This document shows positions 1-64,000 of a stretch of 64,000 bases of DNA, piece by piece. The position numbers were made by a program, and so were the translations under genes. The stretch's first letter is position 1; each line of letters begins with the position of its first letter. The DNA is taken from positions 103,372-167,371 of the forward strand of contig JAFTKW010000014.1 of NCBI GenBank assembly GCA_017453065.1, given 5' to 3'. Below the pieces are notes generated by a model that saw only the letters and a program-made list of their open reading frames with translations, ran no database searches and was not told the origin of the DNA. This DNA comes from Lachnospiraceae bacterium. GTDB lineage: Bacteria > Bacillota > Clostridia > Lachnospirales > Lachnospiraceae.

Positions 1-138
1 TTCCTTGGCCTCTTTGACCTCGCCCGCCAAATATCCTACCATTTCAAAGCCTGGCAAGCCCGTGGAAACATCCACTTCCGTTTGCACCATATAGGCATAG
101 ATACCCATAAGTGCTCCTGTACATACATTACAATACAT
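1..138 (-). CDS. YifB/ComM-like Mg-chelatase-type AAA ATPase, N-terminal fragment
   Basis: Only the first 46 codons lie in the window; the gene continues past the left edge. The translation begins MYCNVCTGALMG and contains VDVSTGLPGFEMVG and GEVKEAKE, which match the N-terminal ribosomal-S5-like domain of the YifB/ComM family (helicase-like AAA ATPases that help recombination of incoming DNA during transformation). The start at 138 has a GAGAGG ribosome binding site at 145-150. An alternative ATG at 108 would remove the conserved first strand. The MoxR/AAA and Mg-chelatase C-terminal parts cannot be seen. In clostridia this gene often sits near dprA and topA, but those would lie outside the window. 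Confidence 0.8.
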   Translation of the reverse strand, partial: MYCNVCTGALMGIYAYMVQTEVDVSTGLPGFEMVGYLAGEVKEAKE

Positions 139-210
139 ACAAAACCTCTCTTTCTTTTGTGTTATGAAATTTGTATCATGGGATTGCTGAAAAAGAATTC
201 CTTCCAGAGG

Positions 211-258
211 AATAAAAAGAAAAATACGAGGCAGGCGACCTTAAAGATCGATCGCCTG
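211..258 (-). terminator. Rho-independent terminator of the sigK/HD-GYP/PilT-like unit
   Basis: On the minus strand a 7-bp stem CAGGCGA/TCGCCTG (252-258 with 232-238) is followed by a T-rich run at 211-225. It lies just downstream of the PilT-like stop codon and separates that unit from the yifB-like gene. Confidence 0.75.
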
Positions 259-275
259 CGCCTAAGAACAAAAGA

Positions 276-1202
276 TTATAGTTCCAGGTCTAGAATTTCT
301 TGGAACTTACCAGCGCGAATGCGCTTTCTGATTTCATGATTAGACTTCAATATTTCATATCGGACACTTCTCGGTTGGCCATCCACCGGTTTGCTCATCT
401 TTTGGAAAATAACAGCTACTAACACATCTGCCAAACGATTGCGCGCTCTGGACTGCTCTGCAGGAGGATAAAGGCCAACTAAATTTTCCAGGGCATCCAC
501 AGTCCCTGAACCATACATAGCTGTCAGCACCATGCAACCCGCTCCTGCCGCTGACATAACCCCTGTGGCAACTTCTTTGTTGTTCAAATCGCCTATCATA
601 ATCACGTCTGGGTCTTCGCGCATAGCCGCCTTAATTGCACTGGACACGCTGCTGGTATCTGTGCCAATTTCTCTCTGGCTTACCATAGCTATCTGATGAT
701 GATGTACAAATTCGATTGGGTCCTCCAAGGTAATTACATGTACTTCCCTGGTCTGGTTGATGCGGTCTACCAAAACAGCTTGCGTAGTGGTTCTACCACT
801 ACCACCAATACCCACAATAAGCACTAGCCCCTGTTCCAATTGCGCTAGTTCCATGACTTCCTCTGGAATTCCTAAGGAATCCACCTGAGGCAATTTGTCT
901 GGCACAGGACGAAGCGCCAAGGAAACCGTTCCTCTCTGCTTGTAAGCACTGACACGATATCTACCAAACTCTGGCGTGGCAAAGGTAAGGTCAAATTCGC
1001 CCGTTTCGTCGAATTTGTCCCTCTGTTGCTCATTCATAACGGTCAATAGTACTTCCAAAGTATCTGTAGGAAGCAGCCTTGGGTAATTCATTGTTACCAA
1101 TTTGCCATCGATGCGCATCTTAGGTGGAATACCTACCGCTAAGTGAATATCGGATGCCTGTTCATTTTTTGCTCTAAGAAGTATCTCACGAAGTTCAAAC
1201 AT
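276..1202 (-). CDS. PilT/GspE-like secretion ATPase homologue with degenerate catalytic motifs
   Basis: The 308-residue protein aligns by eye along the length of twitching-motility ATPases (PilT, which powers type IV pilus retraction). The N-terminal part has the PilT-type ASDIHL and PPKMRIDG motifs (residues 16-33), and an intact Asp box LEDPIEF lies at 159-165. The catalytic motifs have drifted. The Walker A loop is GIGGSGRT (131-138), with Arg137 where the essential Lys is expected. Walker B is DVIMIGD (199-205), with Asp205 where PilT has Glu. The His box at 226-231 reads LTAMYG, lacking the usual HTN. The C-terminal half is otherwise well conserved (YPPAEQ). It could be a nucleotide-binding regulator or a weakly active ATPase. 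It is the last gene of the sigK unit, 12 bp after the HD-GYP-like gene. No pilin genes are in the window. Confidence 0.75.
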   Translation of the reverse strand: MFELREILLRAKNEQASDIHLAVGIPPKMRIDGKLVTMNYPRLLPTDTLEVLLTVMNEQQRDKFDETGEFDLTFATPEFGRYRVSAYKQRGTVSLALRPVPDKLPQVDSLGIPEEVMELAQLEQGLVLIVGIGGSGRTTTQAVLVDRINQTREVHVITLEDPIEFVHHHQIAMVSQREIGTDTSSVSSAIKAAMREDPDVIMIGDLNNKEVATGVMSAAGAGCMVLTAMYGSGTVDALENLVGLYPPAEQSRARNRLADVLVAVIFQKMSKPVDGQPRSVRYEILKSNHEIRKRIRAGKFQEILDLEL

Positions 1203-1214
1203 AGAACCTCTCCT

Positions 1215-2327
1215 TTAAACAAACTTTGGTGCACTACCTCCAAATCCTGCGGCAGCAAGGGTTTCACTGTCGAAGATATATCTGTTGTCCAAAGTCTTCA
1301 TAATATCTACAATCTCAACATCACCGTATGTCCTTGTGTTGGACAGATCGATGATAGAGTTATCCGAAAAACTAAGTACCGTTGGTCTAAGAACATTGAA
1401 CTCGTTTTCCACAAGCACCAATGCTTTTTCGCCTGTATTCAGTTCCACGCTGATGCCAGGAACCAAAATATTGATGGATTGAAGCAATGCATTGACTACA
1501 GAAAGATCATATTTTTCGGGGTGCTCCAGCAGATGGCGAACCACCTGTACTTCCGAAACAGGATCCTTTCCAAGCTTCATAGCCGTCATAGAGTCAAATA
1601 TCTTGGCTACCGTCAGCACTTTGGCGCCCATCACCACCTTGCCAAGGCTATCCTCTGAGGCGTCTTCCGTCATCAGTCTCTGTGACTGAGCACAGATACG
1701 CCTAATCGCAGCGCCATCTCCATAGGCAGCTTCAATCGCTTCATAACCCATGATTTCCGCCTTTGCCATAAAGATATCTTGCTCGGGAGTTAAGTCATCC
1801 CCGTCCACCATAGTACTAGAAACAGGCCACTTACCCACATCATGCATAATTGCAGCGATAACAATCTGCAACTGCTCCTCCAATTTCAGGTTCAGCTTGT
1901 GACACATCATGGTACACAAAATCGCCACATTGAGAGAATGCTTACACACATAGTCCTCTCTGCTTCGCAGATTTTGGATAAAGTTAATCTTGTGATCCAA
2001 ATGACCATAATTTTTGATAATCATGCCGGCAATCATCTGAGTCTTCGCCTGCTTACGGCTGTTGATCACCAGTTTCAGTTCGTCTTGGATAGAAAAACTG
2101 GCCATGGTCTGAAAACGCTCAAACTCAATATCGTCCTGAGTCATTGGAGGTACTGGCTCCGCCGGCTCAAGTACATACAAACCAATGAGTCCAAAGTTCT
2201 TCACGCTGTTGATACCCATGGGCGTTAATTTGGAATCTCGCTCAAACAAAAGAACACCCTGTTTGTTGTAGATTGGTCTGGCAAGCCTCATCCCCGGTGT
2301 CAGTTGTTCTGTCCTAACAAATTTCAT
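1215..2327 (-). CDS. HD-GYP-like domain protein, probably catalytically degenerate
   Basis: A 370-residue protein with an N-terminal segment typical of HD-GYP proteins (EQLTPGMRLARPIY, then the GxLL strand) followed by an HD domain. HD-GYP proteins normally hydrolyse cyclic di-GMP. The first metal ligands are visible (His130 in CKHSLN; the HD pair at 162-163 in IMHDVGK). The later HHE-type ligands and the GYP signature are not recognisable: the expected region reads AEIMGYE and then AQSQRL. VAKIFDSMTA keeps the fold's late helix. It may be a c-di-GMP sensor or scaffold rather than an active phosphodiesterase. I chose the ATG at 2327 because GGGGAG at 2335-2340 is well spaced; a GTG at 2342 is less likely. 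The start lies 1 nt after the sigK stop, so translation is probably coupled. Confidence 0.75.
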   Translation of the reverse strand: MKFVRTEQLTPGMRLARPIYNKQGVLLFERDSKLTPMGINSVKNFGLIGLYVLEPAEPVPPMTQDDIEFERFQTMASFSIQDELKLVINSRKQAKTQMIAGMIIKNYGHLDHKINFIQNLRSREDYVCKHSLNVAILCTMMCHKLNLKLEEQLQIVIAAIMHDVGKWPVSSTMVDGDDLTPEQDIFMAKAEIMGYEAIEAAYGDGAAIRRICAQSQRLMTEDASEDSLGKVVMGAKVLTVAKIFDSMTAMKLGKDPVSEVQVVRHLLEHPEKYDLSVVNALLQSINILVPGISVELNTGEKALVLVENEFNVLRPTVLSFSDNSIIDLSNTRTYGDVEIVDIMKTLDNRYIFDSETLAAAGFGGSAPKFV

Positions 2328-2328
2328 C

Positions 2329-2979
2329 TTATGTCTCCCCACTCATTGCTTTTTTCAATTTACCAAGTGTCTTTTTTTCAATGCGCGATACATAGCTGCG
2401 AGAGATACCCAGCGCATCCCCGACTTCCTGCTGCGTATATTCCCTTCCCGCAAGTCCATATCGCATCACCAGAATCTGTTTTTCCCGTTCTGAAAGAAGT
2501 CTTTCGATAAGTTCAAACATCTTCTTTAGATTGGCATTCAAATCCATCTGCTCCACCACATCAGGCCACGGCTGTTCCAACACATCTAAGAGGTTAATCT
2601 CATTTCCCTCTTTATCTGTTCCGATGGGCTCATACAGTGAAACTTCTCTGGAAGATTTCTTCTTGGCGCGAAGCATCATCAACAGTTCATTGTCAATGCA
2701 TCTGCATGCATAGGTAGCCAAATGTCCCTTCCCTGCATCAAAGGTATCAATTGCTTTGATGAGTCCTATGGTACCTATGGAAATCAAATCTTCCATGTCT
2801 TCCCCGGTATTTTGATATTTTTTGATTATATGTGCTACCAGTCGCATATTGCGCTGGATTAAGATTTCCTTTGCCTCTGCAGCCTCCTTTGGCTGGGCTT
2901 TTAGCCGACTTATATAGTAAGCTTCTTCTTTGGAGGACAATGGTTTTGGAAAAGTCTTCAAAAGCGAATCCTCTGGCAT
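2329..2979 (-). CDS. sigK: RNA polymerase sporulation sigma factor, SigK-like
   Basis: A 216-residue sigma-70 family protein. Region 2 is clear (DLISIGTIGLIKAIDTFD, residues 64-81; ATYACRCIDNELLM), and the region 4 helix-turn-helix is at 181-204 (TQQEVGDALGISRSYVSRIE). The linker EVSLYEPIGTDKEGNEI is typical of SigK/SigE, and EDMEDLISIGT is the SigK form. SigK directs late mother-cell transcription during sporulation. There is no hydrophobic pro-sequence before FPKPLSSKEE, so the protein may be made active without SpoIVFB-type cleavage, as in some clostridia. It heads a unit with the HD-GYP-like and PilT-like genes. Sister family member SigE is less likely because SigE carries a longer N-terminus. 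Confidence 0.85.
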   Translation of the reverse strand: MPEDSLLKTFPKPLSSKEEAYYISRLKAQPKEAAEAKEILIQRNMRLVAHIIKKYQNTGEDMEDLISIGTIGLIKAIDTFDAGKGHLATYACRCIDNELLMMLRAKKKSSREVSLYEPIGTDKEGNEINLLDVLEQPWPDVVEQMDLNANLKKMFELIERLLSEREKQILVMRYGLAGREYTQQEVGDALGISRSYVSRIEKKTLGKLKKAMSGET

Positions 2980-3042
2980 TGGATTTCTATTATTTTATGC
3001 GTCAGAGTTTTCCTTAGTGCCTTTCCACCCAGATATACTTAT

Positions 3043-3071
3043 AGTATACCTTGAAATGCCTTTGCAGACAA
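3043..3071 (-). promoter_or_regulatory. Candidate sigma-A-type promoter of the sigK unit
   Basis: On the minus strand TTGTCT (3066-3071) and TATACT (3043-3048) are separated by 17 bp, about 65 bp upstream of the sigK start. Sporulation promoters are also AT-rich, so this is a pattern match only. Confidence 0.45.
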
Positions 3072-3083
3072 GAAAAAAGCATT

Positions 3084-4223
3084 TTACGACAGTAAAAAAT
3101 CAGCCATTACATAGTTGCTCACATCTAATCCCTTTTCTGTTAGCCGAATCTGCTCATCCACTGTCAGCAATCCATCTTTTTGGTGTTTGGAAAGCACTTT
3201 GCCATATACCTCTCTAACAGAAACTCCAAAGGTCTCTTCAAACTTCTTTACGCTCACTCCCTCCACCAGACGGAGTCCCAGAAACATAAACTCTTCCATC
3301 TGCTCCGATACAGAGAGCGTCTGCTTCGCAGACAAAGGCATTTTGTTTGATATGCGCTCCTGATAAGCCTGCATCTCAGACTCGTTTGACCACCTGTTGT
3401 TGTCAATCAAAGATGCTGCTCCAAGCCCCAATCCCAAATAGTCTCCTCTAGTCCAGTATACGCAGTTGTGTTTGCATTCATAGCCCGGCAGAGCATAATT
3501 GGAAATCTCATACCTGTCATATCCCTTTTTGCGCAGCACTTCCAAGGTTAAAGCGTACATTCTGCGCTCTTCCTCTTCCTCTGGAAGCGTAACCTTTCCC
3601 TGCTCTACCCATTCGCACAGCGGGGTTCCCTCCTCCACAATCAGACTGTACGCCGAAATATGTGTTGGTCTAGGTGTTAAATTTAATACCTTTTCAAGGG
3701 ACATCAAATAACTCTCCCAGGTTTGTCCTGGCAAAGCTGACATCAAATCAATGTTTATGTTTTCAAAACCCGCCTCCTGGGCGGCACTGTAGGTGGAAAG
3801 AAATTGATCATACTTGTGGATACGTCCAATCGCTAAAAGTTGTTCGTCCACAGCCGATTGAAGCCCTATGCTAAGCCTGTTGATGCCGGCCTTGCGGTAG
3901 GAAATCAGATTGGAAAGGGTTGCCGTTCCTGGGTTCACTTCCATAGATATCTCGGCATCCTTTGCTATAGAAAAATGTGCACAAAGACTTTCCATGATTC
4001 GAGACATGGTCTGACCGTCCAAAAGACTTGGGGTTCCTCCTCCAAAGAAAATAGTTTGCACTTCATACTCTTTGTAGGAGGGTGCTTCTAAGTCTATCTC
4101 AGCCAAGAGTATCTCCACATAGTCCTTCACTTGCGCCTCATCTGCCTGAAAAGACAAAAAATCGCAATAATGACATTTACGAACGCAAAACGGAATGTGG
4201 AGATACAGGCTTAATGGTTTCAT
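3084..4223 (-). CDS. hemW: Radical SAM heme chaperone HemW
   Basis: A 379-residue protein of the HemN/HemW radical SAM family. The iron-sulfur motif CVRKCHYC (Cys13, Cys17, Cys20) has the CX3CX2C spacing, followed by the SAM-binding GGGTPS motif and by EVNPGT and NRLSIGLQS segments. It lacks the N-terminal extension and fourth cysteine arrangement of true coproporphyrinogen dehydrogenase HemN, so HemW (heme delivery) is the better name. It follows lepA by 29 bp in the conserved Firmicute order gpr-spoIIP-lepA-hemW. In Bacillus the next gene is hrcA; here the sigK unit follows instead. Confidence 0.92.
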   Translation of the reverse strand: MKPLSLYLHIPFCVRKCHYCDFLSFQADEAQVKDYVEILLAEIDLEAPSYKEYEVQTIFFGGGTPSLLDGQTMSRIMESLCAHFSIAKDAEISMEVNPGTATLSNLISYRKAGINRLSIGLQSAVDEQLLAIGRIHKYDQFLSTYSAAQEAGFENINIDLMSALPGQTWESYLMSLEKVLNLTPRPTHISAYSLIVEEGTPLCEWVEQGKVTLPEEEEERRMYALTLEVLRKKGYDRYEISNYALPGYECKHNCVYWTRGDYLGLGLGAASLIDNNRWSNESEMQAYQERISNKMPLSAKQTLSVSEQMEEFMFLGLRLVEGVSVKKFEETFGVSVREVYGKVLSKHQKDGLLTVDEQIRLTEKGLDVSNYVMADFLLS

Positions 4224-4252
4224 GGGAATATCCTTTGTTGCAATGCATTGGT

Positions 4253-6067
4253 TTATTTGTTGTCTAACTTCAGAACACTCATGAATGCTTTCTGAGGGAT
4301 TTCTACGTTGCCAATCTGACGCATACGCTTCTTACCCTCTTTCTGTTTTTCAAGCAGTTTTTTCTTACGTGTGATATCGCCACCGTAACACTTGGCAAGT
4401 ACATCCTTGCGCATTGCCTTAACGGTTTCTCTGGCAATAATCTTGCCACCAACTGCTGCCTGAATTGGAATTTCAAACAAGTGTCTTGGAATCTCTTCCT
4501 TTAACTTTTCGCACATCTTACGGCCTCTCTCATAGGCACTGTCTGCATGTACGATAAAGGAAAGAGCATCCACTTCTTCTCTGTTAATCAGAATATCTAA
4601 TTTCACAAGGCTGGACTGCTCGTAGCCCTTCAGTTCATAGTCAAAGGATGCATATCCCTTGGATCTGGATTTCAGTGCATCAAAGAAGTCGTAGATAATT
4701 TCGTTCAGTGGAAGTTCGTATTTGAGCAAGGCTCTGGTCTCTTCCATATATTCCATGCCCAGATAGCGACCTCTTCGCTCCTGACAAAGTTCCATAATGG
4801 AACCGATAAACTCCGTGGTAACCATAATTTCTGCACTTACCACTGGCTCTTCCATAAAATCAATCTCCGCAGGGTCTGGCAGGTTGGATGGGTTGGTCAG
4901 TTCAATGACTTCTCCATTGAGCTTGTGCACCTTATAGATAACACCTGGCGCTGTTGTAACCAAATCCAGGTTGTATTCTCTCTCCAAACGTTCCTGTATG
5001 ATTTCCAAGTGAAGCAATCCTAAGAAACCGCATCGAAATCCAAAGCCAAGAGCAATGGATGTCTCTGGCTCATAGTGAAGAGCCGCATCATTTAACTGCA
5101 GTTTTTCCAGTGCATCTCTAAGGTCTGGATACTTTGCTCCATCCGCAGGATACATACCACAATACACCATGGAGTTTACTTTTTTGTAACCAGGAAGTGG
5201 CTCACTGCATGGTCTTTCTTCATCAGTGACGGTATCTCCCACTGCGGTATCTTTTACATTTTTAATGGAAGCAGTGAAATAGCCTACCATACCAGCAGAC
5301 AACTCTTCACATGGAATGAACTGTCCTGCACCGAAGTAGCCAACTTCCACTACATCTGCCTTGGCACCAGTGGCCATCATGCGTACCTTAGTGCCCTTTT
5401 TGATGGTGCCTTCCATAATACGACAAAACACAATAACACCCTTGTAAGAATCATACAGGGAGTCAAAAATCAGCGCCTGCAAAGGGCCCTCTGGATCTCC
5501 CTTTGGTGCTGGAATCTTGTGTACCACCTGCTCAAGTACGTCCTCAATTCCTATGCCATTCTTGGCAGAAATCAAAGGAGCATCGTGTGCTTCTAAACCA
5601 ATCACATCTTCAATTTCCTCAATGACACGGTCTGGTTCTGCACTTGGCAGGTCAATCTTGTTAATTACTGGGAATACATCCAAATCGTGGTCCAGCGCCA
5701 AATATACATTGGCCAAGGTCTGCGCTTCAATACCCTGTGCAGCATCCACCACCAAGATAGCCCCATCACAGGCTGCCAGTGCACGGCTGACTTCATAGTT
5801 AAAGTCCACATGTCCTGGAGTGTCGATCAGGTTGAAGATATATTCCTCTCCATCTTTTGCTTTATATACAATACGCACTGTCTGCGCTTTGATGGTAATA
5901 CCTCTCTCACGCTCCAAGTCCATATTGTCCAAAATCTGATCCTGCATTTCTCTGCTGGTCAGAAGTCCTGTTTTTTCAATGATACGATCCGCAAGGGTTG
6001 ATTTGCCATGGTCGATATGTGCCACGATACAAAAATTACGAATCTTACTCTGGTCTATTTTGGCCAT
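4253..6067 (-). CDS. lepA: Elongation factor 4 (LepA), ribosomal back-translocase GTPase
   Basis: A full-length 604-residue LepA. The P-loop is AHIDHGKST (16-24), followed by [14 protein letters not shown] and NKIDLP, the GTPase motifs G2-G4. The C-terminal LepA-specific domain is intact and ends with the basic segment [16 protein letters not shown]. LepA binds stalled or mis-translocated ribosomes in the cytoplasm and acts in translation quality control or initiation. The gene lies between spoIIP and hemW in the same direction. Confidence 0.97.
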
Positions 6068-6121
6068 CTGTTTTCCTCACTTTGTCTGATCTGTTTGCAA
6101 TACATTATTTTAACAGAATTT

Positions 6122-7291
6122 CTACTCTCCTGACAAGACCATATGTAAAATATGAGCCAAGGGCTCGCAGGTATTCATCGCCTGCTCCACTGTATTATTG
6201 GAGTCCCCCAGTTCAATCAGCAAGGTTTTGGGTTTAAGATGCATGTTGTAACGGTACCCCTTTAGGTATATCTTGCGAGTTAGTCCAGGATAATATTGTC
6301 CCGCCTTGACCTGCACCTGAAAAGAAAAGGAAAGGTTATCTGCCAAATTCGGATTCTCCAGATATTTGATACTTCCAGTTTTACGATTGTAGCTCATTCC
6401 ATTAAAGAGCATAAAGGTAGCACATTCCTTGCCATCCATTTCTATCATTCTGCTAACCCCTTTTACTCCCGCATCTCTGTGCAAATCAATGACTACTTGA
6501 ATACTAGGGTTTTCTTCAAGAAGTTTCTCTATTTTTGGTAATGCCACTGCATAAGCGTCATCTCGAAATGTGTCATACTCCTCCGTGTGATGCAGTACGC
6601 TGTATCCATATGCTGTCAGCAATTCTGTCAACCTTTCTCCTACCCCCACAATTGTATCTTCTCTCACTCCAGATCTGGAATCCGCAAACGCTTCCTTGGA
6701 ATGACTGTGATATACCAATATCTGATAAGGGCCCTGGCTCTTGTCTATTGTCATATCCTTACTCAACAATACATCCAAATTCAGCTGCTGGGCATTACTA
6801 CTTGTATTGGCATCAATAGCATAAAACGTGGCTATCAGATTTTTATATTCCTTCAACGCCTCCCAGTCGTAGTCCGTCTGCTTTTCATGAGGCACAAATC
6901 CGCCACTTGTATCTCCCTGAGCCTGCTCTTCTTCCACCCCTTCTATATACGAATGAGGAAGTTGCTGTGGTTGCTGTGATCCTTGAACTTCTTGTTGTTC
7001 CGTTTTAGAATCAGACGCTTCTTGCTCTCTAGCAGCCTGATTCTCTGCCCACATCTCATCCTCTATTCCCCCCTGAATCTGGTTTTCCGCTTCAAAGGCT
7101 TCCAACAACTCTGCTTCTACACTTATGGTCTCTTCGCCGTCCGCCAAAGACTGATTTTCTAGCATAAAGGCTTGTACCAACTCCGTATCATATGTCGCCA
7201 AACTGTCCGATGCACTTCTTGATTTCCCTATATATACAGCAAGTCCTAAGACAAACAAATACAGATATCGTTTCCAAATACGTTTCTTCAC
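6122..7291 (-). CDS. spoIIP: Stage II sporulation protein P (peptidoglycan amidase/endopeptidase of the engulfment complex)
   Basis: A 389-residue protein with an N-terminal membrane anchor (RYLYLFVLGLAVYIG after a basic start), a low-complexity Glu/Gln-rich stretch to about residue 130, and a C-terminal SpoIIP catalytic domain. The zinc-ligand-like motifs YHSHSKEAF and DLHRDAGVKG are present, as is the late LIELGD strand with its Glu. SpoIIP cuts septal peptidoglycan together with SpoIID and SpoIIM during engulfment. It lies 40 bp after gpr, the same neighbour as in Bacillus and Clostridium. Confidence 0.93.
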   Translation of the reverse strand: MKKRIWKRYLYLFVLGLAVYIGKSRSASDSLATYDTELVQAFMLENQSLADGEETISVEAELLEAFEAENQIQGGIEDEMWAENQAAREQEASDSKTEQQEVQGSQQPQQLPHSYIEGVEEEQAQGDTSGGFVPHEKQTDYDWEALKEYKNLIATFYAIDANTSSNAQQLNLDVLLSKDMTIDKSQGPYQILVYHSHSKEAFADSRSGVREDTIVGVGERLTELLTAYGYSVLHHTEEYDTFRDDAYAVALPKIEKLLEENPSIQVVIDLHRDAGVKGVSRMIEMDGKECATFMLFNGMSYNRKTGSIKYLENPNLADNLSFSFQVQVKAGQYYPGLTRKIYLKGYRYNMHLKPKTLLIELGDSNNTVEQAMNTCEPLAHILHMVLSGE

Positions 7292-7331
7292 ATTTACACC
7301 TCTACCTATTTATATGAATAGGAAAAGTGCT

Positions 7332-8216
7332 TTATTCCACCTCTGAAAGTTCCCCGGGATCCAGCGCCAGATTTAGTCCTTCCGAAATAGTAAAACTTAA
7401 TCTTTTAATCACGCCATCAATATCTTTGCTGGTCACATACATATTGCTCAGTTCTCCGAAACAAAACTCTTCTCCAAGAGATTTTGGATTTTGTCCCAGC
7501 GCATCCACCACTATAGTCGCCGCATCCACCACGGTTGGCACTCCAATGGCTATGACCGGAATCCCCATACTTTCCTTGGTAAGTGGACTTCTATGATTTC
7601 CCACTCCCGACCCCGGCTGAATTCCTGTATTGGTAATTTGAATCGTACGATTGAGCCTTTTGGTGCTTCGCGCCGCCAAGGCATCAATTACCACCAAGAG
7701 ATTGGGCTTCGTCTCTTCCACCACGCCCTTGATAATCTCCGCCGCATCCATGCCCGTTCTGGCTGTCACTCCAGGCTCCACGCAACTAACACTGTTGACT
7801 GCACCGTTTTGAAAAGCAGCCTTTCCGTAAGTCTTGACCACGTGTCTGGTTACAAACAAATTGTCTACCACATGAGGGCCTAAAGCATCCGCCGTTACAT
7901 CACGATTTCCAAGCCCCACCACCAAAACAGACAATTCTTCCTCTGGCATCATAGTTCGTAATTGAATGGCCAAAGCCCTTGAAATTTCTCTGTGATAATC
8001 TTCATCTGGCTCTACCATATTTGGTGCTTCTATGGTAATATAGTGTCCCATGGGTTTTTCCAACACCTTGGCTGCATTTTTGGTGTCAATGATAACTTTC
8101 GTGACTCGTATATTGGTCTCTGGATTGAAATCTTCTTCCACATTCACCCCATACAAGCCTGCTTCATTTTCGCTGACACTCTCTTTTGCCTCCAAGGCCA
8201 AATCTGTTCTAACCAT
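7332..8216 (-). CDS. gpr: Germination protease GPR
   Basis: A 294-residue GPR-family aspartic-type protease that degrades small acid-soluble spore proteins at germination. RTDLALEA at the N-terminus, VVGLGNRDVTADALGP and LVVIDALAARS are family signatures; the last two carry the conserved Asp residues. The only ATG in frame lies two residues before RTDLA, and an in-frame stop precedes it, so the propeptide that is removed in Bacillus is almost absent. GPR of some clostridia is similarly short. The gene is divergent from rpsT, as in Bacillus. Confidence 0.95.
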   Translation of the reverse strand: MVRTDLALEAKESVSENEAGLYGVNVEEDFNPETNIRVTKVIIDTKNAAKVLEKPMGHYITIEAPNMVEPDEDYHREISRALAIQLRTMMPEEELSVLVVGLGNRDVTADALGPHVVDNLFVTRHVVKTYGKAAFQNGAVNSVSCVEPGVTARTGMDAAEIIKGVVEETKPNLLVVIDALAARSTKRLNRTIQITNTGIQPGSGVGNHRSPLTKESMGIPVIAIGVPTVVDAATIVVDALGQNPKSLGEEFCFGELSNMYVTSKDIDGVIKRLSFTISEGLNLALDPGELSEVE

Positions 8217-8274
8217 CGGAAAATACGCCCTTTCATTGTGCTATATCTTTTTTAGAAAAACGAGAAAAAATCTA

Positions 8275-8303
8275 TTGACATTGTTTCCCTCTTCCACTAA
8301 AAT
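8275..8303 (+). promoter_or_regulatory. Sigma-A promoter of rpsT
   Basis: A consensus TTGACA at 8275-8280 and TAAAAT at 8298-8303 with a 17-bp spacer. A second possible -10, TATAAT at 8341-8346 with TTTACA 19 bp upstream, may give a shorter transcript. The 90-nt leader shows no motif I can name. Confidence 0.75.
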
Positions 8304-8393
8304 AATACACGTATGTTTACATTAGTCGTCCGTGTCTGGCTATAATGTAACATTTTCTTTTCAAAAAACAGACTATTTATAGGAGGTGTGATT

Positions 8394-8657
8394 ATGGCTA
8401 ACATTAAATCCGCAAAGAAGAGAATTCTTGTAACTGCAACAAAGACAGAAAGAAATAAATCCATCAAATCTGGCGTTAAGACTGCAATTAAGAAAGTATA
8501 CGTTGCAATCGAAGCTGGTGACAAGGCTGCAGCACAGGCTGCATTGCAGGCTGCTACAAAGGAAATCGATATCGCTGCTAAGAAGGGCGTTTACCACAAA
8601 AACAACGCTTCTAGAAAAGTATCCCGTATCGCTTCTGCTGTAAACCAGATGGCTTAA
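8394..8657 (+). CDS. rpsT: 30S ribosomal protein S20
   Basis: An 87-residue S20 protein beginning MANIKSAKKRI, with the usual Lys/Ala-rich helical hairpin (NKSIKSGVKTAIKK) and the late KGVYHKNNASRKVSRIA segment. It binds 16S rRNA early in 30S assembly. The ATG at 8394 is used because AGGAGGTG at 8381-8388 is a near-perfect ribosome binding site; a GTG six bases upstream is inside that site. Single-gene unit with its own promoter and terminator, divergent from gpr. Confidence 0.98.
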   Translation: MANIKSAKKRILVTATKTERNKSIKSGVKTAIKKVYVAIEAGDKAAAQAALQAATKEIDIAAKKGVYHKNNASRKVSRIASAVNQMA

Positions 8658-8702
8658 TAGCAATTTAAATTAGAATGAAGGCGCTTCTGCTGGCGCTACA
8701 AA

Positions 8703-8740
8703 AAGCACCCATACCGTCATGTGGGTGCTTTTGTTTTGTC
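8703..8740 (+). terminator. Rho-independent terminator of rpsT
   Basis: An 8-bp stem AAGCACCC/GGGTGCTT (8703-8710 with 8723-8730) is followed by a T-rich run, 45 bp after the rpsT stop. Confidence 0.85.
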
Positions 8741-8761
8741 CAAAAAAAAATACAAATTATT

Positions 8762-8900
8762 AGCACCGAACATAAACTTTTACGGCACGCTCTCGCTACG
8801 AATTGAACGTAGCGGTACTAAGTTCGCCATCGAACTTCGTTCGCTTGCTCACTAAGGACCGACGTCCAATAAGTACCTATAAAAGTTTATGTTCGGTGCT
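8762..8900. repeat. 139-bp multi-hairpin palindromic intergenic element
   Basis: Two perfectly complementary 21-base arms close the element: 8762-8782 and 8880-8900. Inside are three smaller hairpins: CGCTACG/CGTAGCG (8794-8800 with 8808-8814), AAGTTCG/CGAACTT (8820-8826 with 8831-8837, a 4-base loop) and GGAC/GTCC near 8856-8867. The overall form is a closed stem with several internal arms, like a MITE, a REP-type element or a structured RNA. It lies between the rpsT terminator and the end of the convergent TPM-domain gene and contains no plausible reading frame. The right arm is followed by a T-rich stretch, so it could also end transcription. Confidence 0.8.
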
Positions 8901-8937
8901 TTGCTTTTTATCGTTTTCTGCTAAGCCACACTAGTTT

Positions 8938-9831
8938 TTAGCGTCTGCGGCTTCCACCGCCGTGGCTACGTCCACTGCTACTTCTGTGGCCGCCGGAGCG
9001 TCCACCGCCGCCACTTCTTCCTCCACCAGAGCTAGAACTGGTCTCAATTCGAACACTGGTCACGTTCTTGGTAATGAAATCATCTCTGTTTACAATAAAT
9101 CGAGGGGTAAACGCTGCCTCATCCACGTATGTATCTTTGGTGGTCGTTTTCTTACCCTCTGAATTTTTCATATGAATCACAATAAAGATAATCGCTGGAA
9201 TCACTGACACAATAAACAGTGTCATTACGCTAAAGCTAGCGGTTTCATTGCTATTGTATGTAGGGGACAAATGTTTTGCCACGGTATCTACATAAGCCAA
9301 ATAAGCTTTGTATGGGTTGGATTCCACACGATAGTACACCGCATCCAGCACTTCATCCACCATGCGGTCTGTGTACTTAATGTAAGCATTGCCTGCCGTA
9401 GAGAACTTGGTTCCTTTTTCCCCCTCGTACCAGTTGTCTACCAAGATTACACCGTCGCCCATCTCTTCATCATATCCATAGAGACTATAATCATAAAAAT
9501 CATCTGCATAAGCGGTAATCGCTTTGTCCCAATAATAATCGGTGTTTTCATAGCCATACATGTCAAGCACGGATTCGTTCAATGTAACCAATACTACATC
9601 GTGATAAATATGGCTTTCCACCTGTGCAATGTACTGACGCAAATTGTCTTCTTCCTCATCTGTCAGCACATCAGCATAGTCATATACACGCTCTATAGGA
9701 GCGTTGTTGTTTCCTCTTTCCACGGGTTTATTAGATTTCAACATATATCCGATACCAAGCACAAGAGTGATAACGGCACAGATTCCAAAAAGAATAAACC
9801 CTATCTTAAAATAATTAAAATACTGTTTCAT
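8938..9831 (-). CDS. TPM-domain membrane protein
   Basis: 297 residues. An N-terminal transmembrane helix (about 8-31) is followed by a TPM domain (TLP18.3/Psb32/MOLO-1 fold, about 46-190; VYDYADVLTDEEEDNLRQYI and DGVILVD are typical), a second helix (about 203-222) and a Ser/Gly/Arg-rich tail with repeated RSGGG and RSHGGG. This layout is that of YgcG-like proteins, whose exact role is unknown; TPM domains occur in extracytoplasmic folding or repair factors. The gene follows the zinc-ribbon gene by 13 bp, so the two are probably co-transcribed and work at the membrane together. Confidence 0.8.
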   Translation of the reverse strand: MKQYFNYFKIGFILFGICAVITLVLGIGYMLKSNKPVERGNNNAPIERVYDYADVLTDEEEDNLRQYIAQVESHIYHDVVLVTLNESVLDMYGYENTDYYWDKAITAYADDFYDYSLYGYDEEMGDGVILVDNWYEGEKGTKFSTAGNAYIKYTDRMVDEVLDAVYYRVESNPYKAYLAYVDTVAKHLSPTYNSNETASFSVMTLFIVSVIPAIIFIVIHMKNSEGKKTTTKDTYVDEAAFTPRFIVNRDDFITKNVTSVRIETSSSSGGGRSGGGGRSGGHRSSSGRSHGGGSRRR

Positions 9832-9844
9832 ACACCTACCACCC

Positions 9845-10831
9845 TTATATAATACTTAAAACAAAACGAAGCATTAAGCCTATGGAAAAAATAAGTCCAA
9901 ACACGGTTGCACCATAGCCCATCACCTTGGCTGGCACAATTGGAACCTTGCCGACTATTTTTCCAGTCTGGCCGTTTACATGAAACTGGTAGGTCTGATC
10001 CTTGTATCTATAACTATAAATCCACACAGGAAGCAATGCATAGTTCAAATCGGTGCGCTCCGCTGTCACAAATTCTTTTGCTGGTCTTCTATGGGTATAG
10101 CCCACGATGCTCTGGTAAATCATATCCATGGTATTCTTCTTCGCCTTTTCTTTGGCTCTGTACTCCATGGTATCTGCACTCTGATTGTATTTCTCCGCGA
10201 AAAAGCCAGACATATAATCTGCCTTAAACGCTTCCAAGGCCTTGTAATCGTATGGCTCCATCAAATCCATAGTAGAATCTGGCAGTGCATCAGATGCATC
10301 CACTGGCATCTTGTCAAAAGCCACTTCAAACTCACGCACCACATGATACACAGAAGTCTCTGTATATCTGCGATCTCCAGAAGTCCAACTTCTCACCTTG
10401 GTGCATTCCCCATCGTAAAGACCATGAGCGGTATAATCATACATCCAAAATGGCACATACATACCCTGCATACCATCCAACTTTGCTTCTGAAAAGAAAT
10501 CAGAAGGTGCAAAAATGCTGGACTTAAACTTTTCACGAATGGATTTTTTCACAGCCTCTTTGGATACCTTAAATGGCAAAATCAAATGCGGTGCATACTC
10601 GCCTTCCACTCGCTCGTCAAAAATCAGATAGTTCTTGCAGTATGGACACTGACTGGCCGATGTATAGTCATTGATATGAATCTCACCGCCACAGTTGGAA
10701 CATACCTCAATCCCCTGTCTGGCATCGGATACCTCTTGGCAATCTTCACCATCACAGTAAGGGCAGAACATTTTTTCTTTGTCAGGGCTATAAATCACAT
10801 TGCCCCCACAGTTCTTACACTTAAAAATCAT
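9845..10831 (-). CDS. Double zinc-ribbon membrane protein
   Basis: 328 residues. Two zinc ribbons stand at the N-terminus: CKNCGG...CPYC (about 4-27) and CSNCGG...CPYC (about 44-62). A long soluble region rich in aromatic and charged residues follows (WMYDYTAHGLYDGE), then a C-terminal hydrophobic segment (about 300-326). Proteins of this form are often labelled TFIIB-type zinc ribbon-containing proteins and have no established function. It is first in a two-gene unit with the TPM-domain protein. Confidence 0.75.
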   Translation of the reverse strand: MIFKCKNCGGNVIYSPDKEKMFCPYCDGEDCQEVSDARQGIEVCSNCGGEIHINDYTSASQCPYCKNYLIFDERVEGEYAPHLILPFKVSKEAVKKSIREKFKSSIFAPSDFFSEAKLDGMQGMYVPFWMYDYTAHGLYDGECTKVRSWTSGDRRYTETSVYHVVREFEVAFDKMPVDASDALPDSTMDLMEPYDYKALEAFKADYMSGFFAEKYNQSADTMEYRAKEKAKKNTMDMIYQSIVGYTHRRPAKEFVTAERTDLNYALLPVWIYSYRYKDQTYQFHVNGQTGKIVGKVPIVPAKVMGYGATVFGLIFSIGLMLRFVLSII

Positions 10832-10890
10832 ACTCCACCTCTAAAAAAATAAATTGTAAAATCCAAACCCTTTCTGAATTTCACGAAGAT

Positions 10891-10919
10891 ATTATAACAA
10901 AATACGACAATGTTCGCAA
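10891..10919 (-). promoter_or_regulatory. Promoter of the zinc-ribbon/TPM unit
   Basis: On the minus strand TTGCGA (10914-10919) and TATAAT (10891-10896) with a 17-bp spacer, about 60 bp upstream of the zinc-ribbon start. Confidence 0.6.
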
Positions 10920-10923
10920 TGCA

Positions 10924-10963
10924 AAGCACCTCTCAGATCAATCAAATGATCCAAGAGGTGCTT
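10924..10963 (-). terminator. Two-step hairpin after the lipoprotein gene
   Basis: A 10-bp stem AAGCACCTCT/AGAGGTGCTT (10924-10933 with 10954-10963) encloses a second stem GATCA/TGATC. It ends the multi-module lipoprotein gene on the minus strand, although the following T-run is weak. Confidence 0.55.
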
Positions 10964-10998
10964 ACCTTCTTTTCCCTATATCATTTTACATGGAATAA

Positions 10999-13900
10999 TT
11001 ATTCAGCCTCTACCACATCACCTTCAACTACTTCGTTGTCAGTTTCTGTAGTACCATCCGTTTCTTCTACCACAGTACCATCTACAGTTTCGCCGTCGAT
11101 GTCTTCTTTGGTTGCAACAATCCATTCGATGGTATATTCTACTCCATCGCCTTTAGAAAGACCAAGGCTCAATGCATAGTCGTGACCATTGCCTTCTTCA
11201 TCTGTATAAGAATCAAGCAAAATATCTGTTGCAGTGTAACTTGTTACATTGTCTTCCTGGGTCCAGCCACCTTCTGTATTATTGTAACCAACAGAAAATG
11301 CCACATCACTTGTGAATGTGATAGATTCCACATTTTCAGATTCTACTCCGTTTAAAAGTTCCTCTTTTTCAACAGATTCCGAAGTCCACCACTCAGTGTC
11401 AGAAATCACGATAGAACCGGTTCCTTCCGTAGCCTCTACTCCTTCTGTAGTAGTATCGTCGCCACCCTCTGTAGTAGTGTCATCTCCACCTTCTGTGGTA
11501 GTGTCGTCGCCACCCTCTGTGGTAGTGTCGTCGCCACCTTCTGTGGTGGTGTCATCGCCACCTTCTGTAGTGGTGTCGTCGCCACCTTCTGTGGTGGTGT
11601 CATCGCCACCCTCTGTGGTAGTGTCATCTCCACCTTCTGTGGTGGTGTCGTCGCCACCCTCTGTGGTGGCGTCGTCGCCACCTTCTGTGGTAGTGTCATC
11701 GCCGCCTTCTGTGGTAGTGTCATCGCCGCCTTCTGTGGTAGTGTCGTCGCCACCTTCTGTAGTGGTGTCGTCTCCACCTTCTGTGGTGGTGTCATCTCCA
11801 CCTTCTGTGGTGGTGTCGTCGCCACCCTCTGTAGCATTGAAGTTTAGAGTCCATGTGAACACATAATCTGCGCCATCATTTTTGCTAATCGCAATCTTTG
11901 CGTAGAAACCATCAAAATCAACATCTGTCAATGTATAAGATGTCTGGCCTTCTAACTGTGTATAACCTGCATCTCCATTGTAGCCAATTGTAAAATCTGT
12001 TGTTCCAGAAATTGTAACACTTGCTACTGTAGAAGCATCAGTAACATTTCCAAGAATCTGTGCTTTAGAAAGTTCTGCTTCTGCCCACCAGTTAGTACCA
12101 GCAAGTGCAATCTGGTTTGCTGCCAACTGAGGCTGCTCTTCTGTGGTTCCACCTTCTGTAGTGGTGTCGTCACCGCCTTCAGTAGTATTATCTCCGCCTG
12201 TAGTGGTGTCGTCACCGCCTGTTGTGGTATCATCTCCACCTTCTGTGGTGGTGTCGTCGCCGCCTTCAGTTGCTGTTACATCTACCAATTTAACGCTGGT
12301 AATAGTAAGAGTACTACCTTGTGCACCTACATTAAGTGCGCCAGCTGCTGACAAATCTGTGTAAGCTGCTGCTAAATCTGTATAACCAAACACTGCTACA
12401 CCATTTGCTGCATATGGAGCGTTAATTGTAGTCCATGGCTCCTGCAAAATAAGCTGTGGAGCTGCATCAGATGTGTATGTAACTACCCAATAATTGTTTG
12501 CAGTAAGAGTGGCAAGGTTCAAGCTTCCACCCCAGTTTGTTGTATAAACTGTAAGTGCCTGGCCCCAAGCATCACAGGATTTTTCTTCTGTCAAATATTC
12601 TGTACCAGACATTGCTGCGATTGCTGCGTAATCAGGAGTCTGTGTATCGCTACCACCTTCACCAGTTCCTTCATCGTCACCAGTATTTCCGCTTTCATCA
12701 TCGCCGCCTTCTGTTGCTGTCATCTCAACCAGTTTAACGCTGGTAATTGTAAGAACACTACCCTGTGCGCCTACATTAAGTGCACCAGCTGCAGACAAAT
12801 CTGTGTAAGCTGCTGCTAAATCTGTATAACCAAACACTGCCACACCATCAGCTGCGTATGGAGCATTAATTGTAGTCCATGGCTCCTGCAAAATAAGCTG
12901 TGGAGCTGCATCAGATGTGTATGTGATTACCCAATAATGATTCTCTGAAAGTGTGGAGAGATCTAAACTTCCACCCCATGTTGTTGTATAAATTGTGAGT
13001 GCCTGACCCCAAGCATCACAAGATTTTTCTTCTGTCAAATATTCTGTACCGGACATTGCTGCGATTGCTGCGTAGTCTGGAGTCTGAGTATCATCACCTG
13101 TGTTGTCATCACCTGTGTCGCTACCACCTTCACCAGTGCCTTCGCCGCCTGTAGTTCCACCAGTTTCGCCACCAGCTTCGCCGCCCTCTTCAGAGCCTTC
13201 GCCTTCTTCACCAGTACCCTCGCCTTCTTCGCCTTCTTCTCCTTCTTCTCCTTCATCGTCCTCTTCAGTGCCTTCCCCTTTGGCAGTGATTGCACCACTG
13301 AGAGATTTCAGAGCCACTTTACCGGAATTAGACCACCAAAGCTGTACCTGAACATCTGCATCTGCATCTACATTGGAAATGGTTACAGACCATGTACTTT
13401 CACCACTTGAACATTCACCATTTGTACTTACCCAAGTCTCATCAACGTCGCTACCGCCGATACATCCGTTGAAATAATCACCAGAATAAAGTGTAGCAGA
13501 CAATCTAACTGTATCTCCATCCTCTACACCTGGGCACAAAGAGGAAATAGATGCCGTATGGTTTGAACCAGTGGACATAATCGCAATTCCGCTATATGGG
13601 CTTGCTGTCACTGTTACAGATACGGACTTAATACCAACTGCAGAACCGCCTACATAGTAAATCTGGAACTGAACATTGTCGATAGAAGGTGTCACTTCAA
13701 AAGATGCTGTATGTGTTCCATAGCTCTCAGTAGACCAGCCGCTTGTAGTCCAAGCGTAATCGCTACCTACGCATGTACCAAAAGCACCATTTGCGCCGCC
13801 GTCACATTCATATACAACTGTTACTCGAACAGTGTCACCCAAAGTCCAACCTGAACTTGGAAGAGAAATGTTGTAAGAAGCATCTCCACCAGTTGTGTAT

Positions 13901-14997
13901 TTTGCAAGATATGATCCATTCATGCTAGGCTTATTGGAATCTGCATTTCCTACAATAGTGTCTGCTGAAATAGCAGTTGCGCTCATAGTAATAGAGCGAA
14001 CACCAACTCTGCTACCTTCCATAGCCCAAAGCTGAAGCTGAATATTGTCAATTGTTGGAACCAATTCCCAATTTACAGTTATTTCACTTCCAGTGTCAGA
14101 AGCAAACTCTTTTGTTACCCACGCATAGTCACTTCCGATACATGTACCAATACCACCATTGAAGAGACCATCACTTTCCATCTTCATTTCAACTTTGATA
14201 GGTGTACCTGGAACATAACCTGGAATATAATCTGCAATCTTAAGTTCGTAATTAGAAACTGCTGTCAAGAATTTATGATAATCCCCAGTAAATTCGAATA
14301 CTACTTCTTCCTCTTCTTCCTCAGGTGCCGCATCTTCCAATTCTACTTCTGTCGCATTGTTGAGTTCTGGAACCTCATCAGCACTAGTCACATAAATAGC
14401 AACAATCTGACCGCCGTTCCAAGCACTTACTTTGATACTGCTTACTACAGAGTCTTCTTCTACGCCGAGCATATCTTTAAGCTGCTTTACGCTGAAAGTA
14501 GTATAAAGAAGTGAAAGTGGATTTGCAGCATCTGCTGCGAAGGAAGGACCTTCCACCCAAACGCCATCCACTGTAGCGCCACATCCGACGATTCCCCAAC
14601 CGCCGTGAGTATCATCCACACAGGTATAAACCAATGTGATTACGTCTTCATCGTCAGCATTCACAAACCAATCAACATCTTCTGTTTCGAAAGATTCTTC
14701 CACACCGCCTTCAAAAAGTGGTGTAATTTCTGTTGCAACCTCTGTAGGCTCTTCCTGTGCCTCTTCGGTCTGTTCTGGTTCTTCTACTTCGATAGAACCA
14801 AGAGGAGCATCTACGTCCTCAATCTTTTCTACAATTGCAGATTCGCTCTCCTGCACTGTAGAGGACTCTGTCTGTGAATCAACCTCTGCTGGTTTGCTTC
14901 CGCAACCAACGAGACCTACACACAAAGCCACACTTGCAATCACTGCGATTGCCTTCGCGCCTACTCCCCCAAAGAGTAGTTTCCTTTGCTTTTCCAT
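10999..14997 (-). CDS. Large multi-module surface lipoprotein, putative polysaccharide-binding protein
   Basis: 1332 residues with a lipoprotein signal (lipobox LVGC, Cys32), so it is expected to be tethered to the outer face of the membrane. No catalytic motif is recognised. After an acidic spacer come a Trp-rich beta module (about 85-220), three related modules built around an SDYAW-like motif and a late VQLQLW strand (about 235-600), two nearly identical modules beginning TPDYAAIAAMSG (444-bp tandem duplication), and two further related modules with NWWAEAE / EWWTSES starts, separated by the 128-residue Gly/Asp/Thr repeat (1057-1184). Acidic Glu/Gly and Asp/Thr linkers join the modules. 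Aromatic-rich beta modules on linkers, next to a starch-degrading enzyme, suggest carbohydrate binding. This is an inference; the modules were not matched to a numbered CBM family. Confidence 0.7.
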   Translation of the reverse strand: MEKQRKLLFGGVGAKAIAVIASVALCVGLVGCGSKPAEVDSQTESSTVQESESAIVEKIEDVDAPLGSIEVEEPEQTEEAQEEPTEVATEITPLFEGGVEESFETEDVDWFVNADDEDVITLVYTCVDDTHGGWGIVGCGATVDGVWVEGPSFAADAANPLSLLYTTFSVKQLKDMLGVEEDSVVSSIKVSAWNGGQIVAIYVTSADEVPELNNATEVELEDAAPEEEEEEVVFEFTGDYHKFLTAVSNYELKIADYIPGYVPGTPIKVEMKMESDGLFNGGIGTCIGSDYAWVTKEFASDTGSEITVNWELVPTIDNIQLQLWAMEGSRVGVRSITMSATAISADTIVGNADSNKPSMNGSYLAKYTTGGDASYNISLPSSGWTLGDTVRVTVVYECDGGANGAFGTCVGSDYAWTTSGWSTESYGTHTASFEVTPSIDNVQFQIYYVGGSAVGIKSVSVTVTASPYSGIAIMSTGSNHTASISSLCPGVEDGDTVRLSATLYSGDYFNGCIGGSDVDETWVSTNGECSSGESTWSVTISNVDADADVQVQLWWSNSGKVALKSLSGAITAKGEGTEEDDEGEEGEEGEEGEGTGEEGEGSEEGGEAGGETGGTTGGEGTGEGGSDTGDDNTGDDTQTPDYAAIAAMSGTEYLTEEKSCDAWGQALTIYTTTWGGSLDLSTLSENHYWVITYTSDAAPQLILQEPWTTINAPYAADGVAVFGYTDLAAAYTDLSAAGALNVGAQGSVLTITSVKLVEMTATEGGDDESGNTGDDEGTGEGGSDTQTPDYAAIAAMSGTEYLTEEKSCDAWGQALTVYTTNWGGSLNLATLTANNYWVVTYTSDAAPQLILQEPWTTINAPYAANGVAVFGYTDLAAAYTDLSAAGALNVGAQGSTLTITSVKLVDVTATEGGDDTTTEGGDDTTTGGDDTTTGGDNTTEGGDDTTTEGGTTEEQPQLAANQIALAGTNWWAEAELSKAQILGNVTDASTVASVTISGTTDFTIGYNGDAGYTQLEGQTSYTLTDVDFDGFYAKIAISKNDGADYVFTWTLNFNATEGGDDTTTEGGDDTTTEGGDDTTTEGGDDTTTEGGDDTTTEGGDDTTTEGGDDATTEGGDDTTTEGGDDTTTEGGDDTTTEGGDDTTTEGGDDTTTEGGDDTTTEGGDDTTTEGGDDTTTEGGDDTTTEGVEATEGTGSIVISDTEWWTSESVEKEELLNGVESENVESITFTSDVAFSVGYNNTEGGWTQEDNVTSYTATDILLDSYTDEEGNGHDYALSLGLSKGDGVEYTIEWIVATKEDIDGETVDGTVVEETDGTTETDNEVVEGDVVEAE
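11446..11829 (-). repeat. 16 tandem copies of a 24-bp coding repeat
   Basis: The array encodes sixteen consecutive EGGDDTTT units (one is EGGDDATT) inside the surface lipoprotein. Copies differ mostly at third codon positions. The 24-bp period keeps the reading frame, so copy-number change by slippage would only alter linker length. Confidence 0.92.
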
Positions 14998-15068
14998 AAA
15001 ATCCTCCCAAAAATATATATTGCAGAATTCGTAGCATTTTTAGGCCATGCTACTAATATCCAAAAAAT

Positions 15069-15097
15069 ATTACAACATTTTTGGTGCGCAATCGCAA
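15069..15097 (-). promoter_or_regulatory. Candidate promoter of the multi-module lipoprotein gene
   Basis: On the minus strand TTGCGA (15092-15097), a 17-bp spacer and TGTAAT (15069-15074), 72 bp before the start codon. The ribosome binding site GGGAGG precedes the ATG. Confidence 0.5.
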
Positions 15098-15160
15098 TTG
15101 GAAAAAATAAACATAATTTACAGCACTTTTTTGTCATTGGCTAATTAAGTTTTTTTAAGT

Positions 15161-15190
15161 AAAAAGGACGAAAGCCCCTGCTTTCGCCCT
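15161..15190 (-). terminator. Terminator of the amylase gene
   Basis: On the minus strand CGAAAGC/GCTTTCG (15180-15186 with 15169-15175) with a 4-base loop, followed by CCTTTTT. It lies 43 bp after the amylase stop. Confidence 0.8.
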
Positions 15191-15232
15191 TTTCTGGATT
15201 TTTAACTTAATTAATTAAAATTTTAAGTAATC

Positions 15233-18200
15233 TTATGCTCTATCTTCTTTTTTTCTAAGACCATAGCAAATTGCCACTACACCAAGCGCAATTCCAGCGA
15301 TTACAAATACAAATACAAGTGGTGATCCACCAGTCTTCATTGCATCCAACGGAGCCTCTACATCTCCAATCACTGCAGAGCCCATAATCTCTGTATCGAT
15401 TACTACTGCATATTCAGATGCATGGATGAACTGCAAGTCAACCTTTCCATCTTCACCTACAAGACCATAGGTCATGAATTCCATCACACCTGTCTTCTCG
15501 TTGAAGTAGAACAGATTTGCATATTTGCCGGCATGCTCGTCACCTACTGAAACAGTAAGTACTGGCTGGCATCCAAAGTCGCCACTGTGTGCAAGACTAA
15601 GCTGAACCACTGGTTTGTCTTCGCTAAGTTCCTCTATCACATCGCTAGGAATATTGTGAGTATCTACATCAACATGAAGATCGATATCAATCTTTTCGCC
15701 TGTTACAGTATCGCTGTTGATAGTCCATGAAATACCATTACCCATTTCGATGATTACATCAATATTATGTCCTACGATAGACTGGATAAATTCTGCAGGC
15801 ACCTGTGTGTTTCCACTCATCTGAATATTGATGTTAGATTCCCCTTTGCTCTCCTCTGCCTTCTTGATTACTTCTTTCCAAGCGTCATCAGAGGATACTT
15901 CAAAATGAGCCACTGGCTTTTCATCCTTTGAAACATCTTTTCCAGGTTTTTCATCTCTTCCTGAGTTCTTGTCATCTTCAGGTTTGGTATCCTCAGGCTC
16001 TTCGTCTTCTGGTCTACCATCTTCTGGCTCACCATCTTCTGGTCTGCCTTCTTCTGGTCTCTGATCATCGTGTCTGTCATCGTCATGACGATCATCCTCA
16101 GGTTTAGAATCTTCCTGTGGTTTGTTTGTTTCCTCATCCTTGTCAGGAGTTGGTGTAGGTGCTGGAGTTGGTGTTGGAGCAGGTTTTACAGTAGGTCTCT
16201 TTGCTGCTTCCTCATCAAATGCAGGAGCCAAAGCCTTCACATCTACTTTAATCTCTTTTGCATCTTCTACCAAAATTACACCCAAAAGTGCAGGTACAGT
16301 TACTGTAACCTTGCCGTCTACTACTTCATATACAGTTGCACCAACCATATCCTGAAGTTCATCAGCTGTAATGCCATATTGTGCCACATCAACAACTACC
16401 TGCTGTGCGCTCTGGCTGTTGTTTGCAAGAACAATGATAGTATCTTTGTCATCTGCACGAACATATCCAAGTACATTGCCATTTCCTGTGGAAATAGGAT
16501 CTACAGAACCTGTACGAAGTGCAGAGTAAGCTTTTCTAATCTGAGCCAATTTTGCATAGTAAGTAACTAATTCTTCTACGCCTTCACCCCATGGGAATGT
16601 ACGACGGTCATCTGGGTCATCTCCACCCACTACGCCTACTTCGTCTCCGTAGTAGATTGTAGGTGCACCTGCATAGGTGAACTGAAGGAATGCTACCAGA
16701 TACTGACGTTTCTTCGCCAAATCACTTGTTCCCTCGTATGTTGGGAATGCAGCTTCAAGGCTCTTGTCGCTTCTGTCATCACCGAGTCCATCTAAGTAAG
16801 AAAGAACACGGGATGTATCATGAGAACCTACCAGGTTCATCATTGCATAGAACGCTTCCTGTGGATAACGCTCTCTAATCTTTTCCATCATTTTTGTAGT
16901 GCTCTGCGCATCTGTTCCCATAGCAAAGCCTGTTACAGCGTTACGGAACAAATAGTTCATAACAGAGTCATACATATCGCCAAGGATATACTTCGTAGCA
17001 TCATCCCAGATTTCTCCGATGATTACTGCTTCGCTGTCCATAGCCTTTACAGACTCACGGAATGCCTGCCATGTTTCATCAGAAACTTCGTTGGCAACGT
17101 CAAGTCTCCAACCATCCATACCCTTAGAAATCCAGTACTGAGTTACGCTGGTTCCATTTGGATTGTAAATGATTTCTTCTGCCCAGTCACCTGTCTGGAA
17201 CTCAGAACCGTTAGTGGACTTGATAACAGGCATGCTGTCATATCCCCACCATCCTTCATAACCATATACTGGTTTGTCGGTACGATCGCCGATTGTATCA
17301 TAAACAGGATTTCCGTTTCCATCAGAAAGTACAGTTGTATAAACTTCAAACCACTCTACATAAGAGTAATCTGTAATACCATAGTTTGCTGTGAAGTATT
17401 TCTTTGCTTCCTTCTCAGCTGTAGCCTGATCTACATCTTTTTCTGCCATGTAGTCATATACAAATGCCCAGTATGGATATGCACCCATAGTTGCAAGGCC
17501 ATCATCCAGGAACTTGTAATAACGGTCAAAATAGATAGAATCATCAGATACATGGTTGAATACACCGTCAAGAACAACTGTCATGCCATTCTTTTCTGCG
17601 ATGCGAACCAATTCTGTAAAGTCACCTTCTGTACCCAAAATAGGGTCAATCTTGGTGTAATCACAAGCATCATATCTATGAGAAGAAATAGATGAGAATA
17701 CTGGGTTTAAGTAGATTACAGTTACACCCAATGCCTTGAGGTAATCGATTCTCTGAGTGATACCTTCAAGGTCACCACCATAGATTTCATTACTCCACTG
17801 ACCATCACCATAGTGAGCGCCTGTGCTTAAATATGTGTCTTTGTCTACCAAAGCTTCCTGCTCTGGGTTCTCTGGGATAGTAGACCAATCCTCGATGAAT
17901 TCATAATCTACATCTCCACGAGCAGTAAGCTGCGCTTTGTTGTTGGAAGAATCACCATCAAAGAATCTGTCTGGAAAAATCTGGTAAATCACACCGTTCT
18001 TCATCCAATCAGGTGTTTCAAAGCCTTCTTTGTAAACAATCAAATCGTAAGGTAATACGTCTGTAAGTCCAGAAGTCTTACCTGTGCCATAGAATCCATC
18101 GTCATCGCCGTATACAGATACGTCTGCTCCGTTGGATACTGCAAAGTAATAGTCGTACTCTCCAATCACATCAAGGGAAGTTGTAACGGACCATTTCTGT

Positions 18201-21200
18201 TTACCGTTTACTGCTTCGCCATCTTTGCTCATAGCTACTGCTTTGTTTTCCATGCCCTTGAAGAACAAGGAAGCACTTGTAACATCTGTGCCAGTTGTCA
18301 GACTGAACTTCACTTCCTGCCCAGTTGCCACTGCACCAAATACGCTCTTGTACTCTAAGTCCTTAGAATCAAAGTAAAGTGCACTTGTATTTACTTTTTC
18401 TGTAGAGCCATCGTGGTAGAAAAGACCAGATACTGGATCCATACAGAATGTCACTGCTGTTTCTTTGGAAAGAACAAGCTTGTTAAATGTATAATCTTTT
18501 CCGTCATATACAAGTTTCAAATCTGTATATGTGCCAGCTGGCAACAATACAGTATTGGAGTAGATACCTGTAAGACCATCGTCTGTAAGCTTAATACCTG
18601 CTGGAACATTGGTACCTTCCAAGCTAATATCTGCAAAAATGTAATCAATAGAGTTTACAGTCAAATGAGTAACATCGCTGTAGTAAATGGTTACGTCCTG
18701 AGTCTTAGGAACACAAAGTTTGATGTTGCCGCCGTCAAGTACTCCGCCAACACCATAGTTCTCTGCCCAGCTTGCATTGATTGCAATCTTGTACTCATAA
18801 TTTGCTGCCATCAAGTTTTTAAAGGTAATGGCATAGATACGATTGCCCTGATAGGTCAATTTGTTGGAGCCTGCATCCCAAGCTGCACCTGGAAGTGTTC
18901 CTGGAAGATAAACGTTACGTCCTGCGTACGCTTCTCTTACATAATTGGAATACTCTTCCCCACCGATGGTTACAGTATTCTTGCCGCCATCCAATGTCTT
19001 TACACCATTGATTTCGTAGTAATATACCAAATCAATCACGCCATCGCCAAGCCAAATATTGCCAGAGCGAGCTCTACCATCTGAGCCAACAGCAAGAGTT
19101 GCAACGAAAAATGCGTCCTCACCACTTGTTTCTACTGCTGCTTTTTCTGCGTAGTAGAACTTCACCTGCTGACCTGGTTTTGCAACTGCGATAAAGGAAG
19201 TTGTTCCGTCTGCATTTTCAACGATTTCCATCTCTGCTGGTTTTACTTTCATGCCCAACAAAGAAGCAACTCTTTCTTCGTTGTTTACGGTATCGTAAAG
19301 ATATCCGCTCTCTGTATCATAGATAAACACTACATGAGTGTTTGCCTTTGTAAGTTCAACATATCTGTTTCCAGATCCTTCAATATTGTACCAATCTGAA
19401 TATCCAAATACTGCCTTGTAAGGATAGGTTCCGGCATTTGCAAATGTCTTTTCATAACGATACAAAGTCTCAGAAATCTGATCAAACTCGAATCCTTTTG
19501 CTCCAGGAACCCAAGTATTTGCGCTATCCTCTCTCACTTCACCAATGATAGAAACAGTGGTAGTAAAAGCATTTTTAGCTGCGCCATTTACATAGAAATC
19601 AGGTGTTTCAATGTCGTTGTAAATCTTTCCATTTATTGTATCTACGAAAACAGTGAAGGAAGTTGCTCCTGCTGGAACTGTAACCACACAGTTACCAGTA
19701 CCATTTCCGATACTTACATCCCAAGCATCATTTGCTGCTGCTTTGTACTCCAGATCCACTGCACCGCTGAGAGCATCAAATGTAACAGTTCCCATGTAAA
19801 TTCCGCCACCCACATAAGTAAGTTCTGTTACAGCAGAAGCTGGATCCCAGCTTGGCAGAGATGCCTGAAGTGCATTCAAATTACCTACAAGAGCATAGGT
19901 ATCCTGTGCTTTTGCAGTAAAGGTGCCATTGTCAAGTACAAAACAAGCCTTGCCTTCTGCACTCATTGTAACAGTAGCAGTCTGCTCTGTTACAGTTCCG
20001 TTCATAACAAGTGTTCCAGTGCTCGCTCCTGCTGGAAGAGTAACCACTGCTTCAAACAGTCCTCCTACGAACACGTTCATAGGATATGTGGTATCCCCAA
20101 TCTTTACGCCCATTACATCTTTTGCATAGTAAATGGAAGTTGCGCTCTGATCGTCACCACTTGTGATGCCCCATCCTGCTGGAGCCTGGTTAGAAACTGT
20201 TTCACCTACAACCCAAAGTTCTGTAGTAGGATAGCTGAGTGTATAAGCCAAATCTGTTGTCTGGCCACCATTGTTATTGTTGTTCCAAATAAAGCTTAAG
20301 CTAGCGTCGGTCAATCCTGCAAGAGTATAGTCATACCAACCTGCGTTTGTCGCATTTGCTGTTGCTGCTTTTCCTGGCCATGTGCCGCCTGTGTAGTTGT
20401 CACCATTACTATTCCAAGCCCAAAGACTTACTTCAGACCAATTGTTAGGATTGTTGTAATGAAGCACTACATCGTATGTAGATACCCAGCCTTCTGGAGC
20501 CTCGGCAGAAATTGTCTCACCTACTACCCAAAGCTGTGTCTGTGCTTTTGTCAAAGAATACTTCAAATCGTCAGTCTGACCACCGGAGCCATTCCAGATA
20601 AAGCTAAGTCCACTTTCTCCAAGGTCTTCCAAGCTATAGTCATACCAACCTTCGTTGGCTGCGTTTGCTGTTGCTGCTTTTCCTGGCCATGCGCCCACAA
20701 TTGGAGTGCCAGCAGCATTCCAAGAATAGAAAGACACATTTGTCCAGTCATTTGTATTGCTGTAGTGAATGGTTACATCAAAAGAGGATGGAAGTGGCTC
20801 TGTAGGCTCTTCATCATCGCCTTCTTCTGTGCCATCCCAGCTTGCTGGTGCTTCTGTTGCAATTACAGGATTTGCACAGCCGCCGGTTACCCAGAGTTCT
20901 GTCTGAGTTGCTGTAAGTTCTACAGACAAATCTGCTGTCTGTGCTCCGCCACCGTTAAAAATAAACTTCAAAACATTGTGATCTACACCAGTCAGAGTGA
21001 TGTCATACCATCCATCTCTTCCTTCCACTGCTGTCAAAGCACTTCCTGGCCAGGTGCCACCTGTGAAGTTTGCACCGCCGTCGTTCCATGCCCAAAGATT
21101 TACAGAAGACCAGTTGTCCTGGTTGTAATAATGGAAGGTCACTTCATATGTAGTAGGAACTACTACCTCTGTGTCATCATCTGTAGTGCCATCATCCGTT

Positions 21201-22519
21201 GTACCGTCATCTGTTGTATCGTCACCAGTGTTGCCATCATCTGCGCTTCCAGTCCAGCTTTCTGGTGCCTCAGAAGTAAATACAGGATTTGCATAGCCAC
21301 CTGTTACCCAGAGTTCTGTCTGAGTTTCTGTAAGTTCTACGGACAAATCTGCTGTCTGTGCTCCATCACCATTAAAAATCACCTTCAAAACATTATGGTC
21401 TACTCCAGTAAGAGTGATGTCATACCATCCTTCTCTTCCTTCCACTGCTGTCAAAGCACTTCCTGGCCATGTGCCGCCTGTGAAGTTTGCTCCGCCGTCG
21501 TTCCAAGCCCAAACATTTACAGAAGACCAGTTGTCCTCATTATAATAATGGAAGGTCACTTCATATGTAGTAGGAACTACTACCTCTGTATCATCACCTG
21601 TAGTGCCATCATCCGTTGTACCGTCATCTGTTGTATCGTCACCAGTGTTGCCATCATCTGTGCTGTCATCTCCAGCATTGTCGCCATCTACTGTGCTTCC
21701 TGTCCAGCTTTCTGGTGCCGCATAAACCACAGAATCGCCTTCAACCCAGATTTCATTGTCGCCAGCAGAAAGACTAGCCGCCAAATTACCTGTCTGACCG
21801 CCAGAACCATTCCAGATGAAACTAAAGCTACTTGTTGTCAATCCAGTGAAAGAATAGTCATACCAACCATCTTTTTCTGCATTTGCTGTTGCAGCATCTC
21901 CTGGCCATCCTGCTGTCAAAGTACCAGCGCCAGTCCAGGCATAACAGTTTACATCTGTCCAGTCATTTGTATTGTTGTAGTGAATTGTTACATTATATAG
22001 TACTGCATCTGCAGGAGCCTGAAGTGCAGTAGTATAAGCAGCATCCAAGTACCAAGTGCTGTCGGATTCTTTGTAGTACAAATCCTGCGCAGTTTCACCT
22101 GCATACTGAGTCATATAGCTGCTAAAACCCTTACCGCCTGTATTGTTGTTTGAATTGCTCATATCAAGGAACTGGAATCCTTCAAAATCACCCTTCAAAG
22201 TGATAGAATACCAATCATTTCCTTCAGAAGCGAGGGTATATCCCTGAGCGCCTCCCCAGTTTGCAATTTCAGTAGGACCCGCTTCGAATCCTGTTACAGT
22301 TGTAGATGTACCACCCCAGTACTGAAGCGCAGGAGCTCCCCAACCCCAGTTGCCATTGTAAAAATGGAGTGTTACATGTGTTCCACTTGCTTCTGCAGCA
22401 TATACAGTGGAACCTGGCATGATCTGTCCCATGTTAAGTACAAGTGCAATTGCAAGTACAAAACTGAAAAGACGTTTCATCAAGCCTTTGTTCTTTTTGA
22501 ACACTTTTCTCTCTTTCAT
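15233..22519 (-). CDS. Giant membrane-anchored GH13 amylase/pullulanase with CBM26-like modules
   Basis: 2428 residues. A signal peptide (about 1-42, ending VYAAEA) is followed by an N-terminal aromatic beta module. Five CBM26-like starch-binding modules start near 176, 318, 456, 580 and 681 (HYNN..W..V..WAW, WPG, GWYDY, FIWN). X25-type modules found in amylopullulanases lie near 875 and 1203 (SWDP, LEYKAA). An N-terminal neopullulanase-like domain precedes the GH13 barrel, which starts near 1510 (NGVIYQIFPDRF). Catalytic residues are visible: Asp1807 (GWRLDVAN), Glu1836 (IIGEIWDD) and Asp1901 (VGSHDTSR). After a Pro/Thr and Pro/Glu/Asp linker (about 2118-2205) and a beta domain comes a C-terminal transmembrane helix with a basic tail (about 2400-2428), so the enzyme is anchored in the membrane, with no LPXTG motif. 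It should cut alpha-1,4 or alpha-1,6 links of starch at the cell surface. Confidence 0.92.
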   Translation of the reverse strand: MKERKVFKKNKGLMKRLFSFVLAIALVLNMGQIMPGSTVYAAEASGTHVTLHFYNGNWGWGAPALQYWGGTSTTVTGFEAGPTEIANWGGAQGYTLASEGNDWYSITLKGDFEGFQFLDMSNSNNNTGGKGFSSYMTQYAGETAQDLYYKESDSTWYLDAAYTTALQAPADAVLYNVTIHYNNTNDWTDVNCYAWTGAGTLTAGWPGDAATANAEKDGWYDYSFTGLTTSSFSFIWNGSGGQTGNLAASLSAGDNEIWVEGDSVVYAAPESWTGSTVDGDNAGDDSTDDGNTGDDTTDDGTTDDGTTGDDTEVVVPTTYEVTFHYYNEDNWSSVNVWAWNDGGANFTGGTWPGSALTAVEGREGWYDITLTGVDHNVLKVIFNGDGAQTADLSVELTETQTELWVTGGYANPVFTSEAPESWTGSADDGNTGDDTTDDGTTDDGTTDDDTEVVVPTTYEVTFHYYNQDNWSSVNLWAWNDGGANFTGGTWPGSALTAVEGRDGWYDITLTGVDHNVLKFIFNGGGAQTADLSVELTATQTELWVTGGCANPVIATEAPASWDGTEEGDDEEPTEPLPSSFDVTIHYSNTNDWTNVSFYSWNAAGTPIVGAWPGKAATANAANEGWYDYSLEDLGESGLSFIWNGSGGQTDDLKYSLTKAQTQLWVVGETISAEAPEGWVSTYDVVLHYNNPNNWSEVSLWAWNSNGDNYTGGTWPGKAATANATNAGWYDYTLAGLTDASLSFIWNNNNNGGQTTDLAYTLSYPTTELWVVGETVSNQAPAGWGITSGDDQSATSIYYAKDVMGVKIGDTTYPMNVFVGGLFEAVVTLPAGASTGTLVMNGTVTEQTATVTMSAEGKACFVLDNGTFTAKAQDTYALVGNLNALQASLPSWDPASAVTELTYVGGGIYMGTVTFDALSGAVDLEYKAAANDAWDVSIGNGTGNCVVTVPAGATSFTVFVDTINGKIYNDIETPDFYVNGAAKNAFTTTVSIIGEVREDSANTWVPGAKGFEFDQISETLYRYEKTFANAGTYPYKAVFGYSDWYNIEGSGNRYVELTKANTHVVFIYDTESGYLYDTVNNEERVASLLGMKVKPAEMEIVENADGTTSFIAVAKPGQQVKFYYAEKAAVETSGEDAFFVATLAVGSDGRARSGNIWLGDGVIDLVYYYEINGVKTLDGGKNTVTIGGEEYSNYVREAYAGRNVYLPGTLPGAAWDAGSNKLTYQGNRIYAITFKNLMAANYEYKIAINASWAENYGVGGVLDGGNIKLCVPKTQDVTIYYSDVTHLTVNSIDYIFADISLEGTNVPAGIKLTDDGLTGIYSNTVLLPAGTYTDLKLVYDGKDYTFNKLVLSKETAVTFCMDPVSGLFYHDGSTEKVNTSALYFDSKDLEYKSVFGAVATGQEVKFSLTTGTDVTSASLFFKGMENKAVAMSKDGEAVNGKQKWSVTTSLDVIGEYDYYFAVSNGADVSVYGDDDGFYGTGKTSGLTDVLPYDLIVYKEGFETPDWMKNGVIYQIFPDRFFDGDSSNNKAQLTARGDVDYEFIEDWSTIPENPEQEALVDKDTYLSTGAHYGDGQWSNEIYGGDLEGITQRIDYLKALGVTVIYLNPVFSSISSHRYDACDYTKIDPILGTEGDFTELVRIAEKNGMTVVLDGVFNHVSDDSIYFDRYYKFLDDGLATMGAYPYWAFVYDYMAEKDVDQATAEKEAKKYFTANYGITDYSYVEWFEVYTTVLSDGNGNPVYDTIGDRTDKPVYGYEGWWGYDSMPVIKSTNGSEFQTGDWAEEIIYNPNGTSVTQYWISKGMDGWRLDVANEVSDETWQAFRESVKAMDSEAVIIGEIWDDATKYILGDMYDSVMNYLFRNAVTGFAMGTDAQSTTKMMEKIRERYPQEAFYAMMNLVGSHDTSRVLSYLDGLGDDRSDKSLEAAFPTYEGTSDLAKKRQYLVAFLQFTYAGAPTIYYGDEVGVVGGDDPDDRRTFPWGEGVEELVTYYAKLAQIRKAYSALRTGSVDPISTGNGNVLGYVRADDKDTIIVLANNSQSAQQVVVDVAQYGITADELQDMVGATVYEVVDGKVTVTVPALLGVILVEDAKEIKVDVKALAPAFDEEAAKRPTVKPAPTPTPAPTPTPDKDEETNKPQEDSKPEDDRHDDDRHDDQRPEEGRPEDGEPEDGRPEDEEPEDTKPEDDKNSGRDEKPGKDVSKDEKPVAHFEVSSDDAWKEVIKKAEESKGESNINIQMSGNTQVPAEFIQSIVGHNIDVIIEMGNGISWTINSDTVTGEKIDIDLHVDVDTHNIPSDVIEELSEDKPVVQLSLAHSGDFGCQPVLTVSVGDEHAGKYANLFYFNEKTGVMEFMTYGLVGEDGKVDLQFIHASEYAVVIDTEIMGSAVIGDVEAPLDAMKTGGSPLVFVFVIAGIALGVVAICYGLRKKEDRA
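20840..21660 (-). repeat. 417-bp tandem duplication within the amylase gene
   Basis: The second and third CBM26-like modules and their Asp/Thr linkers are near-identical at the DNA level with a period of 417 bp (for example GGAAGGTC at 21133 and again at 21550). The other three modules are clearly more diverged, so this duplication is recent. Outer limits are approximate. Confidence 0.8.
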
Positions 22520-22541
22520 AATGTTTCCTCTCCCTTTTTCT

Positions 22542-22610
22542 CGAAACTACGAATTTTCGCAAAGTTTCGTCTTATAATAAAATTATATTATTTTCGTAAA
22601 TTTTCGGCAA
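22542..22610 (-). promoter_or_regulatory. Amylase promoter with an inverted-repeat operator candidate
   Basis: On the minus strand TTGCCG (22605-22610), a 17-bp spacer and TATAAT (22582-22587). Just downstream lies the inverted repeat CGAAACT/AGTTTCG (22542-22548 with 22563-22569), enclosing a shorter CGAA/TTCG repeat. CGAAA/TTTCG dyads are typical of LacI-family operators, so a maltose-type repressor or CcpA-like factor may act here. Confidence 0.5.
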
Positions 22611-22730
22611 TTGTGACTTACTTAGAAATTTTTTTGGCATTTTTGTTCATTTTCACAAAAAACTTAATGGATATTTAGAGTTTCTGGTACTTTATGCCCA
22701 TTTATCTGACTTAAATTTTCGAAAAAAATA

Positions 22731-22764
22731 ACCCTTTCACTAAGCATATGCCTAATGAAAGGGG
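22731..22764 (-). terminator. Terminator of the pncB unit
   Basis: Minus-strand stem ACCCCTTTCA/TGAAAGGGT (22755-22764 with 22731-22739) followed by TATTTTTTT, 20 bp after the pncB stop. Confidence 0.85.
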
Positions 22765-22783
22765 TTGCTATGTCCACTTTAGA

Positions 22784-24238
22784 CTAGTCACTATTCTTTT
22801 CGTGCAAAAGACTCATCTTACGCTCAAACATTGCTGGGCTCATGTCTAAGTAATGTGGATGAGAATTTTCAAATCGCTGCTCTTCCTCCCATATCTCACA
22901 CTCCAGCTGATGTCTTACAAAGTTTCGAATCTCCTCCAAAGCAGGAAGTTCGTAAACCAACTCTCCATCTTTGAATATCTGCTGGTGCAGAAGTTTGAAG
23001 GTGCAGTTTTCAAAACTGCGATTCTTCCAATACTTGATTGGATCTATGTATCTTACTGGTACTGTGGCATCTATCTGCTCACCCTTGATGGTCAAGTAGT
23101 CTGCCACCGCCTTGCCTTCTTCATCATAGACTCTGTACAAATCTTTGATACCAGGATTGGTAATCTTTTCTGCTGTCTCAGAAATTTTAATCTTGGGAAC
23201 AAAGTCTCCCTCCTCCTTCACAGCCACCAATTTATACACTGCGCCAAACACAGGTGTCGTCGAGGAAGTAATCAATCTCTCTCCCACTCCGTAACTGTCA
23301 ATCTGTGCACCCTGTCTATTTAAGGATGCAATCGTGTATTCATCCAATCCATTGGAAGCTACAATGATACAATCTGTAAGTCCCGCTTTGTCGAGCTGCT
23401 TTCTGGCCGCCTTGGACAGATACGCCAAGTCTCCAGAGTCCAAACGGATGCCTTTGAGACGTTTGCCCATAGGCTCCAAAATTTCCTTGGCCACACGGAT
23501 AGCATTGGGAACACCACTCTTTAATACATCGTAAGTATCCACTAAAAGGACAGTAGAATCTGGGTAACTCTTGGCATAGGCTGCAAAAGCCTCATACTCT
23601 GTTTCAAAACTCATAACCCAGCTGTGAGCCATGGTTCCTGAAATTGGAATTCCAAACATCTGACCTGCAAGAACCGTTGCGGTTCCCACTGCTCCACCGA
23701 TGTACGCTGCCCTGGCACCATAAACTGCCGCATCCACGTTGTGGGCTCTGCGAGCGCCAAAATCAGATACTGGTTTGCCGCCTGCCACACGCACAATACG
23801 ATTGGTCTTGGTGGCAATCAAAGACTGATGATTTACCTGAAGTAAAATCGTGGTCTCTATCAACTGCGCATCAATCAGTGGTGCAATCACGGTCATAATT
23901 GGCTCGTTGGGATACATCACTGTACCCTCTGGCATAGCATAGATATCGCCTCGAAACTTAAAATTCAAAAGGTACTGCAAGAACTCTTCTGTAAAAAGCT
24001 TCTTAGAGCGAAGATACTCTATATCTTCCTCACTAAAATGCAGATTTTGAATATACTCTACCACCTGCTGCAGTCCTGCAAAGATAGCAAAGCCTGCGTT
24101 GTCAGGATTGTTGCGATAAAAGACATCAAATGCCACCATGGTATCGCCCATTCCCTGATTTAAGTAACCATTGGTCATGGTAAGTTCATACATATCCATA
24201 ACCATAGAAATATTTCTTTCGTTAAACTGTGTCTTCAT
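22784..24238 (-). CDS. pncB: Nicotinate phosphoribosyltransferase
   Basis: 484 residues, the usual length of Firmicute NAPRTases. It joins nicotinate to PRPP in the Preiss-Handler NAD salvage pathway in the cytoplasm. MDMYELTMTNGYL at the N-terminus, the conserved SGTMAHSWVM segment with the phosphorylatable His, GIRLDSGDLAYLSK and VGERLITSS are family signatures. It follows the nicotinamidase-like gene by 25 bp, so the two steps nicotinamide to nicotinate to NaMN are encoded together. Confidence 0.95.
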   Translation of the reverse strand: MKTQFNERNISMVMDMYELTMTNGYLNQGMGDTMVAFDVFYRNNPDNAGFAIFAGLQQVVEYIQNLHFSEEDIEYLRSKKLFTEEFLQYLLNFKFRGDIYAMPEGTVMYPNEPIMTVIAPLIDAQLIETTILLQVNHQSLIATKTNRIVRVAGGKPVSDFGARRAHNVDAAVYGARAAYIGGAVGTATVLAGQMFGIPISGTMAHSWVMSFETEYEAFAAYAKSYPDSTVLLVDTYDVLKSGVPNAIRVAKEILEPMGKRLKGIRLDSGDLAYLSKAARKQLDKAGLTDCIIVASNGLDEYTIASLNRQGAQIDSYGVGERLITSSTTPVFGAVYKLVAVKEEGDFVPKIKISETAEKITNPGIKDLYRVYDEEGKAVADYLTIKGEQIDATVPVRYIDPIKYWKNRSFENCTFKLLHQQIFKDGELVYELPALEEIRNFVRHQLECEIWEEEQRFENSHPHYLDMSPAMFERKMSLLHEKNSD

Positions 24239-24263
24239 CTCTCACTCCTGCCAATCTCTGAAC

Positions 24264-24794
24264 TTAATGGTTCTTTACGATGATCTGACACATCTTCATC
24301 ACTTCCAATGCACTGATATGGCTTCGAGGGGTAACACCTGCGCAGCAGTTTGCATCCACCACGATTGGCACCTCTGGCAAATAAGCCTTCAAAAGCATAG
24401 CATTGGACACCACACAGATATCGGTGCAAAGTCCACAGAGCTCAATCTCCTCAATTGGACTTTCCTGATGAATCTTACGAAGATCGTTTGCCAAGGACTC
24501 ACTTCCAAAGGTTTCTTTGCAGTAGGTCTTGGCACCCTTGCTGTTGCAAATCTGCTGAAGCTGATCATCCAACTTCCAGCCTTCTTCGCCTTCCTTACAA
24601 TGAATCACTGGTAAAAGTCTGCCCTCCTGAGTGTTCATATAATTTTCAGAGTGGGTATCTAAGGTAAAAATCACTTCACCCTCAAACTCTTTTACCTTCT
24701 TTATCACATTGGGCAATATATCCAGCGCCTCTGCGGTTCCCAAACTGCCCGTGATAAAATCCTTTTGCATGTCAACTACAACCAAATACTTCAT
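24264..24794 (-). CDS. Nicotinamidase-like cysteine hydrolase
   Basis: 176 residues of the isochorismatase/nicotinamidase fold. The likely catalytic triad is visible: Asp in VVDMQKDF, Lys in CKETFGS and Cys in GLCTDICVVSNA. The metal-site segment is DTHSENY. Placement directly before pncB supports nicotinamidase activity (PncA role), feeding nicotinate to the next enzyme. Other members of the fold hydrolyse different amides, so the substrate is an inference from context. Confidence 0.85.
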   Translation of the reverse strand: MKYLVVVDMQKDFITGSLGTAEALDILPNVIKKVKEFEGEVIFTLDTHSENYMNTQEGRLLPVIHCKEGEEGWKLDDQLQQICNSKGAKTYCKETFGSESLANDLRKIHQESPIEEIELCGLCTDICVVSNAMLLKAYLPEVPIVVDANCCAGVTPRSHISALEVMKMCQIIVKNH

Positions 24795-24863
24795 TTCATA
24801 CTCTCCCTATTCCTTAACTTCCTCAAGTTAATCTCATACTAATTGGTTTCCAAGTTGCAATTC

Positions 24864-25925
24864 TTAACATATATATTTCCCTAACAAAGGGATTCTTCGA
24901 AGCAGCGCAGCTATCACCGCACATACTACAAAGCAAATCAAGGTCAGAAGCAAAATCCCTGGAATCGTCCCCACACTTCCAAAGAGAAACTCTTTGCTTC
25001 TGAAGAAATCCAAAAGTCCCACATGCATCACATAGATACCAAGGGTATCCAATGCAAGATTGGAACAGAGTTTTGACACACCTGCGCCCATCTGTTTCTT
25101 TCCAAAAAGGTCTGTCACAAACACAAAAAGCGCTACCGCATGCAAAAATGTAAACACACCAAAGCTATCATAAATACCAGGGGAATATACACCTTGCTTA
25201 GTAGACATATAATCTGAGATAAAATAATTAGCCACTATCCCCAGTGGAACACTACCATAAAGGAAGTATTTCACCTTGGCAGACACTCCATACTTCACCA
25301 AGATATATCCTAAGACAAAATAGCCTAGATACCAAGACAGTTCCACGATAGTAAACATATCAGAAAGCTTGCCGACCAAGGATTTGTCGACCAGCGTAGT
25401 CAAAGTGGTGCGTCCTATCTGAAAAACCATGAACAGAATTACAAAATAGTCCAGTTCCTTCTTGCTGGCATGGTGCACAAAGCTTCGGATAAATGGCACC
25501 AGCGCATACAATCCTATAATCATAAAGATGAACCAAAAATGATCGGACGCATACACGCAACCTGTAATGGTACGCACGATACCCTGTCTCCAAAAATCAA
25601 AGTTCCAATAGTACAGACTCTGATAAACATAATATGCAAAGGACCAAACACCAAATACAATCAGCATGCGGAAAATATTCTTGGTCCAGAGTTTCTTCAC
25701 TGTAATCTCTCTTTCCTCAGAAAGAAAAATCGCTCCACTAATCATCACAAAGATAGGCACCCCATATCTGGATATAGAGTTCATGAAATTGGCCAATCGA
25801 AAGTCTACACTGCCAACTTCAAATCTGCCAATGAATGCAGCGCTCACATGTAGCATCACTACACTAAATGCAGACAAGATTCGAAGTATGTCAAAGCCTA
25901 GATTTCGTTCTCTTTTTCCTTGCAT
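24864..25925 (-). CDS. Acyltransferase family 3 integral membrane protein
   Basis: 353 residues with about ten hydrophobic helices. The start GFDILRILSAFSVVMLHVSA is the classical signature of acyltransferase 3 proteins (OafA/WecH type), including the conserved His. These enzymes move acetyl or other acyl groups onto surface polysaccharides or peptidoglycan. No clear partner gene is adjacent, so the acceptor is unknown. Confidence 0.88.
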   Translation of the reverse strand: MQGKRERNLGFDILRILSAFSVVMLHVSAAFIGRFEVGSVDFRLANFMNSISRYGVPIFVMISGAIFLSEEREITVKKLWTKNIFRMLIVFGVWSFAYYVYQSLYYWNFDFWRQGIVRTITGCVYASDHFWFIFMIIGLYALVPFIRSFVHHASKKELDYFVILFMVFQIGRTTLTTLVDKSLVGKLSDMFTIVELSWYLGYFVLGYILVKYGVSAKVKYFLYGSVPLGIVANYFISDYMSTKQGVYSPGIYDSFGVFTFLHAVALFVFVTDLFGKKQMGAGVSKLCSNLALDTLGIYVMHVGLLDFFRSKEFLFGSVGTIPGILLLTLICFVVCAVIAALLRRIPLLGKYIC

Positions 25926-25991
25926 ATCTGGTGGGGCTCCTTTCTGTTCCTTTGTGAACGATTTATTATAACACAGATATCTATCAAAAAA

Positions 25992-26018
25992 AAGAAGTAC
26001 TCTTAACGAGTACTTCTT
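25992..26018. terminator. Strong bidirectional terminator after the sugar ABC operon
   Basis: An 11-bp perfect stem AAGAAGTACTC/GAGTACTTCTT with a 5-base loop is flanked by A-runs on the left and T-runs on the right. It lies downstream of the last ABC permease gene. Confidence 0.88.
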
Positions 26019-26069
26019 TTTTTACCTTCTACACAATCCATGTAAGGGAAACAATAACAAATAATATAT

Positions 26070-26954
26070 TTATTCTTTTACACCACCGATAGTTAGACCT
26101 GCTACGAAATATCTCTGCAAAAATGGATACAGGCAGATGATTGGAAGCATGGTCAAAATGGTTGCCGCTGCACGCACAGAAACAGGTGTAACTGCTGTCG
26201 CCATACCACTCTGGGCTGCGTTTGTTGCACTACCGCTCTGCTGCATAACGGAGTTGAGCAGTTTCATAAGCTCATACTGCAAAGTGGTATACTTGGTATT
26301 CATACGATTGTAAAGCATCGCATCAAACCAAGAGTTCCACTGATGTACTGCTACAAACAATGCGATAGTCGCATACACTGGCTTACAAAGCGGTGAAATA
26401 ATACTCACAAAAACTTTCATATAACCTGCGCCATCGAGTTGTGCAGACTCTTCCAGTGAATCAGGAAGCCCATTCATGTATGTACGCATAACCAACATAT
26501 TGAAGGCACTGACTGCACCAGGAATTACATACACCCAAAATGTACTGGTCAGCCCCAGATTTCTATAGAGCAGGAAAGTTGGAATCAAACCTCCGTTTAC
26601 ATACATAGTGATAACCCAGAACAATGACAACTGTGAGCGAAAAATAAAGCGTTTTCTACTTACAATAAAGGCCAAAAGTGCATTAGACACCAAAGCAAAT
26701 AAGGTACCTACAACCGTTCTTGCCACTGTCACAATGAGACCAGTAATCATATTCTGTTTGTTCAGTACGGTGATAAAGTTCTTCAGCGTAAACTTTCTAG
26801 GCCAGAGATATATTCCTCCACGCACTGTATCAATACCATCATTCATAGCAACTGCCAAGGTATTGAGTACAGGGTAGAGTGTGATAACCACAAAGGCTAT
26901 CATGAAGAGGGTGTTGAATATAGTAAATAAATCTATTTTAAACTTCTTTTTCAT
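26070..26954 (-). CDS. Carbohydrate ABC transporter permease, LplC-like
   Basis: 294 residues with six transmembrane helices. The EAA loop that contacts the ATPase is visible (DSLEESAQLDGAGYMKVFVSIISPL). The N-terminal FNTLFMIAFVVITLYPVLNTLAVAMND and the C-terminal LQRYFVAGLTIGGVKE are typical of LplC/YtcP permeases of the CUT1 family. It pairs with the LplB-like permease 10 bp upstream. No ATPase gene is present, as usual for this family, which shares an MsmX-type ATPase encoded elsewhere. Confidence 0.93.
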   Translation of the reverse strand: MKKKFKIDLFTIFNTLFMIAFVVITLYPVLNTLAVAMNDGIDTVRGGIYLWPRKFTLKNFITVLNKQNMITGLIVTVARTVVGTLFALVSNALLAFIVSRKRFIFRSQLSLFWVITMYVNGGLIPTFLLYRNLGLTSTFWVYVIPGAVSAFNMLVMRTYMNGLPDSLEESAQLDGAGYMKVFVSIISPLCKPVYATIALFVAVHQWNSWFDAMLYNRMNTKYTTLQYELMKLLNSVMQQSGSATNAAQSGMATAVTPVSVRAAATILTMLPIICLYPFLQRYFVAGLTIGGVKE

Positions 26955-26964
26955 ACGCTACCCC

Positions 26965-27915
26965 CTAGAACAATCTTTCTTCGCCACTGCGCTTAGCCAG
27001 CCAGTTGGCAAAAAGAATTAATACGATACTAACTGCACTCTTAAAGATTCCTGCCGCAGTACCAAGTGAATAGTCACCTTGGCTGATACCCCATTTAAGC
27101 ACGTAAATATCAATTGTCTGAGAGACGCTCTGTACCAAACCATTACCCAAAATGTACTGTACTTCAAATCCTGCATTCAAAACGTTACCTACATTCATAA
27201 GAAGCAGAATCATAATGGTTGGTTTAATACCTGGCAACGTAATATATTTAATCTTTGCCCATCTTCCAGCACCATCGATAGCTGCAGCTTCATACAAACT
27301 TGGGTCAATGGCTGTGATTGCTGCCAAATATACAATGGCATTCCAACCTGTCTCTTTCCAAAGGTTTGCAAAAGCAACGATAGGCCAGAAAAATTCCTTA
27401 TGAGCAAAGAAATTGATTTCCTGTTCAGCTAGACCGAATTTGGTCAAAAGTTCATTGATGATACCCGAAGATGACAAAGCGTCATGCAGGATACCCGTTA
27501 CGATAATCCAGGACAGGAAGTGTGGCAGATAAGAAATCGTCTGCACAATCTTTTTGCCCCATTTGGATCTAAGTTCATTCAATAAGATGGCAAACAGAAT
27601 TGCCATAATAAAAGATGTAACTAAGTTAAGCAAACCCATACACAGGGTATTGCGAAGAACTCTATAAAAGGTTGGATCTTCCAGATTGAACAAGAACTTA
27701 AACTTATCTAATCCGACAAACTGTGAATGTAAAAATCCATCCTTGGGTTTGTAATGCTGAAAAGCGGTAATCCATCCACCAAGCGGCAGATAGTAAAAGA
27801 TAAAGCCATAAATCACAAATATAGCGGACCAAATCAAAAGAACTTTTTGTCTTTTGATCTCTTTCCATGTTATAGGCACTTTTTGCACATCATTATTTGC
27901 CTTTTTTCTTGCCAT
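26965..27915 (-). CDS. Carbohydrate ABC transporter permease, LplB-like
   Basis: 316 residues with a cytoplasmic basic start, six helices and the EAA loop (SLYEAAAIDGAGRWAKIKYITLPGI). FIFYYLPLGGWITAFQHYKP at the N-terminus is characteristic of LplB/YtcP/YteP-like permeases. It forms the heterodimeric channel with the next gene. It follows the binding-protein gene after 111 bp. Confidence 0.93.
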   Translation of the reverse strand: MARKKANNDVQKVPITWKEIKRQKVLLIWSAIFVIYGFIFYYLPLGGWITAFQHYKPKDGFLHSQFVGLDKFKFLFNLEDPTFYRVLRNTLCMGLLNLVTSFIMAILFAILLNELRSKWGKKIVQTISYLPHFLSWIIVTGILHDALSSSGIINELLTKFGLAEQEINFFAHKEFFWPIVAFANLWKETGWNAIVYLAAITAIDPSLYEAAAIDGAGRWAKIKYITLPGIKPTIMILLLMNVGNVLNAGFEVQYILGNGLVQSVSQTIDIYVLKWGISQGDYSLGTAAGIFKSAVSIVLILFANWLAKRSGEERLF

Positions 27916-28026
27916 AAATACTCCTCCCCTGTCAAAACACCAAGTTTTATGTCTTGATATTGAGAGGGCGGCAGCCTCTCAGCTACCGCCGCTCCCTACA
28001 AATAACACTTATGTATTTTAACAGTC

Positions 28027-29676
28027 TTATTGATTAGCCAATGCGATTCTTCTGTCAAGTTCAGCCTGCATTTCAGCAAGGAAATCTTCTGGCTTACATG
28101 CTGCATAAGCATCCATGTACTCTTCCCAAGTTGCATCGAAGTCGTCAGACATAACGAGTTTAGGAAGCCATTCATGTTTTACTTCGCCCATCTTTGTCCA
28201 AGCTACACCACCGGGTGTCTCTGTAGTAAAGTTGTTGGAGAAGGACCACATTGGGTACCAAGGACCAGTTTCAACTTTTGCACTACCAATCATTTCTACG
28301 TATGTAGATACACCATAAGCTGTGAAGCAATCGATTACAGGCTGAGCCAAACCATTGTAGAACTCAGATGTCTGCTCAGATGGAGTCATAGCATTTTTGC
28401 CATCCTCACTAGTACCATTCCACTGTGGGAAATAGGAGTAATCACAAAGGTGAGAAGCCTTGTAGTCTGTGTCAGCTGCTTTTGCTCTCATCTCTTCTGT
28501 TCTGTAGTACAAACCATTCTCATCTACGAGATAGTCAACACCTTCTACACCCCAGAAACGAAGGTCATGAATTTCCTGTGTCAAGCAATCGCTGATGAAT
28601 TTGAATGCTTTGTCTGGATCCTTACAGTCAACTGTGATGGAAACACCACTGGATGGATTGAGTGTGTCACCATAAGAGTGCCACTGGTTTTCCATACCTT
28701 CGTCGATTGTAAGTCCAAGAGGAATGTAGTTACATCCCTTAAGATCGAGTCCCTGAGATTTGAATACGTCTGTGATTGTATAGTTGAAATCCCAGTTCTG
28801 GTCACACATACCAAGTACACGACCAGTAGAAAGTTTTGCGATATATTCGTCGTATGTCTGAGTAGCAAACTCAGTATCCATCATACCCATAGCAAACTGC
28901 TCGTTCAATTTCTTAAGGTATCTCTTTGTTGTTTCTGTTGTGTTGTAGTCTACAACTTTCTTTGTATCTACATCAACGATAACAGAACCATCGTTTGGAT
29001 ATCCATCAAGGAACTGTCCAGCGTTTTCGATACAGAAGTATCTCCAGTCTTCACAAAGAGCTGTGTAAGGGATAACTTCTGTGCCATCTTCCAATGTTGG
29101 ATTAGCTTTTGCGTAATCGTTAAGCACTTTAAAGTACTCATCAAGAGTGTTGATTTCAGGATATCCTGCCCACTCAAGTACTCTTGCCTGAATCCAGAAT
29201 GCTTCGTCATTGTGTGTTGTTGTTTTTGGTTCGCCATGAGTGTTACCGAATGCATTGATCCAGTAGATGTGTCCATCATCCTGACGGAACATTTCCCACT
29301 CAGCTTCTGTAAAGTAATTCTTTACATTTGGATACTGCTCAATATAGTCATCAAGTGGAATGAGTGCTCCAGCTTCGTACAACTGAATGTGTGCATCAGA
29401 ACCATTGATGAAGTCAGGATAATCACCACCAGCGATGATAGTACCTACTGCTTCTGCGTCAGTCTGACCTGTGAGCCATGTTTCTTTTACCTTAACACCA
29501 GTTTTTTCTGCGATGATCTGCATTACTTCGTTGTCATCGTTTTTCTCGGAGCCTGGCATAGCGATGAACATAGAGAATTCTGTGATATCGCCGGATTTTG
29601 CTCCCCCACAACCTGTGAGCACGCTTGCAAGCATTGCTAAGCTTAACATACATGCCGCTAACTTTTTAAATTTCAT
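28027..29676 (-). CDS. Extracellular solute-binding lipoprotein of the sugar ABC importer
   Basis: 549 residues with a lipoprotein signal (lipobox LTGC, Cys23). Length and content (DITEFSMFIAMPGSE, GGDYPDFI, LIPLDDYIEQYPN) match LplA/YtcQ-type binding proteins, which bind oligosaccharides such as pectin, mannan or xylan fragments. The first gene of the importer operon in transcription order after the YesM/YesN regulators; GGGAGG precedes the start. The ligand cannot be told from sequence. Confidence 0.92.
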   Translation of the reverse strand: MKFKKLAACMLSLAMLASVLTGCGGAKSGDITEFSMFIAMPGSEKNDDNEVMQIIAEKTGVKVKETWLTGQTDAEAVGTIIAGGDYPDFINGSDAHIQLYEAGALIPLDDYIEQYPNVKNYFTEAEWEMFRQDDGHIYWINAFGNTHGEPKTTTHNDEAFWIQARVLEWAGYPEINTLDEYFKVLNDYAKANPTLEDGTEVIPYTALCEDWRYFCIENAGQFLDGYPNDGSVIVDVDTKKVVDYNTTETTKRYLKKLNEQFAMGMMDTEFATQTYDEYIAKLSTGRVLGMCDQNWDFNYTITDVFKSQGLDLKGCNYIPLGLTIDEGMENQWHSYGDTLNPSSGVSITVDCKDPDKAFKFISDCLTQEIHDLRFWGVEGVDYLVDENGLYYRTEEMRAKAADTDYKASHLCDYSYFPQWNGTSEDGKNAMTPSEQTSEFYNGLAQPVIDCFTAYGVSTYVEMIGSAKVETGPWYPMWSFSNNFTTETPGGVAWTKMGEVKHEWLPKLVMSDDFDATWEEYMDAYAACKPEDFLAEMQAELDRRIALANQ

Positions 29677-29766
29677 ACTTTACCTCCCTTTTTTTGTACG
29701 AATATTTAATGCAAATTAATAGTATCGCCAAATGACGAAATTTGTAACCCGAGTAACTCAAACAAA

Positions 29767-29796
29767 AAACGGGATAAATTCTAGTTTCTTTATCCC
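29767..29796 (-). terminator. Terminator after the response-regulator gene
   Basis: A perfect 10-bp stem ACGGGATAAA/TTTATCCCGT, flanked by T-runs on both strands. It separates the YesM/YesN pair from the importer operon. Confidence 0.88.
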
Positions 29797-29814
29797 GTCT
29801 TTTTCTAGGTTCCA

Positions 29815-31416
29815 TTAATCAACTTGTCCTACATTTCTGCGGTACTTGGCAGGTGTACAACCCATCTGTTCAATGAATTTACTGATAAAATAGTCCGTAT
29901 CGTGATAACCTACTTCTTCTGCAATCTGACTGATTTTTTTGTCGGTTTGCAGAAGTTGTTTTGTAGCCACACTTATTCGATAACTACTGAGATAGTCCTT
30001 AAAGGACTGTCCGTATTTTTTCCTAAAAATCTGTCCCAAATAAGAACTATTCAGGAAATACTTCTGACTAAGTTCTCGAAGTGTTAGATTCTCCGCATAG
30101 TGTTCTTTTACTTCTCTTTCCAGTTCCTGCAAAATACCTCGTGAACTATTTTTGCGAAGTTGAATCAAGTAATCGGCATATTCATGTGCAAACTCCAGCA
30201 AATAGTTCTGTCCATGAGGTGCAATCCCCTGCTCCGAAATCTTTTCACCAATAAACTGCATTACCTCCTCTTGATTCACTGTTTCATCCTGTTCTACTGC
30301 CAAATGAATCAACTGGAACAACAGGTAATTTACATTCATTGAAACCGTCTTGCTGTCTGTACCAGTAGATTCCATTTCCGCAAAAAAGCTGTTCACACTG
30401 TCTACAATATCTGCTTCTTTATTCTGCTCAATCGCTACAATGAGACGATCCAGACTCTTTTTGCAAATCATGACTCTTCCAGAATTTGCCTGCACTTCAT
30501 CCTCGTAGTAATAGACACGTTTGCGTTCCTTGAATCCTTTCAGGGTCCTAAGAGCGCAAGCAGAACTGTAGGAATTGGATAACTTGTTAATACCCGAAAC
30601 CCCTTTGCCTACCAGCAGAGAGACCTTTAAGTCCGGGTGATATACTTCCATGTACGCCTGCATCTTTGAAAGATATTCTTCCATAGTGATGCCTTCGTCC
30701 AAAGCCATATAGTCACAATAAACCAGTCCCACATCATACGTCTCTTCTAATCCATATATATCATGTAGCAAATGATCTGCATTGTCTCCCAAAAAGGATG
30801 CACATGCCTCAAAAAGCTTTTTCTTCAATGCATAGACCTCATCATCCGCCAATTCCTTTAGGCTTGAGATATCATCCAGCGAAACATGTACAAAATGAAT
30901 CGGCACACTCAATCTCATATTGCTTCTGACATATTCTGCAGCAATTCGATCTTCTTTCCCTTTCAACAAAGTTCTTAGATTGTTTTCCAAATCAATCCTG
31001 CTTAGACGTCTTCTGTCTTCTTGTCTCTTGATTGTAATCTGCTTCTTGGCAGCCACAGACCTAAGACTATCCACCAAAGCTTTCTCCTGAATCGGTTTTA
31101 ATATGTAGTCTGTGCATCCGTACTTTATAGCCTGTTTGGCAAATCCAAAATCTCCATATCCACTGAGTAGCACAATATAGGCATCCGACAATGCTTTTTC
31201 GCGAATCTGCTTAATCATCTCCAAACCATCCATCTCTGGCATTCGGATATCCGTAATGATCAAATCAACTGGTTCGCTTTTCAAATATTCAATTGCTTCC
31301 ACACCATTGATTGCTGTTTTGGCAATCTCATATCCTTCCGCCTCCCAGTCAATCAATTTTTGTAACCCACAAGTGATAATGGGCTCATCATCGACCAGCA
31401 TCACTTTCAAGTTCAT
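29815..31416 (-). CDS. YesN-type response regulator with AraC DNA-binding domain
   Basis: About 533 residues. The N-terminal receiver domain shows VMLVDDEP and the phosphorylation site in LIITDIRMPEMDG. A long middle region follows, then a C-terminal AraC helix-turn-helix pair (LTLRELSQKYFLNSSYLGQIFR and the second helix IAEEVGYHDTDYFISKFI). It is expected to activate the adjacent sugar importer when its partner kinase senses ligand. I chose the ATG at 31416 because AGGGGTG lies at the right distance. The start overlaps the end of the kinase gene by 29 bp, which implies coupled translation. Confidence 0.93.
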   Translation of the reverse strand: MNLKVMLVDDEPIITCGLQKLIDWEAEGYEIAKTAINGVEAIEYLKSEPVDLIITDIRMPEMDGLEMIKQIREKALSDAYIVLLSGYGDFGFAKQAIKYGCTDYILKPIQEKALVDSLRSVAAKKQITIKRQEDRRRLSRIDLENNLRTLLKGKEDRIAAEYVRSNMRLSVPIHFVHVSLDDISSLKELADDEVYALKKKLFEACASFLGDNADHLLHDIYGLEETYDVGLVYCDYMALDEGITMEEYLSKMQAYMEVYHPDLKVSLLVGKGVSGINKLSNSYSSACALRTLKGFKERKRVYYYEDEVQANSGRVMICKKSLDRLIVAIEQNKEADIVDSVNSFFAEMESTGTDSKTVSMNVNYLLFQLIHLAVEQDETVNQEEVMQFIGEKISEQGIAPHGQNYLLEFAHEYADYLIQLRKNSSRGILQELEREVKEHYAENLTLRELSQKYFLNSSYLGQIFRKKYGQSFKDYLSSYRISVATKQLLQTDKKISQIAEEVGYHDTDYFISKFIEQMGCTPAKYRRNVGQVD

Positions 31417-33025
31417 TTTCTTCACCCCTTGCACTTTTCAAATACTTTGTAGGTACCTTAATCAAAATGAATGTACCAATCCCCAATTCACTTTCTATTT
31501 CAAACTCTGTATGTCCATCTGTCAGCATCTTTAAACGCAGGGCTGCATTAATGATACCCACATGCTCTTCTACCTTTAAATCACTTATGGTATACTGCTT
31601 GATTTTGCGAAGCCACTCCGCGGTCATCTCCTCAGTCATTCCACATCCAGTGTCTTCAATCTCAAGACAAAGATTGCTCTGTTTTTTGTAAATTCTCACA
31701 TATATGTGTCCACCAGCCGTTTTGCCTTCCATTCCATGAACACAAGCATTCTCCACAAAAGTAACCAAAGTCATCTTTGGAATCAAATAACTGCCACATT
31801 CTTCTGCCAGTTCCAAAGTATACTTTAATCGGTCCTCAAATCGATATTTCTGTATTTGCAAGTAAGCCTCAATAAGCTGCATTTCCTCCGAAATAGACAC
31901 TTGGTCAGAAGACCAATTTACATTTTCTCTCTCCAGAAGCGCCAAACTTTCTATCATCTTGGCAGTCTCCGCCTCGCCCTTCAACATACTATGCATACGA
32001 ATGCTCTCTAGTACATTAAACAAAAAATGTGGATTGATCTGAGACTGCAAAGCCAAAAGTTCCGCATTTTTTCTAGCAATGTCATTCTCTTGCCTCTCCA
32101 ACTTATTCTGATATGTAACTCGCACTATCATGTTTGGAATTACAATATTTACTGCCAGAACTAGCAAAATGTACCATATGTTTTGAGTAAGAAAGTTTAA
32201 GAAAGTATGGTTTGGTCTTACCACCATAATCTCAAATTCTTTGCCGTAAAGCTGCAATGTGTCTGAGTAACTGATTTGCAAAGACGTATCCATCGTTTCA
32301 AAATCTTTTGCATATTGCAAATGTCCATCATTGGTAAAAATGATTTTCCCATTATCGCAAACATAAACCAGTGCTTCATAATTACTGTTGTTCATTTTGC
32401 GAACAATGCTGCTGTAATCTATATCTACTTTGACAAATTTTGTGTGCTTTAGATTTTTAAAATAATCCAGTTTTCGCACCAGTGAAATCTTTCGCTTCGC
32501 AGACCCCCAAAAGTCACTTGGATCGTAATAACACATCAACAAAGTACTGTACTTCGAATCCTCCCAAGACGGATACCAAACTTCCTTCTGTGCCACTTCT
32601 ATTTTCTGAAAGTGGTCACCATTGATAATGCTAGGATTGTCCACATAAATATTTAATATATAATTACTCGAACTAAAAAAACTATCATACAACGTATCCT
32701 TGAAATACATTTTTCGTTCGAAATAATCCACTGTGGACTGATAGTCATAATCCAAAAAATCATTTATAGCCTGACTTAAATAAACGCTATTTCCTTTCTC
32801 TGCTGCGGCCTGTATCGTATTGGTCAAATCGTACTTTACAGCGGAAACTATATTCTGCGCAATGTACAGCTGTTCACTTTTTTCCTTCTGAATAAGTAAC
32901 CCCAAAAGGAACCCATCTGCCACCACAAGAGGCAATATAAATATAAGGGTATAGAACAGCCCCATCTTCTTTTTTTTCGTATATTCCTTCTTAACTAAAT
33001 TGAGTTTTTCTTTCCATTTCCCCAT
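31388..33025 (-). CDS. YesM-type sensor histidine kinase
   Basis: About 545 residues. A transmembrane helix near the N-terminus (LFYTLIFILPLVVADGFLLG), a large extracellular sensor region and a second helix (FLTQNIWYILLVLAVNIVI) precede the His_kinase domain with the phospho-acceptor motif NPHFLFNVLE and an ATP-binding domain with EIEDTGCGM. No clear HAMP domain was seen. It should sense an extracellular sugar-related signal and phosphorylate the overlapping YesN-type regulator. I use the ATG at 33025, with GAGGGC 6 bp before it, over a GTG at 33049. Confidence 0.93.
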   Translation of the reverse strand: MGKWKEKLNLVKKEYTKKKKMGLFYTLIFILPLVVADGFLLGLLIQKEKSEQLYIAQNIVSAVKYDLTNTIQAAAEKGNSVYLSQAINDFLDYDYQSTVDYFERKMYFKDTLYDSFFSSSNYILNIYVDNPSIINGDHFQKIEVAQKEVWYPSWEDSKYSTLLMCYYDPSDFWGSAKRKISLVRKLDYFKNLKHTKFVKVDIDYSSIVRKMNNSNYEALVYVCDNGKIIFTNDGHLQYAKDFETMDTSLQISYSDTLQLYGKEFEIMVVRPNHTFLNFLTQNIWYILLVLAVNIVIPNMIVRVTYQNKLERQENDIARKNAELLALQSQINPHFLFNVLESIRMHSMLKGEAETAKMIESLALLERENVNWSSDQVSISEEMQLIEAYLQIQKYRFEDRLKYTLELAEECGSYLIPKMTLVTFVENACVHGMEGKTAGGHIYVRIYKKQSNLCLEIEDTGCGMTEEMTAEWLRKIKQYTISDLKVEEHVGIINAALRLKMLTDGHTEFEIESELGIGTFILIKVPTKYLKSARGEENELESDAGR

Positions 33026-33168
33026 AGTCTTGCCCTCTATGTTCCCCACTATTTCATTTTACAGTTAACCAATCTGGATGGGCATCTCATCGGTTGCTTT
33101 TTTCTTCCTAGGAAATGCTTTCTTTATCGTAAAAAATTGGGCAATATTTGCATTTTTACATAAAATAA

Positions 33169-33192
33169 GCCTTGCCACTTTCGTAGCAAGGC
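33169..33192 (-). terminator. Terminator of the chemoreceptor gene
   Basis: A 7-bp stem GCCTTGC/GCAAGGC (33169-33175 with 33186-33192) followed on the minus strand by TTATTTTAT, 28 bp after the stop. Confidence 0.75.
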
Positions 33193-33220
33193 CTAAATTC
33201 ATAGCAATATTAGAGAAATA

Positions 33221-34687
33221 TTAGAAAGCTGTCAACTGTTTTGCAAGTTCGTAGATAGACTCGAAAATCTCTTTACATCTTGCCAAATCTCTCACCGCCT
33301 CATTGGTTGCAACCAATGCTTCGTTGGAAGAAGCAGCCACCTCTTCACTAGTTGCAGAGAGCTGTGAAATATGATCGTAAATCATGTCTGCAGAATCCAT
33401 AGTCTGCTGTGAACCACGCTGTACCAAATCCACTTTATCAGAGAGTTTGCGAACTTCCGCTTCAACCTCTTCGAATTTTTCTTTAGTCTTAGCAATCAAT
33501 TCGTTCTGTTTCTGAACACTCTCAGTAGAGTTATCAATACTTGTATTTGCTTTCTTCATATCGTCATTCAGCTCTTTGATGATATTGGTGATGTTGGTAG
33601 ATGCTTCCTGAGTATCTTCAGAAAGTTTACGAATTTCTTCCGCAACTACGGAGAAACCTCTTCCAGCTTCACCTGCTCTAGCAGCCTCAATACTTGCATT
33701 GAGTGCAAGCAAATTGGTCTGACCAGAAATATTGATGATGGAGTCTACGAAACCGAGCACCTTGTCCACTTTAAGAGTAAGTTCTGCGATTACTTCTTCC
33801 ATCTGCTTACTATAGTAACTTACATTGTCTGCCTGTTTGCCAAGTTCAATTACATACTCGGAACCTTCTGCTACAGTTGCAACTGCAGTCTGTGAAGAAC
33901 CAACCATCTCATTAGTAGCTTCATTTGCTTCCTGTGTGTAATCACGGATTTCACTACAGATAGTAACCTGACCCTGAATTGCTTCCGCTGTACCTTCTAC
34001 GCTATCTGCGATATTGGACATTGCAACGTTGCTGTTTGCAAAGCCTTCATCCAGATTGTGAAGCATGCCCATAGCTTCGTCAAAGTAACCATTGATCTGA
34101 TTAGCAACATTCAGCATCAACTTGTTGTTTTCTTCCTGCTTCTTCGCATTTTCCATCAAGGCTTCTGCGTTTTCAGCATTGAACTTAACCATCAGTTTAC
34201 TAATTAAAATTGCTGAATAACCAACCAATACGCAAATGAAAATAGTAACTACCATGGTACTTCCATCACTACCATCAATTTTGTCCATGTTTATTACCAA
34301 TCGAGCAATATTCGCCACGAACGCACAGCAACACATGCTTATAATCATCTTGGTATTGCAGTACACCATGGCAGCTATAACGATAGGGAAGAAATACATT
34401 CCTGTCGCTTCTGTGCCGTTTACTAGACGAATTACAACATACATAACAGTTGCAGAAATCAGCATACCATATGTACAAATTTCTGTGTCCTTTTTTGCAA
34501 CGAACAACACAATCGTAAATATGGTTGCAATTGCAGTTACAACAAGCTGTAGCAGGACTTTACCTGTCATCGCTGCTGCACCACCGACAGCCACAAACGC
34601 TGCCAACGTAAACAAAACATACAACATAATCACAATGATTACTGGGAACACTACCCGGTTCGCTCTTTTGATTTGATCCTTTGACAT
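33221..34687 (-). CDS. Methyl-accepting chemotaxis protein with polytopic membrane domain
   Basis: 488 residues. The first 190 residues contain five or six closely spaced hydrophobic helices with almost no extracellular loop, followed by a coiled-coil signalling domain. The conserved hairpin tip reads [20 protein letters not shown] then [16 protein letters not shown]. There is no periplasmic-style ligand domain and no obvious HAMP domain, so it probably senses a membrane-related cue or energy state. An extended -10 (TGCTAAAAT, minus strand, 34748-34756) lies about 60 bp upstream. It sits alone between terminators. Confidence 0.9.
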
Positions 34688-34846
34688 AGCTTTACTTCCT
34701 CTTTCGCTTTCTATTTTCAGACAATGTCCGAATTTGTTTGTTAATTCATTTTAGCACGTCAAAGCGAAAATGTACATACAAATTTAAATAAAATTTGTAT
34801 TTTTTCGACTTCTTTTTACTTGTTTATATTTTCACAATTTTTTGCT

Positions 34847-35995
34847 TTATCTGAGCACTTCAAAATTTTTATAAAATAATTCCCAATTGGCTCTCCACCA
34901 CCTCATCAACTGCCAGTAGCCACAGCCGCCTAGATTAAACTCCTTGATAAGATTGAATTTGCCTTGAATACTTCTTACGTCCTCAAACCACACCTCATGC
35001 TGTACTCCTGCTACCCCATAAGTAAAAAAAGGACTCTGTGCCAGTTCATCAAACTGAATCGGCACGCCTTGCTGTAGTGCGATTCGAACCGCTTCTACAT
35101 TTCCAATAGTGGTAGCAGCAGTTACTCCCCTTTCATAGGGCAAAGGCCAATCATAACCATAATTTGGAATCCCCAAATCAATCTTGGCAGGTTCTATTTC
35201 CGTCACCGCATACTCAATTACTCTGCGCACCTGATTCAGCGGTGCAACAGGAAGTGGTGGTCCATAGGTGTATCCCCACTCATAAGTCATAATTAGAGCA
35301 TGGTCTACAATCTCCCCCAATGCTCTATAGTCCTTACCCTCATACAAAAGGCCTCTTTGGTCTGCACTAGTCTTGGGTGCCAATGCAATAGAGGTATGAA
35401 ATCCGTTGGCGCGCATCTGCTCCGCTATCTGTCGTACAAAGTCTGTAAAAGCATCTCTGTCCTCCGCCAAAATATACTCAAAGTCAATATCCACTCCCCT
35501 ATATCCTTTTTCATACATTACAGAAAGTAGATTTCCTATGAGTGTATCGATGGCCTGTTGGTTGTTTACCACTCTGCTAATCAATATGTTACTGAAATTC
35601 CCCTGTTCATCAAAAGGTGTCAACGTCAAAATCGGCTGTACAAAAGCCTCCTGTGCCAAGGAAATCATCCAGTCCTCCGAAAACCATGGCGGCACCAGTT
35701 CCCCTCCCGGCGTAAATCCATAAGAAAAAATGGCAAGTTCAGACAAATAGGGTAACGTTTGTTTCAGCACCCATTCACTGATAAAGGGATAGGCGTAACC
35801 ATATACCCTCAAACTTTCGCTGGGTGTGCTGGTCTCGTCGAGCACAACCAACAAAGCCTGCCCTACCACCAAGTCATAAGGAGACACCAATTGATTGATT
35901 TCTATGATGCTATTTGCTTCCACACCAAATCTTCCTGCAATATCACCCACCGTATCCCCAGGCTGTACCACATAAATTTCCACACCTTCTGGCAT
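34847..35995 (-). CDS. YaaH/SleL-like LysM plus GH18 spore peptidoglycan hydrolase
   Basis: About 382 residues. A LysM repeat at the N-terminus (IYVVQPGDTVGDIAGRFG) binds peptidoglycan. A GH18-type barrel follows with the catalytic motif GVDIDFEY, whose Glu is the general acid. Proteins of this architecture (YaaH, SleL) are spore-associated N-acetylglucosaminidases that act on cortex fragments during germination. There is no signal peptide, as in YaaH. The ATG at 35995 is chosen because of the strong AAGGGGG site just upstream; reading further upstream gives unrelated residues. Confidence 0.88.
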   Translation of the reverse strand: MPEGVEIYVVQPGDTVGDIAGRFGVEANSIIEINQLVSPYDLVVGQALLVVLDETSTPSESLRVYGYAYPFISEWVLKQTLPYLSELAIFSYGFTPGGELVPPWFSEDWMISLAQEAFVQPILTLTPFDEQGNFSNILISRVVNNQQAIDTLIGNLLSVMYEKGYRGVDIDFEYILAEDRDAFTDFVRQIAEQMRANGFHTSIALAPKTSADQRGLLYEGKDYRALGEIVDHALIMTYEWGYTYGPPLPVAPLNQVRRVIEYAVTEIEPAKIDLGIPNYGYDWPLPYERGVTAATTIGNVEAVRIALQQGVPIQFDELAQSPFFTYGVAGVQHEVWFEDVRSIQGKFNLIKEFNLGGCGYWQLMRWWRANWELFYKNFEVLR

Positions 35996-36092
35996 AGCGT
36001 CCCCCTTGATGTCTATATATACTATCCTATGCGATGGGCTTTCAATTTGCGCTTGCCTTTCAGCTACCACGCTCACCTTGCCCCATAGAAAA

Positions 36093-36124
36093 AGCCCCTC
36101 TTGGTGTCTTGACCAAAAGGGGCT
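36093..36124 (-). terminator. Terminator after the CD3324-type gene
   Basis: Stem AGCCCCT/AGGGGCT (36093-36099 with 36118-36124), with an inner TTGGT/ACCAA stem, followed by TTTTT on the minus strand. Confidence 0.85.
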
Positions 36125-36128
36125 GTCA

Positions 36129-36785
36129 TTATAATTTTGCCTGATGAAATTGTTTGCTATATTGATTTAGGTAAAATCCATGCTCTGCCACATCTGGCAC
36201 AAAGATAAAGGCATGATGCGAATTCACCTTATTCTCCTTGAGCTGCTCCAGCATGCTTTCCTTTCCCTGAAAAACAAACTTCCCATTTTCAAAGACAAGA
36301 ACCATAGGTTCTAAAGGATTGTCACAGCCGCATCCTAATGTATCTTTCACCTCATCTATCAGGCGCAGCGGAATCTTTACCAAACCGTCACATAGCCACT
36401 GCTCTGGAAAGCTCCCTTCTCCAAATCTGGTCACAAAGTAAGTCCGAATCCATTCTTCATCCAGTCCCATCTCACTGTATGAAATAGCACAGGCTAATGT
36501 GGCATCAAAAGGAACACATTCCTGCTTTTTTCCATACACAATCTTCTTAATGGAATCAATGGACAAAAAGTATTCCTCCGCCAGTTCACGGATACCTTTT
36601 CCCAGCGCATATTCATTATAAATACGCTGATTTCGTTTTAGAAGCTTCTGCCTGGAGCCAGACACACTTCCCCATGCCTTTGGCTCTTCCTTTTGCGGAA
36701 TATATAAGAGTTTTCCCGCAGCGTATTTTTGCACCTGCTTTAGCAATTCTGGCGGTAGCATATCCTTTGCATTTTCGTATTTCAT
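36129..36785 (-). CDS. CD3324-type DNA-binding protein with a C-terminal extension
   Basis: 218 residues. The first 90 residues resemble CD3324-family proteins: MKYENAKDMLPPELLKQVQKY, then YIPQK, WG, SGSR and a Mor-like helix-turn-helix (IRELAEEYFLSIDSIKKIVY). The C-terminal 120 residues are not recognised; they include CGCDNP and a beta-rich end. The stop of the upstream kinase-like gene overlaps its start by 4 bp (ATGA), so the two are made together. The role is probably regulatory but unproven. Confidence 0.65.
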   Translation of the reverse strand: MKYENAKDMLPPELLKQVQKYAAGKLLYIPQKEEPKAWGSVSGSRQKLLKRNQRIYNEYALGKGIRELAEEYFLSIDSIKKIVYGKKQECVPFDATLACAISYSEMGLDEEWIRTYFVTRFGEGSFPEQWLCDGLVKIPLRLIDEVKDTLGCGCDNPLEPMVLVFENGKFVFQGKESMLEQLKENKVNSHHAFIFVPDVAEHGFYLNQYSKQFHQAKL

Positions 36786-37483
36786 AGTCGATTCATTCTC
36801 TCTTCCAGTTCACTGATAGACTGTATAATCGTCTTGCAAGACTCTGTATCGTCAATAGAGGCATGCCAGCGCAGTGTATCCAGTCCTTTGTAATAGGCCA
36901 TACATAAGAAACGCTCCTTAAAGTGCTTCACTTCCACGCCTTTATCCTTAAGGTAAGCATACAATTTTTCTGGAATCAATAAGTAGGGCTTATTCAAATC
37001 CATGATGGCAAAATCAAGTAACCAATCCATTACACCAGCCCTACTCCAATCCAGGAAACCAACCATCTGCTCTGACACTACCATATTAACAAAAAAGGTG
37101 TTGTTGTTCACCAAAAATCTTTGTCCCTCACAATACTTACTTAAATTTATCATCTTGGCGTAGTACTTCTCAAAGAATTCCTCTGTCATCATAGAAGTTT
37201 CAAAAAGCTGTTTCCAATTCTTCCAATAGCCTTCTGTTTCCTGTGCAAAGGTTCCTGTCAAAAAGTCCTGTAGTAAGTCATACTCTGGCTGATGGTTCTC
37301 ATCTAGTTCACCATATCCATGAAGCCCTGAGATATCCGCCTTTTGTATCTTGAGTATACTATCCAAAAATCTTGGATAAATCTGTTCAAATTCCTCTGGG
37401 CTTACCATGTCAGAGTTTTCTCCAATGGGATTTAAACTTACGCTCTCTGGCAAAATCTGTTTCATCAATTCTTCTCTATTCAT
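36782..37483 (-). CDS. Kinase-fold remnant related to aminoglycoside/hygromycin phosphotransferases
   Basis: 233 residues. LHGYGELDENHQPEYDLLQDF and the later FLDWSRAGVMDWLLDFA resemble the C-lobe of APH-type phosphotransferases. The N-lobe that holds ATP is absent, since a full-length member is about 300 residues. Where the catalytic HGDxxxxN loop should be, the sequence reads LVNNNTFFVN, so the catalytic Asp is lost; the metal-binding Asp in LDW remains. It is unlikely to be an active kinase or a resistance gene. It overlaps the CD3324-type gene by 4 bp. Confidence 0.6.
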   Translation of the reverse strand: MNREELMKQILPESVSLNPIGENSDMVSPEEFEQIYPRFLDSILKIQKADISGLHGYGELDENHQPEYDLLQDFLTGTFAQETEGYWKNWKQLFETSMMTEEFFEKYYAKMINLSKYCEGQRFLVNNNTFFVNMVVSEQMVGFLDWSRAGVMDWLLDFAIMDLNKPYLLIPEKLYAYLKDKGVEVKHFKERFLCMAYYKGLDTLRWHASIDDTESCKTIIQSISELEERMNRL

Positions 37484-37732
37484 CTTTACTCTCCTCTTTT
37501 ATCCCCGCCAGGTCCTTTCATGTCACTTTCTTAATTCAACTCCTGGCATCTATCATCTTATATTTTTCTCAGTTGCGCTCCTGATAACTTTATATTACAA
37601 GAACTTTGCAAAAGAAAAAAGGGAAGGAATAAGTTTACCTATTGATTACACAAAAGCAGGCCTCACCTAGAATAAAGCAAAATATGAAGACATAACCGCA
37701 CCCAAGCAGTAGATATTACTTTCTTAAGCTTA

Positions 37733-37738
37733 TATAAT
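37733..37738 (+). promoter_or_regulatory. Probable -10 element of the alpha-galactosidase gene
   Basis: TATAAT stands 44 bp before the GH27 start with no good -35 box, so an activator may be needed. The ATG at 37737 falls inside this box, which supports the later start. The rest of the 298-bp divergent gap (37484-37781) shows no gene. Confidence 0.45.
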
Positions 37739-37781
37739 GGAATTGAACAAAACCTGTACTACGAATCATTGGAGGGGAATT

Positions 37782-39662
37782 ATGAACAACCTAGTACAAA
37801 ACGAAACTCAAAACATCTCATCAAAGCCAAGTAAGCTTCCTGGCAAAGAGTATCAATTTGATTCTTTTTCCTCAGACAAAGTCCTTCTTAGCAAAAAGAA
37901 ACAGCATCTTCCTGCTATGGGCTGGAATAGCTGGAATGCCTTCGGCAGTGGAAACACCGCTGCACTGACTAGGGCTATGGCAGACCAGATGGTAGCACTG
38001 GGCCTTGACAAACTTGGCTATCAATATTTGGTTTTAGACGATGGCTGCTACAAGCCAGAGCGTGTGAATGGGCTTTTGTCCAACGAAGATGTGAAATTTC
38101 CAGAGGGCTTTCGCGCGCTCTCTGACTACATCCATAGCAAAGGTCTAAAATTTGGCATGTACAATGACATCGGAACCAATCTTTGTGCCGGTGCCGCTGT
38201 AGGCACCTGTGGTCATGAGATGGTGGATGCCAAATCTTACATAGACTGGGGCGTAGATTTCTTGAAGGTAGACAACTGCTACTATCTCTGGGACAACGCT
38301 ACTTTTTCCGATGCTACCAACGCTAAATATGTCTATACACCCAACATCCAGAGCATTCGCCTTGTAGGTTCAAAATTCGAGCAGACTTTTGATGCTGTGG
38401 CAGACGGTAAATTGACAGGCCTTGGCGGTAGAAAGGTAGATGGCACTTCGCCTAGTGACGACTTGACAGTTTCTGATTCCCAGAATGCCCATGGTTACGT
38501 AACAGGCATTGGCACCTTTGATGGCACCAATACCGGCACTACTCCTATCGGGCCTAGAAGCTGTGAATTAGTATTTGACATCGACCTTTCAAAAGCTGGT
38601 TCCTATCAGTTGTTTGTTACCTACGCTACCGGACAAGAGGTAGGCATCGGTAGTTGGCTTCAGTTGGCTGCCAATGACGAACTGATATATGACGATTTCT
38701 TGCCCGCCACCGAAACTACTACTTCTTTCAGAGAAAGCGATGGCATCGCGCTTACACTTAGGGAAGGGACCAATAAACTTCGCCTTATGAATCATCGCCG
38801 CCAGGAGAATACACTTCTCAGTTATGCTAAACTTCTGGAAGGCTTAAATGCCGCTGACCCAAACCACGATGTGATTTTTTCCATCTGTGAGTGGGGCAAG
38901 ACTCAGCCTCAAAACTGGGGATATAAGGTTGGCGATTCTTGGCGCATACTTAACGATATTACTTTTTGTGTTGGTCGTGATGGCGATCCTGGACGTGGCA
39001 CTTGGTTTGACCCAGGCACACCTAGCGTCACCTCTCAGTATGACAAAGCTGTAATTATGGACGAGTTTGCTGGCCTAGACAAAGGCTGGAACGACCCAGA
39101 CATGATGATGATTGGCATGAATGGACTTGATGAAACTATGTGCAAGACACATATGGCTATGTGGTGTATGATGAACTCTCCCCTCATGCTTGGCTTAGAC
39201 CTTCGCCGCGTAGAAAAAGGCGACTGGATTTGGAATATCATCTCCAACCAAGGACTAATCGCTCTTAATCAGGATGCTCATGGAATTCAGGCAAAACGCA
39301 TCTATACCACCAAAGAAACCAATTGCCCCGATATGGACTATATTACAGAGCATGACCGTGTAGATGTACTGGCCAAGCCACTTGCTGACGGAAGCGTCGC
39401 GCTTTCCTTTATCAACCTAAATAATCAGCCTTGGGATGGCAAAGTCACTGTTGATACTGAATTGATTGTAAAGATGATTGGCAAAAAGATGGCTACAGGC
39501 CCTGTAGAAGCCGTGGCTAGCGCAGATGCTTTTGCGACTGCCTCATCTTACCAGGTTACAGATCTTTGGACTCAGGCTATATCTGTGAACGAAACTGGTG
39601 TATTTGAAATCAACCACTTAGACGCTTGCGACAATGTAACCTTGCGCATAAAGCCGAATTAA
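37782..39662 (+). CDS. GH27-type alpha-galactosidase with an inserted carbohydrate-binding-like domain
   Basis: 626 residues without a signal peptide, hence cytosolic. The GH27 barrel starts with PAMGWNSWNAFG. The nucleophile Asp is in FLKVDNCYY and the acid/base Asp in SWRILNDI. The substrate loops NDPDMMMIG and MNSPLMLGLDL are conserved. Between the nucleophile strand and the next barrel strand (ICEWGK) about 170 residues are inserted, containing a CBM35/CBM6-like beta sandwich (YQLFVTYATG, LREGTNKLRL). The GGAGGGG site at 37771 decides the start. It should release galactose from imported galacto-oligosaccharides. An SLH-like protein gene follows after 16 bp. Confidence 0.88.
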   Translation: MNNLVQNETQNISSKPSKLPGKEYQFDSFSSDKVLLSKKKQHLPAMGWNSWNAFGSGNTAALTRAMADQMVALGLDKLGYQYLVLDDGCYKPERVNGLLSNEDVKFPEGFRALSDYIHSKGLKFGMYNDIGTNLCAGAAVGTCGHEMVDAKSYIDWGVDFLKVDNCYYLWDNATFSDATNAKYVYTPNIQSIRLVGSKFEQTFDAVADGKLTGLGGRKVDGTSPSDDLTVSDSQNAHGYVTGIGTFDGTNTGTTPIGPRSCELVFDIDLSKAGSYQLFVTYATGQEVGIGSWLQLAANDELIYDDFLPATETTTSFRESDGIALTLREGTNKLRLMNHRRQENTLLSYAKLLEGLNAADPNHDVIFSICEWGKTQPQNWGYKVGDSWRILNDITFCVGRDGDPGRGTWFDPGTPSVTSQYDKAVIMDEFAGLDKGWNDPDMMMIGMNGLDETMCKTHMAMWCMMNSPLMLGLDLRRVEKGDWIWNIISNQGLIALNQDAHGIQAKRIYTTKETNCPDMDYITEHDRVDVLAKPLADGSVALSFINLNNQPWDGKVTVDTELIVKMIGKKMATGPVEAVASADAFATASSYQVTDLWTQAISVNETGVFEINHLDACDNVTLRIKPN

Positions 39663-39678
39663 CTTGAAAGGAAACACC

Positions 39679-40167
39679 ATGTCCGAATGCATGTCTGAAC
39701 TAGCTACAATTGAAGATTTGGTACAGGCCTTATACAGCAAAGGTGGGCGTTCGGAGTATGAGCCCAAAAGTCAGGGTAATAATGTCTCGTCAGGAAATGA
39801 GTTCTTAGCCGCTGCCTACGAAGCAGGATGGATTGAGCAGTTAGATATGCTCCATCCTACCAAGCCCATTTTCAGGCGAGATGTGGCCAAAATAGTGCAT
39901 TTATACCTGTGCCATGTTCTTGGAGAACCTGACGAAACAGAAATTACTCCCTCATACATCCTAAAAGATTTGTATGACTGCAGAGTCTGTGCTGGACACA
40001 TCATGCAGGTCTATCTCAAAGGTATCATGGAGAGCATCGAGTTTCTTCCAGGGCTATTTATCTTTGGTCTTAGAGAACATTTGACCAAGACCGAGATTAC
40101 CACGATTGTCGAGCGCGTATTTTGGCCTAACAAACGACTTCAAATCACAAAAAGGCTCAACCACTAA
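39679..40167 (+). CDS. Small SLH-like helical protein, cytosolic companion of the GH27 enzyme
   Basis: 162 residues from the ATG at 39679 (AAAGGA ribosome binding site). No signal peptide is seen. Two stretches resemble S-layer homology motifs: FLAAAYEAGWIEQL...PIFRRDVAKIVHLYL, and a later FIFGLREHLTKTEITTIVERVF. SLH motifs normally bind cell-wall polymers outside the cell, but this one has no export signal and is co-transcribed with a cytosolic alpha-galactosidase, so another role such as subunit or sugar binding is likely. The function is unknown. The stop codon lies inside the loop of the terminator. Confidence 0.6.
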   Translation: MSECMSELATIEDLVQALYSKGGRSEYEPKSQGNNVSSGNEFLAAAYEAGWIEQLDMLHPTKPIFRRDVAKIVHLYLCHVLGEPDETEITPSYILKDLYDCRVCAGHIMQVYLKGIMESIEFLPGLFIFGLREHLTKTEITTIVERVFWPNKRLQITKRLNH

Positions 40168-40178
40168 GGTTGAGCCTT
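40152..40178. terminator. Bidirectional terminator overlapping a stop codon
   Basis: A perfect 11-bp stem AAGGCTCAACC/GGTTGAGCCTT with loop ACTAA, followed by a T-run on the plus strand. The loop holds the TAA stop of the SLH-like gene. It also serves the convergent GT4 gene. Confidence 0.88.
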
Positions 40179-40219
40179 CATTTTTTATCTTTATTCATTT
40201 GGTTGGAATATTGCTACGC

Positions 40220-41395
40220 TTACTGTGCCACAGATGTGCACTCTTCGGCATTACATTCTTCTTTGTAGAGATCCTCCATACGTTCTGCAAAATGATCTGT
40301 ATCAAAGGATTCTGCAATCTCTTCGCTGTTTTTACTTGCCTGATTTCTCCACTGAGCATCGTTGATGATTCGGTCCAGTTTCTCCAAGAAATCATTTCTG
40401 GAAGTATACTGATATCCATTCACGCCTTCTACTACAATTCCACGCAGTGCATTGTCCTGACGGCAAAGAAGTGGAAGTCCGTTGGCTGCCGCTTCAATAT
40501 AAGTCAAGCCCTGTGTCTCACTGATAGACGCGCACAGGAATACATCTGCCAATTGATAATACTGCTGAACTTCCTTGGGATTGACCATACCTGTAAAGAT
40601 GACGCTCTGATCAATGCCAAGTGAAACTGCCAATTTCTGCAAATTTTCCCTATCTGGTCCATCACCCACAATAAGGAATGTAAGCTTTGGATTGGTCTGC
40701 AATGCTTTGCTGAAAAACTTAAGCAATTCGCTTAGGTTCTTCTCCGCACCCACTCTACCAAGGCTGAGAAGCACATGATGGTCCTCTGGGATACCCAAGG
40801 ATCTGCGCTTAATCATACGTTCTTCCGGATCCATTCTAAAGTGATGCTGTTTAAGTGAAATACCACTTGGAATCACGCTGATATGATTCTTTACCCCATA
40901 TCCGCGCAAGGTATCTTCCACCTTGCCAGTTGGCGCAATAATCACATCCGCCTTACGCAAACGGTATCTGGAAAAACTCTTTACTACTCGTCTTCCCACA
41001 CGCTCACTTGGAATTACATACTTTACATAATTTTCATATAAGGTGTGATAGGTATGTACTAATGGAGCACCAGTCAACTTGGAAATTCGTTTTGCAAACT
41101 GATAACTAAAAAACTCGCACTGGCTGTGAATCACATCTGGCTTCCAGTCAATCAATTCCTTAATCATATAATTGCGATAAGAAATTGGCATACGCACATC
41201 TGGATAAACAAATCCCAAAGGCAATGACTTAATAAAATAAACATCGCCTTCTTTATAACTTTCCAATTTGTTTGACACTGTCAAAATTCGAACTTCATGA
41301 CCTTTTTCTCGAAGTCCCTCTGTCAAATTTCGTACAGATGTTACGACGCCATTGGTGGAAGTAAAATATAAGTCTGTCGTAATTAAAATCTTCAT
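40220..41395 (-). CDS. GT4-family glycosyltransferase, probably glycolipid-type
   Basis: 391 residues. The fold is GT-B: DLYFTSTNGVVTSVRNLTEGL at the N-terminus, the nucleotide-sugar half with LLSLGRVGAEKNL and VGDGPDRENL, and an E-x7-E-type motif in SETQGLTYIEAAANGLP. The overall pattern resembles 1,2-diacylglycerol 3-glucosyltransferases that make membrane glucolipids, but the acceptor is not certain. The ATG at 41395 is used, with GAGGGG upstream; 19 extra in-frame codons upstream are unlikely to be translated. Confidence 0.85.
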   Translation of the reverse strand: MKILITTDLYFTSTNGVVTSVRNLTEGLREKGHEVRILTVSNKLESYKEGDVYFIKSLPLGFVYPDVRMPISYRNYMIKELIDWKPDVIHSQCEFFSYQFAKRISKLTGAPLVHTYHTLYENYVKYVIPSERVGRRVVKSFSRYRLRKADVIIAPTGKVEDTLRGYGVKNHISVIPSGISLKQHHFRMDPEERMIKRRSLGIPEDHHVLLSLGRVGAEKNLSELLKFFSKALQTNPKLTFLIVGDGPDRENLQKLAVSLGIDQSVIFTGMVNPKEVQQYYQLADVFLCASISETQGLTYIEAAANGLPLLCRQDNALRGIVVEGVNGYQYTSRNDFLEKLDRIINDAQWRNQASKNSEEIAESFDTDHFAERMEDLYKEECNAEECTSVAQ

Positions 41396-41506
41396 TTGTG
41401 TCCCCTCACTTGGTCTTTCGACCCATTTGTAGATTATATTTTCTCTAACCATGTCTCAGTCATTTTTTTAAATTGTTCCCTCCAACAACTCCCAGACTGC
41501 GTTTAC

Positions 41507-41535
41507 ATTTTAATACAACTTTTCCCTTTTTTCAA
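41507..41535 (-). promoter_or_regulatory. Promoter of the GT4 gene
   Basis: On the minus strand TTGAAA (41530-41535), a 17-bp spacer and TAAAAT (41507-41512), about 110 bp before the start codon. Confidence 0.6.
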
Positions 41536-41604
41536 TTAGGTTAAGAAAAAACTTTGAATCTCAAGAAAATATTAAGAAATGCCTCTTTTTCCTCGATATC
41601 GAAA

Positions 41605-42228
41605 TCATTCTACTACCGTATAAATGTTGTTTACAGGATAAATATTGGTCTGCCAAAGCTGCTCAAATTCCTCATAAGTCACTTTGCGATTCATCCAATT
41701 GTTCTGAAATATATTCTTGGCAGCGCCTGTGGAGTCCGCTAGATAGATATATTCTTCATCATACCCTACCACTGCCACATAGTGCCTTCCCATTTCGCCT
41801 ATGGTCACAAAAGCCACAATTGGCTTTCCCATTGTCAGACGCTTTTTCATGGTATCAAGGGTCCCTGTATAGGATGTAGCATCATACCCGTAGTCTGCAA
41901 AGGCTTTTCGAACGCCACCCAGTGCAACCCCTTTGCCTACTTTGAAGGACATTTCTTTGTACAAGTGTCTACCTTCCACTTCCTCTCCCAAATGGCGAAG
42001 CACATAAGCAGCAGCATATCCTGCACAGTCCTTACCCGTCTGATACTCCACAAAATTTGTATCGCTTTCAATCATAAAACTTGCTGGCAAATCGCTTGTA
42101 TCGATGGTGTCCTCTCTAGGTGTTACAGACCATATTGCAAAAAGGATTACAAGTATTGCGCCAAGGATAATGTGTAAGATGCGACGTATTCTCTTTTTCT
42201 TCTTGTTGATTTGTAGCTCATTGTCCAT
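41605..42228 (-). CDS. C39-like membrane-anchored cysteine peptidase
   Basis: 207 residues. A basic N-terminus and one transmembrane helix (ILHIILGAILVILFAIWSV) place the domain outside the cell. The catalytic set of papain-like C39 peptidases is visible: Gln and Cys in QTGKDCAGYAAAYVL, His in GRHYVAVVGYD, and Asp in YLADSTG. C39 domains usually cut double-Gly leaders of bacteriocins, or act alone on unknown targets. It is the last gene of the ArsR-headed unit, 33 bp after the CoiA-like gene. Confidence 0.8.
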   Translation of the reverse strand: MDNELQINKKKKRIRRILHIILGAILVILFAIWSVTPREDTIDTSDLPASFMIESDTNFVEYQTGKDCAGYAAAYVLRHLGEEVEGRHLYKEMSFKVGKGVALGGVRKAFADYGYDATSYTGTLDTMKKRLTMGKPIVAFVTIGEMGRHYVAVVGYDEEYIYLADSTGAAKNIFQNNWMNRKVTYEEFEQLWQTNIYPVNNIYTVVE

Positions 42229-42261
42229 GATTCTCTCCGTGTGTCCTCATTTTACATCACA

Positions 42262-43380
42262 TTACTTCATACAGGATTTGCACTTGCCGATGTTGAGCCT
42301 TCCTCGTCCGCCATAGCTGACAAATTCTGCTTCTTCCTTTACTTCTCCGCAGATCTCACAGCGAATCCATCTGATTCCTGTCTCGTCTCGAACTTGTCTT
42401 TCCTGCTGCTCTATCATAGCAAGGATGCTGTCTTTACGTTTCGTATACTCCTCAGCAAACTTTTTTGCTGCCTGAGCCTTCATCCATTCAAGGTATCTTT
42501 GCTGCTCTGCAGCCTTCTCCTTGCGATAGGCTTCCATGTTGCGTTCTTCTATTTTTCTTTGTTCTTCCTGCTCCTTAGCAAGCCGCTGTCTTTCTAGTAA
42601 CTCTTGTCTAAACTTTTCTGCTTTGCTCTGTCTATATGCAAGCAGATTCTCGTAGGTCTCCTCAAAACCTTTTAACGTAAGTGCTCCATTTTCAAAGACC
42701 AAATCTTGGCAAGTACCTTCATATACAAACATAGTTTGAGACTCCACCAAATAGTCCCCTATCTCTGTCTTACAATGCACCGCAGGAACTCTTTTGTACT
42801 GCACTACTTTTTTGCCATCGTAAGTCAATATTAACAAAGATTTGTTGGCAGATTCATTCAAACAATAGCGTTTTAAAAAATAAGTATGTCTTTCATCCAA
42901 TTGCTTGTCACTATGGTCTACTACAAGCCAAATTGGAACTACTTGATTGTCATGGTATTCTTGGTTCAATTTTTCCACTTCATGGATATTGGTTCGCTTG
43001 GTTCCGAGTTCGATCGCCATCTTGGTTCCATCTTCCCACTCAAAATACAGATGGCTATAATGATGCGCAAGCACTTTCGCTTCCATCTGCACTGGATAAT
43101 CACAGGCACTGAAATGTTCACACAACAACAAGCGGAGTCCTCTAAAAACACCGCTTGCCTTTTCATATTTCACATAGTCACAATCTGACTCATCTCTGTG
43201 TGCAAAATAAGGTTGCTTGATTTCACCATGACAATATTTCAGAATTGAACTTTTACATCCAGGATCTGGGCAACAAAGTTCTCCTTTGTGGCTTGCCCTG
43301 CGAATTTCTTTTTCTGTAAAGTAATCCTTTGATACCTCATATGCTACCAGGCGTTTCCCTTTCCACAATGCATTTTCCAT
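42262..43380 (-). CDS. CoiA-like protein with coiled coil and C-terminal zinc finger
   Basis: 372 residues. An N-terminal zinc-ribbon-like part (CCPDPGCKSSI, then PYFAHRDESDC) is typical of CoiA, a competence-induced protein of Gram-positive bacteria that helps recombination of incoming DNA. The nuclease-like core has EWEDGTKMAIELGTKRTNI and PIWLVVD; CoiA has an E-x-Q at the matching place, here ELG, so activity is uncertain. A long Glu/Lys/Gln-rich coiled coil (about 235-335) and a C-terminal CEICG...CKSC zinc finger follow. It lies 6 bp after an ArsR regulator. Confidence 0.7.
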   Translation of the reverse strand: MENALWKGKRLVAYEVSKDYFTEKEIRRASHKGELCCPDPGCKSSILKYCHGEIKQPYFAHRDESDCDYVKYEKASGVFRGLRLLLCEHFSACDYPVQMEAKVLAHHYSHLYFEWEDGTKMAIELGTKRTNIHEVEKLNQEYHDNQVVPIWLVVDHSDKQLDERHTYFLKRYCLNESANKSLLILTYDGKKVVQYKRVPAVHCKTEIGDYLVESQTMFVYEGTCQDLVFENGALTLKGFEETYENLLAYRQSKAEKFRQELLERQRLAKEQEEQRKIEERNMEAYRKEKAAEQQRYLEWMKAQAAKKFAEEYTKRKDSILAMIEQQERQVRDETGIRWIRCEICGEVKEEAEFVSYGGRGRLNIGKCKSCMK

Positions 43381-43386
43381 ATGGGA

Positions 43387-43950
43387 TTACTCCTCTGGCT
43401 TCAACCAATATGTACTTCCTTCACGTTCCATGATATGCTCACTAATCATATCGCGGCGGATAGTACAGAAATCGTCATTAAAGGTCTTGATGATTTCATT
43501 GACCTCTTTTTCCTCGTACTTTCTACCAGCCTCAAAAGATTTGGAAATCTCTTCTAAACAGATACGCTGTTTTTTTCGCTGCGCTGGAATTGCTTTCAGT
43601 TTACCATATTCAAAGAAGGTTTTAATTACTTTGTTTCTATATTCTTCTTCTCTCTGCTTCTGCTCATCTATTACTTCGGATTCTTCCTTGATAATATCAA
43701 TGATGTTGGTCATAAAAACCTCCTGACGAAGGCTGTAAATAGTGTAATACTGTTCCTTTCGGGATGTAACCGCACCAGCATCCTCTAGTTTCTTCAAATG
43801 AAAAGAGATCGTGGCTGGGGTTAGTCCTAGGCGCTCCGCCAAACGCTCTACATACATCTCTTCCTGCACTAAGGATTTCAGTATCTGTAATCGGGATTTG
43901 TCTGCCAGACATTTAAATAGCTTAATAGCATCTGCTTCTAACATTTCCAT
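43387..43950 (-). CDS. ArsR-family winged-helix repressor
   Basis: About 187 residues. The first 75 residues are an ArsR helix-turn-helix (LFKCLADKSRLQILKSL, LGLTPATISFHLKKLEDAGAV). The rest is a charged helical extension unlike standard ArsR proteins and ends TYWLKPEE. No metal-binding CxC motif is visible, so it probably senses something other than arsenic or zinc. The start ATG overlaps the stop of the upstream small protein (TGATG). It is expected to control its own operon through the AT-rich palindromes at 44418-44490. Confidence 0.85.
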   Translation of the reverse strand: MEMLEADAIKLFKCLADKSRLQILKSLVQEEMYVERLAERLGLTPATISFHLKKLEDAGAVTSRKEQYYTIYSLRQEVFMTNIIDIIKEESEVIDEQKQREEEYRNKVIKTFFEYGKLKAIPAQRKKQRICLEEISKSFEAGRKYEEKEVNEIIKTFNDDFCTIRRDMISEHIMEREGSTYWLKPEE

Positions 43951-44306
43951 CACTCTCCTTGTTCATATTTGTCTCGAATCATCTGTAGTGTTTCAAGCTT
44001 GATTTCCTCTATCACAATCTTGGTGGAATCACCATGCTCTTTTGCCTTCTCTAAAGACATTTTCCAATTTTCTGGAAGCCTTGTCAATTGTCTAAGATAC
44101 TCTTCTTTGAAAGCCTCTGCTGTTGCAACGCCTTTTGCCTGCACGATTTTCTCAGATGCACCGTACAGCGTCTTACAAATATCACAGATGTTGATTCTAA
44201 TCTTGGCAAAATTAGCCTCATCCTTACGGTCAGCGGCAATCAATTCAGTCTCCTGCTCCTGATACTCCACAATCAATTCATCAATGTATGCTATAAATTC
44301 ATTCAT
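43950..44306 (-). CDS. Small helical protein of unknown function
   Basis: 118 residues from the ATG at 44306 (GGAGGG ribosome binding site). It is predicted all-helical and charged (MNEFIAYIDELIVEYQEQETEL; NICDICKTLYGASEK). I recognise no domain. It is first in the operon with ArsR, the CoiA-like and the C39-like genes, and its stop overlaps the ArsR start. Confidence 0.7.
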   Translation of the reverse strand: MNEFIAYIDELIVEYQEQETELIAADRKDEANFAKIRINICDICKTLYGASEKIVQAKGVATAEAFKEEYLRQLTRLPENWKMSLEKAKEHGDSTKIVIEEIKLETLQMIRDKYEQGE

Positions 44307-44417
44307 AATAATTCTCCCTCCGTTCACTTGCTTGGTTCTTCTTGGTTTTTCTTGGTTTTTCTTTGTTTTTCTTTGCTTCTCTTTTGTTTTCTGCTTGCAT
44401 TTTTTGATTTGATGTTT

Positions 44418-44490
44418 ATCTAATTAGATATTTGCATTATATGTCTATATGTAACTTATGTCAATATTTATTTTGATAATCATCTAATTA
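44418..44490 (-). promoter_or_regulatory. Consensus promoter flanked by candidate ArsR operators
   Basis: On the minus strand TTGACA (44459-44464), a 17-bp spacer and TATAAT (44436-44441). Downstream is the perfect palindrome ATCTAATTAGAT (44418-44429). Its first nine bases recur at 44482-44490, 64 bp away, upstream of the -35. AT-rich palindromes over the start region fit repression by the ArsR protein encoded in this operon. Confidence 0.7.
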
Positions 44491-44509
44491 TTTTGCGCAT
44501 TAAAAAAAC

Positions 44510-44530
44510 AGGCCCTCCTAAAAAGGGCCT
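44510..44530 (-). terminator. Terminator of the ABC exporter operon
   Basis: Stem AGGCCCT/AGGGCCT (44510-44516 with 44524-44530) followed on the minus strand by TGTTTTTTT. Confidence 0.85.
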
Positions 44531-44537
44531 GCCTGTT

Positions 44538-46427
44538 TTATCCATAATAATACTTTGCCTGTGCGCCAAACATTTCTGCGTACAAGCCATCTTCTACCTT
44601 TATCAGTTCCTCGTGTGTTCCATACTCTTTGACGATTCCGTCTGAGAATACTGCTATCCTGTCACAGAACTGACAACTGGAGAGTCTGTGGGAGATATAG
44701 ATTGCAATCTTACCTTTTACCAAGTCTTCAAACTGCCTATAAATCTCATACTCTGCCATTGGGTCTAAGGCTGCAGTTGGCTCATCTAAAATTACCACAG
44801 GTGCATCTTTATAAAGTGCTCTGGCTATGGCAAGCTTCTGCTCTTCACCGCCAGATGGCTCTATGCCTTCCTCATCGAAATGCTTGTAAACCACAGTTTC
44901 AACTCCCTTTGGAAGGGAATCTATCTTGTCAGAAAGTCCAACCTTGCGAATAACTTCCTCCACCTTTACTTCTGACAACTTCGTAGCAAGTTTCTTCGCA
45001 GCGACCGCCTCGCCGTTCTCCACTACCTTCACGCGGGCATCTTCCTCTCTTCCCAGCACCAAATTGTCCGCCATAGAAAAAGCAAAAAGTTTAAAATCCT
45101 GGAATACCGGAGCAAACAATTCCATGTATTCATCATAGTCATACTCAGCAATGTTCACACCATCCAGCAATATTTCGCCCGAAGTAGGCTCATAAAGCCT
45201 GCAAAGAAGTTTAATCAGAGTTGTTTTTCCAGCTCCGTTAAGTCCAACCACCGCCAAATGCTCTCCTGGATGAAGTTTTAAATTAACGCCTCTAAGCACC
45301 GGCACCTCTGAACCAGGATAAGAAAAATGTACATCTTTAAGTTCAAAACAGTGCTCCACATCTTCGATGTGCTTGCTTCCTTTTTTCATTACCGCTGGGT
45401 AGTCCATGAATTTCACATATTCATAAGCATAGTTCGCTCGCTTGCAAAGTTCCTGATAGTTGATTACCAGAGAACGCATGCAGTTGTAAAAAGTTCCTGC
45501 CGCAGTAAAAAGCTGTGTTGCTGTCGCGATAGAAATCTTTCCTAGAATGGCAAGGACACCTAGATAAAAATAGGTACCAAAATCTCTGACCACATCCAAC
45601 AAGCCCATAAATAAAGACAAAGGCAACTGTTTGATGCCCATCTGACGCCAATTTTCTATAATGATATCTTGATGATAGTTCCACTTTGAAACCATCATAT
45701 CTTTGGCTGCATACAACCTGATATCCTTACCATATTTGAAGTCGGTCAAATGCCACCCCATATATCCACAGATGCGATTCTCCTTGGCCAGTCCAGCAAA
45801 AAACTTCTGCTCTATTTCATTGTGTTTGGAATTCACTTTGCCAGTCACAATCAAAATAGCCATAATCAGAACTAATAGCCATGGTGCACTGGATACAATA
45901 ATAGCCACCACACCCACCAAAGTTATGATAGAGGAAACCATGTTAAACAGTGGTTCCACCATACCGTTCAGTCCGCGAGAATACCAACTCATACCTGTTC
46001 TGGCAAGTTCAATCTGATCCAATGCCTGCTTGTCCTCTGTAAGCTGGAAATCTAGTTCCATGATACGCTTACTCATAACCGTCTTGTAGTAGTTGTCAAA
46101 CTTGGTGGTATATCTCTCAATCATATTTCCAAAGAACCCACTAAGCACCGACAACACAAAATCAGCCGCAATAATAAAAAGAATGCAATGCATGATTTTG
46201 GCAATGTTCTGCGTGGTCAAAAGTTCATCTACTACAATTGGCAATGCCAAAATCTGTACAAATGGTTTGATACTGTTCACCACCAACAACCCGAGTCGCA
46301 CAAAGAAATAGCCTTTGAACTTTTGGAATGCAGATGGCAAGAAATATTTGTATATCTCCATGATTTTGGACTTCTTATTCGTCTTGCCTGTCTTCTTTTT
46401 GCTCATACTCATCTTACTCTTGTCCAT
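44538..46427 (-). CDS. ABC exporter half-transporter, second subunit
   Basis: About 629 residues. A six-helix membrane domain precedes a nucleotide-binding domain with Walker A GLNGAGKTT, a signature motif changed to PSGGEEQ (usually LSGGE), Walker B VVILDEPTAALD and the switch His in YISHRLSS. The start at 46427 (MDKSKMS, AGGTG upstream) overlaps the previous gene by 14 bp, so the pair forms a heterodimeric exporter. The substrate is unknown; drugs, lipids or peptides are all possible. Confidence 0.9.
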   Translation of the reverse strand: MDKSKMSMSKKKTGKTNKKSKIMEIYKYFLPSAFQKFKGYFFVRLGLLVVNSIKPFVQILALPIVVDELLTTQNIAKIMHCILFIIAADFVLSVLSGFFGNMIERYTTKFDNYYKTVMSKRIMELDFQLTEDKQALDQIELARTGMSWYSRGLNGMVEPLFNMVSSIITLVGVVAIIVSSAPWLLVLIMAILIVTGKVNSKHNEIEQKFFAGLAKENRICGYMGWHLTDFKYGKDIRLYAAKDMMVSKWNYHQDIIIENWRQMGIKQLPLSLFMGLLDVVRDFGTYFYLGVLAILGKISIATATQLFTAAGTFYNCMRSLVINYQELCKRANYAYEYVKFMDYPAVMKKGSKHIEDVEHCFELKDVHFSYPGSEVPVLRGVNLKLHPGEHLAVVGLNGAGKTTLIKLLCRLYEPTSGEILLDGVNIAEYDYDEYMELFAPVFQDFKLFAFSMADNLVLGREEDARVKVVENGEAVAAKKLATKLSEVKVEEVIRKVGLSDKIDSLPKGVETVVYKHFDEEGIEPSGGEEQKLAIARALYKDAPVVILDEPTAALDPMAEYEIYRQFEDLVKGKIAIYISHRLSSCQFCDRIAVFSDGIVKEYGTHEELIKVEDGLYAEMFGAQAKYYYG

Positions 46428-48330
46428 CTTGCACCTCGTAGTACTGCGCCTGTACCTCAAACATTTCTGCGTATGCGCCACCTTTACTCAACAGTTCCTC
46501 GTGTGTTCCATACTCTACCATCTCACCTGCTACAAACATAGCAATGGCATCACAGAAACGGGTGGACGAAAGTCTATGAGAAATATAGACTGCAGACTTC
46601 TCGCCAATGATGGAATTAAAGTTTTGATAAAGTTCGTATTCTGCCAAGGCATCCAATGCAGCCGTTGGCTCATCCAGTACAATCACTGGGGAATCCTTAT
46701 AAAGTGCTCTGGCCAAAGCCAGCTTCTGCTTTTCTCCTCCAGACAAATCCACGCCATCGTCATAGACCACTTTCAGAAGTTGTGTATCTATGCCTTGCTC
46801 CAAACCTTTAATCTTGTCAGAAAGGCCCGCCTGAATTGCACACTTCTCTGCTCTTTCACGGTCTGTCTTGTCTGGGCTTTGCATGGATATATTCTCACTC
46901 ATGGGGAACGCAAACAATTCCACGTTTTGGAACACAGGTGCAAAAAGTTTGTAATATTCCACCTTGTGGAATCGCTTGATATTGACTCCATTGAGTAGAA
47001 TTTCGCCCTCTGTCACATCATAAAGGCGAAGCAAAAGCTTGATAAAGGTTGTTTTTCCAGCACCATTAAGTCCAACTACCGCAAGTCTTTGTCCCGCAGG
47101 GAAGGAAAGATTCAAATTCTTAAGAGCATAGCCTTCCGCACCTTCGTACTTGAAAGAAACATTGCGGAATTCGAAGTTAAGCTTGCCCTCTGCTACTACC
47201 TTTGCCAGGTCCTCAAACTCCCCTACCTCCTCTGTTGGATAGTCCATGAAAGTTCTAAAATCATCTGTCTGCATAGAACTTCTCTGAATATTGCCTACGC
47301 CCACATAAAAATCGGAAAGTGCTGAAGAAAAAGCTGCGCATAATCCCATAAACAATGTGAAGTCGCCGATAGATATTTCCTGATGAAGTACCTGTGTAAT
47401 CAACACATAGTACATGACCGCACTGCCAAAGATACCTGTAGTAGGATATATGATTGAATGTCTGAGCCAAAAATTACGGCTCTTTCTATACTTATCCTCA
47501 TGCTCATCTAAGACTTCTCTCTGTTTTCCAAGAAGCCAGCCTTTCATAGAAAATAGACGAATATCCTTGGCAAACTCAAAGTCCTGCGTGCATCTTTCCA
47601 TATAGTTAAGCTTGCGCCACACCGGGGACATCTTGTCCCAATATTCTTTTTTGTCCTGTTTGACTGACCATAGGAAAGAAAGATAGTTCAACCCCATGTT
47701 CAACGCAAGTGCAAGCAATAGTCGATAGTCCAGTGTAATAATCGCCGCACCGCTGACCAACATCGTAAAAATCAGCACGCCCATGCTGTACATCTGGCGC
47801 ATCATACCTTCCACTCCACTATTGTTGTCACCGGTCGCCTGATTAGCCCTTTGAAACATATCCAGCATCTGCGGCTGTTCCAAGGTTTGATAATCCATAG
47901 AAAGCACCTTGTCAATGCGTTCTGTAATCATTTTAAATCTGGTATAAATGAATCCTCTCCAAGAGAAACTCCAGATTACAGTATCCGAACCGATACAAAT
48001 GATTTCAACAATGGTTGTTACAATCAAAAGTTGAATTAATGGCTGAATATCTTTTTCCGGCGAGTTTGCCTGCGCCTGTACAATATCAATAACATATTTG
48101 CCTATGTAACTCCACAAATAGCGCATCACAGACTGTACAATGGCACCCGCCAAAATGAGGAAAATCAAAATCCTCTTGTACTGCCACATTTTCCCTATAA
48201 TATAACCCAGATTGCTAAGTAATCCATAGACATTGTGAGGTGTCTTTAGCTTGCCTTCCTCATCTCTTTCGCCAGGGTTTACCTGCTGCCACCTGGCCTC
48301 TTTTTCCTTTTTCCAAAACCACTTCTTCAT
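46414..48330 (-). CDS. ABC exporter half-transporter, first subunit
   Basis: 638 residues with an N-terminal basic extension, six helices and an ATPase domain: Walker A GLNGAGKTT, signature LSGGEKQK, Walker B VIVLDEPTAALD, switch His YISHRLSS. All catalytic motifs are canonical in this subunit, while the partner has the altered signature, a common asymmetric arrangement in heterodimeric exporters. First gene of the two-gene operon. Confidence 0.92.
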   Translation of the reverse strand: MKKWFWKKEKEARWQQVNPGERDEEGKLKTPHNVYGLLSNLGYIIGKMWQYKRILIFLILAGAIVQSVMRYLWSYIGKYVIDIVQAQANSPEKDIQPLIQLLIVTTIVEIICIGSDTVIWSFSWRGFIYTRFKMITERIDKVLSMDYQTLEQPQMLDMFQRANQATGDNNSGVEGMMRQMYSMGVLIFTMLVSGAAIITLDYRLLLALALNMGLNYLSFLWSVKQDKKEYWDKMSPVWRKLNYMERCTQDFEFAKDIRLFSMKGWLLGKQREVLDEHEDKYRKSRNFWLRHSIIYPTTGIFGSAVMYYVLITQVLHQEISIGDFTLFMGLCAAFSSALSDFYVGVGNIQRSSMQTDDFRTFMDYPTEEVGEFEDLAKVVAEGKLNFEFRNVSFKYEGAEGYALKNLNLSFPAGQRLAVVGLNGAGKTTFIKLLLRLYDVTEGEILLNGVNIKRFHKVEYYKLFAPVFQNVELFAFPMSENISMQSPDKTDRERAEKCAIQAGLSDKIKGLEQGIDTQLLKVVYDDGVDLSGGEKQKLALARALYKDSPVIVLDEPTAALDALAEYELYQNFNSIIGEKSAVYISHRLSSTRFCDAIAMFVAGEMVEYGTHEELLSKGGAYAEMFEVQAQYYEVQDGQE

Positions 48331-48432
48331 TCTACTCCCCTATCCTTTGTTAAAAGCTTGTATATTACTATAGCTCAAACATACTTTTTCGACAACTCAA
48401 TTAAGGGGGTTTTTTCCCTAAATCTTGCCACA

Positions 48433-48505
48433 CAGAGACGAGATCCGCTCTGCGAATCTCGCTCTGATGAGCGGTCGGCAAATGCTGAAAGGTCTTTGCT
48501 TATCT
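48433..48505. repeat. Short multi-hairpin intergenic element
   Basis: Between the SGNH gene end and the exporter promoter region, an imperfect hairpin CGAGAT-CGC/GCG-ATCTCG (48439-48461) is followed by CGCTC/GAGCG (48460-48473, 4-base loop) and GCAAA/TTTGC further right. The sequence is more GC-rich than its surroundings. It may be a second type of palindromic repeat or a compound terminator. The remaining bases of the 183-bp gap show no gene. Confidence 0.5.
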
Positions 48506-48513
48506 CACGTGCA

Positions 48514-49410
48514 CTACTTCCAATTTTTAGCATTCTCTTCATAAAATCCAATTAATAAATCTGCTTGATAATACATCTCTTCAAAACAGGCTTTTTTGTC
48601 TTCTAAGGTCTCGCCCTTCATATACTCTAAGATTTTGTCATCATCAGCAAGCGGATAATCTGAGCATTTCTGCCCTGAAATTACCGAAAATGTAAACAGT
48701 CCACAGATATGGGCATAAGTCTGAGAAGGGTGATAATCTCCTGGCTTGGTCATCTCCTCATATTCATATCCCATATTTCCAGTGGCGATCTCCGTCATAT
48801 TTAGTGCCGGAATTAGATGAACTCTCTCATCCACTGCTATCTTTTTCAAAAGTTCATAGTCGAAGTCAAACTCTGTCATGTAGTAATAAACTTCTGTCTC
48901 CTCACCGCAAAGTTTTACAAATTCGCAGATATCCTCGTATGTGGTTTCATAATGACTTCCATACTCCTGTAACACCACTATATCTGCTACCAACAGTGCC
49001 TCTCTCATATCCTCCAGCATTTCTGCACGATCCAAGGATTGCTGTAAAGAGCCTCCAGAAAGCAGATATTCATGGCTTACAAAGGTATAGCCGCTTTTTT
49101 CAGCATAAGACTCTACCTTGTTAGGAATATCTGGAACCAGAAGCAAACTGTTGCCTACATATACCACATCAACCACTTCTTCCTTGGCAAACACCTTGCG
49201 TGGTTCTGTCTGCTGTATATTGGCAATCTCTTCCGCAATACCTTTTTCTCCAGCAGCCGCTGCCCTTATCAATTCTCCAATGCCCATCCTGTCTGCCAAA
49301 TGACCATACATGGCATCCATGGCAAAACAATAGACGATGCAAAACACCATCACGATTACGCCTAGCAATACAAAAACATCAAAAATCTTTTTCCCTATAC
49401 TTTTTTTCAT
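48514..49410 (-). CDS. Membrane-anchored SGNH-hydrolase-like protein
   Basis: 298 residues. One N-terminal transmembrane helix (IFDVFVLLGVIVMVFCIVYCFA) is followed by an SGNH-type domain: block I VVYVGNSLLL, Gly-rich LLSGGSLQQ, block III VVLQEYGSH and block V DYHPSQTYAH with the catalytic Asp-His pair. The block I form GNSL is like DUF4886-type proteins. Such enzymes often remove acetyl groups from polysaccharides. It lies 34 bp after the GH43 gene. The ATG at 49410 with GGTGGGG upstream is used rather than a GTG three codons earlier. Confidence 0.75.
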   Translation of the reverse strand: MKKSIGKKIFDVFVLLGVIVMVFCIVYCFAMDAMYGHLADRMGIGELIRAAAAGEKGIAEEIANIQQTEPRKVFAKEEVVDVVYVGNSLLLVPDIPNKVESYAEKSGYTFVSHEYLLSGGSLQQSLDRAEMLEDMREALLVADIVVLQEYGSHYETTYEDICEFVKLCGEETEVYYYMTEFDFDYELLKKIAVDERVHLIPALNMTEIATGNMGYEYEEMTKPGDYHPSQTYAHICGLFTFSVISGQKCSDYPLADDDKILEYMKGETLEDKKACFEEMYYQADLLIGFYEENAKNWK

Positions 49411-49444
49411 AGTCCCCACCTTCTGTCTTAATAATCTCGTCTTA

Positions 49445-50377
49445 TTATTCTTCTATCGCTTTCACGCCATCACATTTGGCGATAGTATTAATAGAACCGT
49501 CTTCATTGTATGTAAACTCAGCAACACAAACGCTTCTATGGAACAAGCTTCCCCCTGGAAGTTCTCCTGTGTGATAGAACAAATAGGAGTGTCCCTTGAA
49601 ATCAGCAACGCCTGGATGGTTGGTGAACACACCACCTTCTTCTGTCATCAACACACCGCCGTATACCCATGGTCCAGTTGGTGATGTAGCAGTGGAATAA
49701 GCCAGGTGTTCATCCTTTTTGTCCACACCAAAAGCAGCGTAAACCATATAATAAAGATCATTTCTCTTGTAGAACCAAGGTCCCTCTGCATAGGAAGTAC
49801 CTGTCATGTGGCTTCCCTTGGCAAAAGATTCCTCTGTCATAGGCACCTTGACAATCCCTACTTCCTGATTGTAAGAAATCATATCCTCATTAAGCAGTAC
49901 ATAACGCAGCTCTGGATTCCCAAAATACAAGTATGCCTGGCCATCCTCATCAATAAATACTGTCGGATCAATGTCATTCCAGTCCCCTTCATCTACAAGT
50001 GGATAACCCAAATCCTTAAATGGGCCAGCTGGACTATCTGCTACCCCAACTGCGATAGCCATACCGCCATTCTTTTTGTGCACTGGGCAGTACATATAAA
50101 ACTTCCCGTTTCTTTCCACAGTTTGAGGTGCCCATGCTCTGTCATCTGCCCACTCAATATCCTTCAGCGAAAAAACACATCCGTGATCCGTCCAATTCAC
50201 CATATCCTTGGTAGAATAGCAACGCCAATCCAGCATCGTGTAGAAATCGTTTACCAATTCATCCTCATCATGAGATGTATAGAGATACAAAGTATCTCCA
50301 TATACCATTGGTGCTGGGTCCGCAGTATAAATGGACTCAATAATTGGGTTTTTGCAAAACTTCTTTTCTGTTGTCAT
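49445..50377 (-). CDS. GH43-family glycosidase (xylosidase/arabinofuranosidase type)
   Basis: 310 residues, no signal peptide. The five-bladed propeller motifs of GH43 are clear: TADPAPMVYGDTLYLYTSHD with the general base Asp, NDIDPTVFIDEDGQ with the pKa-modulating Asp, and SYAEGPWFYKR with the general acid Glu. Members cut xylose or arabinose units from short xylan or arabinan oligosaccharides. The start is supported by AAAGGAG. It is followed by the SGNH gene and sits in the sugar-degradation cluster around the AraC regulator. Confidence 0.93.
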   Translation of the reverse strand: MTTEKKFCKNPIIESIYTADPAPMVYGDTLYLYTSHDEDELVNDFYTMLDWRCYSTKDMVNWTDHGCVFSLKDIEWADDRAWAPQTVERNGKFYMYCPVHKKNGGMAIAVGVADSPAGPFKDLGYPLVDEGDWNDIDPTVFIDEDGQAYLYFGNPELRYVLLNEDMISYNQEVGIVKVPMTEESFAKGSHMTGTSYAEGPWFYKRNDLYYMVYAAFGVDKKDEHLAYSTATSPTGPWVYGGVLMTEEGGVFTNHPGVADFKGHSYLFYHTGELPGGSLFHRSVCVAEFTYNEDGSINTIAKCDGVKAIEE

Positions 50378-50439
50378 AATCTTTTCTCCTTTATTTACAC
50401 AATTTTTTTACACAATCATAGGAAATCCTGGATTCCCTT

Positions 50440-50545
50440 ATATCCAGTCAAAATCTCCCCCAGTGAGTGCAAGACTGAGTAGCCCGTCCATCAGTTCTAC
50501 CTCTTCACCTTCCACTACCTTAATCAAGACCGCATCCTCCACTTC
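50440..50545 (-). pseudogene. Short unassigned coding fragment
   Basis: On the minus strand an open stretch of about 35 codons contains VVEGEEVELMDGLLSLALTG and ends GGDFDWI before a stop. It has no start codon context or ribosome binding site and looks like the end of a lost gene. I cannot name the family. Confidence 0.3.
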
Positions 50546-50671
50546 TCATGTTGTCTGCAACGCTCTAACAAAAGATTATATCTTTGAATGAAATTTATCT
50601 CATCATTCTTTGCTATATCATATATTTTTTTCAATGGCTTAACTTTATTCACCGTTCCCTCTTTGGCAACA

Positions 50672-50824
50672 TCAATACCTGCAATATGCGTTCAGCTGCT
50701 TCTTCGCATACTGCGGTCTCTTATTGAAAAACTCTCTTAGGCCTTCTGCCTCGCCTTCATAGGAATGTACTGCCCATTCCTTGTCGAACCTAAAATGGGT
50801 ATCCCACATAGTACCATTGCTTTT
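50672..50824 (-). pseudogene. C-terminal remnant of a CotH-kinase-like protein
   Basis: A 50-codon stretch bounded by in-frame stops reads NGTMWDTHFRFDKEWAV, then YEGEAEGLREFFNKRPQYAKKQL. This is like the C-terminal helix of CotH-family kinases (E..L..F...RP.Y....L). There is no start or ribosome binding site. With the fragment at 50440-50545 it suggests that the 473-bp gap between GH43 and AraC holds gene debris. Confidence 0.4.
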
Positions 50825-50850
50825 CTACGTTTCATAGTTTACTTACCCCT

Positions 50851-51801
50851 TTACCCTAACAGATTTCTGTACTGTCTTGGTGAAATACCATATTCTTTCT
50901 TGAAAGCACGGTAAAAACCGGAATAATCTGCAAATCCCACTTGTATGCCGACAGTTTCCAAATGTATATCTTTTTCAATCAGTTTTTTGGCGGCAATCAA
51001 GCGACGCTGGGTTACAAACCTGTAAAAGCTAATTCCCATCTTCTGCTTAAACAGGTGACTGATGGTACTATTGCTAACAAAAAGTTGCTTCGCCACTTCC
51101 TCAATACTGATATCTTTGGCAAAATTCGCTTCCACGTATGCCATAATTCGGTCTAGTAACTCAGGCTTTTCCGCCTCCAGGGCCATAGCCGCCTGGTCAT
51201 TTGTGGCTCTCTTAATCTGCGTCAGCAAGGTAATGGTATTTCCGATGATAGCTGCCTCCCAACCATCTTCCTGCGCTTCCGCCTCCTTAACGCCTTCTCT
51301 GAACAATTCTGCCAACAATTCTCCCCACTGAGTTCCTCCCGTTCGCAACATACTTGGATATGCCTGCTTTTCGGAAAAAGGATAAGGAAACAATTTGCCA
51401 TATTGCTCTACAAATTCTGTGCTCATCCATAGTACATAACGCTTGTATGGCTCCACAATATGATCTGACAGCAAAGGACGGTGACTGACCCCTGGTGGGA
51501 TAAAGACCACATCTCCTCTCATCAAACGATATCGGTCTGAGCCTATCAGATATTCTGCCCCACAGGTGTTCCTGCAATATATCAATTCATAAAAAGAATG
51601 GCTGTGCAGCTGTATATGAGCGTTAGAATAACTCACATCACGATGGGTATCCACCAAAGATGATGTCATCTCTAGCTCCTGATAAAAAGTATTCGGATCT
51701 ATTCCCATATTCAAAAGGAACTCGTTCATTCGCTTTTGATCATTGGTAATCATTTCTTTTGGTGCAACCTCTGTCAATCTGCGTAAGTCGCTTAATCTCA
51801 A
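50851..51801 (-). CDS. AraC-family transcriptional regulator with cupin sensor
   Basis: About 316 residues from a TTG at 51801 that has AGGAGGG six bases upstream; the 71 codons further upstream would overlap the divergent transporter promoter and are not convincing. The N-terminal half has a cupin-type sugar-sensing domain (HIQLHSHSFYELIYC, MRGDVVFIPPGVSHRP). The C-terminal half has two AraC helix-turn-helices (ISIEEVAKQLFVSNSTISHLFK; VGIQVGFADYSGFYRAFKKE). It is divergent from the sugar symporter and probably activates it and the surrounding degradation genes. Confidence 0.9.
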   Translation of the reverse strand: MRLSDLRRLTEVAPKEMITNDQKRMNEFLLNMGIDPNTFYQELEMTSSLVDTHRDVSYSNAHIQLHSHSFYELIYCRNTCGAEYLIGSDRYRLMRGDVVFIPPGVSHRPLLSDHIVEPYKRYVLWMSTEFVEQYGKLFPYPFSEKQAYPSMLRTGGTQWGELLAELFREGVKEAEAQEDGWEAAIIGNTITLLTQIKRATNDQAAMALEAEKPELLDRIMAYVEANFAKDISIEEVAKQLFVSNSTISHLFKQKMGISFYRFVTQRRLIAAKKLIEKDIHLETVGIQVGFADYSGFYRAFKKEYGISPRQYRNLLG

Positions 51802-51886
51802 ATGAATCCCTCCTTTTGCACACTCACTCCCACACGTTGCTACTATAAATAACATTTTAGTATATGTCTGCAGGATTGGCAATGTT

Positions 51887-51945
51887 CTTTGCAAATACAA
51901 CAATTTACTTTGCGCAAATGTTATGGCAATATTAAATTGTACAAT
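51887..51945 (+). promoter_or_regulatory. Symporter promoter with AraC-type direct repeats
   Basis: CTTTGC is repeated at 51887 and 51908 (21 bp apart, two helical turns), within CTTTGCAAAT and CTTTGCGCAAAT. A TACAAT -10 lies at 51940-51945 without a good -35. The layout fits activation by the divergent AraC protein. Confidence 0.5.
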
Positions 51946-51975
51946 GCTAATTTTCTTATTGAAGGAGGTATTTTT

Positions 51976-53379
51976 ATGGCGAAAAAATCTACTGGCGGCT
52001 TGACCAAAAAACATTGGTTTGGCTATATGTTCGGTGACTGGGGCGGTTGTATGACCTTTACCCTCATGAGTTCTATTTTTACCTTGTACTGCACTGACTG
52101 TTTAGGTGTAGATACCACTATCTTGGGAACATTGGTTATCATCTGGACCATCTGGGACGCAATCAACGACCCTATGATGGGTGCTCTTATGGATAAAGTG
52201 TTTGCAAGAAAAGCAAACGCCAAAGGCAAATTCCGTCCTTGGCTGCTTCGTGCAACACCACTCTTGGCAGTTACATCCATAGCACTTTGGACCGTTCCTA
52301 CTTTCTTTGAAGGTGTTACACTTTTGGTTGTTCTTTTTGTATGTAAGATTCTTTACGAAGGCGCATACACTATGTTCAACATTCCTATGGGATCCCTTCT
52401 CTCTGCTATGTCTACTACAGACGCAGAAAGAGCATCTCTTTCTTCTGCTCGTGGTGTTGGTTCCATGTTCGGTAACATGATTCCTGCTATGGCAGCTCCT
52501 GTTATTTTGAGTATGTTCGACTCCAGAGAGGGCACACCTTATGCTATCACAGCTATCATCTGTGCAGTAATCGGCTTTGTCATCTGTCTTCTTCACTATT
52601 TCATGACAGAGGAACGCACTACTGTTGGTGAAAATACAAAAGCAGACGATATCAAATTCTCTGATATCTTAGTAGTTGTAAAGAAGAATCGTCCTTTCGT
52701 TGCTCTTTGTGTTCATGGTATTTGTATCTGTACCATGCAGTACATTGCACAGACACTTAGCATCTATATGTATTCTTCTGTATTCCACAATACAGCTTAC
52801 CAGTCCATCGGTACAGCACTTTCCAGCCCTATCATGATCGGCTCCATGATTGCAGTTCCTTTCATGTGTAAAAAGCTTGGTCTGATGAAGGTTATTCGCT
52901 CCTCTCTCTTAATCGGTGGAGGCATCTATGCAATCCTCTTTGGAATGCATGTAGTAATGAACGTACATCCTTTGGTTCACTCTGTAATCTCCGGTCTTGC
53001 AATGGGATTTGGCATGGTTTCCATCCAGATGCAGTGGGGTCTTGTTGGTGAAGCAATTGACTACAACGAAGTTGTTACAGGCAAGAGAACCGAAGGTTCT
53101 ATCTATGGTACATTTAACCTTTCTCGTCGTATCGGTCAGACGATCGGTCAGGGCTTTGCTATCTACGCTCTTGGTTGGATTGGATACAACGGCAAAGAAG
53201 AATTCCAGACTGCTACAACTGTATTTGGTCTGAAAGTTCTTTGCGTATTGATTCCAGCATTGTTTGTACTTGGCTCTTGGGCAGCATTTAAGTTTATCTG
53301 GAATATTACCCCAGAAAAGAAAGCTGCTATGGCTGCTATGAAAGCTGCACCAGCTACCACTGAGACACCAGCAGAATAA
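51976..53379 (+). CDS. GPH-family sugar:cation symporter
   Basis: 467 residues with about twelve hydrophobic helices. FGYMFGDWGGCMTFTL near the N-terminus and NDPMMGALMDK after the second helix are glycoside-pentoside-hexuronide symporter signatures. It should import small oligosaccharides, such as xylo-oligosaccharides, using an ion gradient. The start is fixed by AAGGAGG. It is followed by the carboxylesterase gene 30 bp later and is divergent from the AraC regulator. Confidence 0.92.
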   Translation: MAKKSTGGLTKKHWFGYMFGDWGGCMTFTLMSSIFTLYCTDCLGVDTTILGTLVIIWTIWDAINDPMMGALMDKVFARKANAKGKFRPWLLRATPLLAVTSIALWTVPTFFEGVTLLVVLFVCKILYEGAYTMFNIPMGSLLSAMSTTDAERASLSSARGVGSMFGNMIPAMAAPVILSMFDSREGTPYAITAIICAVIGFVICLLHYFMTEERTTVGENTKADDIKFSDILVVVKKNRPFVALCVHGICICTMQYIAQTLSIYMYSSVFHNTAYQSIGTALSSPIMIGSMIAVPFMCKKLGLMKVIRSSLLIGGGIYAILFGMHVVMNVHPLVHSVISGLAMGFGMVSIQMQWGLVGEAIDYNEVVTGKRTEGSIYGTFNLSRRIGQTIGQGFAIYALGWIGYNGKEEFQTATTVFGLKVLCVLIPALFVLGSWAAFKFIWNITPEKKAAMAAMKAAPATTETPAE

Positions 53380-53409
53380 ATCTGCAGAATAATTATGGAA
53401 GTGAACGCT

Positions 53410-54780
53410 ATGAGCAAATTGATAAATACTCCTTGCGGACAAGTGCAAGGAACCGATTGCAAGCTTGAAGGTGTTGTGGCATTCAAGGGCATCCGTTATG
53501 CCACAGCAGGTCGCTGGGAATACCCTACCCAGGTTACACATTGGGACGGTATCTATGATGCCACCGAGTATGGTGCTTGCTCTTACCAGCCTCGTTCCTT
53601 TTATGACGAGGAAAAAAATGTCAAAAAATATTTTTACTACAACGAGTTTCGTAAAAACGAAACCTACTCTTACAGCGAAGATTGCCTGTTTTTGAATATC
53701 TTCGCTCCAGAGAGTGCAACCGAAGATTCAAAGCTTCCCGTCCTTATTTATATCCACGGAGGCGGATTTACTGGCGGTTGTGGTCACGAAAAACATTTTG
53801 ATGTACCTGTTTGGCCTACCAAAGGTGTCATCGGTGTAACACTGAATTATCGTCTAGGTCCTCTGGGATTTGTATGCCTGCCACAGCTTAAGGAAGAGGC
53901 AGGATACACTGGAAACTACGGTCTTCACGATCAGTTAACTGCTATCAAATGGATCAAGGACAATATCGCTTCCTTCGGTGGCAATCCTGACAATATCACC
54001 ATCATGGGCCAGAGTGCTGGTGCCATGAGTGTACAGCAGCATTGCCTCAGCCCTCTAAGCAAAGGCTTGTTCCACAAAGCAGTTATGTCAAGCGGTGGCG
54101 GTGTCAGTAAAGCTCTAGCTGCAGCACCAGCCGAAAAACACTATGAGTTTTGGGAAAAAGCAATGAAAAATGCAGGTTGCGAAACACTACAGCAGTTCCG
54201 TGCCATCTCCCCTGAAAAGCTTTTTGAGGTTTGGAACCAAACCAAGAAGGAACTTCGCACTCCTGGTAGTTTCCCATGTATAGACGGTCAATTGGTGGTT
54301 GGCACTGGAGCTGACTTGCTTGCAGCAAATAAGCAGCACCAGATTCCATATATGGCAGGTACCACCAGCGAAGATATGATGCCACCTATTCTGTTTAGTA
54401 TGGCTAAAAAATGGAATGGTGCTCAGGCTACTCCTAGCTATACTTGGTATTTTGACCATCAGTTACCAGGCGATGACAATGGTGCATGGCACTCCTCCGA
54501 TTTGTGGTATTGGTTTGGTACGCTTCCAAACTGCTGGCGTCCTATGGGAGAAACGGATGAGCAGCTTAGCGCACAGATGGTGGAATACTTATGTAACTTT
54601 GCAAAAACTGGCACCCCAAACGGAAAGGGAAATACCAGTGAAACAAATTTACCTTTGTGGGATGACGCCACTTCAAGCCCTAAAAAGGCTATGTGCTTAG
54701 ATCCACAAATTGGCATGCGTAAACCAAGTACACTGAAGATGATTTACACTATGCTTACCAACAAAGCCGTTGGCGAGTAG
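53410..54780 (+). CDS. Type-B carboxylesterase, probably a polysaccharide deacylase
   Basis: About 456 residues of the alpha/beta hydrolase type-B family. The oxyanion motif is YIHGGGFTGG, the nucleophile Ser is in MGQSAGAMS near residue 200, a Glu is in TTSEDMM, and the His is in GAWHSSDLWYWFG. There is no signal peptide, so the substrate must be imported; acetylated or feruloylated xylo-oligosaccharides fit the neighbours. An ATG at 53395 is also possible, but GGAAGTG stands before the one at 53410. Confidence 0.88.
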   Translation: MSKLINTPCGQVQGTDCKLEGVVAFKGIRYATAGRWEYPTQVTHWDGIYDATEYGACSYQPRSFYDEEKNVKKYFYYNEFRKNETYSYSEDCLFLNIFAPESATEDSKLPVLIYIHGGGFTGGCGHEKHFDVPVWPTKGVIGVTLNYRLGPLGFVCLPQLKEEAGYTGNYGLHDQLTAIKWIKDNIASFGGNPDNITIMGQSAGAMSVQQHCLSPLSKGLFHKAVMSSGGGVSKALAAAPAEKHYEFWEKAMKNAGCETLQQFRAISPEKLFEVWNQTKKELRTPGSFPCIDGQLVVGTGADLLAANKQHQIPYMAGTTSEDMMPPILFSMAKKWNGAQATPSYTWYFDHQLPGDDNGAWHSSDLWYWFGTLPNCWRPMGETDEQLSAQMVEYLCNFAKTGTPNGKGNTSETNLPLWDDATSSPKKAMCLDPQIGMRKPSTLKMIYTMLTNKAVGE

Positions 54781-54807
54781 TTGGTTAACAATCATCCAAT
54801 AAAAAAG

Positions 54808-54833
54808 GCCTCAGAACCAAATGGTTCTGAGGC
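54808..54833. terminator. Bidirectional terminator between convergent esterase and GH3 genes
   Basis: A perfect 11-bp stem GCCTCAGAACC/GGTTCTGAGGC with a 4-base loop, an A-run on the left and a T-rich right side. Confidence 0.9.
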
Positions 54834-54842
54834 TTTCTTGTT

Positions 54843-56612
54843 TTAAAGTCTTGTATCGTAGAATCCACAGAAACTATCGATTGGGTCAATAGCTGTAAAG
54901 GAGTCTGCACCAGCCACAAGTTTGTCTACCAATGCGTCCAATGTGCTTTCTTTTCCATCGTAAGTATTGATGTATGTTCTAGCCATTGGAATATCGGCAA
55001 GCATAGTTGGCTGACCACAAGCTACTACTACAACTGGAATTTCAAATACATACCATGGAATCTCTCCACCACCCTTTGACATTCCAAATGCAGGTCTTCC
55101 ATTCGACACATCACAAAGTGTGATAACCAAATCCATATCCTTTACGAAATCTGCAATCGCATTCTTTCCTGCAAAGTAAAGGTTAATGCTTGGCTTTTCT
55201 CCTGCTTCTGCCATCTTTTTCATCTTATCAAGTGGACTTTCGTAGATAAATGCATCAAATCCCTTTGCAATCAGTTTGTCTCTAAGCATAGCTGCTGCTT
55301 TGCCTGCATTGTCATAGCCCATCATCTTCATCAGAGGCGCCATAGGGCCCTCTGCTCCCTTGACATTAACAATCATAACTCTCTTGTATTTCTCAGGAGT
55401 AAGAGGCAGTACTTCTTTGTCTTTGTATTTTACAAGTGTAATCGCATCGCGGCTGATTGCCTTCTGCATTTCCTTGTATTCTTCTTTTCCAAGAACGCCT
55501 GCCAGTGCATCTGGCTGTGGAACCAATTCTTCTTTCGCTTTCTTGTGAAGACCCATATGAGCTTTCAAGCCAAGAATACGAGTAAGGGCTTCTGTCATTC
55601 TCTCTTCACTGATGATTCCATTCTTGTATGCATTAAGCATTGTTGTGTAGTCTTCGTCTGGATCGTTGAAGAACAAGAACATATCACATCCTGCATTGAT
55701 AGCAAGTGGAAGCATATCTACACGTTTCATGCGGTTGGTCATAGCAACCATGTGAGAAGCATCAGTTACAACCATGCCGTTAAATCCAAGCTTGTCACGA
55801 AGAAGTGTTGTCATAAGGTCATAGCTGAGTGTAGCAGGCATCATGTCATCATATTCCACGCTTGGATTAATTTCATTTACAACCTTTGGCATAAGAATAT
55901 GTCCGCCCATGATTGCATCAAGACCATTTTCAATCAACTTTTTATAAACAAGACCATAGGAAGCCATCCACTCATCTAAGGACAAGTTGTTTACGTTGTT
56001 GGAAAGATGGGCATCTCTGCAGTCAAGTCCATTTCCTGGATAATGCTTTGCAGCACAAGCAAAACCTTCGATTGTGTGAGCACCTTTTAAGTACTCTACG
56101 CTCATGTTTGCTACTCTCTCAGGATTGTTTCCGAATGCACGTCCGATTACTTCTGTATTTTCCCAGTTATATGCGATATCACAAACTGGAGAAAATGCCA
56201 TGTTACAGCCAATTACTGCAGCTTCTTCATTGGACATTCTTCCAAGAGCATTTGCATATTCTAAATTGTCGGTAGCACCGATTTTAACACCAGAGCCGAT
56301 AAATGTACCGTCTGCACAAGCGCCGTCACCACCTGCTTCTGTATTACAAGCAATGAATGCTGGAACTTTAGAGTACTGCTGGATGAAACGGTTCTGCATC
56401 TGAACCATCTGTCCTGGCATTGGATTGTAGCGGAATCCTCCTAGGTGATATCTTTCTGCCAAATCTTTAATGTACTCTTCCTGTGGAGAAGATGTAAGCT
56501 GGAAAAATAACTGACCAACTTTTTCCTCATCACTTAACCCTGCAATTGTGTCTTGCACCCATTTGATATCCTCATCAGATAAAAAATATGGATTCGCTTT
56601 TAAATTTACCAT
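54843..56612 (-). CDS. GH3-family glycosidase, NagZ-like
   Basis: 589 residues, no signal peptide. The nucleophile Asp is in NGMVVTDASHM. The KHYPGNG motif with a following D-A-H (RDAHLS) matches the loop that supplies the Asp-His acid/base dyad in NagZ-type beta-N-acetylhexosaminidases. A C-terminal alpha/beta domain follows (KEVLPLTPEKYKRVMIVNVKG), as in two-domain GH3 enzymes. The substrate could be N-acetylglucosamine conjugates or other beta-sugars. The HAD gene lies 68 bp upstream in the same direction. Confidence 0.88.
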   Translation of the reverse strand: MVNLKANPYFLSDEDIKWVQDTIAGLSDEEKVGQLFFQLTSSPQEEYIKDLAERYHLGGFRYNPMPGQMVQMQNRFIQQYSKVPAFIACNTEAGGDGACADGTFIGSGVKIGATDNLEYANALGRMSNEEAAVIGCNMAFSPVCDIAYNWENTEVIGRAFGNNPERVANMSVEYLKGAHTIEGFACAAKHYPGNGLDCRDAHLSNNVNNLSLDEWMASYGLVYKKLIENGLDAIMGGHILMPKVVNEINPSVEYDDMMPATLSYDLMTTLLRDKLGFNGMVVTDASHMVAMTNRMKRVDMLPLAINAGCDMFLFFNDPDEDYTTMLNAYKNGIISEERMTEALTRILGLKAHMGLHKKAKEELVPQPDALAGVLGKEEYKEMQKAISRDAITLVKYKDKEVLPLTPEKYKRVMIVNVKGAEGPMAPLMKMMGYDNAGKAAAMLRDKLIAKGFDAFIYESPLDKMKKMAEAGEKPSINLYFAGKNAIADFVKDMDLVITLCDVSNGRPAFGMSKGGGEIPWYVFEIPVVVVACGQPTMLADIPMARTYINTYDGKESTLDALVDKLVAGADSFTAIDPIDSFCGFYDTRL

Positions 56613-56680
56613 TTGTGTTTCTCCCTTCTCATTATATTGTTTTGTGCTATTTATAATTTTTTATTTAAAGTTGTTTTCTA

Positions 56681-57517
56681 CTATTTTAAGTTGTTTAAGA
56701 ATTCCTCTATTTTTTGCTTTTGATATGCTCCGCCATACTGCCCATCAAGCAGTTTTGAAATCGCAACTGCCTTGAATTCGTCCCAAGATTCTTTTTCATG
56801 ACGAACTAAGATTGGATAATAGAATACATCATTTTTCTTGGCAGCATCAAAGTCGCCAGGAGCATCTCCTGCCATCAAAACCTTGTCCTTTTCATAGCCT
56901 TTTTTCAGCATTTCACTGATGCAGAACGCCTTACTTCCTACATTCTGAGCCATCACTACATCTACATGCTCTAAAAGTCCATACAGTTCCCATTCTTCCA
57001 TAACTGCTTCGTAATTTGCAGATGAGACAATGGCTACATCCACATACTGATGTGCATATTCAAGAGCCTCTTTCACGCCTTCAAATGGCTTCTTTACTTC
57101 AAATGGAAGTGCATTGATTGCTTCATTCACCTTCTTTGACCAAGAAAGTGCCTTCTTGAAGATAATGCTATCGCAACGCTCAATTTCTCTTGAAACAGCC
57201 GCATTGGAAAGTTCATTGCTTTCCTCTGCCCATCTGCACAGCAAGTCAACATCTTCGATCTGGATATACTGGTCATTAATCTCTTTCAATGCCATAGCCA
57301 GACCTTTGAAACGATTGATTCCTCTGGTCATGGTATAAAGGTTGATTTCATTCCATCTGGTAAGAATCGCTTCTTCCCATTCCTCAAGTCCCCATTCCTC
57401 TACCATGCATGGTCCAAAACATTTAAAATGCTTGATATCCATGGTGTCCATAGCACAGCCGTCTGAATCAACGCAGAGCAAATAGTCTTTGTTTTTTACG
57501 AAATTTTCTACTGTCAT
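56681..57517 (-). CDS. HAD-superfamily phosphatase
   Basis: 278 residues. Motif I is CVDSDGCAMD (nucleophile Asp17, Asp19), motif II IVSSAN, and motif IV AGDAPGDFDAAKK. A helical cap lies between motifs I and II. It probably dephosphorylates a sugar phosphate or a related small molecule made by the neighbouring pathway. First gene of the HAD-GH3 unit. Confidence 0.87.
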   Translation of the reverse strand: MTVENFVKNKDYLLCVDSDGCAMDTMDIKHFKCFGPCMVEEWGLEEWEEAILTRWNEINLYTMTRGINRFKGLAMALKEINDQYIQIEDVDLLCRWAEESNELSNAAVSREIERCDSIIFKKALSWSKKVNEAINALPFEVKKPFEGVKEALEYAHQYVDVAIVSSANYEAVMEEWELYGLLEHVDVVMAQNVGSKAFCISEMLKKGYEKDKVLMAGDAPGDFDAAKKNDVFYYPILVRHEKESWDEFKAVAISKLLDGQYGGAYQKQKIEEFLNNLK

Positions 57518-57582
57518 TTGCAGTCCTCTCTCTTTGTTATTCCTGATAGAATTATTCCCTATCTAATCACAAACATGCCAAA

Positions 57583-57702
57583 AGTACTACATTTATAGTA
57601 CTATATCACCCACATTTTTCGCAAGAATCAAACCGTACTTATTTTGGGGTCTCACAACATTTGGCAAAAAATTGTACTATTAAAGGTTAAAAATGTACTA
57701 TT
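57583..57702 (-). promoter_or_regulatory. Cluster of GTACTA repeats upstream of the HAD-GH3 unit
   Basis: AGTACTA/TAGTACT form a palindrome (57583-57589 with 57596-57602) over a possible -10 (TACTAT) that lies 18 bp from a TTGCGA on the minus strand. Further upstream TGTACTATT occurs as a direct repeat at 57673 (8 of 9 bases) and 57694, 21 bp apart. This pattern suits a dimeric regulator with half-sites on one DNA face. Confidence 0.5.
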
Positions 57703-57723
57703 GTGGAATGGGTGGTAAGACAT

Positions 57724-57957
57724 CTATACACTCAACTCATACAACTCATCCGGACACAAATCCTGTCCATCAGGCCACACAACAGTATATCCATCTGTTG
57801 TAACTGTTTCAAAGTAACTCACATCTTTTAATTGTCCATACCATGAGCCTTTGATATACGGCTTTACATCAAAGATTTTTACCTCGCCATTATCAAAAGT
57901 AACCTCCAACAAATAGTCATCTTTTGGCTTTACAGCATTTGCAGTCGGTCTCAACAT
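57724..57957 (-). CDS. DUF2442 protein
   Basis: 77 residues. The sequence YLLEVTFDNGEVKIFDV, then KPYI and VVWPDGQDLCPDELYE, is a typical DUF2442 domain. Such proteins often sit beside DUF4160 proteins in toxin-antitoxin-like pairs, but the DUF4160 partner is absent here. It lies 20 bp after the ToxN-like gene and is probably co-transcribed. Its job in this island is unknown. Confidence 0.85.
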   Translation of the reverse strand: MLRPTANAVKPKDDYLLEVTFDNGEVKIFDVKPYIKGSWYGQLKDVSYFETVTTDGYTVVWPDGQDLCPDELYELSV

Positions 57958-57977
57958 TGTAGACTCCTCCTAATCAC

Positions 57978-58457
57978 TTAATATTCCCTGCATAGTCTTT
58001 CTAACAATACAAAATCATTTGTTCTTTTAGCAAGAGCCGTTGAATTTCCATTATGCATTTTATGGTCATACACTATACCTGCATTCTTTCTTATTCTTTT
58101 TCTTTGCCTATTAACCTCACGACTCTCTGCTTGTAATAAATATCTGTAATTCATATCCTTTTCTTTGTTTATATCAATAACAACAATCTGACTATCCGGA
58201 ACCGGTATCATATTATTAAGATTAATAACTGCATAATCTTTTATTTTGATAAAATCTACACTCTCTTTCATCATCTTATGTTTATCTTTATAAGAAGATA
58301 AAGGCGCAAAATATTTCATATTGTTGATTTCCAAAACAACCCCTATATATTTACGCTTCTTTTTGCTCTCCGTTGGTACAAAGATGTGTTTCTGGTAATT
58401 GCCAACATATTTTATGTATTCACTTTTAATTTCGTAAATTCTTATGTTTTCTCTCAT
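57978..58457 (-). CDS. ToxN/AbiQ-family endoribonuclease toxin (type III toxin-antitoxin)
   Basis: 159 residues, the usual length of ToxN/AbiQ toxins. The hallmarks are visible: YIGVVLEINNMKYFAPLSSY, then KDKHKMMKESVDFIKIK and AVINLNNMIPV. The APLSSYK segment (51-57) matches the catalytic loop, where Thr/Ser, Ser and Lys act in RNA cleavage. Toxins of this type cut mRNA and their own antitoxin RNA precursor, and cause phage abortive infection when released. The gene follows an antitoxin-like repeat RNA and a terminator, the classic toxIN order. The start has GAGAGA upstream. The family closest by host and context would be CptIN of Lachnospiraceae, which is an inference. Confidence 0.9.
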   Translation of the reverse strand: MRENIRIYEIKSEYIKYVGNYQKHIFVPTESKKKRKYIGVVLEINNMKYFAPLSSYKDKHKMMKESVDFIKIKDYAVINLNNMIPVPDSQIVVIDINKEKDMNYRYLLQAESREVNRQRKRIRKNAGIVYDHKMHNGNSTALAKRTNDFVLLERLCREY

Positions 58458-58490
58458 ATATCTCTCTTGATTTCCCTCGTCGCTATCAAC

Positions 58491-58522
58491 AAAAAAATGA
58501 CAGAGACCATATAGCCTCTGCC
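58491..58522 (-). terminator. Terminator between antitoxin RNA repeats and toxin gene
   Basis: Minus-strand stem GGCAGAG/CTCTGTC (58516-58522 with 58499-58505, one G-T pair) followed by ATTTTTTT (58491-58498). In type III systems this attenuator lets most transcripts stop after the RNA and a minority continue into the toxin gene. Confidence 0.85.
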
Positions 58523-58602
58523 ATCTGTTAACTCGCTCACTTTAGGGCTGTGCATCACCCACTAATAACTTGCTCATTTATAAGGCTGTGCATCACCTTC
58601 TA
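58523..58602 (-). ncRNA. Type III antitoxin RNA (ToxI-like) with two 37-nt repeats
   Basis: Two direct repeats, about 58529-58565 and 58566-58602, share the minus-strand core GGTGATGCACAGCC and a following GAGC-AGTTA segment, with a 37-bp period. They lie between a strong promoter and the terminator, directly before the toxin gene. Known antitoxin RNAs of this type are processed by the toxin into single pseudoknotted repeats that inhibit it. Two repeats are fewer than the 5.5 of ToxI from Pectobacterium and similar to the small arrays of AbiQ or CptIN systems. Confidence 0.85.
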
Positions 58603-58607
58603 CAGAT

Positions 58608-58637
58608 AGTATACTATTCAGGTGTAAAGTTAGTCAA
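58608..58637 (-). promoter_or_regulatory. Promoter of the type III toxin-antitoxin locus
   Basis: On the minus strand TTGACT (58632-58637), an 18-bp spacer and TATACT (58608-58613). Transcription would start near 58601, at the first base of the antitoxin repeats. The -35 overlaps the stop codon of the HTH gene. Confidence 0.75.
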
Positions 58638-58900
58638 TTCATTTTTTTCAATTCATCATAATAAGCCTTATACCGATATGCCGTCCTCCTACTAATCTCA
58701 CCCTGATTCACAATCTCCATAATAGTCATGCCACTCTCGTACTTAGCCACAAAAACATTGTAGGAAGCCATCCATGTATCATCATGCTTTTTACGTCCTG
58801 CAGGACTTTTTGCTTTGTAATACTCCAATTCTTTACGAAGATTTTCATTTTCCACTTCCAATTGAGCTATGTAATTTAATGCTTCTTCAAGAGTTTTCAT
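58634..58900 (-). CDS. Small coiled-coil protein with resolvase-like helix-turn-helix
   Basis: 88 residues. A leucine-zipper-like helix (ALNYIAQLEVENENLRKEL) is followed by AGRKKHDD and a helix-turn-helix ending ISRRTAYRYKAYYDEL, like the C-terminal DNA-binding part of serine recombinases, without the catalytic domain. It probably binds DNA as a dimer. GAGGAG precedes the start. It is the gene upstream of the toxin-antitoxin promoter and may belong to the same mobile cargo. Confidence 0.75.
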   Translation of the reverse strand: MKTLEEALNYIAQLEVENENLRKELEYYKAKSPAGRKKHDDTWMASYNVFVAKYESGMTIMEIVNQGEISRRTAYRYKAYYDELKKMN

Positions 58901-58943
58901 ATATACTCCTCTTCCTTATATATCGCATCGTGCCATTTATTCA

Positions 58944-58995
58944 TTGACACCAGCGTAGCACAATCACTGTTTTGTGTCAATATTATTTTGACACA
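58944..58995. promoter_or_regulatory. TGTGTCAA inverted repeats upstream of the HTH gene
   Basis: TGTGTCAA (58973-58980) and TTGACACA (58988-58995) form an 8-bp inverted repeat with a 7-bp gap, and TTGACAC recurs at 58944-58950. On the minus strand one arm supplies a TTGACA -35 for the HTH gene, so the repeats could be its own operator. Confidence 0.5.
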
Positions 58996-59017
58996 TTCAA
59001 ATAACTTCGCCATACAC

Positions 59018-59050
59018 AAAAATGCCCCAGAACCTTTCGCTTCCGAGGCA
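59018..59050 (-). terminator. Terminator of the GH5-like lipoprotein gene
   Basis: Minus-strand stem TGCCTCGGAA with TTCTGGGGCA (59041-59050 and 59023-59032, two wobble pairs) followed by TTTTT, 15 bp after the stop. Confidence 0.8.
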
Positions 59051-59064
59051 CATTTGTTTACCAA

Positions 59065-61719
59065 TTATGGTATCCTGCTAGTGTTTTGATGCTCTTGCAA
59101 CAGTTTCAACAACTCAATATTAAAATTCGGATAATTTGCAAACGGAATGCTTGGATATCCTCCAATATTATTTGTGTGATCATAGGTCATCCAGTGCCAG
59201 TCACCACTCCACCATGAAAATCCGTTTTCGACACACATATCCAGCAAATCACGATAATAAGAATACATATACTCCCATACTGCACCGTTAAAGCAAGCAC
59301 CTTCATATCGTATTACACAGTTTTTGTCAAAGTTGGAAATATTATCTCCCCACTGTGCGATTGTATCTTCAGAAGCTTCTGCCCATACTTTTCCCGTTTT
59401 AAAGGAAACATCCTCCAAAATTTCAATATTGGTCAAATAATTATAGTCATTTGGCGAAATCATGATTCGGGAAGTGGATTTTAATTTCACTCCGGCTTCT
59501 TCCTCATACCCCATATACACATCATACGTGGTCGCAGTATACCAACGTTCCACAGCATATTCTTCTGGAAGATAAACATCCATTCCTGAAATATTCATTC
59601 CGTCACCGGTACAAGAAACTACAACTTCTTCTGCTGACTCCTCAAGTGTCACACTGATTTTCTTTTCACTGGTTGCGTACGGGTAATATACAGAAAGCAA
59701 ACCACTTGTTTCAAACTCGCCACGCCCTATTTCTTCTTCAAATAGGGATTTGCCGTCTGCTGTAATCGATACAGTAGTTCCCCAGCTTCTTGCTACATAA
59801 ATGTCCAGCACCGTACCTTTAGGTAGGCATCCGGTAAAAGTAATCGGATACTCTTCATTCATATTAAAGCCCACAGAATAAATATAATTTGGATACTTCG
59901 GCAAAAACAAACTGTGATTATTGTTATCAATATGTTCTCCCTCTGTAGCCGTCATGTTAGCATATACATACGGCATTTCACAAAAATTGTAGGAGATTAT
60001 GATATTTTCCACATCCTGCACACAAGCCTTTAATACAGTACTTTTCTCTATAATATCGTTATATTCATTCGTTGCTGTCGGTTCATATATAACTAATCGC
60101 TGATCATCTTGTTCTCTGATTACCCCTACCACTTCTGCCAAATAATTTCCGATATCTTCCATTGTATATTCCGGCGCAGGAAGACCAGTACTCAAATTAG
60201 GATTCGCCGCTTCCCAAAACGGTGTAAAGGATAAATAGGCACTTGGCACCTCAGCATACCTTTGAGCGAGGGTTGCCCACATCCGATTTACCTGCTCCTG
60301 TTTTTCTTCATTAATAAATAAATCAAAGGAACCTTCAGAGGTAAAATCTACCGGATTACTGTATGCCTCACGCCCCGGTATTGTAGCAAAGCAAATATTC
60401 AAATGCAAATTGTACTGAATGGCCGTTTCGACCATCCTGTCAAGAGTCTGCAGATTCGTCAGATTAACTTCTGTAATATCACCGTTAAAGAATGGCTCAT
60501 AATCCAGCAAAAGTCTGGTGCTATTAAATCCAAAATTAGCACACATCCTCATTTCTTCGGAGTTGTCATTTATTTGACGGTCATATGCATATCCAAAGAT
60601 AAGCCCCGTCCAAATCGGATGATTTTGTGCCGTTATTGCCGGAGCTTCTTCTAATCTTTTTCGAAGCTCTGGGGTAAGATTTTGAGCAAACCCTTCCGTC
60701 ACTGCTTCATCCGTAACTGAAACAATTTCCGTGCCCGCCACACTGTCATAAAGACGGGTTACTACAGAAACCGCCTCCTGTACCGTCAAAGCATCTTTTA
60801 CATGCATGCTTCCCGCTTCCTCATCAAAGGTAAACATCATATTTCCGGAAACAGGAGATTTATGCCAAAAAGACCACAAATGAGCCGATGTGTTGACATC
60901 TCCCCAATCCGTCGCCGCTTCCGGTGGCTGACCTTCCCAACCACAGTAACTAGGTCCCTCAAAAACATAAGGGAATAATTCTAGATAGTCATTCCAATCG
61001 CAATCCCAGAAATCTCCGCCATCTGCACGGCTATTATCAAAATCATTATTGAAGTTATTGGCACCAATGCACTCTGCCGCATAATACGCCATCACAAAAC
61101 CCAATTCTCTGGACATTGGCTTATCATGGGAAGTAACATTTTCATCAAAGTGGGACAATTTATCCGGCGCCAATTTAGTAACCAAATCAGAAAGCAAACT
61201 TCTAAATTCCGCAGAACTAATCTGCTCGGAGGCACGAACTTTATATTCTTCTGATGCAAGCCCAAGTGTAAAAGCACGGTCAAAATCAAAAGAACTTTCC
61301 ACTGCGAGATATGGTTCCCATGTGCTAAAATAAGCAGCATTCAATACCGTGTCCTGCTCGTAACTTATATTGTTTTCTTGCGCATAAGAATCTAAGTTTA
61401 GGTATTTTTCTTCTGTATACACGTCAAAAATATTTTCCGCATCTGCTGGCAAGATATACCACATCTCTTCTGCCTCGTAAATATCACAAGTATATACAAT
61501 ACCGTCTACAACTACTCTTGCATCAGCAATCGTCTCTTCCATCTGTATGTCTGTAATTTCGGTATTTTCTGTGCCCTCTGTTTTCACCTCTTCGTCATCA
61601 ACCACAGACTTTACAACCTCAGAGTTGTTTTCAATATTTTCCGGCCCTTCCGTAGAAGAAGCACAGGCACAAAGTAAAACTGCTATCAATAATATCACTG
61701 CTAGACATCGTCTTTTCAT
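59065..61719 (-). CDS. GH5-like lipoprotein with SLH-like N-terminal region
   Basis: 884 residues with a lipoprotein signal (LLCAC, Cys19). Residues about 150-360 contain helical stretches with SLH-like motifs (HFDENVTSHDKPMSRELGFVM; VKDALTVQEAVSVVTRLYD), which may bind the cell wall. From about 370 a GH5-type barrel appears: GFNSTRLLLDYEPFF, LHLNICFATIP, and SFTPFWEAANP where GH5 has its Asn-Glu acid/base. A beta domain is inserted, and the late NCVIRYEGACFNG may carry the nucleophile Glu, with SWWSGDWHWM near the end. The family is recognised by motifs only, so subfamily and substrate are open. It should act on polysaccharide outside the cell. Confidence 0.7.
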   Translation of the reverse strand: MKRRCLAVILLIAVLLCACASSTEGPENIENNSEVVKSVVDDEEVKTEGTENTEITDIQMEETIADARVVVDGIVYTCDIYEAEEMWYILPADAENIFDVYTEEKYLNLDSYAQENNISYEQDTVLNAAYFSTWEPYLAVESSFDFDRAFTLGLASEEYKVRASEQISSAEFRSLLSDLVTKLAPDKLSHFDENVTSHDKPMSRELGFVMAYYAAECIGANNFNNDFDNSRADGGDFWDCDWNDYLELFPYVFEGPSYCGWEGQPPEAATDWGDVNTSAHLWSFWHKSPVSGNMMFTFDEEAGSMHVKDALTVQEAVSVVTRLYDSVAGTEIVSVTDEAVTEGFAQNLTPELRKRLEEAPAITAQNHPIWTGLIFGYAYDRQINDNSEEMRMCANFGFNSTRLLLDYEPFFNGDITEVNLTNLQTLDRMVETAIQYNLHLNICFATIPGREAYSNPVDFTSEGSFDLFINEEKQEQVNRMWATLAQRYAEVPSAYLSFTPFWEAANPNLSTGLPAPEYTMEDIGNYLAEVVGVIREQDDQRLVIYEPTATNEYNDIIEKSTVLKACVQDVENIIISYNFCEMPYVYANMTATEGEHIDNNNHSLFLPKYPNYIYSVGFNMNEEYPITFTGCLPKGTVLDIYVARSWGTTVSITADGKSLFEEEIGRGEFETSGLLSVYYPYATSEKKISVTLEESAEEVVVSCTGDGMNISGMDVYLPEEYAVERWYTATTYDVYMGYEEEAGVKLKSTSRIMISPNDYNYLTNIEILEDVSFKTGKVWAEASEDTIAQWGDNISNFDKNCVIRYEGACFNGAVWEYMYSYYRDLLDMCVENGFSWWSGDWHWMTYDHTNNIGGYPSIPFANYPNFNIELLKLLQEHQNTSRIP

Positions 61720-61792
61720 ATGTATCCCTCCCTATGCCCTTATATAAAAAGAACACTTTTAATGAGATTCCACTATCGTAGTCGTGTATCCT

Positions 61793-61821
61793 ATTTTATC
61801 ATGGGATTGGCAACTTTTCAA
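61793..61821 (-). promoter_or_regulatory. Promoter of the GH5-like lipoprotein gene
   Basis: On the minus strand TTGAAA (61816-61821), a 17-bp spacer and TAAAAT (61793-61798), 74 bp before the start codon, which has GGGAGGG upstream. Confidence 0.65.
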
Positions 61822-61864
61822 ATAATTCCGTGTTTTGTCAGACAATTCTTGCGTAGAGATTAAA

Positions 61865-61898
61865 AATCCCCTTTCCGGCATACACCGAAAAGGGGATT
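61865..61898 (-). terminator. Terminator of ppdK
   Basis: Minus-strand stem AATCCCCTTT/AAAGGGGATT (61889-61898 with 61865-61874) followed by TTTAA. Confidence 0.85.
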
Positions 61899-61929
61899 CA
61901 TCATTTTATTTAAGTTCTCTCAACAAATA

Positions 61930-62012
61930 TTATTTGTTGTTCAATGCTGCCTGAGCATAGCATCTCAGGCAATCTCAGCTATGGCTTATTTATTATTCAA
62001 TGCTGCCTGAGC
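61930..62012 (-). repeat. Duplicated 3' end of ppdK
   Basis: The last eight ppdK codons plus the stop (61986-62012, AQAALNNK) are repeated at 61930-61956 with 25 of 27 bases identical; only the Asn codons differ. A GCCTGAG/CTCAGGC hairpin (61949-61955 with 61964-61970) lies in the second copy and spacer. Confidence 0.85.
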
Positions 62013-64000
62013 TGCTGCAAGTCTAGCGATAGGCACACGGAATGGAGAACAAGATACATAGTTAAGACCGATCTTGTGGCAGAACTCTACGGAAGAAGGA
62101 TCTCCACCGTGCTCACCACAGATACCGCACTTAAGTTCAGGACGTGTAGCACGACCCTTTTCAACTGCCATCTGTACAAGTTTGCCAACACCGTTCTGGT
62201 CAAGTCTTGCGAATGGATCAGATTCGAAGATCTTAGCCTGGTAGTAAGCATCAAGGAACTTACCAGCGTCATCACGGGAGAAACCGAATGTCATCTGTGT
62301 AAGGTCGTTTGTACCGAAGGAGAAGAACTCAGCTTCTGTAGCAACTTCGTCAGCTGTAAGAGCAGCTCTTGGGATTTCGATCATTGTACCGATGTGGTAA
62401 ACGATATCGGAATTCTTTTCAGCCTTAACAGCTTCTGCTACTTCTACAACAACGTCTTTAACGAACTTAAGCTCTTTCTTTTCGCCAACAAGTGGAATCA
62501 TGATTTCAGGAACGATATCGTAACCCTTTTCATTCTTCACTTCGATAGCAGCTTCCATAACAGCTCTTGTCTGCATCTTAGCGATTTCTGGATATGTTAC
62601 AGCAAGACGGCATCCACGATGACCCATCATTGGGTTGAACTCGTGAAGAGCGTCACATTTAGCTTTAACTTCTGCAACAGTGATGCCCATATCATCAGCA
62701 AGTGCCTGGATATCTTCTTCCAATGTAGGAACGAACTCATGAAGAGGTGGATCCAAGTAACGAACTGTCATTGGCTTGCCTTCAAGTACTTCATACATAG
62801 CCTTGAAGTCAGCTTTCTGGAATTCGCCGATAGCTTTAAGAGCTTCTTCTCTTGCTTCTACAGAATCAGAAAGGATCATCTTTCTGAACTTAGGAATTCT
62901 GTCCTCACCGAAGAACATATGCTCTGTACGGCAGAGACCGATACCTTCTGCACCAAGGTTAACAGCGTTCTTTGTATCTTCAGGAGTATCTGCGTTTGTA
63001 CGAACTTTAAGAGTTCTGAACTGGTCAGCCCAAGCCATGATACGTCCGAAGTTTCCGCCTACGGAAGCTTCTTCTGTCTGGATGTCGCCTTTGTAGATCT
63101 TACCTGTAGAACCATCTAAGGAGATGTAATCTCCCTCGTGGAATGTATATCCGCCGAGTTCGAATACTTTTGCTTCTTCATCAATTTTGATTTCGCCACA
63201 ACCAGATACGCAACAAGTACCCATACCACGAGCTACTACAGCAGCGTGAGATGTCATACCACCACGAACTGTCAAGATACCTTCAGCTGCATGCATACCT
63301 TCGATATCTTCTGGAGATGTCTCAAGACGAACAAGGATAACTCTTTCGCCTCTGCCACCCTTACCAGCTGCTTTAGCGTCATCAGCTGTGAAGTATACTT
63401 TACCAGCTGCTGCACCAGGAGATGCTGGAAGAGCAGAACCGATAACTTCACCAGCTTTAAGAGCTGCTGCATTAAATGTTGGGTGAAGCAACTGATCCAA
63501 GGACTTAGCTACGATACGGCAAACAGCTTCTACTGGAGTGATCTTGCCTTCGTCAACAAGGTCACAAGCAATGTTGATAGCAGCTGGAGCTGTTCTCTTA
63601 CCATTTCTGGTCTGAAGGAAGTAAAGTTTACCTTCTTCAATTGTGAACTCCATATCCTGCATATCACGATAGTGATTTTCAAGTTTATTAGCAATTGCCA
63701 TGAACTCTTCATAGCACTGTGGAAGGTCTTCAGCCAATTTGGAGATAGGCTGTGGTGTACGAACACCAGCAACTACGTCTTCACCCTGAGCGTTGATCAG
63801 GTAATCACCGTAGATACCCTTTTCACCAGTAGATGGGTTACGTGTGAACGCAACACCTGTACCAGATGTCTCACCCTTGTTACCGAATACCATGCACTGT
63901 ACGTTAACAGCAGTACCCCAATCACCAGGGATATCATTCATACGTCTGTAAACGATAGCACGTGGGTTGTCCCAAGAACGGAATACAGCTTTAACAGCTC
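61986..64000 (-). CDS. ppdK: Pyruvate, phosphate dikinase (C-terminal two thirds)
   Basis: The gene runs off the right edge; about 671 codons are present of the usual 870-880. The ATP-grasp end is seen (GNKGETSGTGVAFTRNPSTG, MEFTIEEGKLYFLQTRNGKR). The swivelling phospho-His domain has GGMTSHAAVVARGMG with the catalytic His, and the PEP/pyruvate-binding barrel includes GLCRTEHMFF, MMGHRGCRL, FSFGTNDLTQM and CGICGEHGGDP with the catalytic Cys. The enzyme interconverts pyruvate, ATP and Pi with PEP, AMP and PPi, a main glycolytic step in many anaerobes. The reading frame is open up to position 64000 without a start. Confidence 0.97.
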   Translation of the reverse strand, partial: AVKAVFRSWDNPRAIVYRRMNDIPGDWGTAVNVQCMVFGNKGETSGTGVAFTRNPSTGEKGIYGDYLINAQGEDVVAGVRTPQPISKLAEDLPQCYEEFMAIANKLENHYRDMQDMEFTIEEGKLYFLQTRNGKRTAPAAINIACDLVDEGKITPVEAVCRIVAKSLDQLLHPTFNAAALKAGEVIGSALPASPGAAAGKVYFTADDAKAAGKGGRGERVILVRLETSPEDIEGMHAAEGILTVRGGMTSHAAVVARGMGTCCVSGCGEIKIDEEAKVFELGGYTFHEGDYISLDGSTGKIYKGDIQTEEASVGGNFGRIMAWADQFRTLKVRTNADTPEDTKNAVNLGAEGIGLCRTEHMFFGEDRIPKFRKMILSDSVEAREEALKAIGEFQKADFKAMYEVLEGKPMTVRYLDPPLHEFVPTLEEDIQALADDMGITVAEVKAKCDALHEFNPMMGHRGCRLAVTYPEIAKMQTRAVMEAAIEVKNEKGYDIVPEIMIPLVGEKKELKFVKDVVVEVAEAVKAEKNSDIVYHIGTMIEIPRAALTADEVATEAEFFSFGTNDLTQMTFGFSRDDAGKFLDAYYQAKIFESDPFARLDQNGVGKLVQMAVEKGRATRPELKCGICGEHGGDPSSVEFCHKIGLNYVSCSPFRVPIARLAAAQAALNNK

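What the first reader, a model, noticed from the sequence alone, without database searches (positions are those of the whole stretch)
57978..58637. Complete type III toxin-antitoxin locus with a minimal two-repeat antitoxin RNA
Seen directly: a promoter (TTGACT-18-TATACT), two 37-bp direct repeats beginning at the predicted start of transcription, a hairpin terminator with seven T's, then a 159-residue ToxN/AbiQ-type protein with the APLSSYK catalytic-loop region. Known of the family: toxIN, abiQ, cptIN and tenpIN loci have this exact order and act in phage defence. Inference: this is an intact defence system, and the repeat sequence GGTGATGCACAGCC does not match an antitoxin I can recall, so it may be a new specificity or subtype. 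Each repeat should yield one pseudoknotted RNA.
Basis: partly seen in the sequence, partly recalled or inferred. Interest (0 to 1): 0.87.

Follow-up and report, generated by a model that had tools for sequence, protein, structure and literature searches.

The report
Two-unit RNA antitoxin of a ToxN locus
This is a complete toxin-antitoxin gene pair of a known type (ToxIN), in which a small RNA made of two slightly different folded units most likely holds an RNA-cutting toxin in check; the type is known, but the antitoxin RNA is a new sequence group whose two units differ in a fixed way across relatives.

Summary
On the minus strand lie a promoter, two non-identical repeats (38 and 37 nt, sharing an exact 14-mer), a strong terminator and an intact 159-aa ToxN (Pfam ToxN_toxin 161 bits, cut-off 25). 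Closest solved proteins are ToxN and AbiQ; CptN is matched only at E 0.1. The genome's family includes named Lachnospiraceae MAGs. Ten distinct loci, window included, share the two units; the -10 box sits exactly 10 nt before the first GGTGATG in 10 of 10, and toxN is full length in six. The unit has the ToxI pseudoknot layout. Compensatory changes support it in a sister toxin clade, but in the window's own clade the pseudoknot stems hardly vary, so it is not proven there. It is a new member of the ToxIN family, with three differences: repeats 1 and 2 are 'position-locked' (94% alike between loci, 80% within a locus); no AAA at any of 20 unit ends, although characterised toxins cut A-rich RNA (some other ToxN groups share this lack); and Tandem Repeats Finder misses the array. 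Two repeats are not unusual: CptI of E. rectale also has two. In 397 genomes, 9 of 15 clear arrays of this or the sister type lack the toxin. Toxicity, rescue and phage defence are inferred, not tested.

The parts
58632..58637 (-). -35 box TTGACT
   Evidence: a -35/-10 pair found by relaxed pattern in 10 of 10 two-unit loci
58608..58613 (-). -10 box TATACT; last base 10 nt before the first GGTGATG, so transcription should start within about 3 nt of repeat 1
   Evidence: start site inferred
58562..58599 (-). antitoxin unit r1, 38 nt: AAGGU-GA-UGCACA-GCCUU-AUAAA-UGAGCA-AGUUAUUAG (S1 AAGGU/GCCUU, S2 UGCACA/UGAGCA with an A.A mismatch)
   Evidence: pseudoknot by homology to the sister clade
58525..58561 (-). 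antitoxin unit r2, 37 nt: U-GGGU-GA-UGCACA-GCCC-UAAAG-UGAGCG-AGUUAACAG (S1 GGGU/GCCC; compensatory relative to r1)
58491..58526 (-). intrinsic terminator between antitoxin and toxin (leakiness inferred): hairpin and seven T's
   Evidence: z -5.42; both-side compensatory changes in 3 of 12 stem pairs
57978..58457 (-). toxN, 159 aa, PF13958 ToxN_toxin / AbiQ-like endoribonuclease toxin
57724..57957 (-). DUF2442 gene (77 aa), starts 20 nt after toxN, perhaps co-transcribed, but not found beside toxN in the other loci searched; not part of the module
58634..58900 (-). 88-aa HTH_7 protein directly upstream, overlapping the -35 box; linked in 4 distinct clade loci only, so an associated gene, not a defining part

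Best explanation
A chromosomal type III (ToxIN-family) toxin-antitoxin module. One promoter makes a short RNA that starts at unit r1, runs through r2 and mostly stops at the hairpin; read-through makes the toxN mRNA. Each unit folds into an H-type pseudoknot. ToxN, an endoribonuclease, cuts its own antitoxin precursor at the UUANNAG junctions, stays bound to the products and is thereby inactive in a closed protein-RNA ring. When antitoxin supply fails, for instance when a phage shuts down host transcription, ToxN is freed, cuts RNA and stops growth. Shown here: anatomy, family membership of the toxin, conservation of the layout, terminator structure. Inferred: pseudoknot in this very locus (by homology), processing, ring, toxicity, rescue, trigger, phage defence.
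For: Toxin: PF13958 161.2 bits over residues 6-159, PADLOC AbiQ 120.8 bits; a profile of 28 relatives (window included) matches ToxN-Bt 7.3e-42, ToxN-Pa 7.6e-34, ToxN-Ec 1.4e-32, AbiQ 3.9e-28. Active-site residues named in PMC5086642 and PMC8860590 (passages) align as K33->R35, T52->S54, S53->S55, K55->K57 (alignment, numbering counted by me). PMC8860590 reports Arg at 33 in two E. coli clusters, and PMC5086642 reports that AbiQ uses Ser51 at the Thr position. Promoter, two units and terminator before toxN in 10 distinct loci, toxN full length in 6 of them. Array columns 5-20 and 43-59 are invariant in 10 of 10, while the five full-length clade toxins aligned are 60-80% identical to the window's. 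In the sister clade both-side changes fill 15 cells against 6.0 +/- 2.1 in shuffles (0/500), and 0 to 3 in six slid registers. One-way decay: in a 397-genome survey 9 of 15 clear array loci lack a full toxN beside them, 6 have one, and no full toxN of this clade was seen without its array (6 tree members of the window group and L035, found by toxin searches, all have one). This is expected if the array is the antidote; the survey itself searched for arrays and could not find toxins without them.
Against: No experiment. Tyr29 of ToxN-Pa aligns to E30. Single units fold no better than shuffles (z -0.11 and 0.11; the tool does not score pseudoknots). In the window's clade the pseudoknot stems give no covariation: 16 of 19 pairs never vary, two vary only between U-G and U-A, one departs by unpaired cells. 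S2 has an A.A mismatch; its helix score (10 and 9) is near the mean of swapped pairs (8.9). In the sister test two of five measures are weak: pairs with a change on both sides 5 against 3.2 (26/500 shuffles as high), and further pair types 9 against 11.3 (499/500 as high). Unit ends lack the A-rich cut site of characterised toxins. The structure prediction meant to check the fold could not be run.
Confidence: 0.9

Rival explanations
1. It is a ToxIN module by origin, but serves to stabilise a genomic or mobile segment (addiction) and has no useful anti-phage role in this host.
For: Flanking genes differ between loci (by eye); sister copies occur on contigs called viral; arrays often stand without the toxin. 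PMC5086642 (passages) reports plasmid maintenance by ToxIN-Pa and CptIN-Er, and no anti-phage activity shown for ToxIN-Bt and two CptIN systems.
Against: Does not contradict the molecular mechanism; some ToxIN systems (ToxIN-Pa, AbiQ) do abort phages (same review).
Confidence: 0.4
2. The module is a CptIN- or TenpIN-type system, since two repeats and a Lachnospiraceae-like host recall CptIN of Eubacterium rectale.
For: CptI-Er comes from two repeats (PMC4627078); related host group (recalled).
Against: The toxin profile matches ToxN/AbiQ at 1e-28 to 1e-42 and CptN only at 0.1; the unit is 37-38 nt, CptI 45 nt; unit layout as in ToxI. TenpN was not tested directly.
Confidence: 0.03
3. The toxin or array is decayed and the locus is a relic.
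For: Five other window-type array loci have a broken or almost deleted toxin (L036, L039, L040, L041, L087; the L039 frameshift could be an assembly error) and L042 is a bare fragment; no Tyr29 equivalent; the ribosome-binding site of toxN looks weaker than in relatives (by eye).
Against: The window ORF is full length and fits the 28-toxin alignment throughout; its two units and terminator score 143.2 bits, the highest of the 24 sources searched with the clade model (the window is one of the ten sequences in that model).
Confidence: 0.08
4. The repeats are a chance or unrelated element (attenuator, protein-binding site) upstream of an orphan toxin.
For: Tandem Repeats Finder does not see them; no Rfam family above chance.
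Against: Ten loci with the same two units in the same place; chance expectation 0.34; sister arrays covary as pseudoknots.
Confidence: 0.02

Closest known systems
ToxIN of Pectobacterium atrosepticum and E. coli (type III, ToxIN family)
   Same: toxin family; order promoter, repeats, terminator, toxN; unit 36 nt in P. atrosepticum (PMC5086642) against 37-38 nt; the E. coli plasmid repeat AGGTGATTTGCTACCTTTAAGTGCAGCTAGAAATTC has the same S1/L1 layout as r1; that this equals the P. atrosepticum repeat is recalled
   Different: two unlike units instead of four to six mostly similar ones; unit end UUANNAG instead of GAAAU; E30 where ToxN-Pa has Tyr29
AbiQ/antiQ of Lactococcus lactis plasmids
   Same: AbiQ profile match; Ser at the nucleophile position; GGTGA..CC unit (a ToxN/AbiQ-annotated locus of another L. 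lactis plasmid)
   Different: antiQ has 2.8 repeats of 35 nt (PMC5086642); the L. lactis locus read here has near-identical units with A-rich junctions
CptIN of Eubacterium rectale
   Same: two repeats
   Different: toxin matched only at E 0.1; 45-nt unit, heterotetramer (PMC4627078)
Sister ToxN clade of L020, L119-L123 (unnamed; found here)
   Same: toxins form one clade of 12 with the window group (support 99/94); UUA..AG-like unit ends in most of them (by eye)
   Different: three units per array, in most of them mutually unlike, with compensated stems

Membership tests
Type III toxin-antitoxin, ToxIN family | toxin belongs to ToxN/AbiQ protein family | tested here: met
Type III toxin-antitoxin, ToxIN family | tandem nucleotide repeats directly upstream | tested here: met
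   two units, kept in ten distinct loci; but not detected by Tandem Repeats Finder, the verification used in PMC8860590 (passage)
Type III toxin-antitoxin, ToxIN family | rho-independent terminator between repeats and toxin | tested here: met
Type III toxin-antitoxin, ToxIN family | promoter upstream of repeats | tested here: met
   sequence match only, relaxed pattern found in 10 of 10
Type III toxin-antitoxin, ToxIN family | each repeat folds into an H-type pseudoknot | tested here: inconclusive
   supported by covariation in the sister clade and by a swap test over 22 hand-parsed units of 14 loci (0 of 20000); no covariation in the window's clade
Type III toxin-antitoxin, ToxIN family | active-site residues K33, T52, S53, K55 (ToxN-Pa numbering) or accepted substitutes | tested here: met
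   R35, S54, S55, K57 by alignment; Tyr29 not kept
Type III toxin-antitoxin, ToxIN family | A-rich cleavage site at unit ends (a property of the characterised systems, not used to define the family) | tested here: not met
   AAA in 0 of 20 unit ends of the ten loci, 25 of 25 in 12 other loci, 6 of 13 in 11 further loci, 9 of 16 in the sister clade
Type III toxin-antitoxin, ToxIN family | toxin is an endoribonuclease and is neutralised by the repeat RNA | not testable with these tools
   needs expression experiments
CptIN family | CptN-type toxin | tested here: not met
   4rmo only at E 0.1, absent from the single-sequence search at E up to 1
CptIN family | about 45-nt unit | tested here: not met
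   38 and 37 nt
TenpIN family | TenpN-type toxin | not tested
   no TenpN reference was searched; only PF13958 matched in Pfam
Phage-defence (abortive infection) system | protects against phage | not testable with these tools
   inferred from family only

The most novel reading that the evidence does not exclude
A two-part type III antitoxin: one transcript that begins directly at the first unit yields two different, non-interchangeable pseudoknots, r1 and r2, which ToxN releases by cutting at a non-A-rich UUANNAG site and which alternate in an even-numbered (2:2) ring. Toxin number, unit number and ring size would then be fixed by the array, and the ring would carry defined positions, unlike the rings of identical ToxI units known so far. 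The sister clade with three units would be the three-part (3:3) version.
Probability: 0.15. Interest if true: 0.65.

Novelty: new member of a known kind. Interest (0 to 1): 0.36.

Why it matters
It adds a group of ToxIN loci, in a family that includes named Lachnospiraceae MAGs from animal guts, whose two-unit array Tandem Repeats Finder misses in the window, so such loci may be under-counted by the usual criteria. Because r1 and r2 differ in a fixed way, the group allows a direct test of whether repeat number and identity set the ring size of type III complexes. The lack of A-rich unit ends predicts a different RNase specificity. Arrays without a toxin (9 of 15 in the survey) raise the question whether cells keep them as protection against incoming ToxN.

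Tried and rejected
Rejected: chance repeats; CptIN membership; a three-component system with the upstream HTH gene (beside toxN in 4 distinct clade loci, not found in 7 others with enough flank, L035 having too little upstream DNA to tell; and beside a relative of the window toxin in only 2 of the 30 HTH loci fetched, of 35 places in 28 genomes); a toxN-DUF2442 operon as a unit (DUF2442 found in the window only among the 42 fetched loci); phage-borne decoys of the window-type repeat (one exact pattern in viral contigs, 3 hits, all in GC-rich DNA that looks unrelated). The sister-type pattern gave 7 viral contigs (L119/L124 and L118/L121 carry nearly the same array), all with a toxN match. Close toxin relatives in viral contigs by peptide pattern: none. 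Plasmid records: 167 with a match, all under 60% identity; phage records: 3, all under 60%. RNA-model hits with E between 1e-4 and 0.01 were dropped before the survey count. With R1: G013, G121, G128, G139, G327, G358, of which G121 was counted through R2. With R2: G255 and G147 (the L018 and L016 loci, which have toxN), G007 and a second place in G370 (look array-like, no toxN match), G254 and G139 (no array seen). Counting those four array-like rows would give 11 of 19 without toxN. Papers: searches listed no paper on unlike units or toxin-less type III arrays by title or abstract start. One search was poor, because 'ToxIN' also matches the word toxin. Only open-access papers are held and Blower 2012 is not held, so this is no claim of absence from print. 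Seen: PMC5086642 sections 17 and 23 and passages; PMC4627078 and PMC8860590 passages; the rest as listings.

Full report
What is there. The locus reads on the minus strand. TTGACT-18-TATACT at 58637..58608 is followed by two units that share GGTGATGCACAGCC exactly (58584-58597 and 58546-58559), then a hairpin with seven T's (58526-58491) and a 159-aa ORF at 58457..57978. Tandem Repeats Finder reports nothing there even at score 30. A simple self-period score gives 14.5 for the window. Of the 26 loci scored, 13 reach 37 to 175, and 10 of those 13 have units at least 88% alike within the array; the rest lie between 9 and 36.5.

The toxin. Pfam ToxN_toxin 161.2 bits over residues 6-159, PADLOC AbiQ 120.8 bits, no NCBIfam hit. 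Solved relatives by single sequence: ToxN-Bt 1.6e-11, ToxN-Ec, ToxN-Pa, AbiQ. With a profile of 28 relatives the four rise to between 3.9e-28 and 7.3e-42, while CptN reaches only 0.1. The residues that PMC5086642 and PMC8860590 name as the active site (passages) align as K33->R35, T52->S54, S53->S55, K55->K57 (alignment printed; numbering counted by me). Arg at 33 occurs in two E. coli clusters and Ser at the nucleophile position in AbiQ, according to those papers. Tyr29 aligns to Glu30 and is not kept. One match was found in the window's genome, which is 84.7% complete.

Relatives. PF13958 is found in 45 of 299 genomes of the family, 44 of them over the curated cut-off. The family includes Lachnospiraceae: genome G221 and the named record JAFTPP010000032.1 share a contig length of 638266 bases, and most titles say Lachnospiraceae. 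The genome-contig scan gave 11 loci, 70-81% identical over the best segment; L032 and L033 come from one MAG and carry the same array. A tree of 38 toxins puts the window with L032, L034, L037, L038 and L006 (98/93), next to a sister group of six (95/97), together 99/94 (the tool flags long branches, L119 in the sister group among them).

The array across relatives. Fifteen loci with window-type units were seen: the window, L006, L032 (=L033), L034, L036, L037, L038 (=L011), L039, L040 and L041 with two units; L035 (=L010) with one; L087 with one and a half; L077 with one; L090/L095 with two separate single ones. In the ten two-unit loci the -10 box ends exactly 10 nt before GGTGATG, so the transcript should begin at unit r1 with almost no leader. 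Columns 5-20 and 43-59 of the array are invariant in 10 of 10, although the five full-length clade toxins aligned are 60-80% identical to the window's. r1 and r2 are distinct and stay in place. Between loci r1-r1 is 94.0% (lowest 86.8) and r2-r2 94.1% (lowest 86.8); r1-r2 within one locus is 80.3% (highest 84.6). Common descent without gene conversion explains this without function; it shows only that the array is not being homogenised.

Structure. Both units read as S1-L1-S2-S1'-L2-S2'. S1 is AAGGU/GCCUU in r1 and GGGU/GCCC in r2, a compensatory difference. S2 is UGCACA/UGAGC(A or G), with an A.A mismatch. On the ten loci this gives 97.1% paired cells, but of the 19 pseudoknot pairs 16 never vary, two vary only between U-G and U-A, and one departs only by unpaired cells; both-side changes lie in the terminator only. 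MFE folding finds S1 and no pseudoknot, with energies no better than shuffles. In the sister clade (8 arrays, of which L108 and L109 have no toxN) the same layout gives 96.2% paired cells, 15 both-side changes against 6.0 +/- 2.1 in shuffles (0/500), and 0 to 3 in slid registers. Pairs with a both-side change are 5 against 3.2 (26/500), and the number of further pair types, 9, is below the shuffled mean of 11.3 (499/500 as high). A swap test over 22 hand-parsed units of 14 loci gave mean S2 score 10.9 own against 8.9 swapped (0 of 20000 permutations as high). The window's own units score 10 and 9, near the swapped mean; S1 was chosen by me in parsing, and a 23rd typed unit (L030) was left out. 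A covariance model from the ten loci finds the arrays of five plasmid or phage ToxIN loci in the right place and strand at E 5.6e-5 to 0.027; the best match outside such arrays in that search had E 0.26. The pseudoknot is therefore likely by homology and not shown in the locus itself.

Unit ends. PMC5086642 (passage) gives the cut sites of characterised toxins as AA/AU, A/AAAA and A/AAA. AAA occurs in the 12 nt before the next unit in 25 of 25 junctions of 12 other loci and in 6 of 13 of 11 further loci: one junction each in L014, L016, L018 and L024, both in L015 and one of two in L025 lack it, and in L017, L019, L021 and L027 the second element is only loosely like the first unit. It occurs in 9 of 16 of the sister clade, in four of them only at the far edge of the 12 nt. 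In the window's clade it occurs in 0 of 20, and UUANNAG stands in all 20 (ten are r1-r2 junctions, ten lead from r2 to the terminator; the 12-nt stretches there reach a few bases into the next element). L002, L008, L023, L026, L028, L029 and L030 were not scored. The A-poor end is thus a feature of this clade but not unique to it. A different cleavage specificity is inferred.

Arrays without toxin. Over 397 family genomes the window-type model R1 and the sister-type model R2 together give 15 array loci in 14 genomes at E 1e-4 or better. Six have a full toxN next to them: G000, G221, G206, G200 (with a tail), G198, G303. Nine do not: G212, where 14 codons of toxN remain; G370 twice; G207; G040; G043; G121, where the toxN start remains; and partial arrays in G339 and G160. 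About 1.5 kb on each side was examined where the contig allows; for G160 the contig ends 435 bases beyond the array. Weaker hits dropped before this count are listed under Tried and rejected. G212, G040 and G043 have no PF13958 match in the whole genome; G370 and G207 have one elsewhere. No full toxN of this clade was seen without an array; the toxN fragment L042 has none. This one-way loss is what an antidote and a poison would leave, though the array-based search cannot find toxins without arrays.

Verdict. A new member of the ToxIN family with a distinct, two-part antitoxin RNA. Toxicity, processing, ring formation and phage defence are inferred from characterised relatives.

Noticed in passing
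window 58634-58900 and loci L046-L075: The 88-aa HTH_7 gene upstream of toxIN occurs in 28 of 299 family genomes; of 30 such loci fetched only 2 have a relative of the window toxin. Elsewhere its downstream neighbours include Bro-N, ORF6N, DUF1016, RelB, Abi_2 and HicA genes (8 neighbours picked by eye were scanned, 6 had a Pfam match), as if it led a slot with exchangeable toxin-antitoxin or defence cargo.
   Followed up: partly
L108, L109, L127, L087, L095, L077, L130, L131: Type III antitoxin arrays without a full toxN beside them (9 of 15 array loci in the two-model survey), three of them in genomes without any PF13958 match. Possible protection against incoming ToxN, or relics.
   Followed up: partly
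L095/L090 (G370 contig 31): Two single-unit arrays 1.4 kb apart flank a Zeta_toxin-family gene and a small upstream ORF; another Zeta_toxin gene follows the single unit in L077, and a similar-looking one lies about 2.3 kb upstream of toxN in L032 (by eye).
   Followed up: partly
L020, L118-L124, L125, L128: Sister ToxIN loci, seven of them on contigs called viral, carry three units per array, in most of them mutually unlike, with compensated stems.
   Followed up: yes
L014, L016, L018, L024: Another ToxN group with three unlike units and no AAA at the one junction scored in each; the S2 strands seem to covary (UUGC/GCAA, UUCAC/GUGAA, UUCGC/GCGAA; by eye).
   Followed up: no
L035 348-971: Single-unit locus whose toxN reads on into a tail that resembles the C-terminal end of a tyrosine recombinase (GHSDITTTMNIY; motif recalled), suggesting insertion beside an integrase.
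   Followed up: no
L034, L036, L039 upstream of the array: The -35 region contains an inverted repeat (for example GTTGACTAGTATGTCAAC in L034) absent from the window; possible operator.
   Followed up: no
window 57724-57957: DUF2442 gene with an AGGAGG site upstream begins 20 nt after toxN; it was not found in the other fetched toxN loci.
   Followed up: partly
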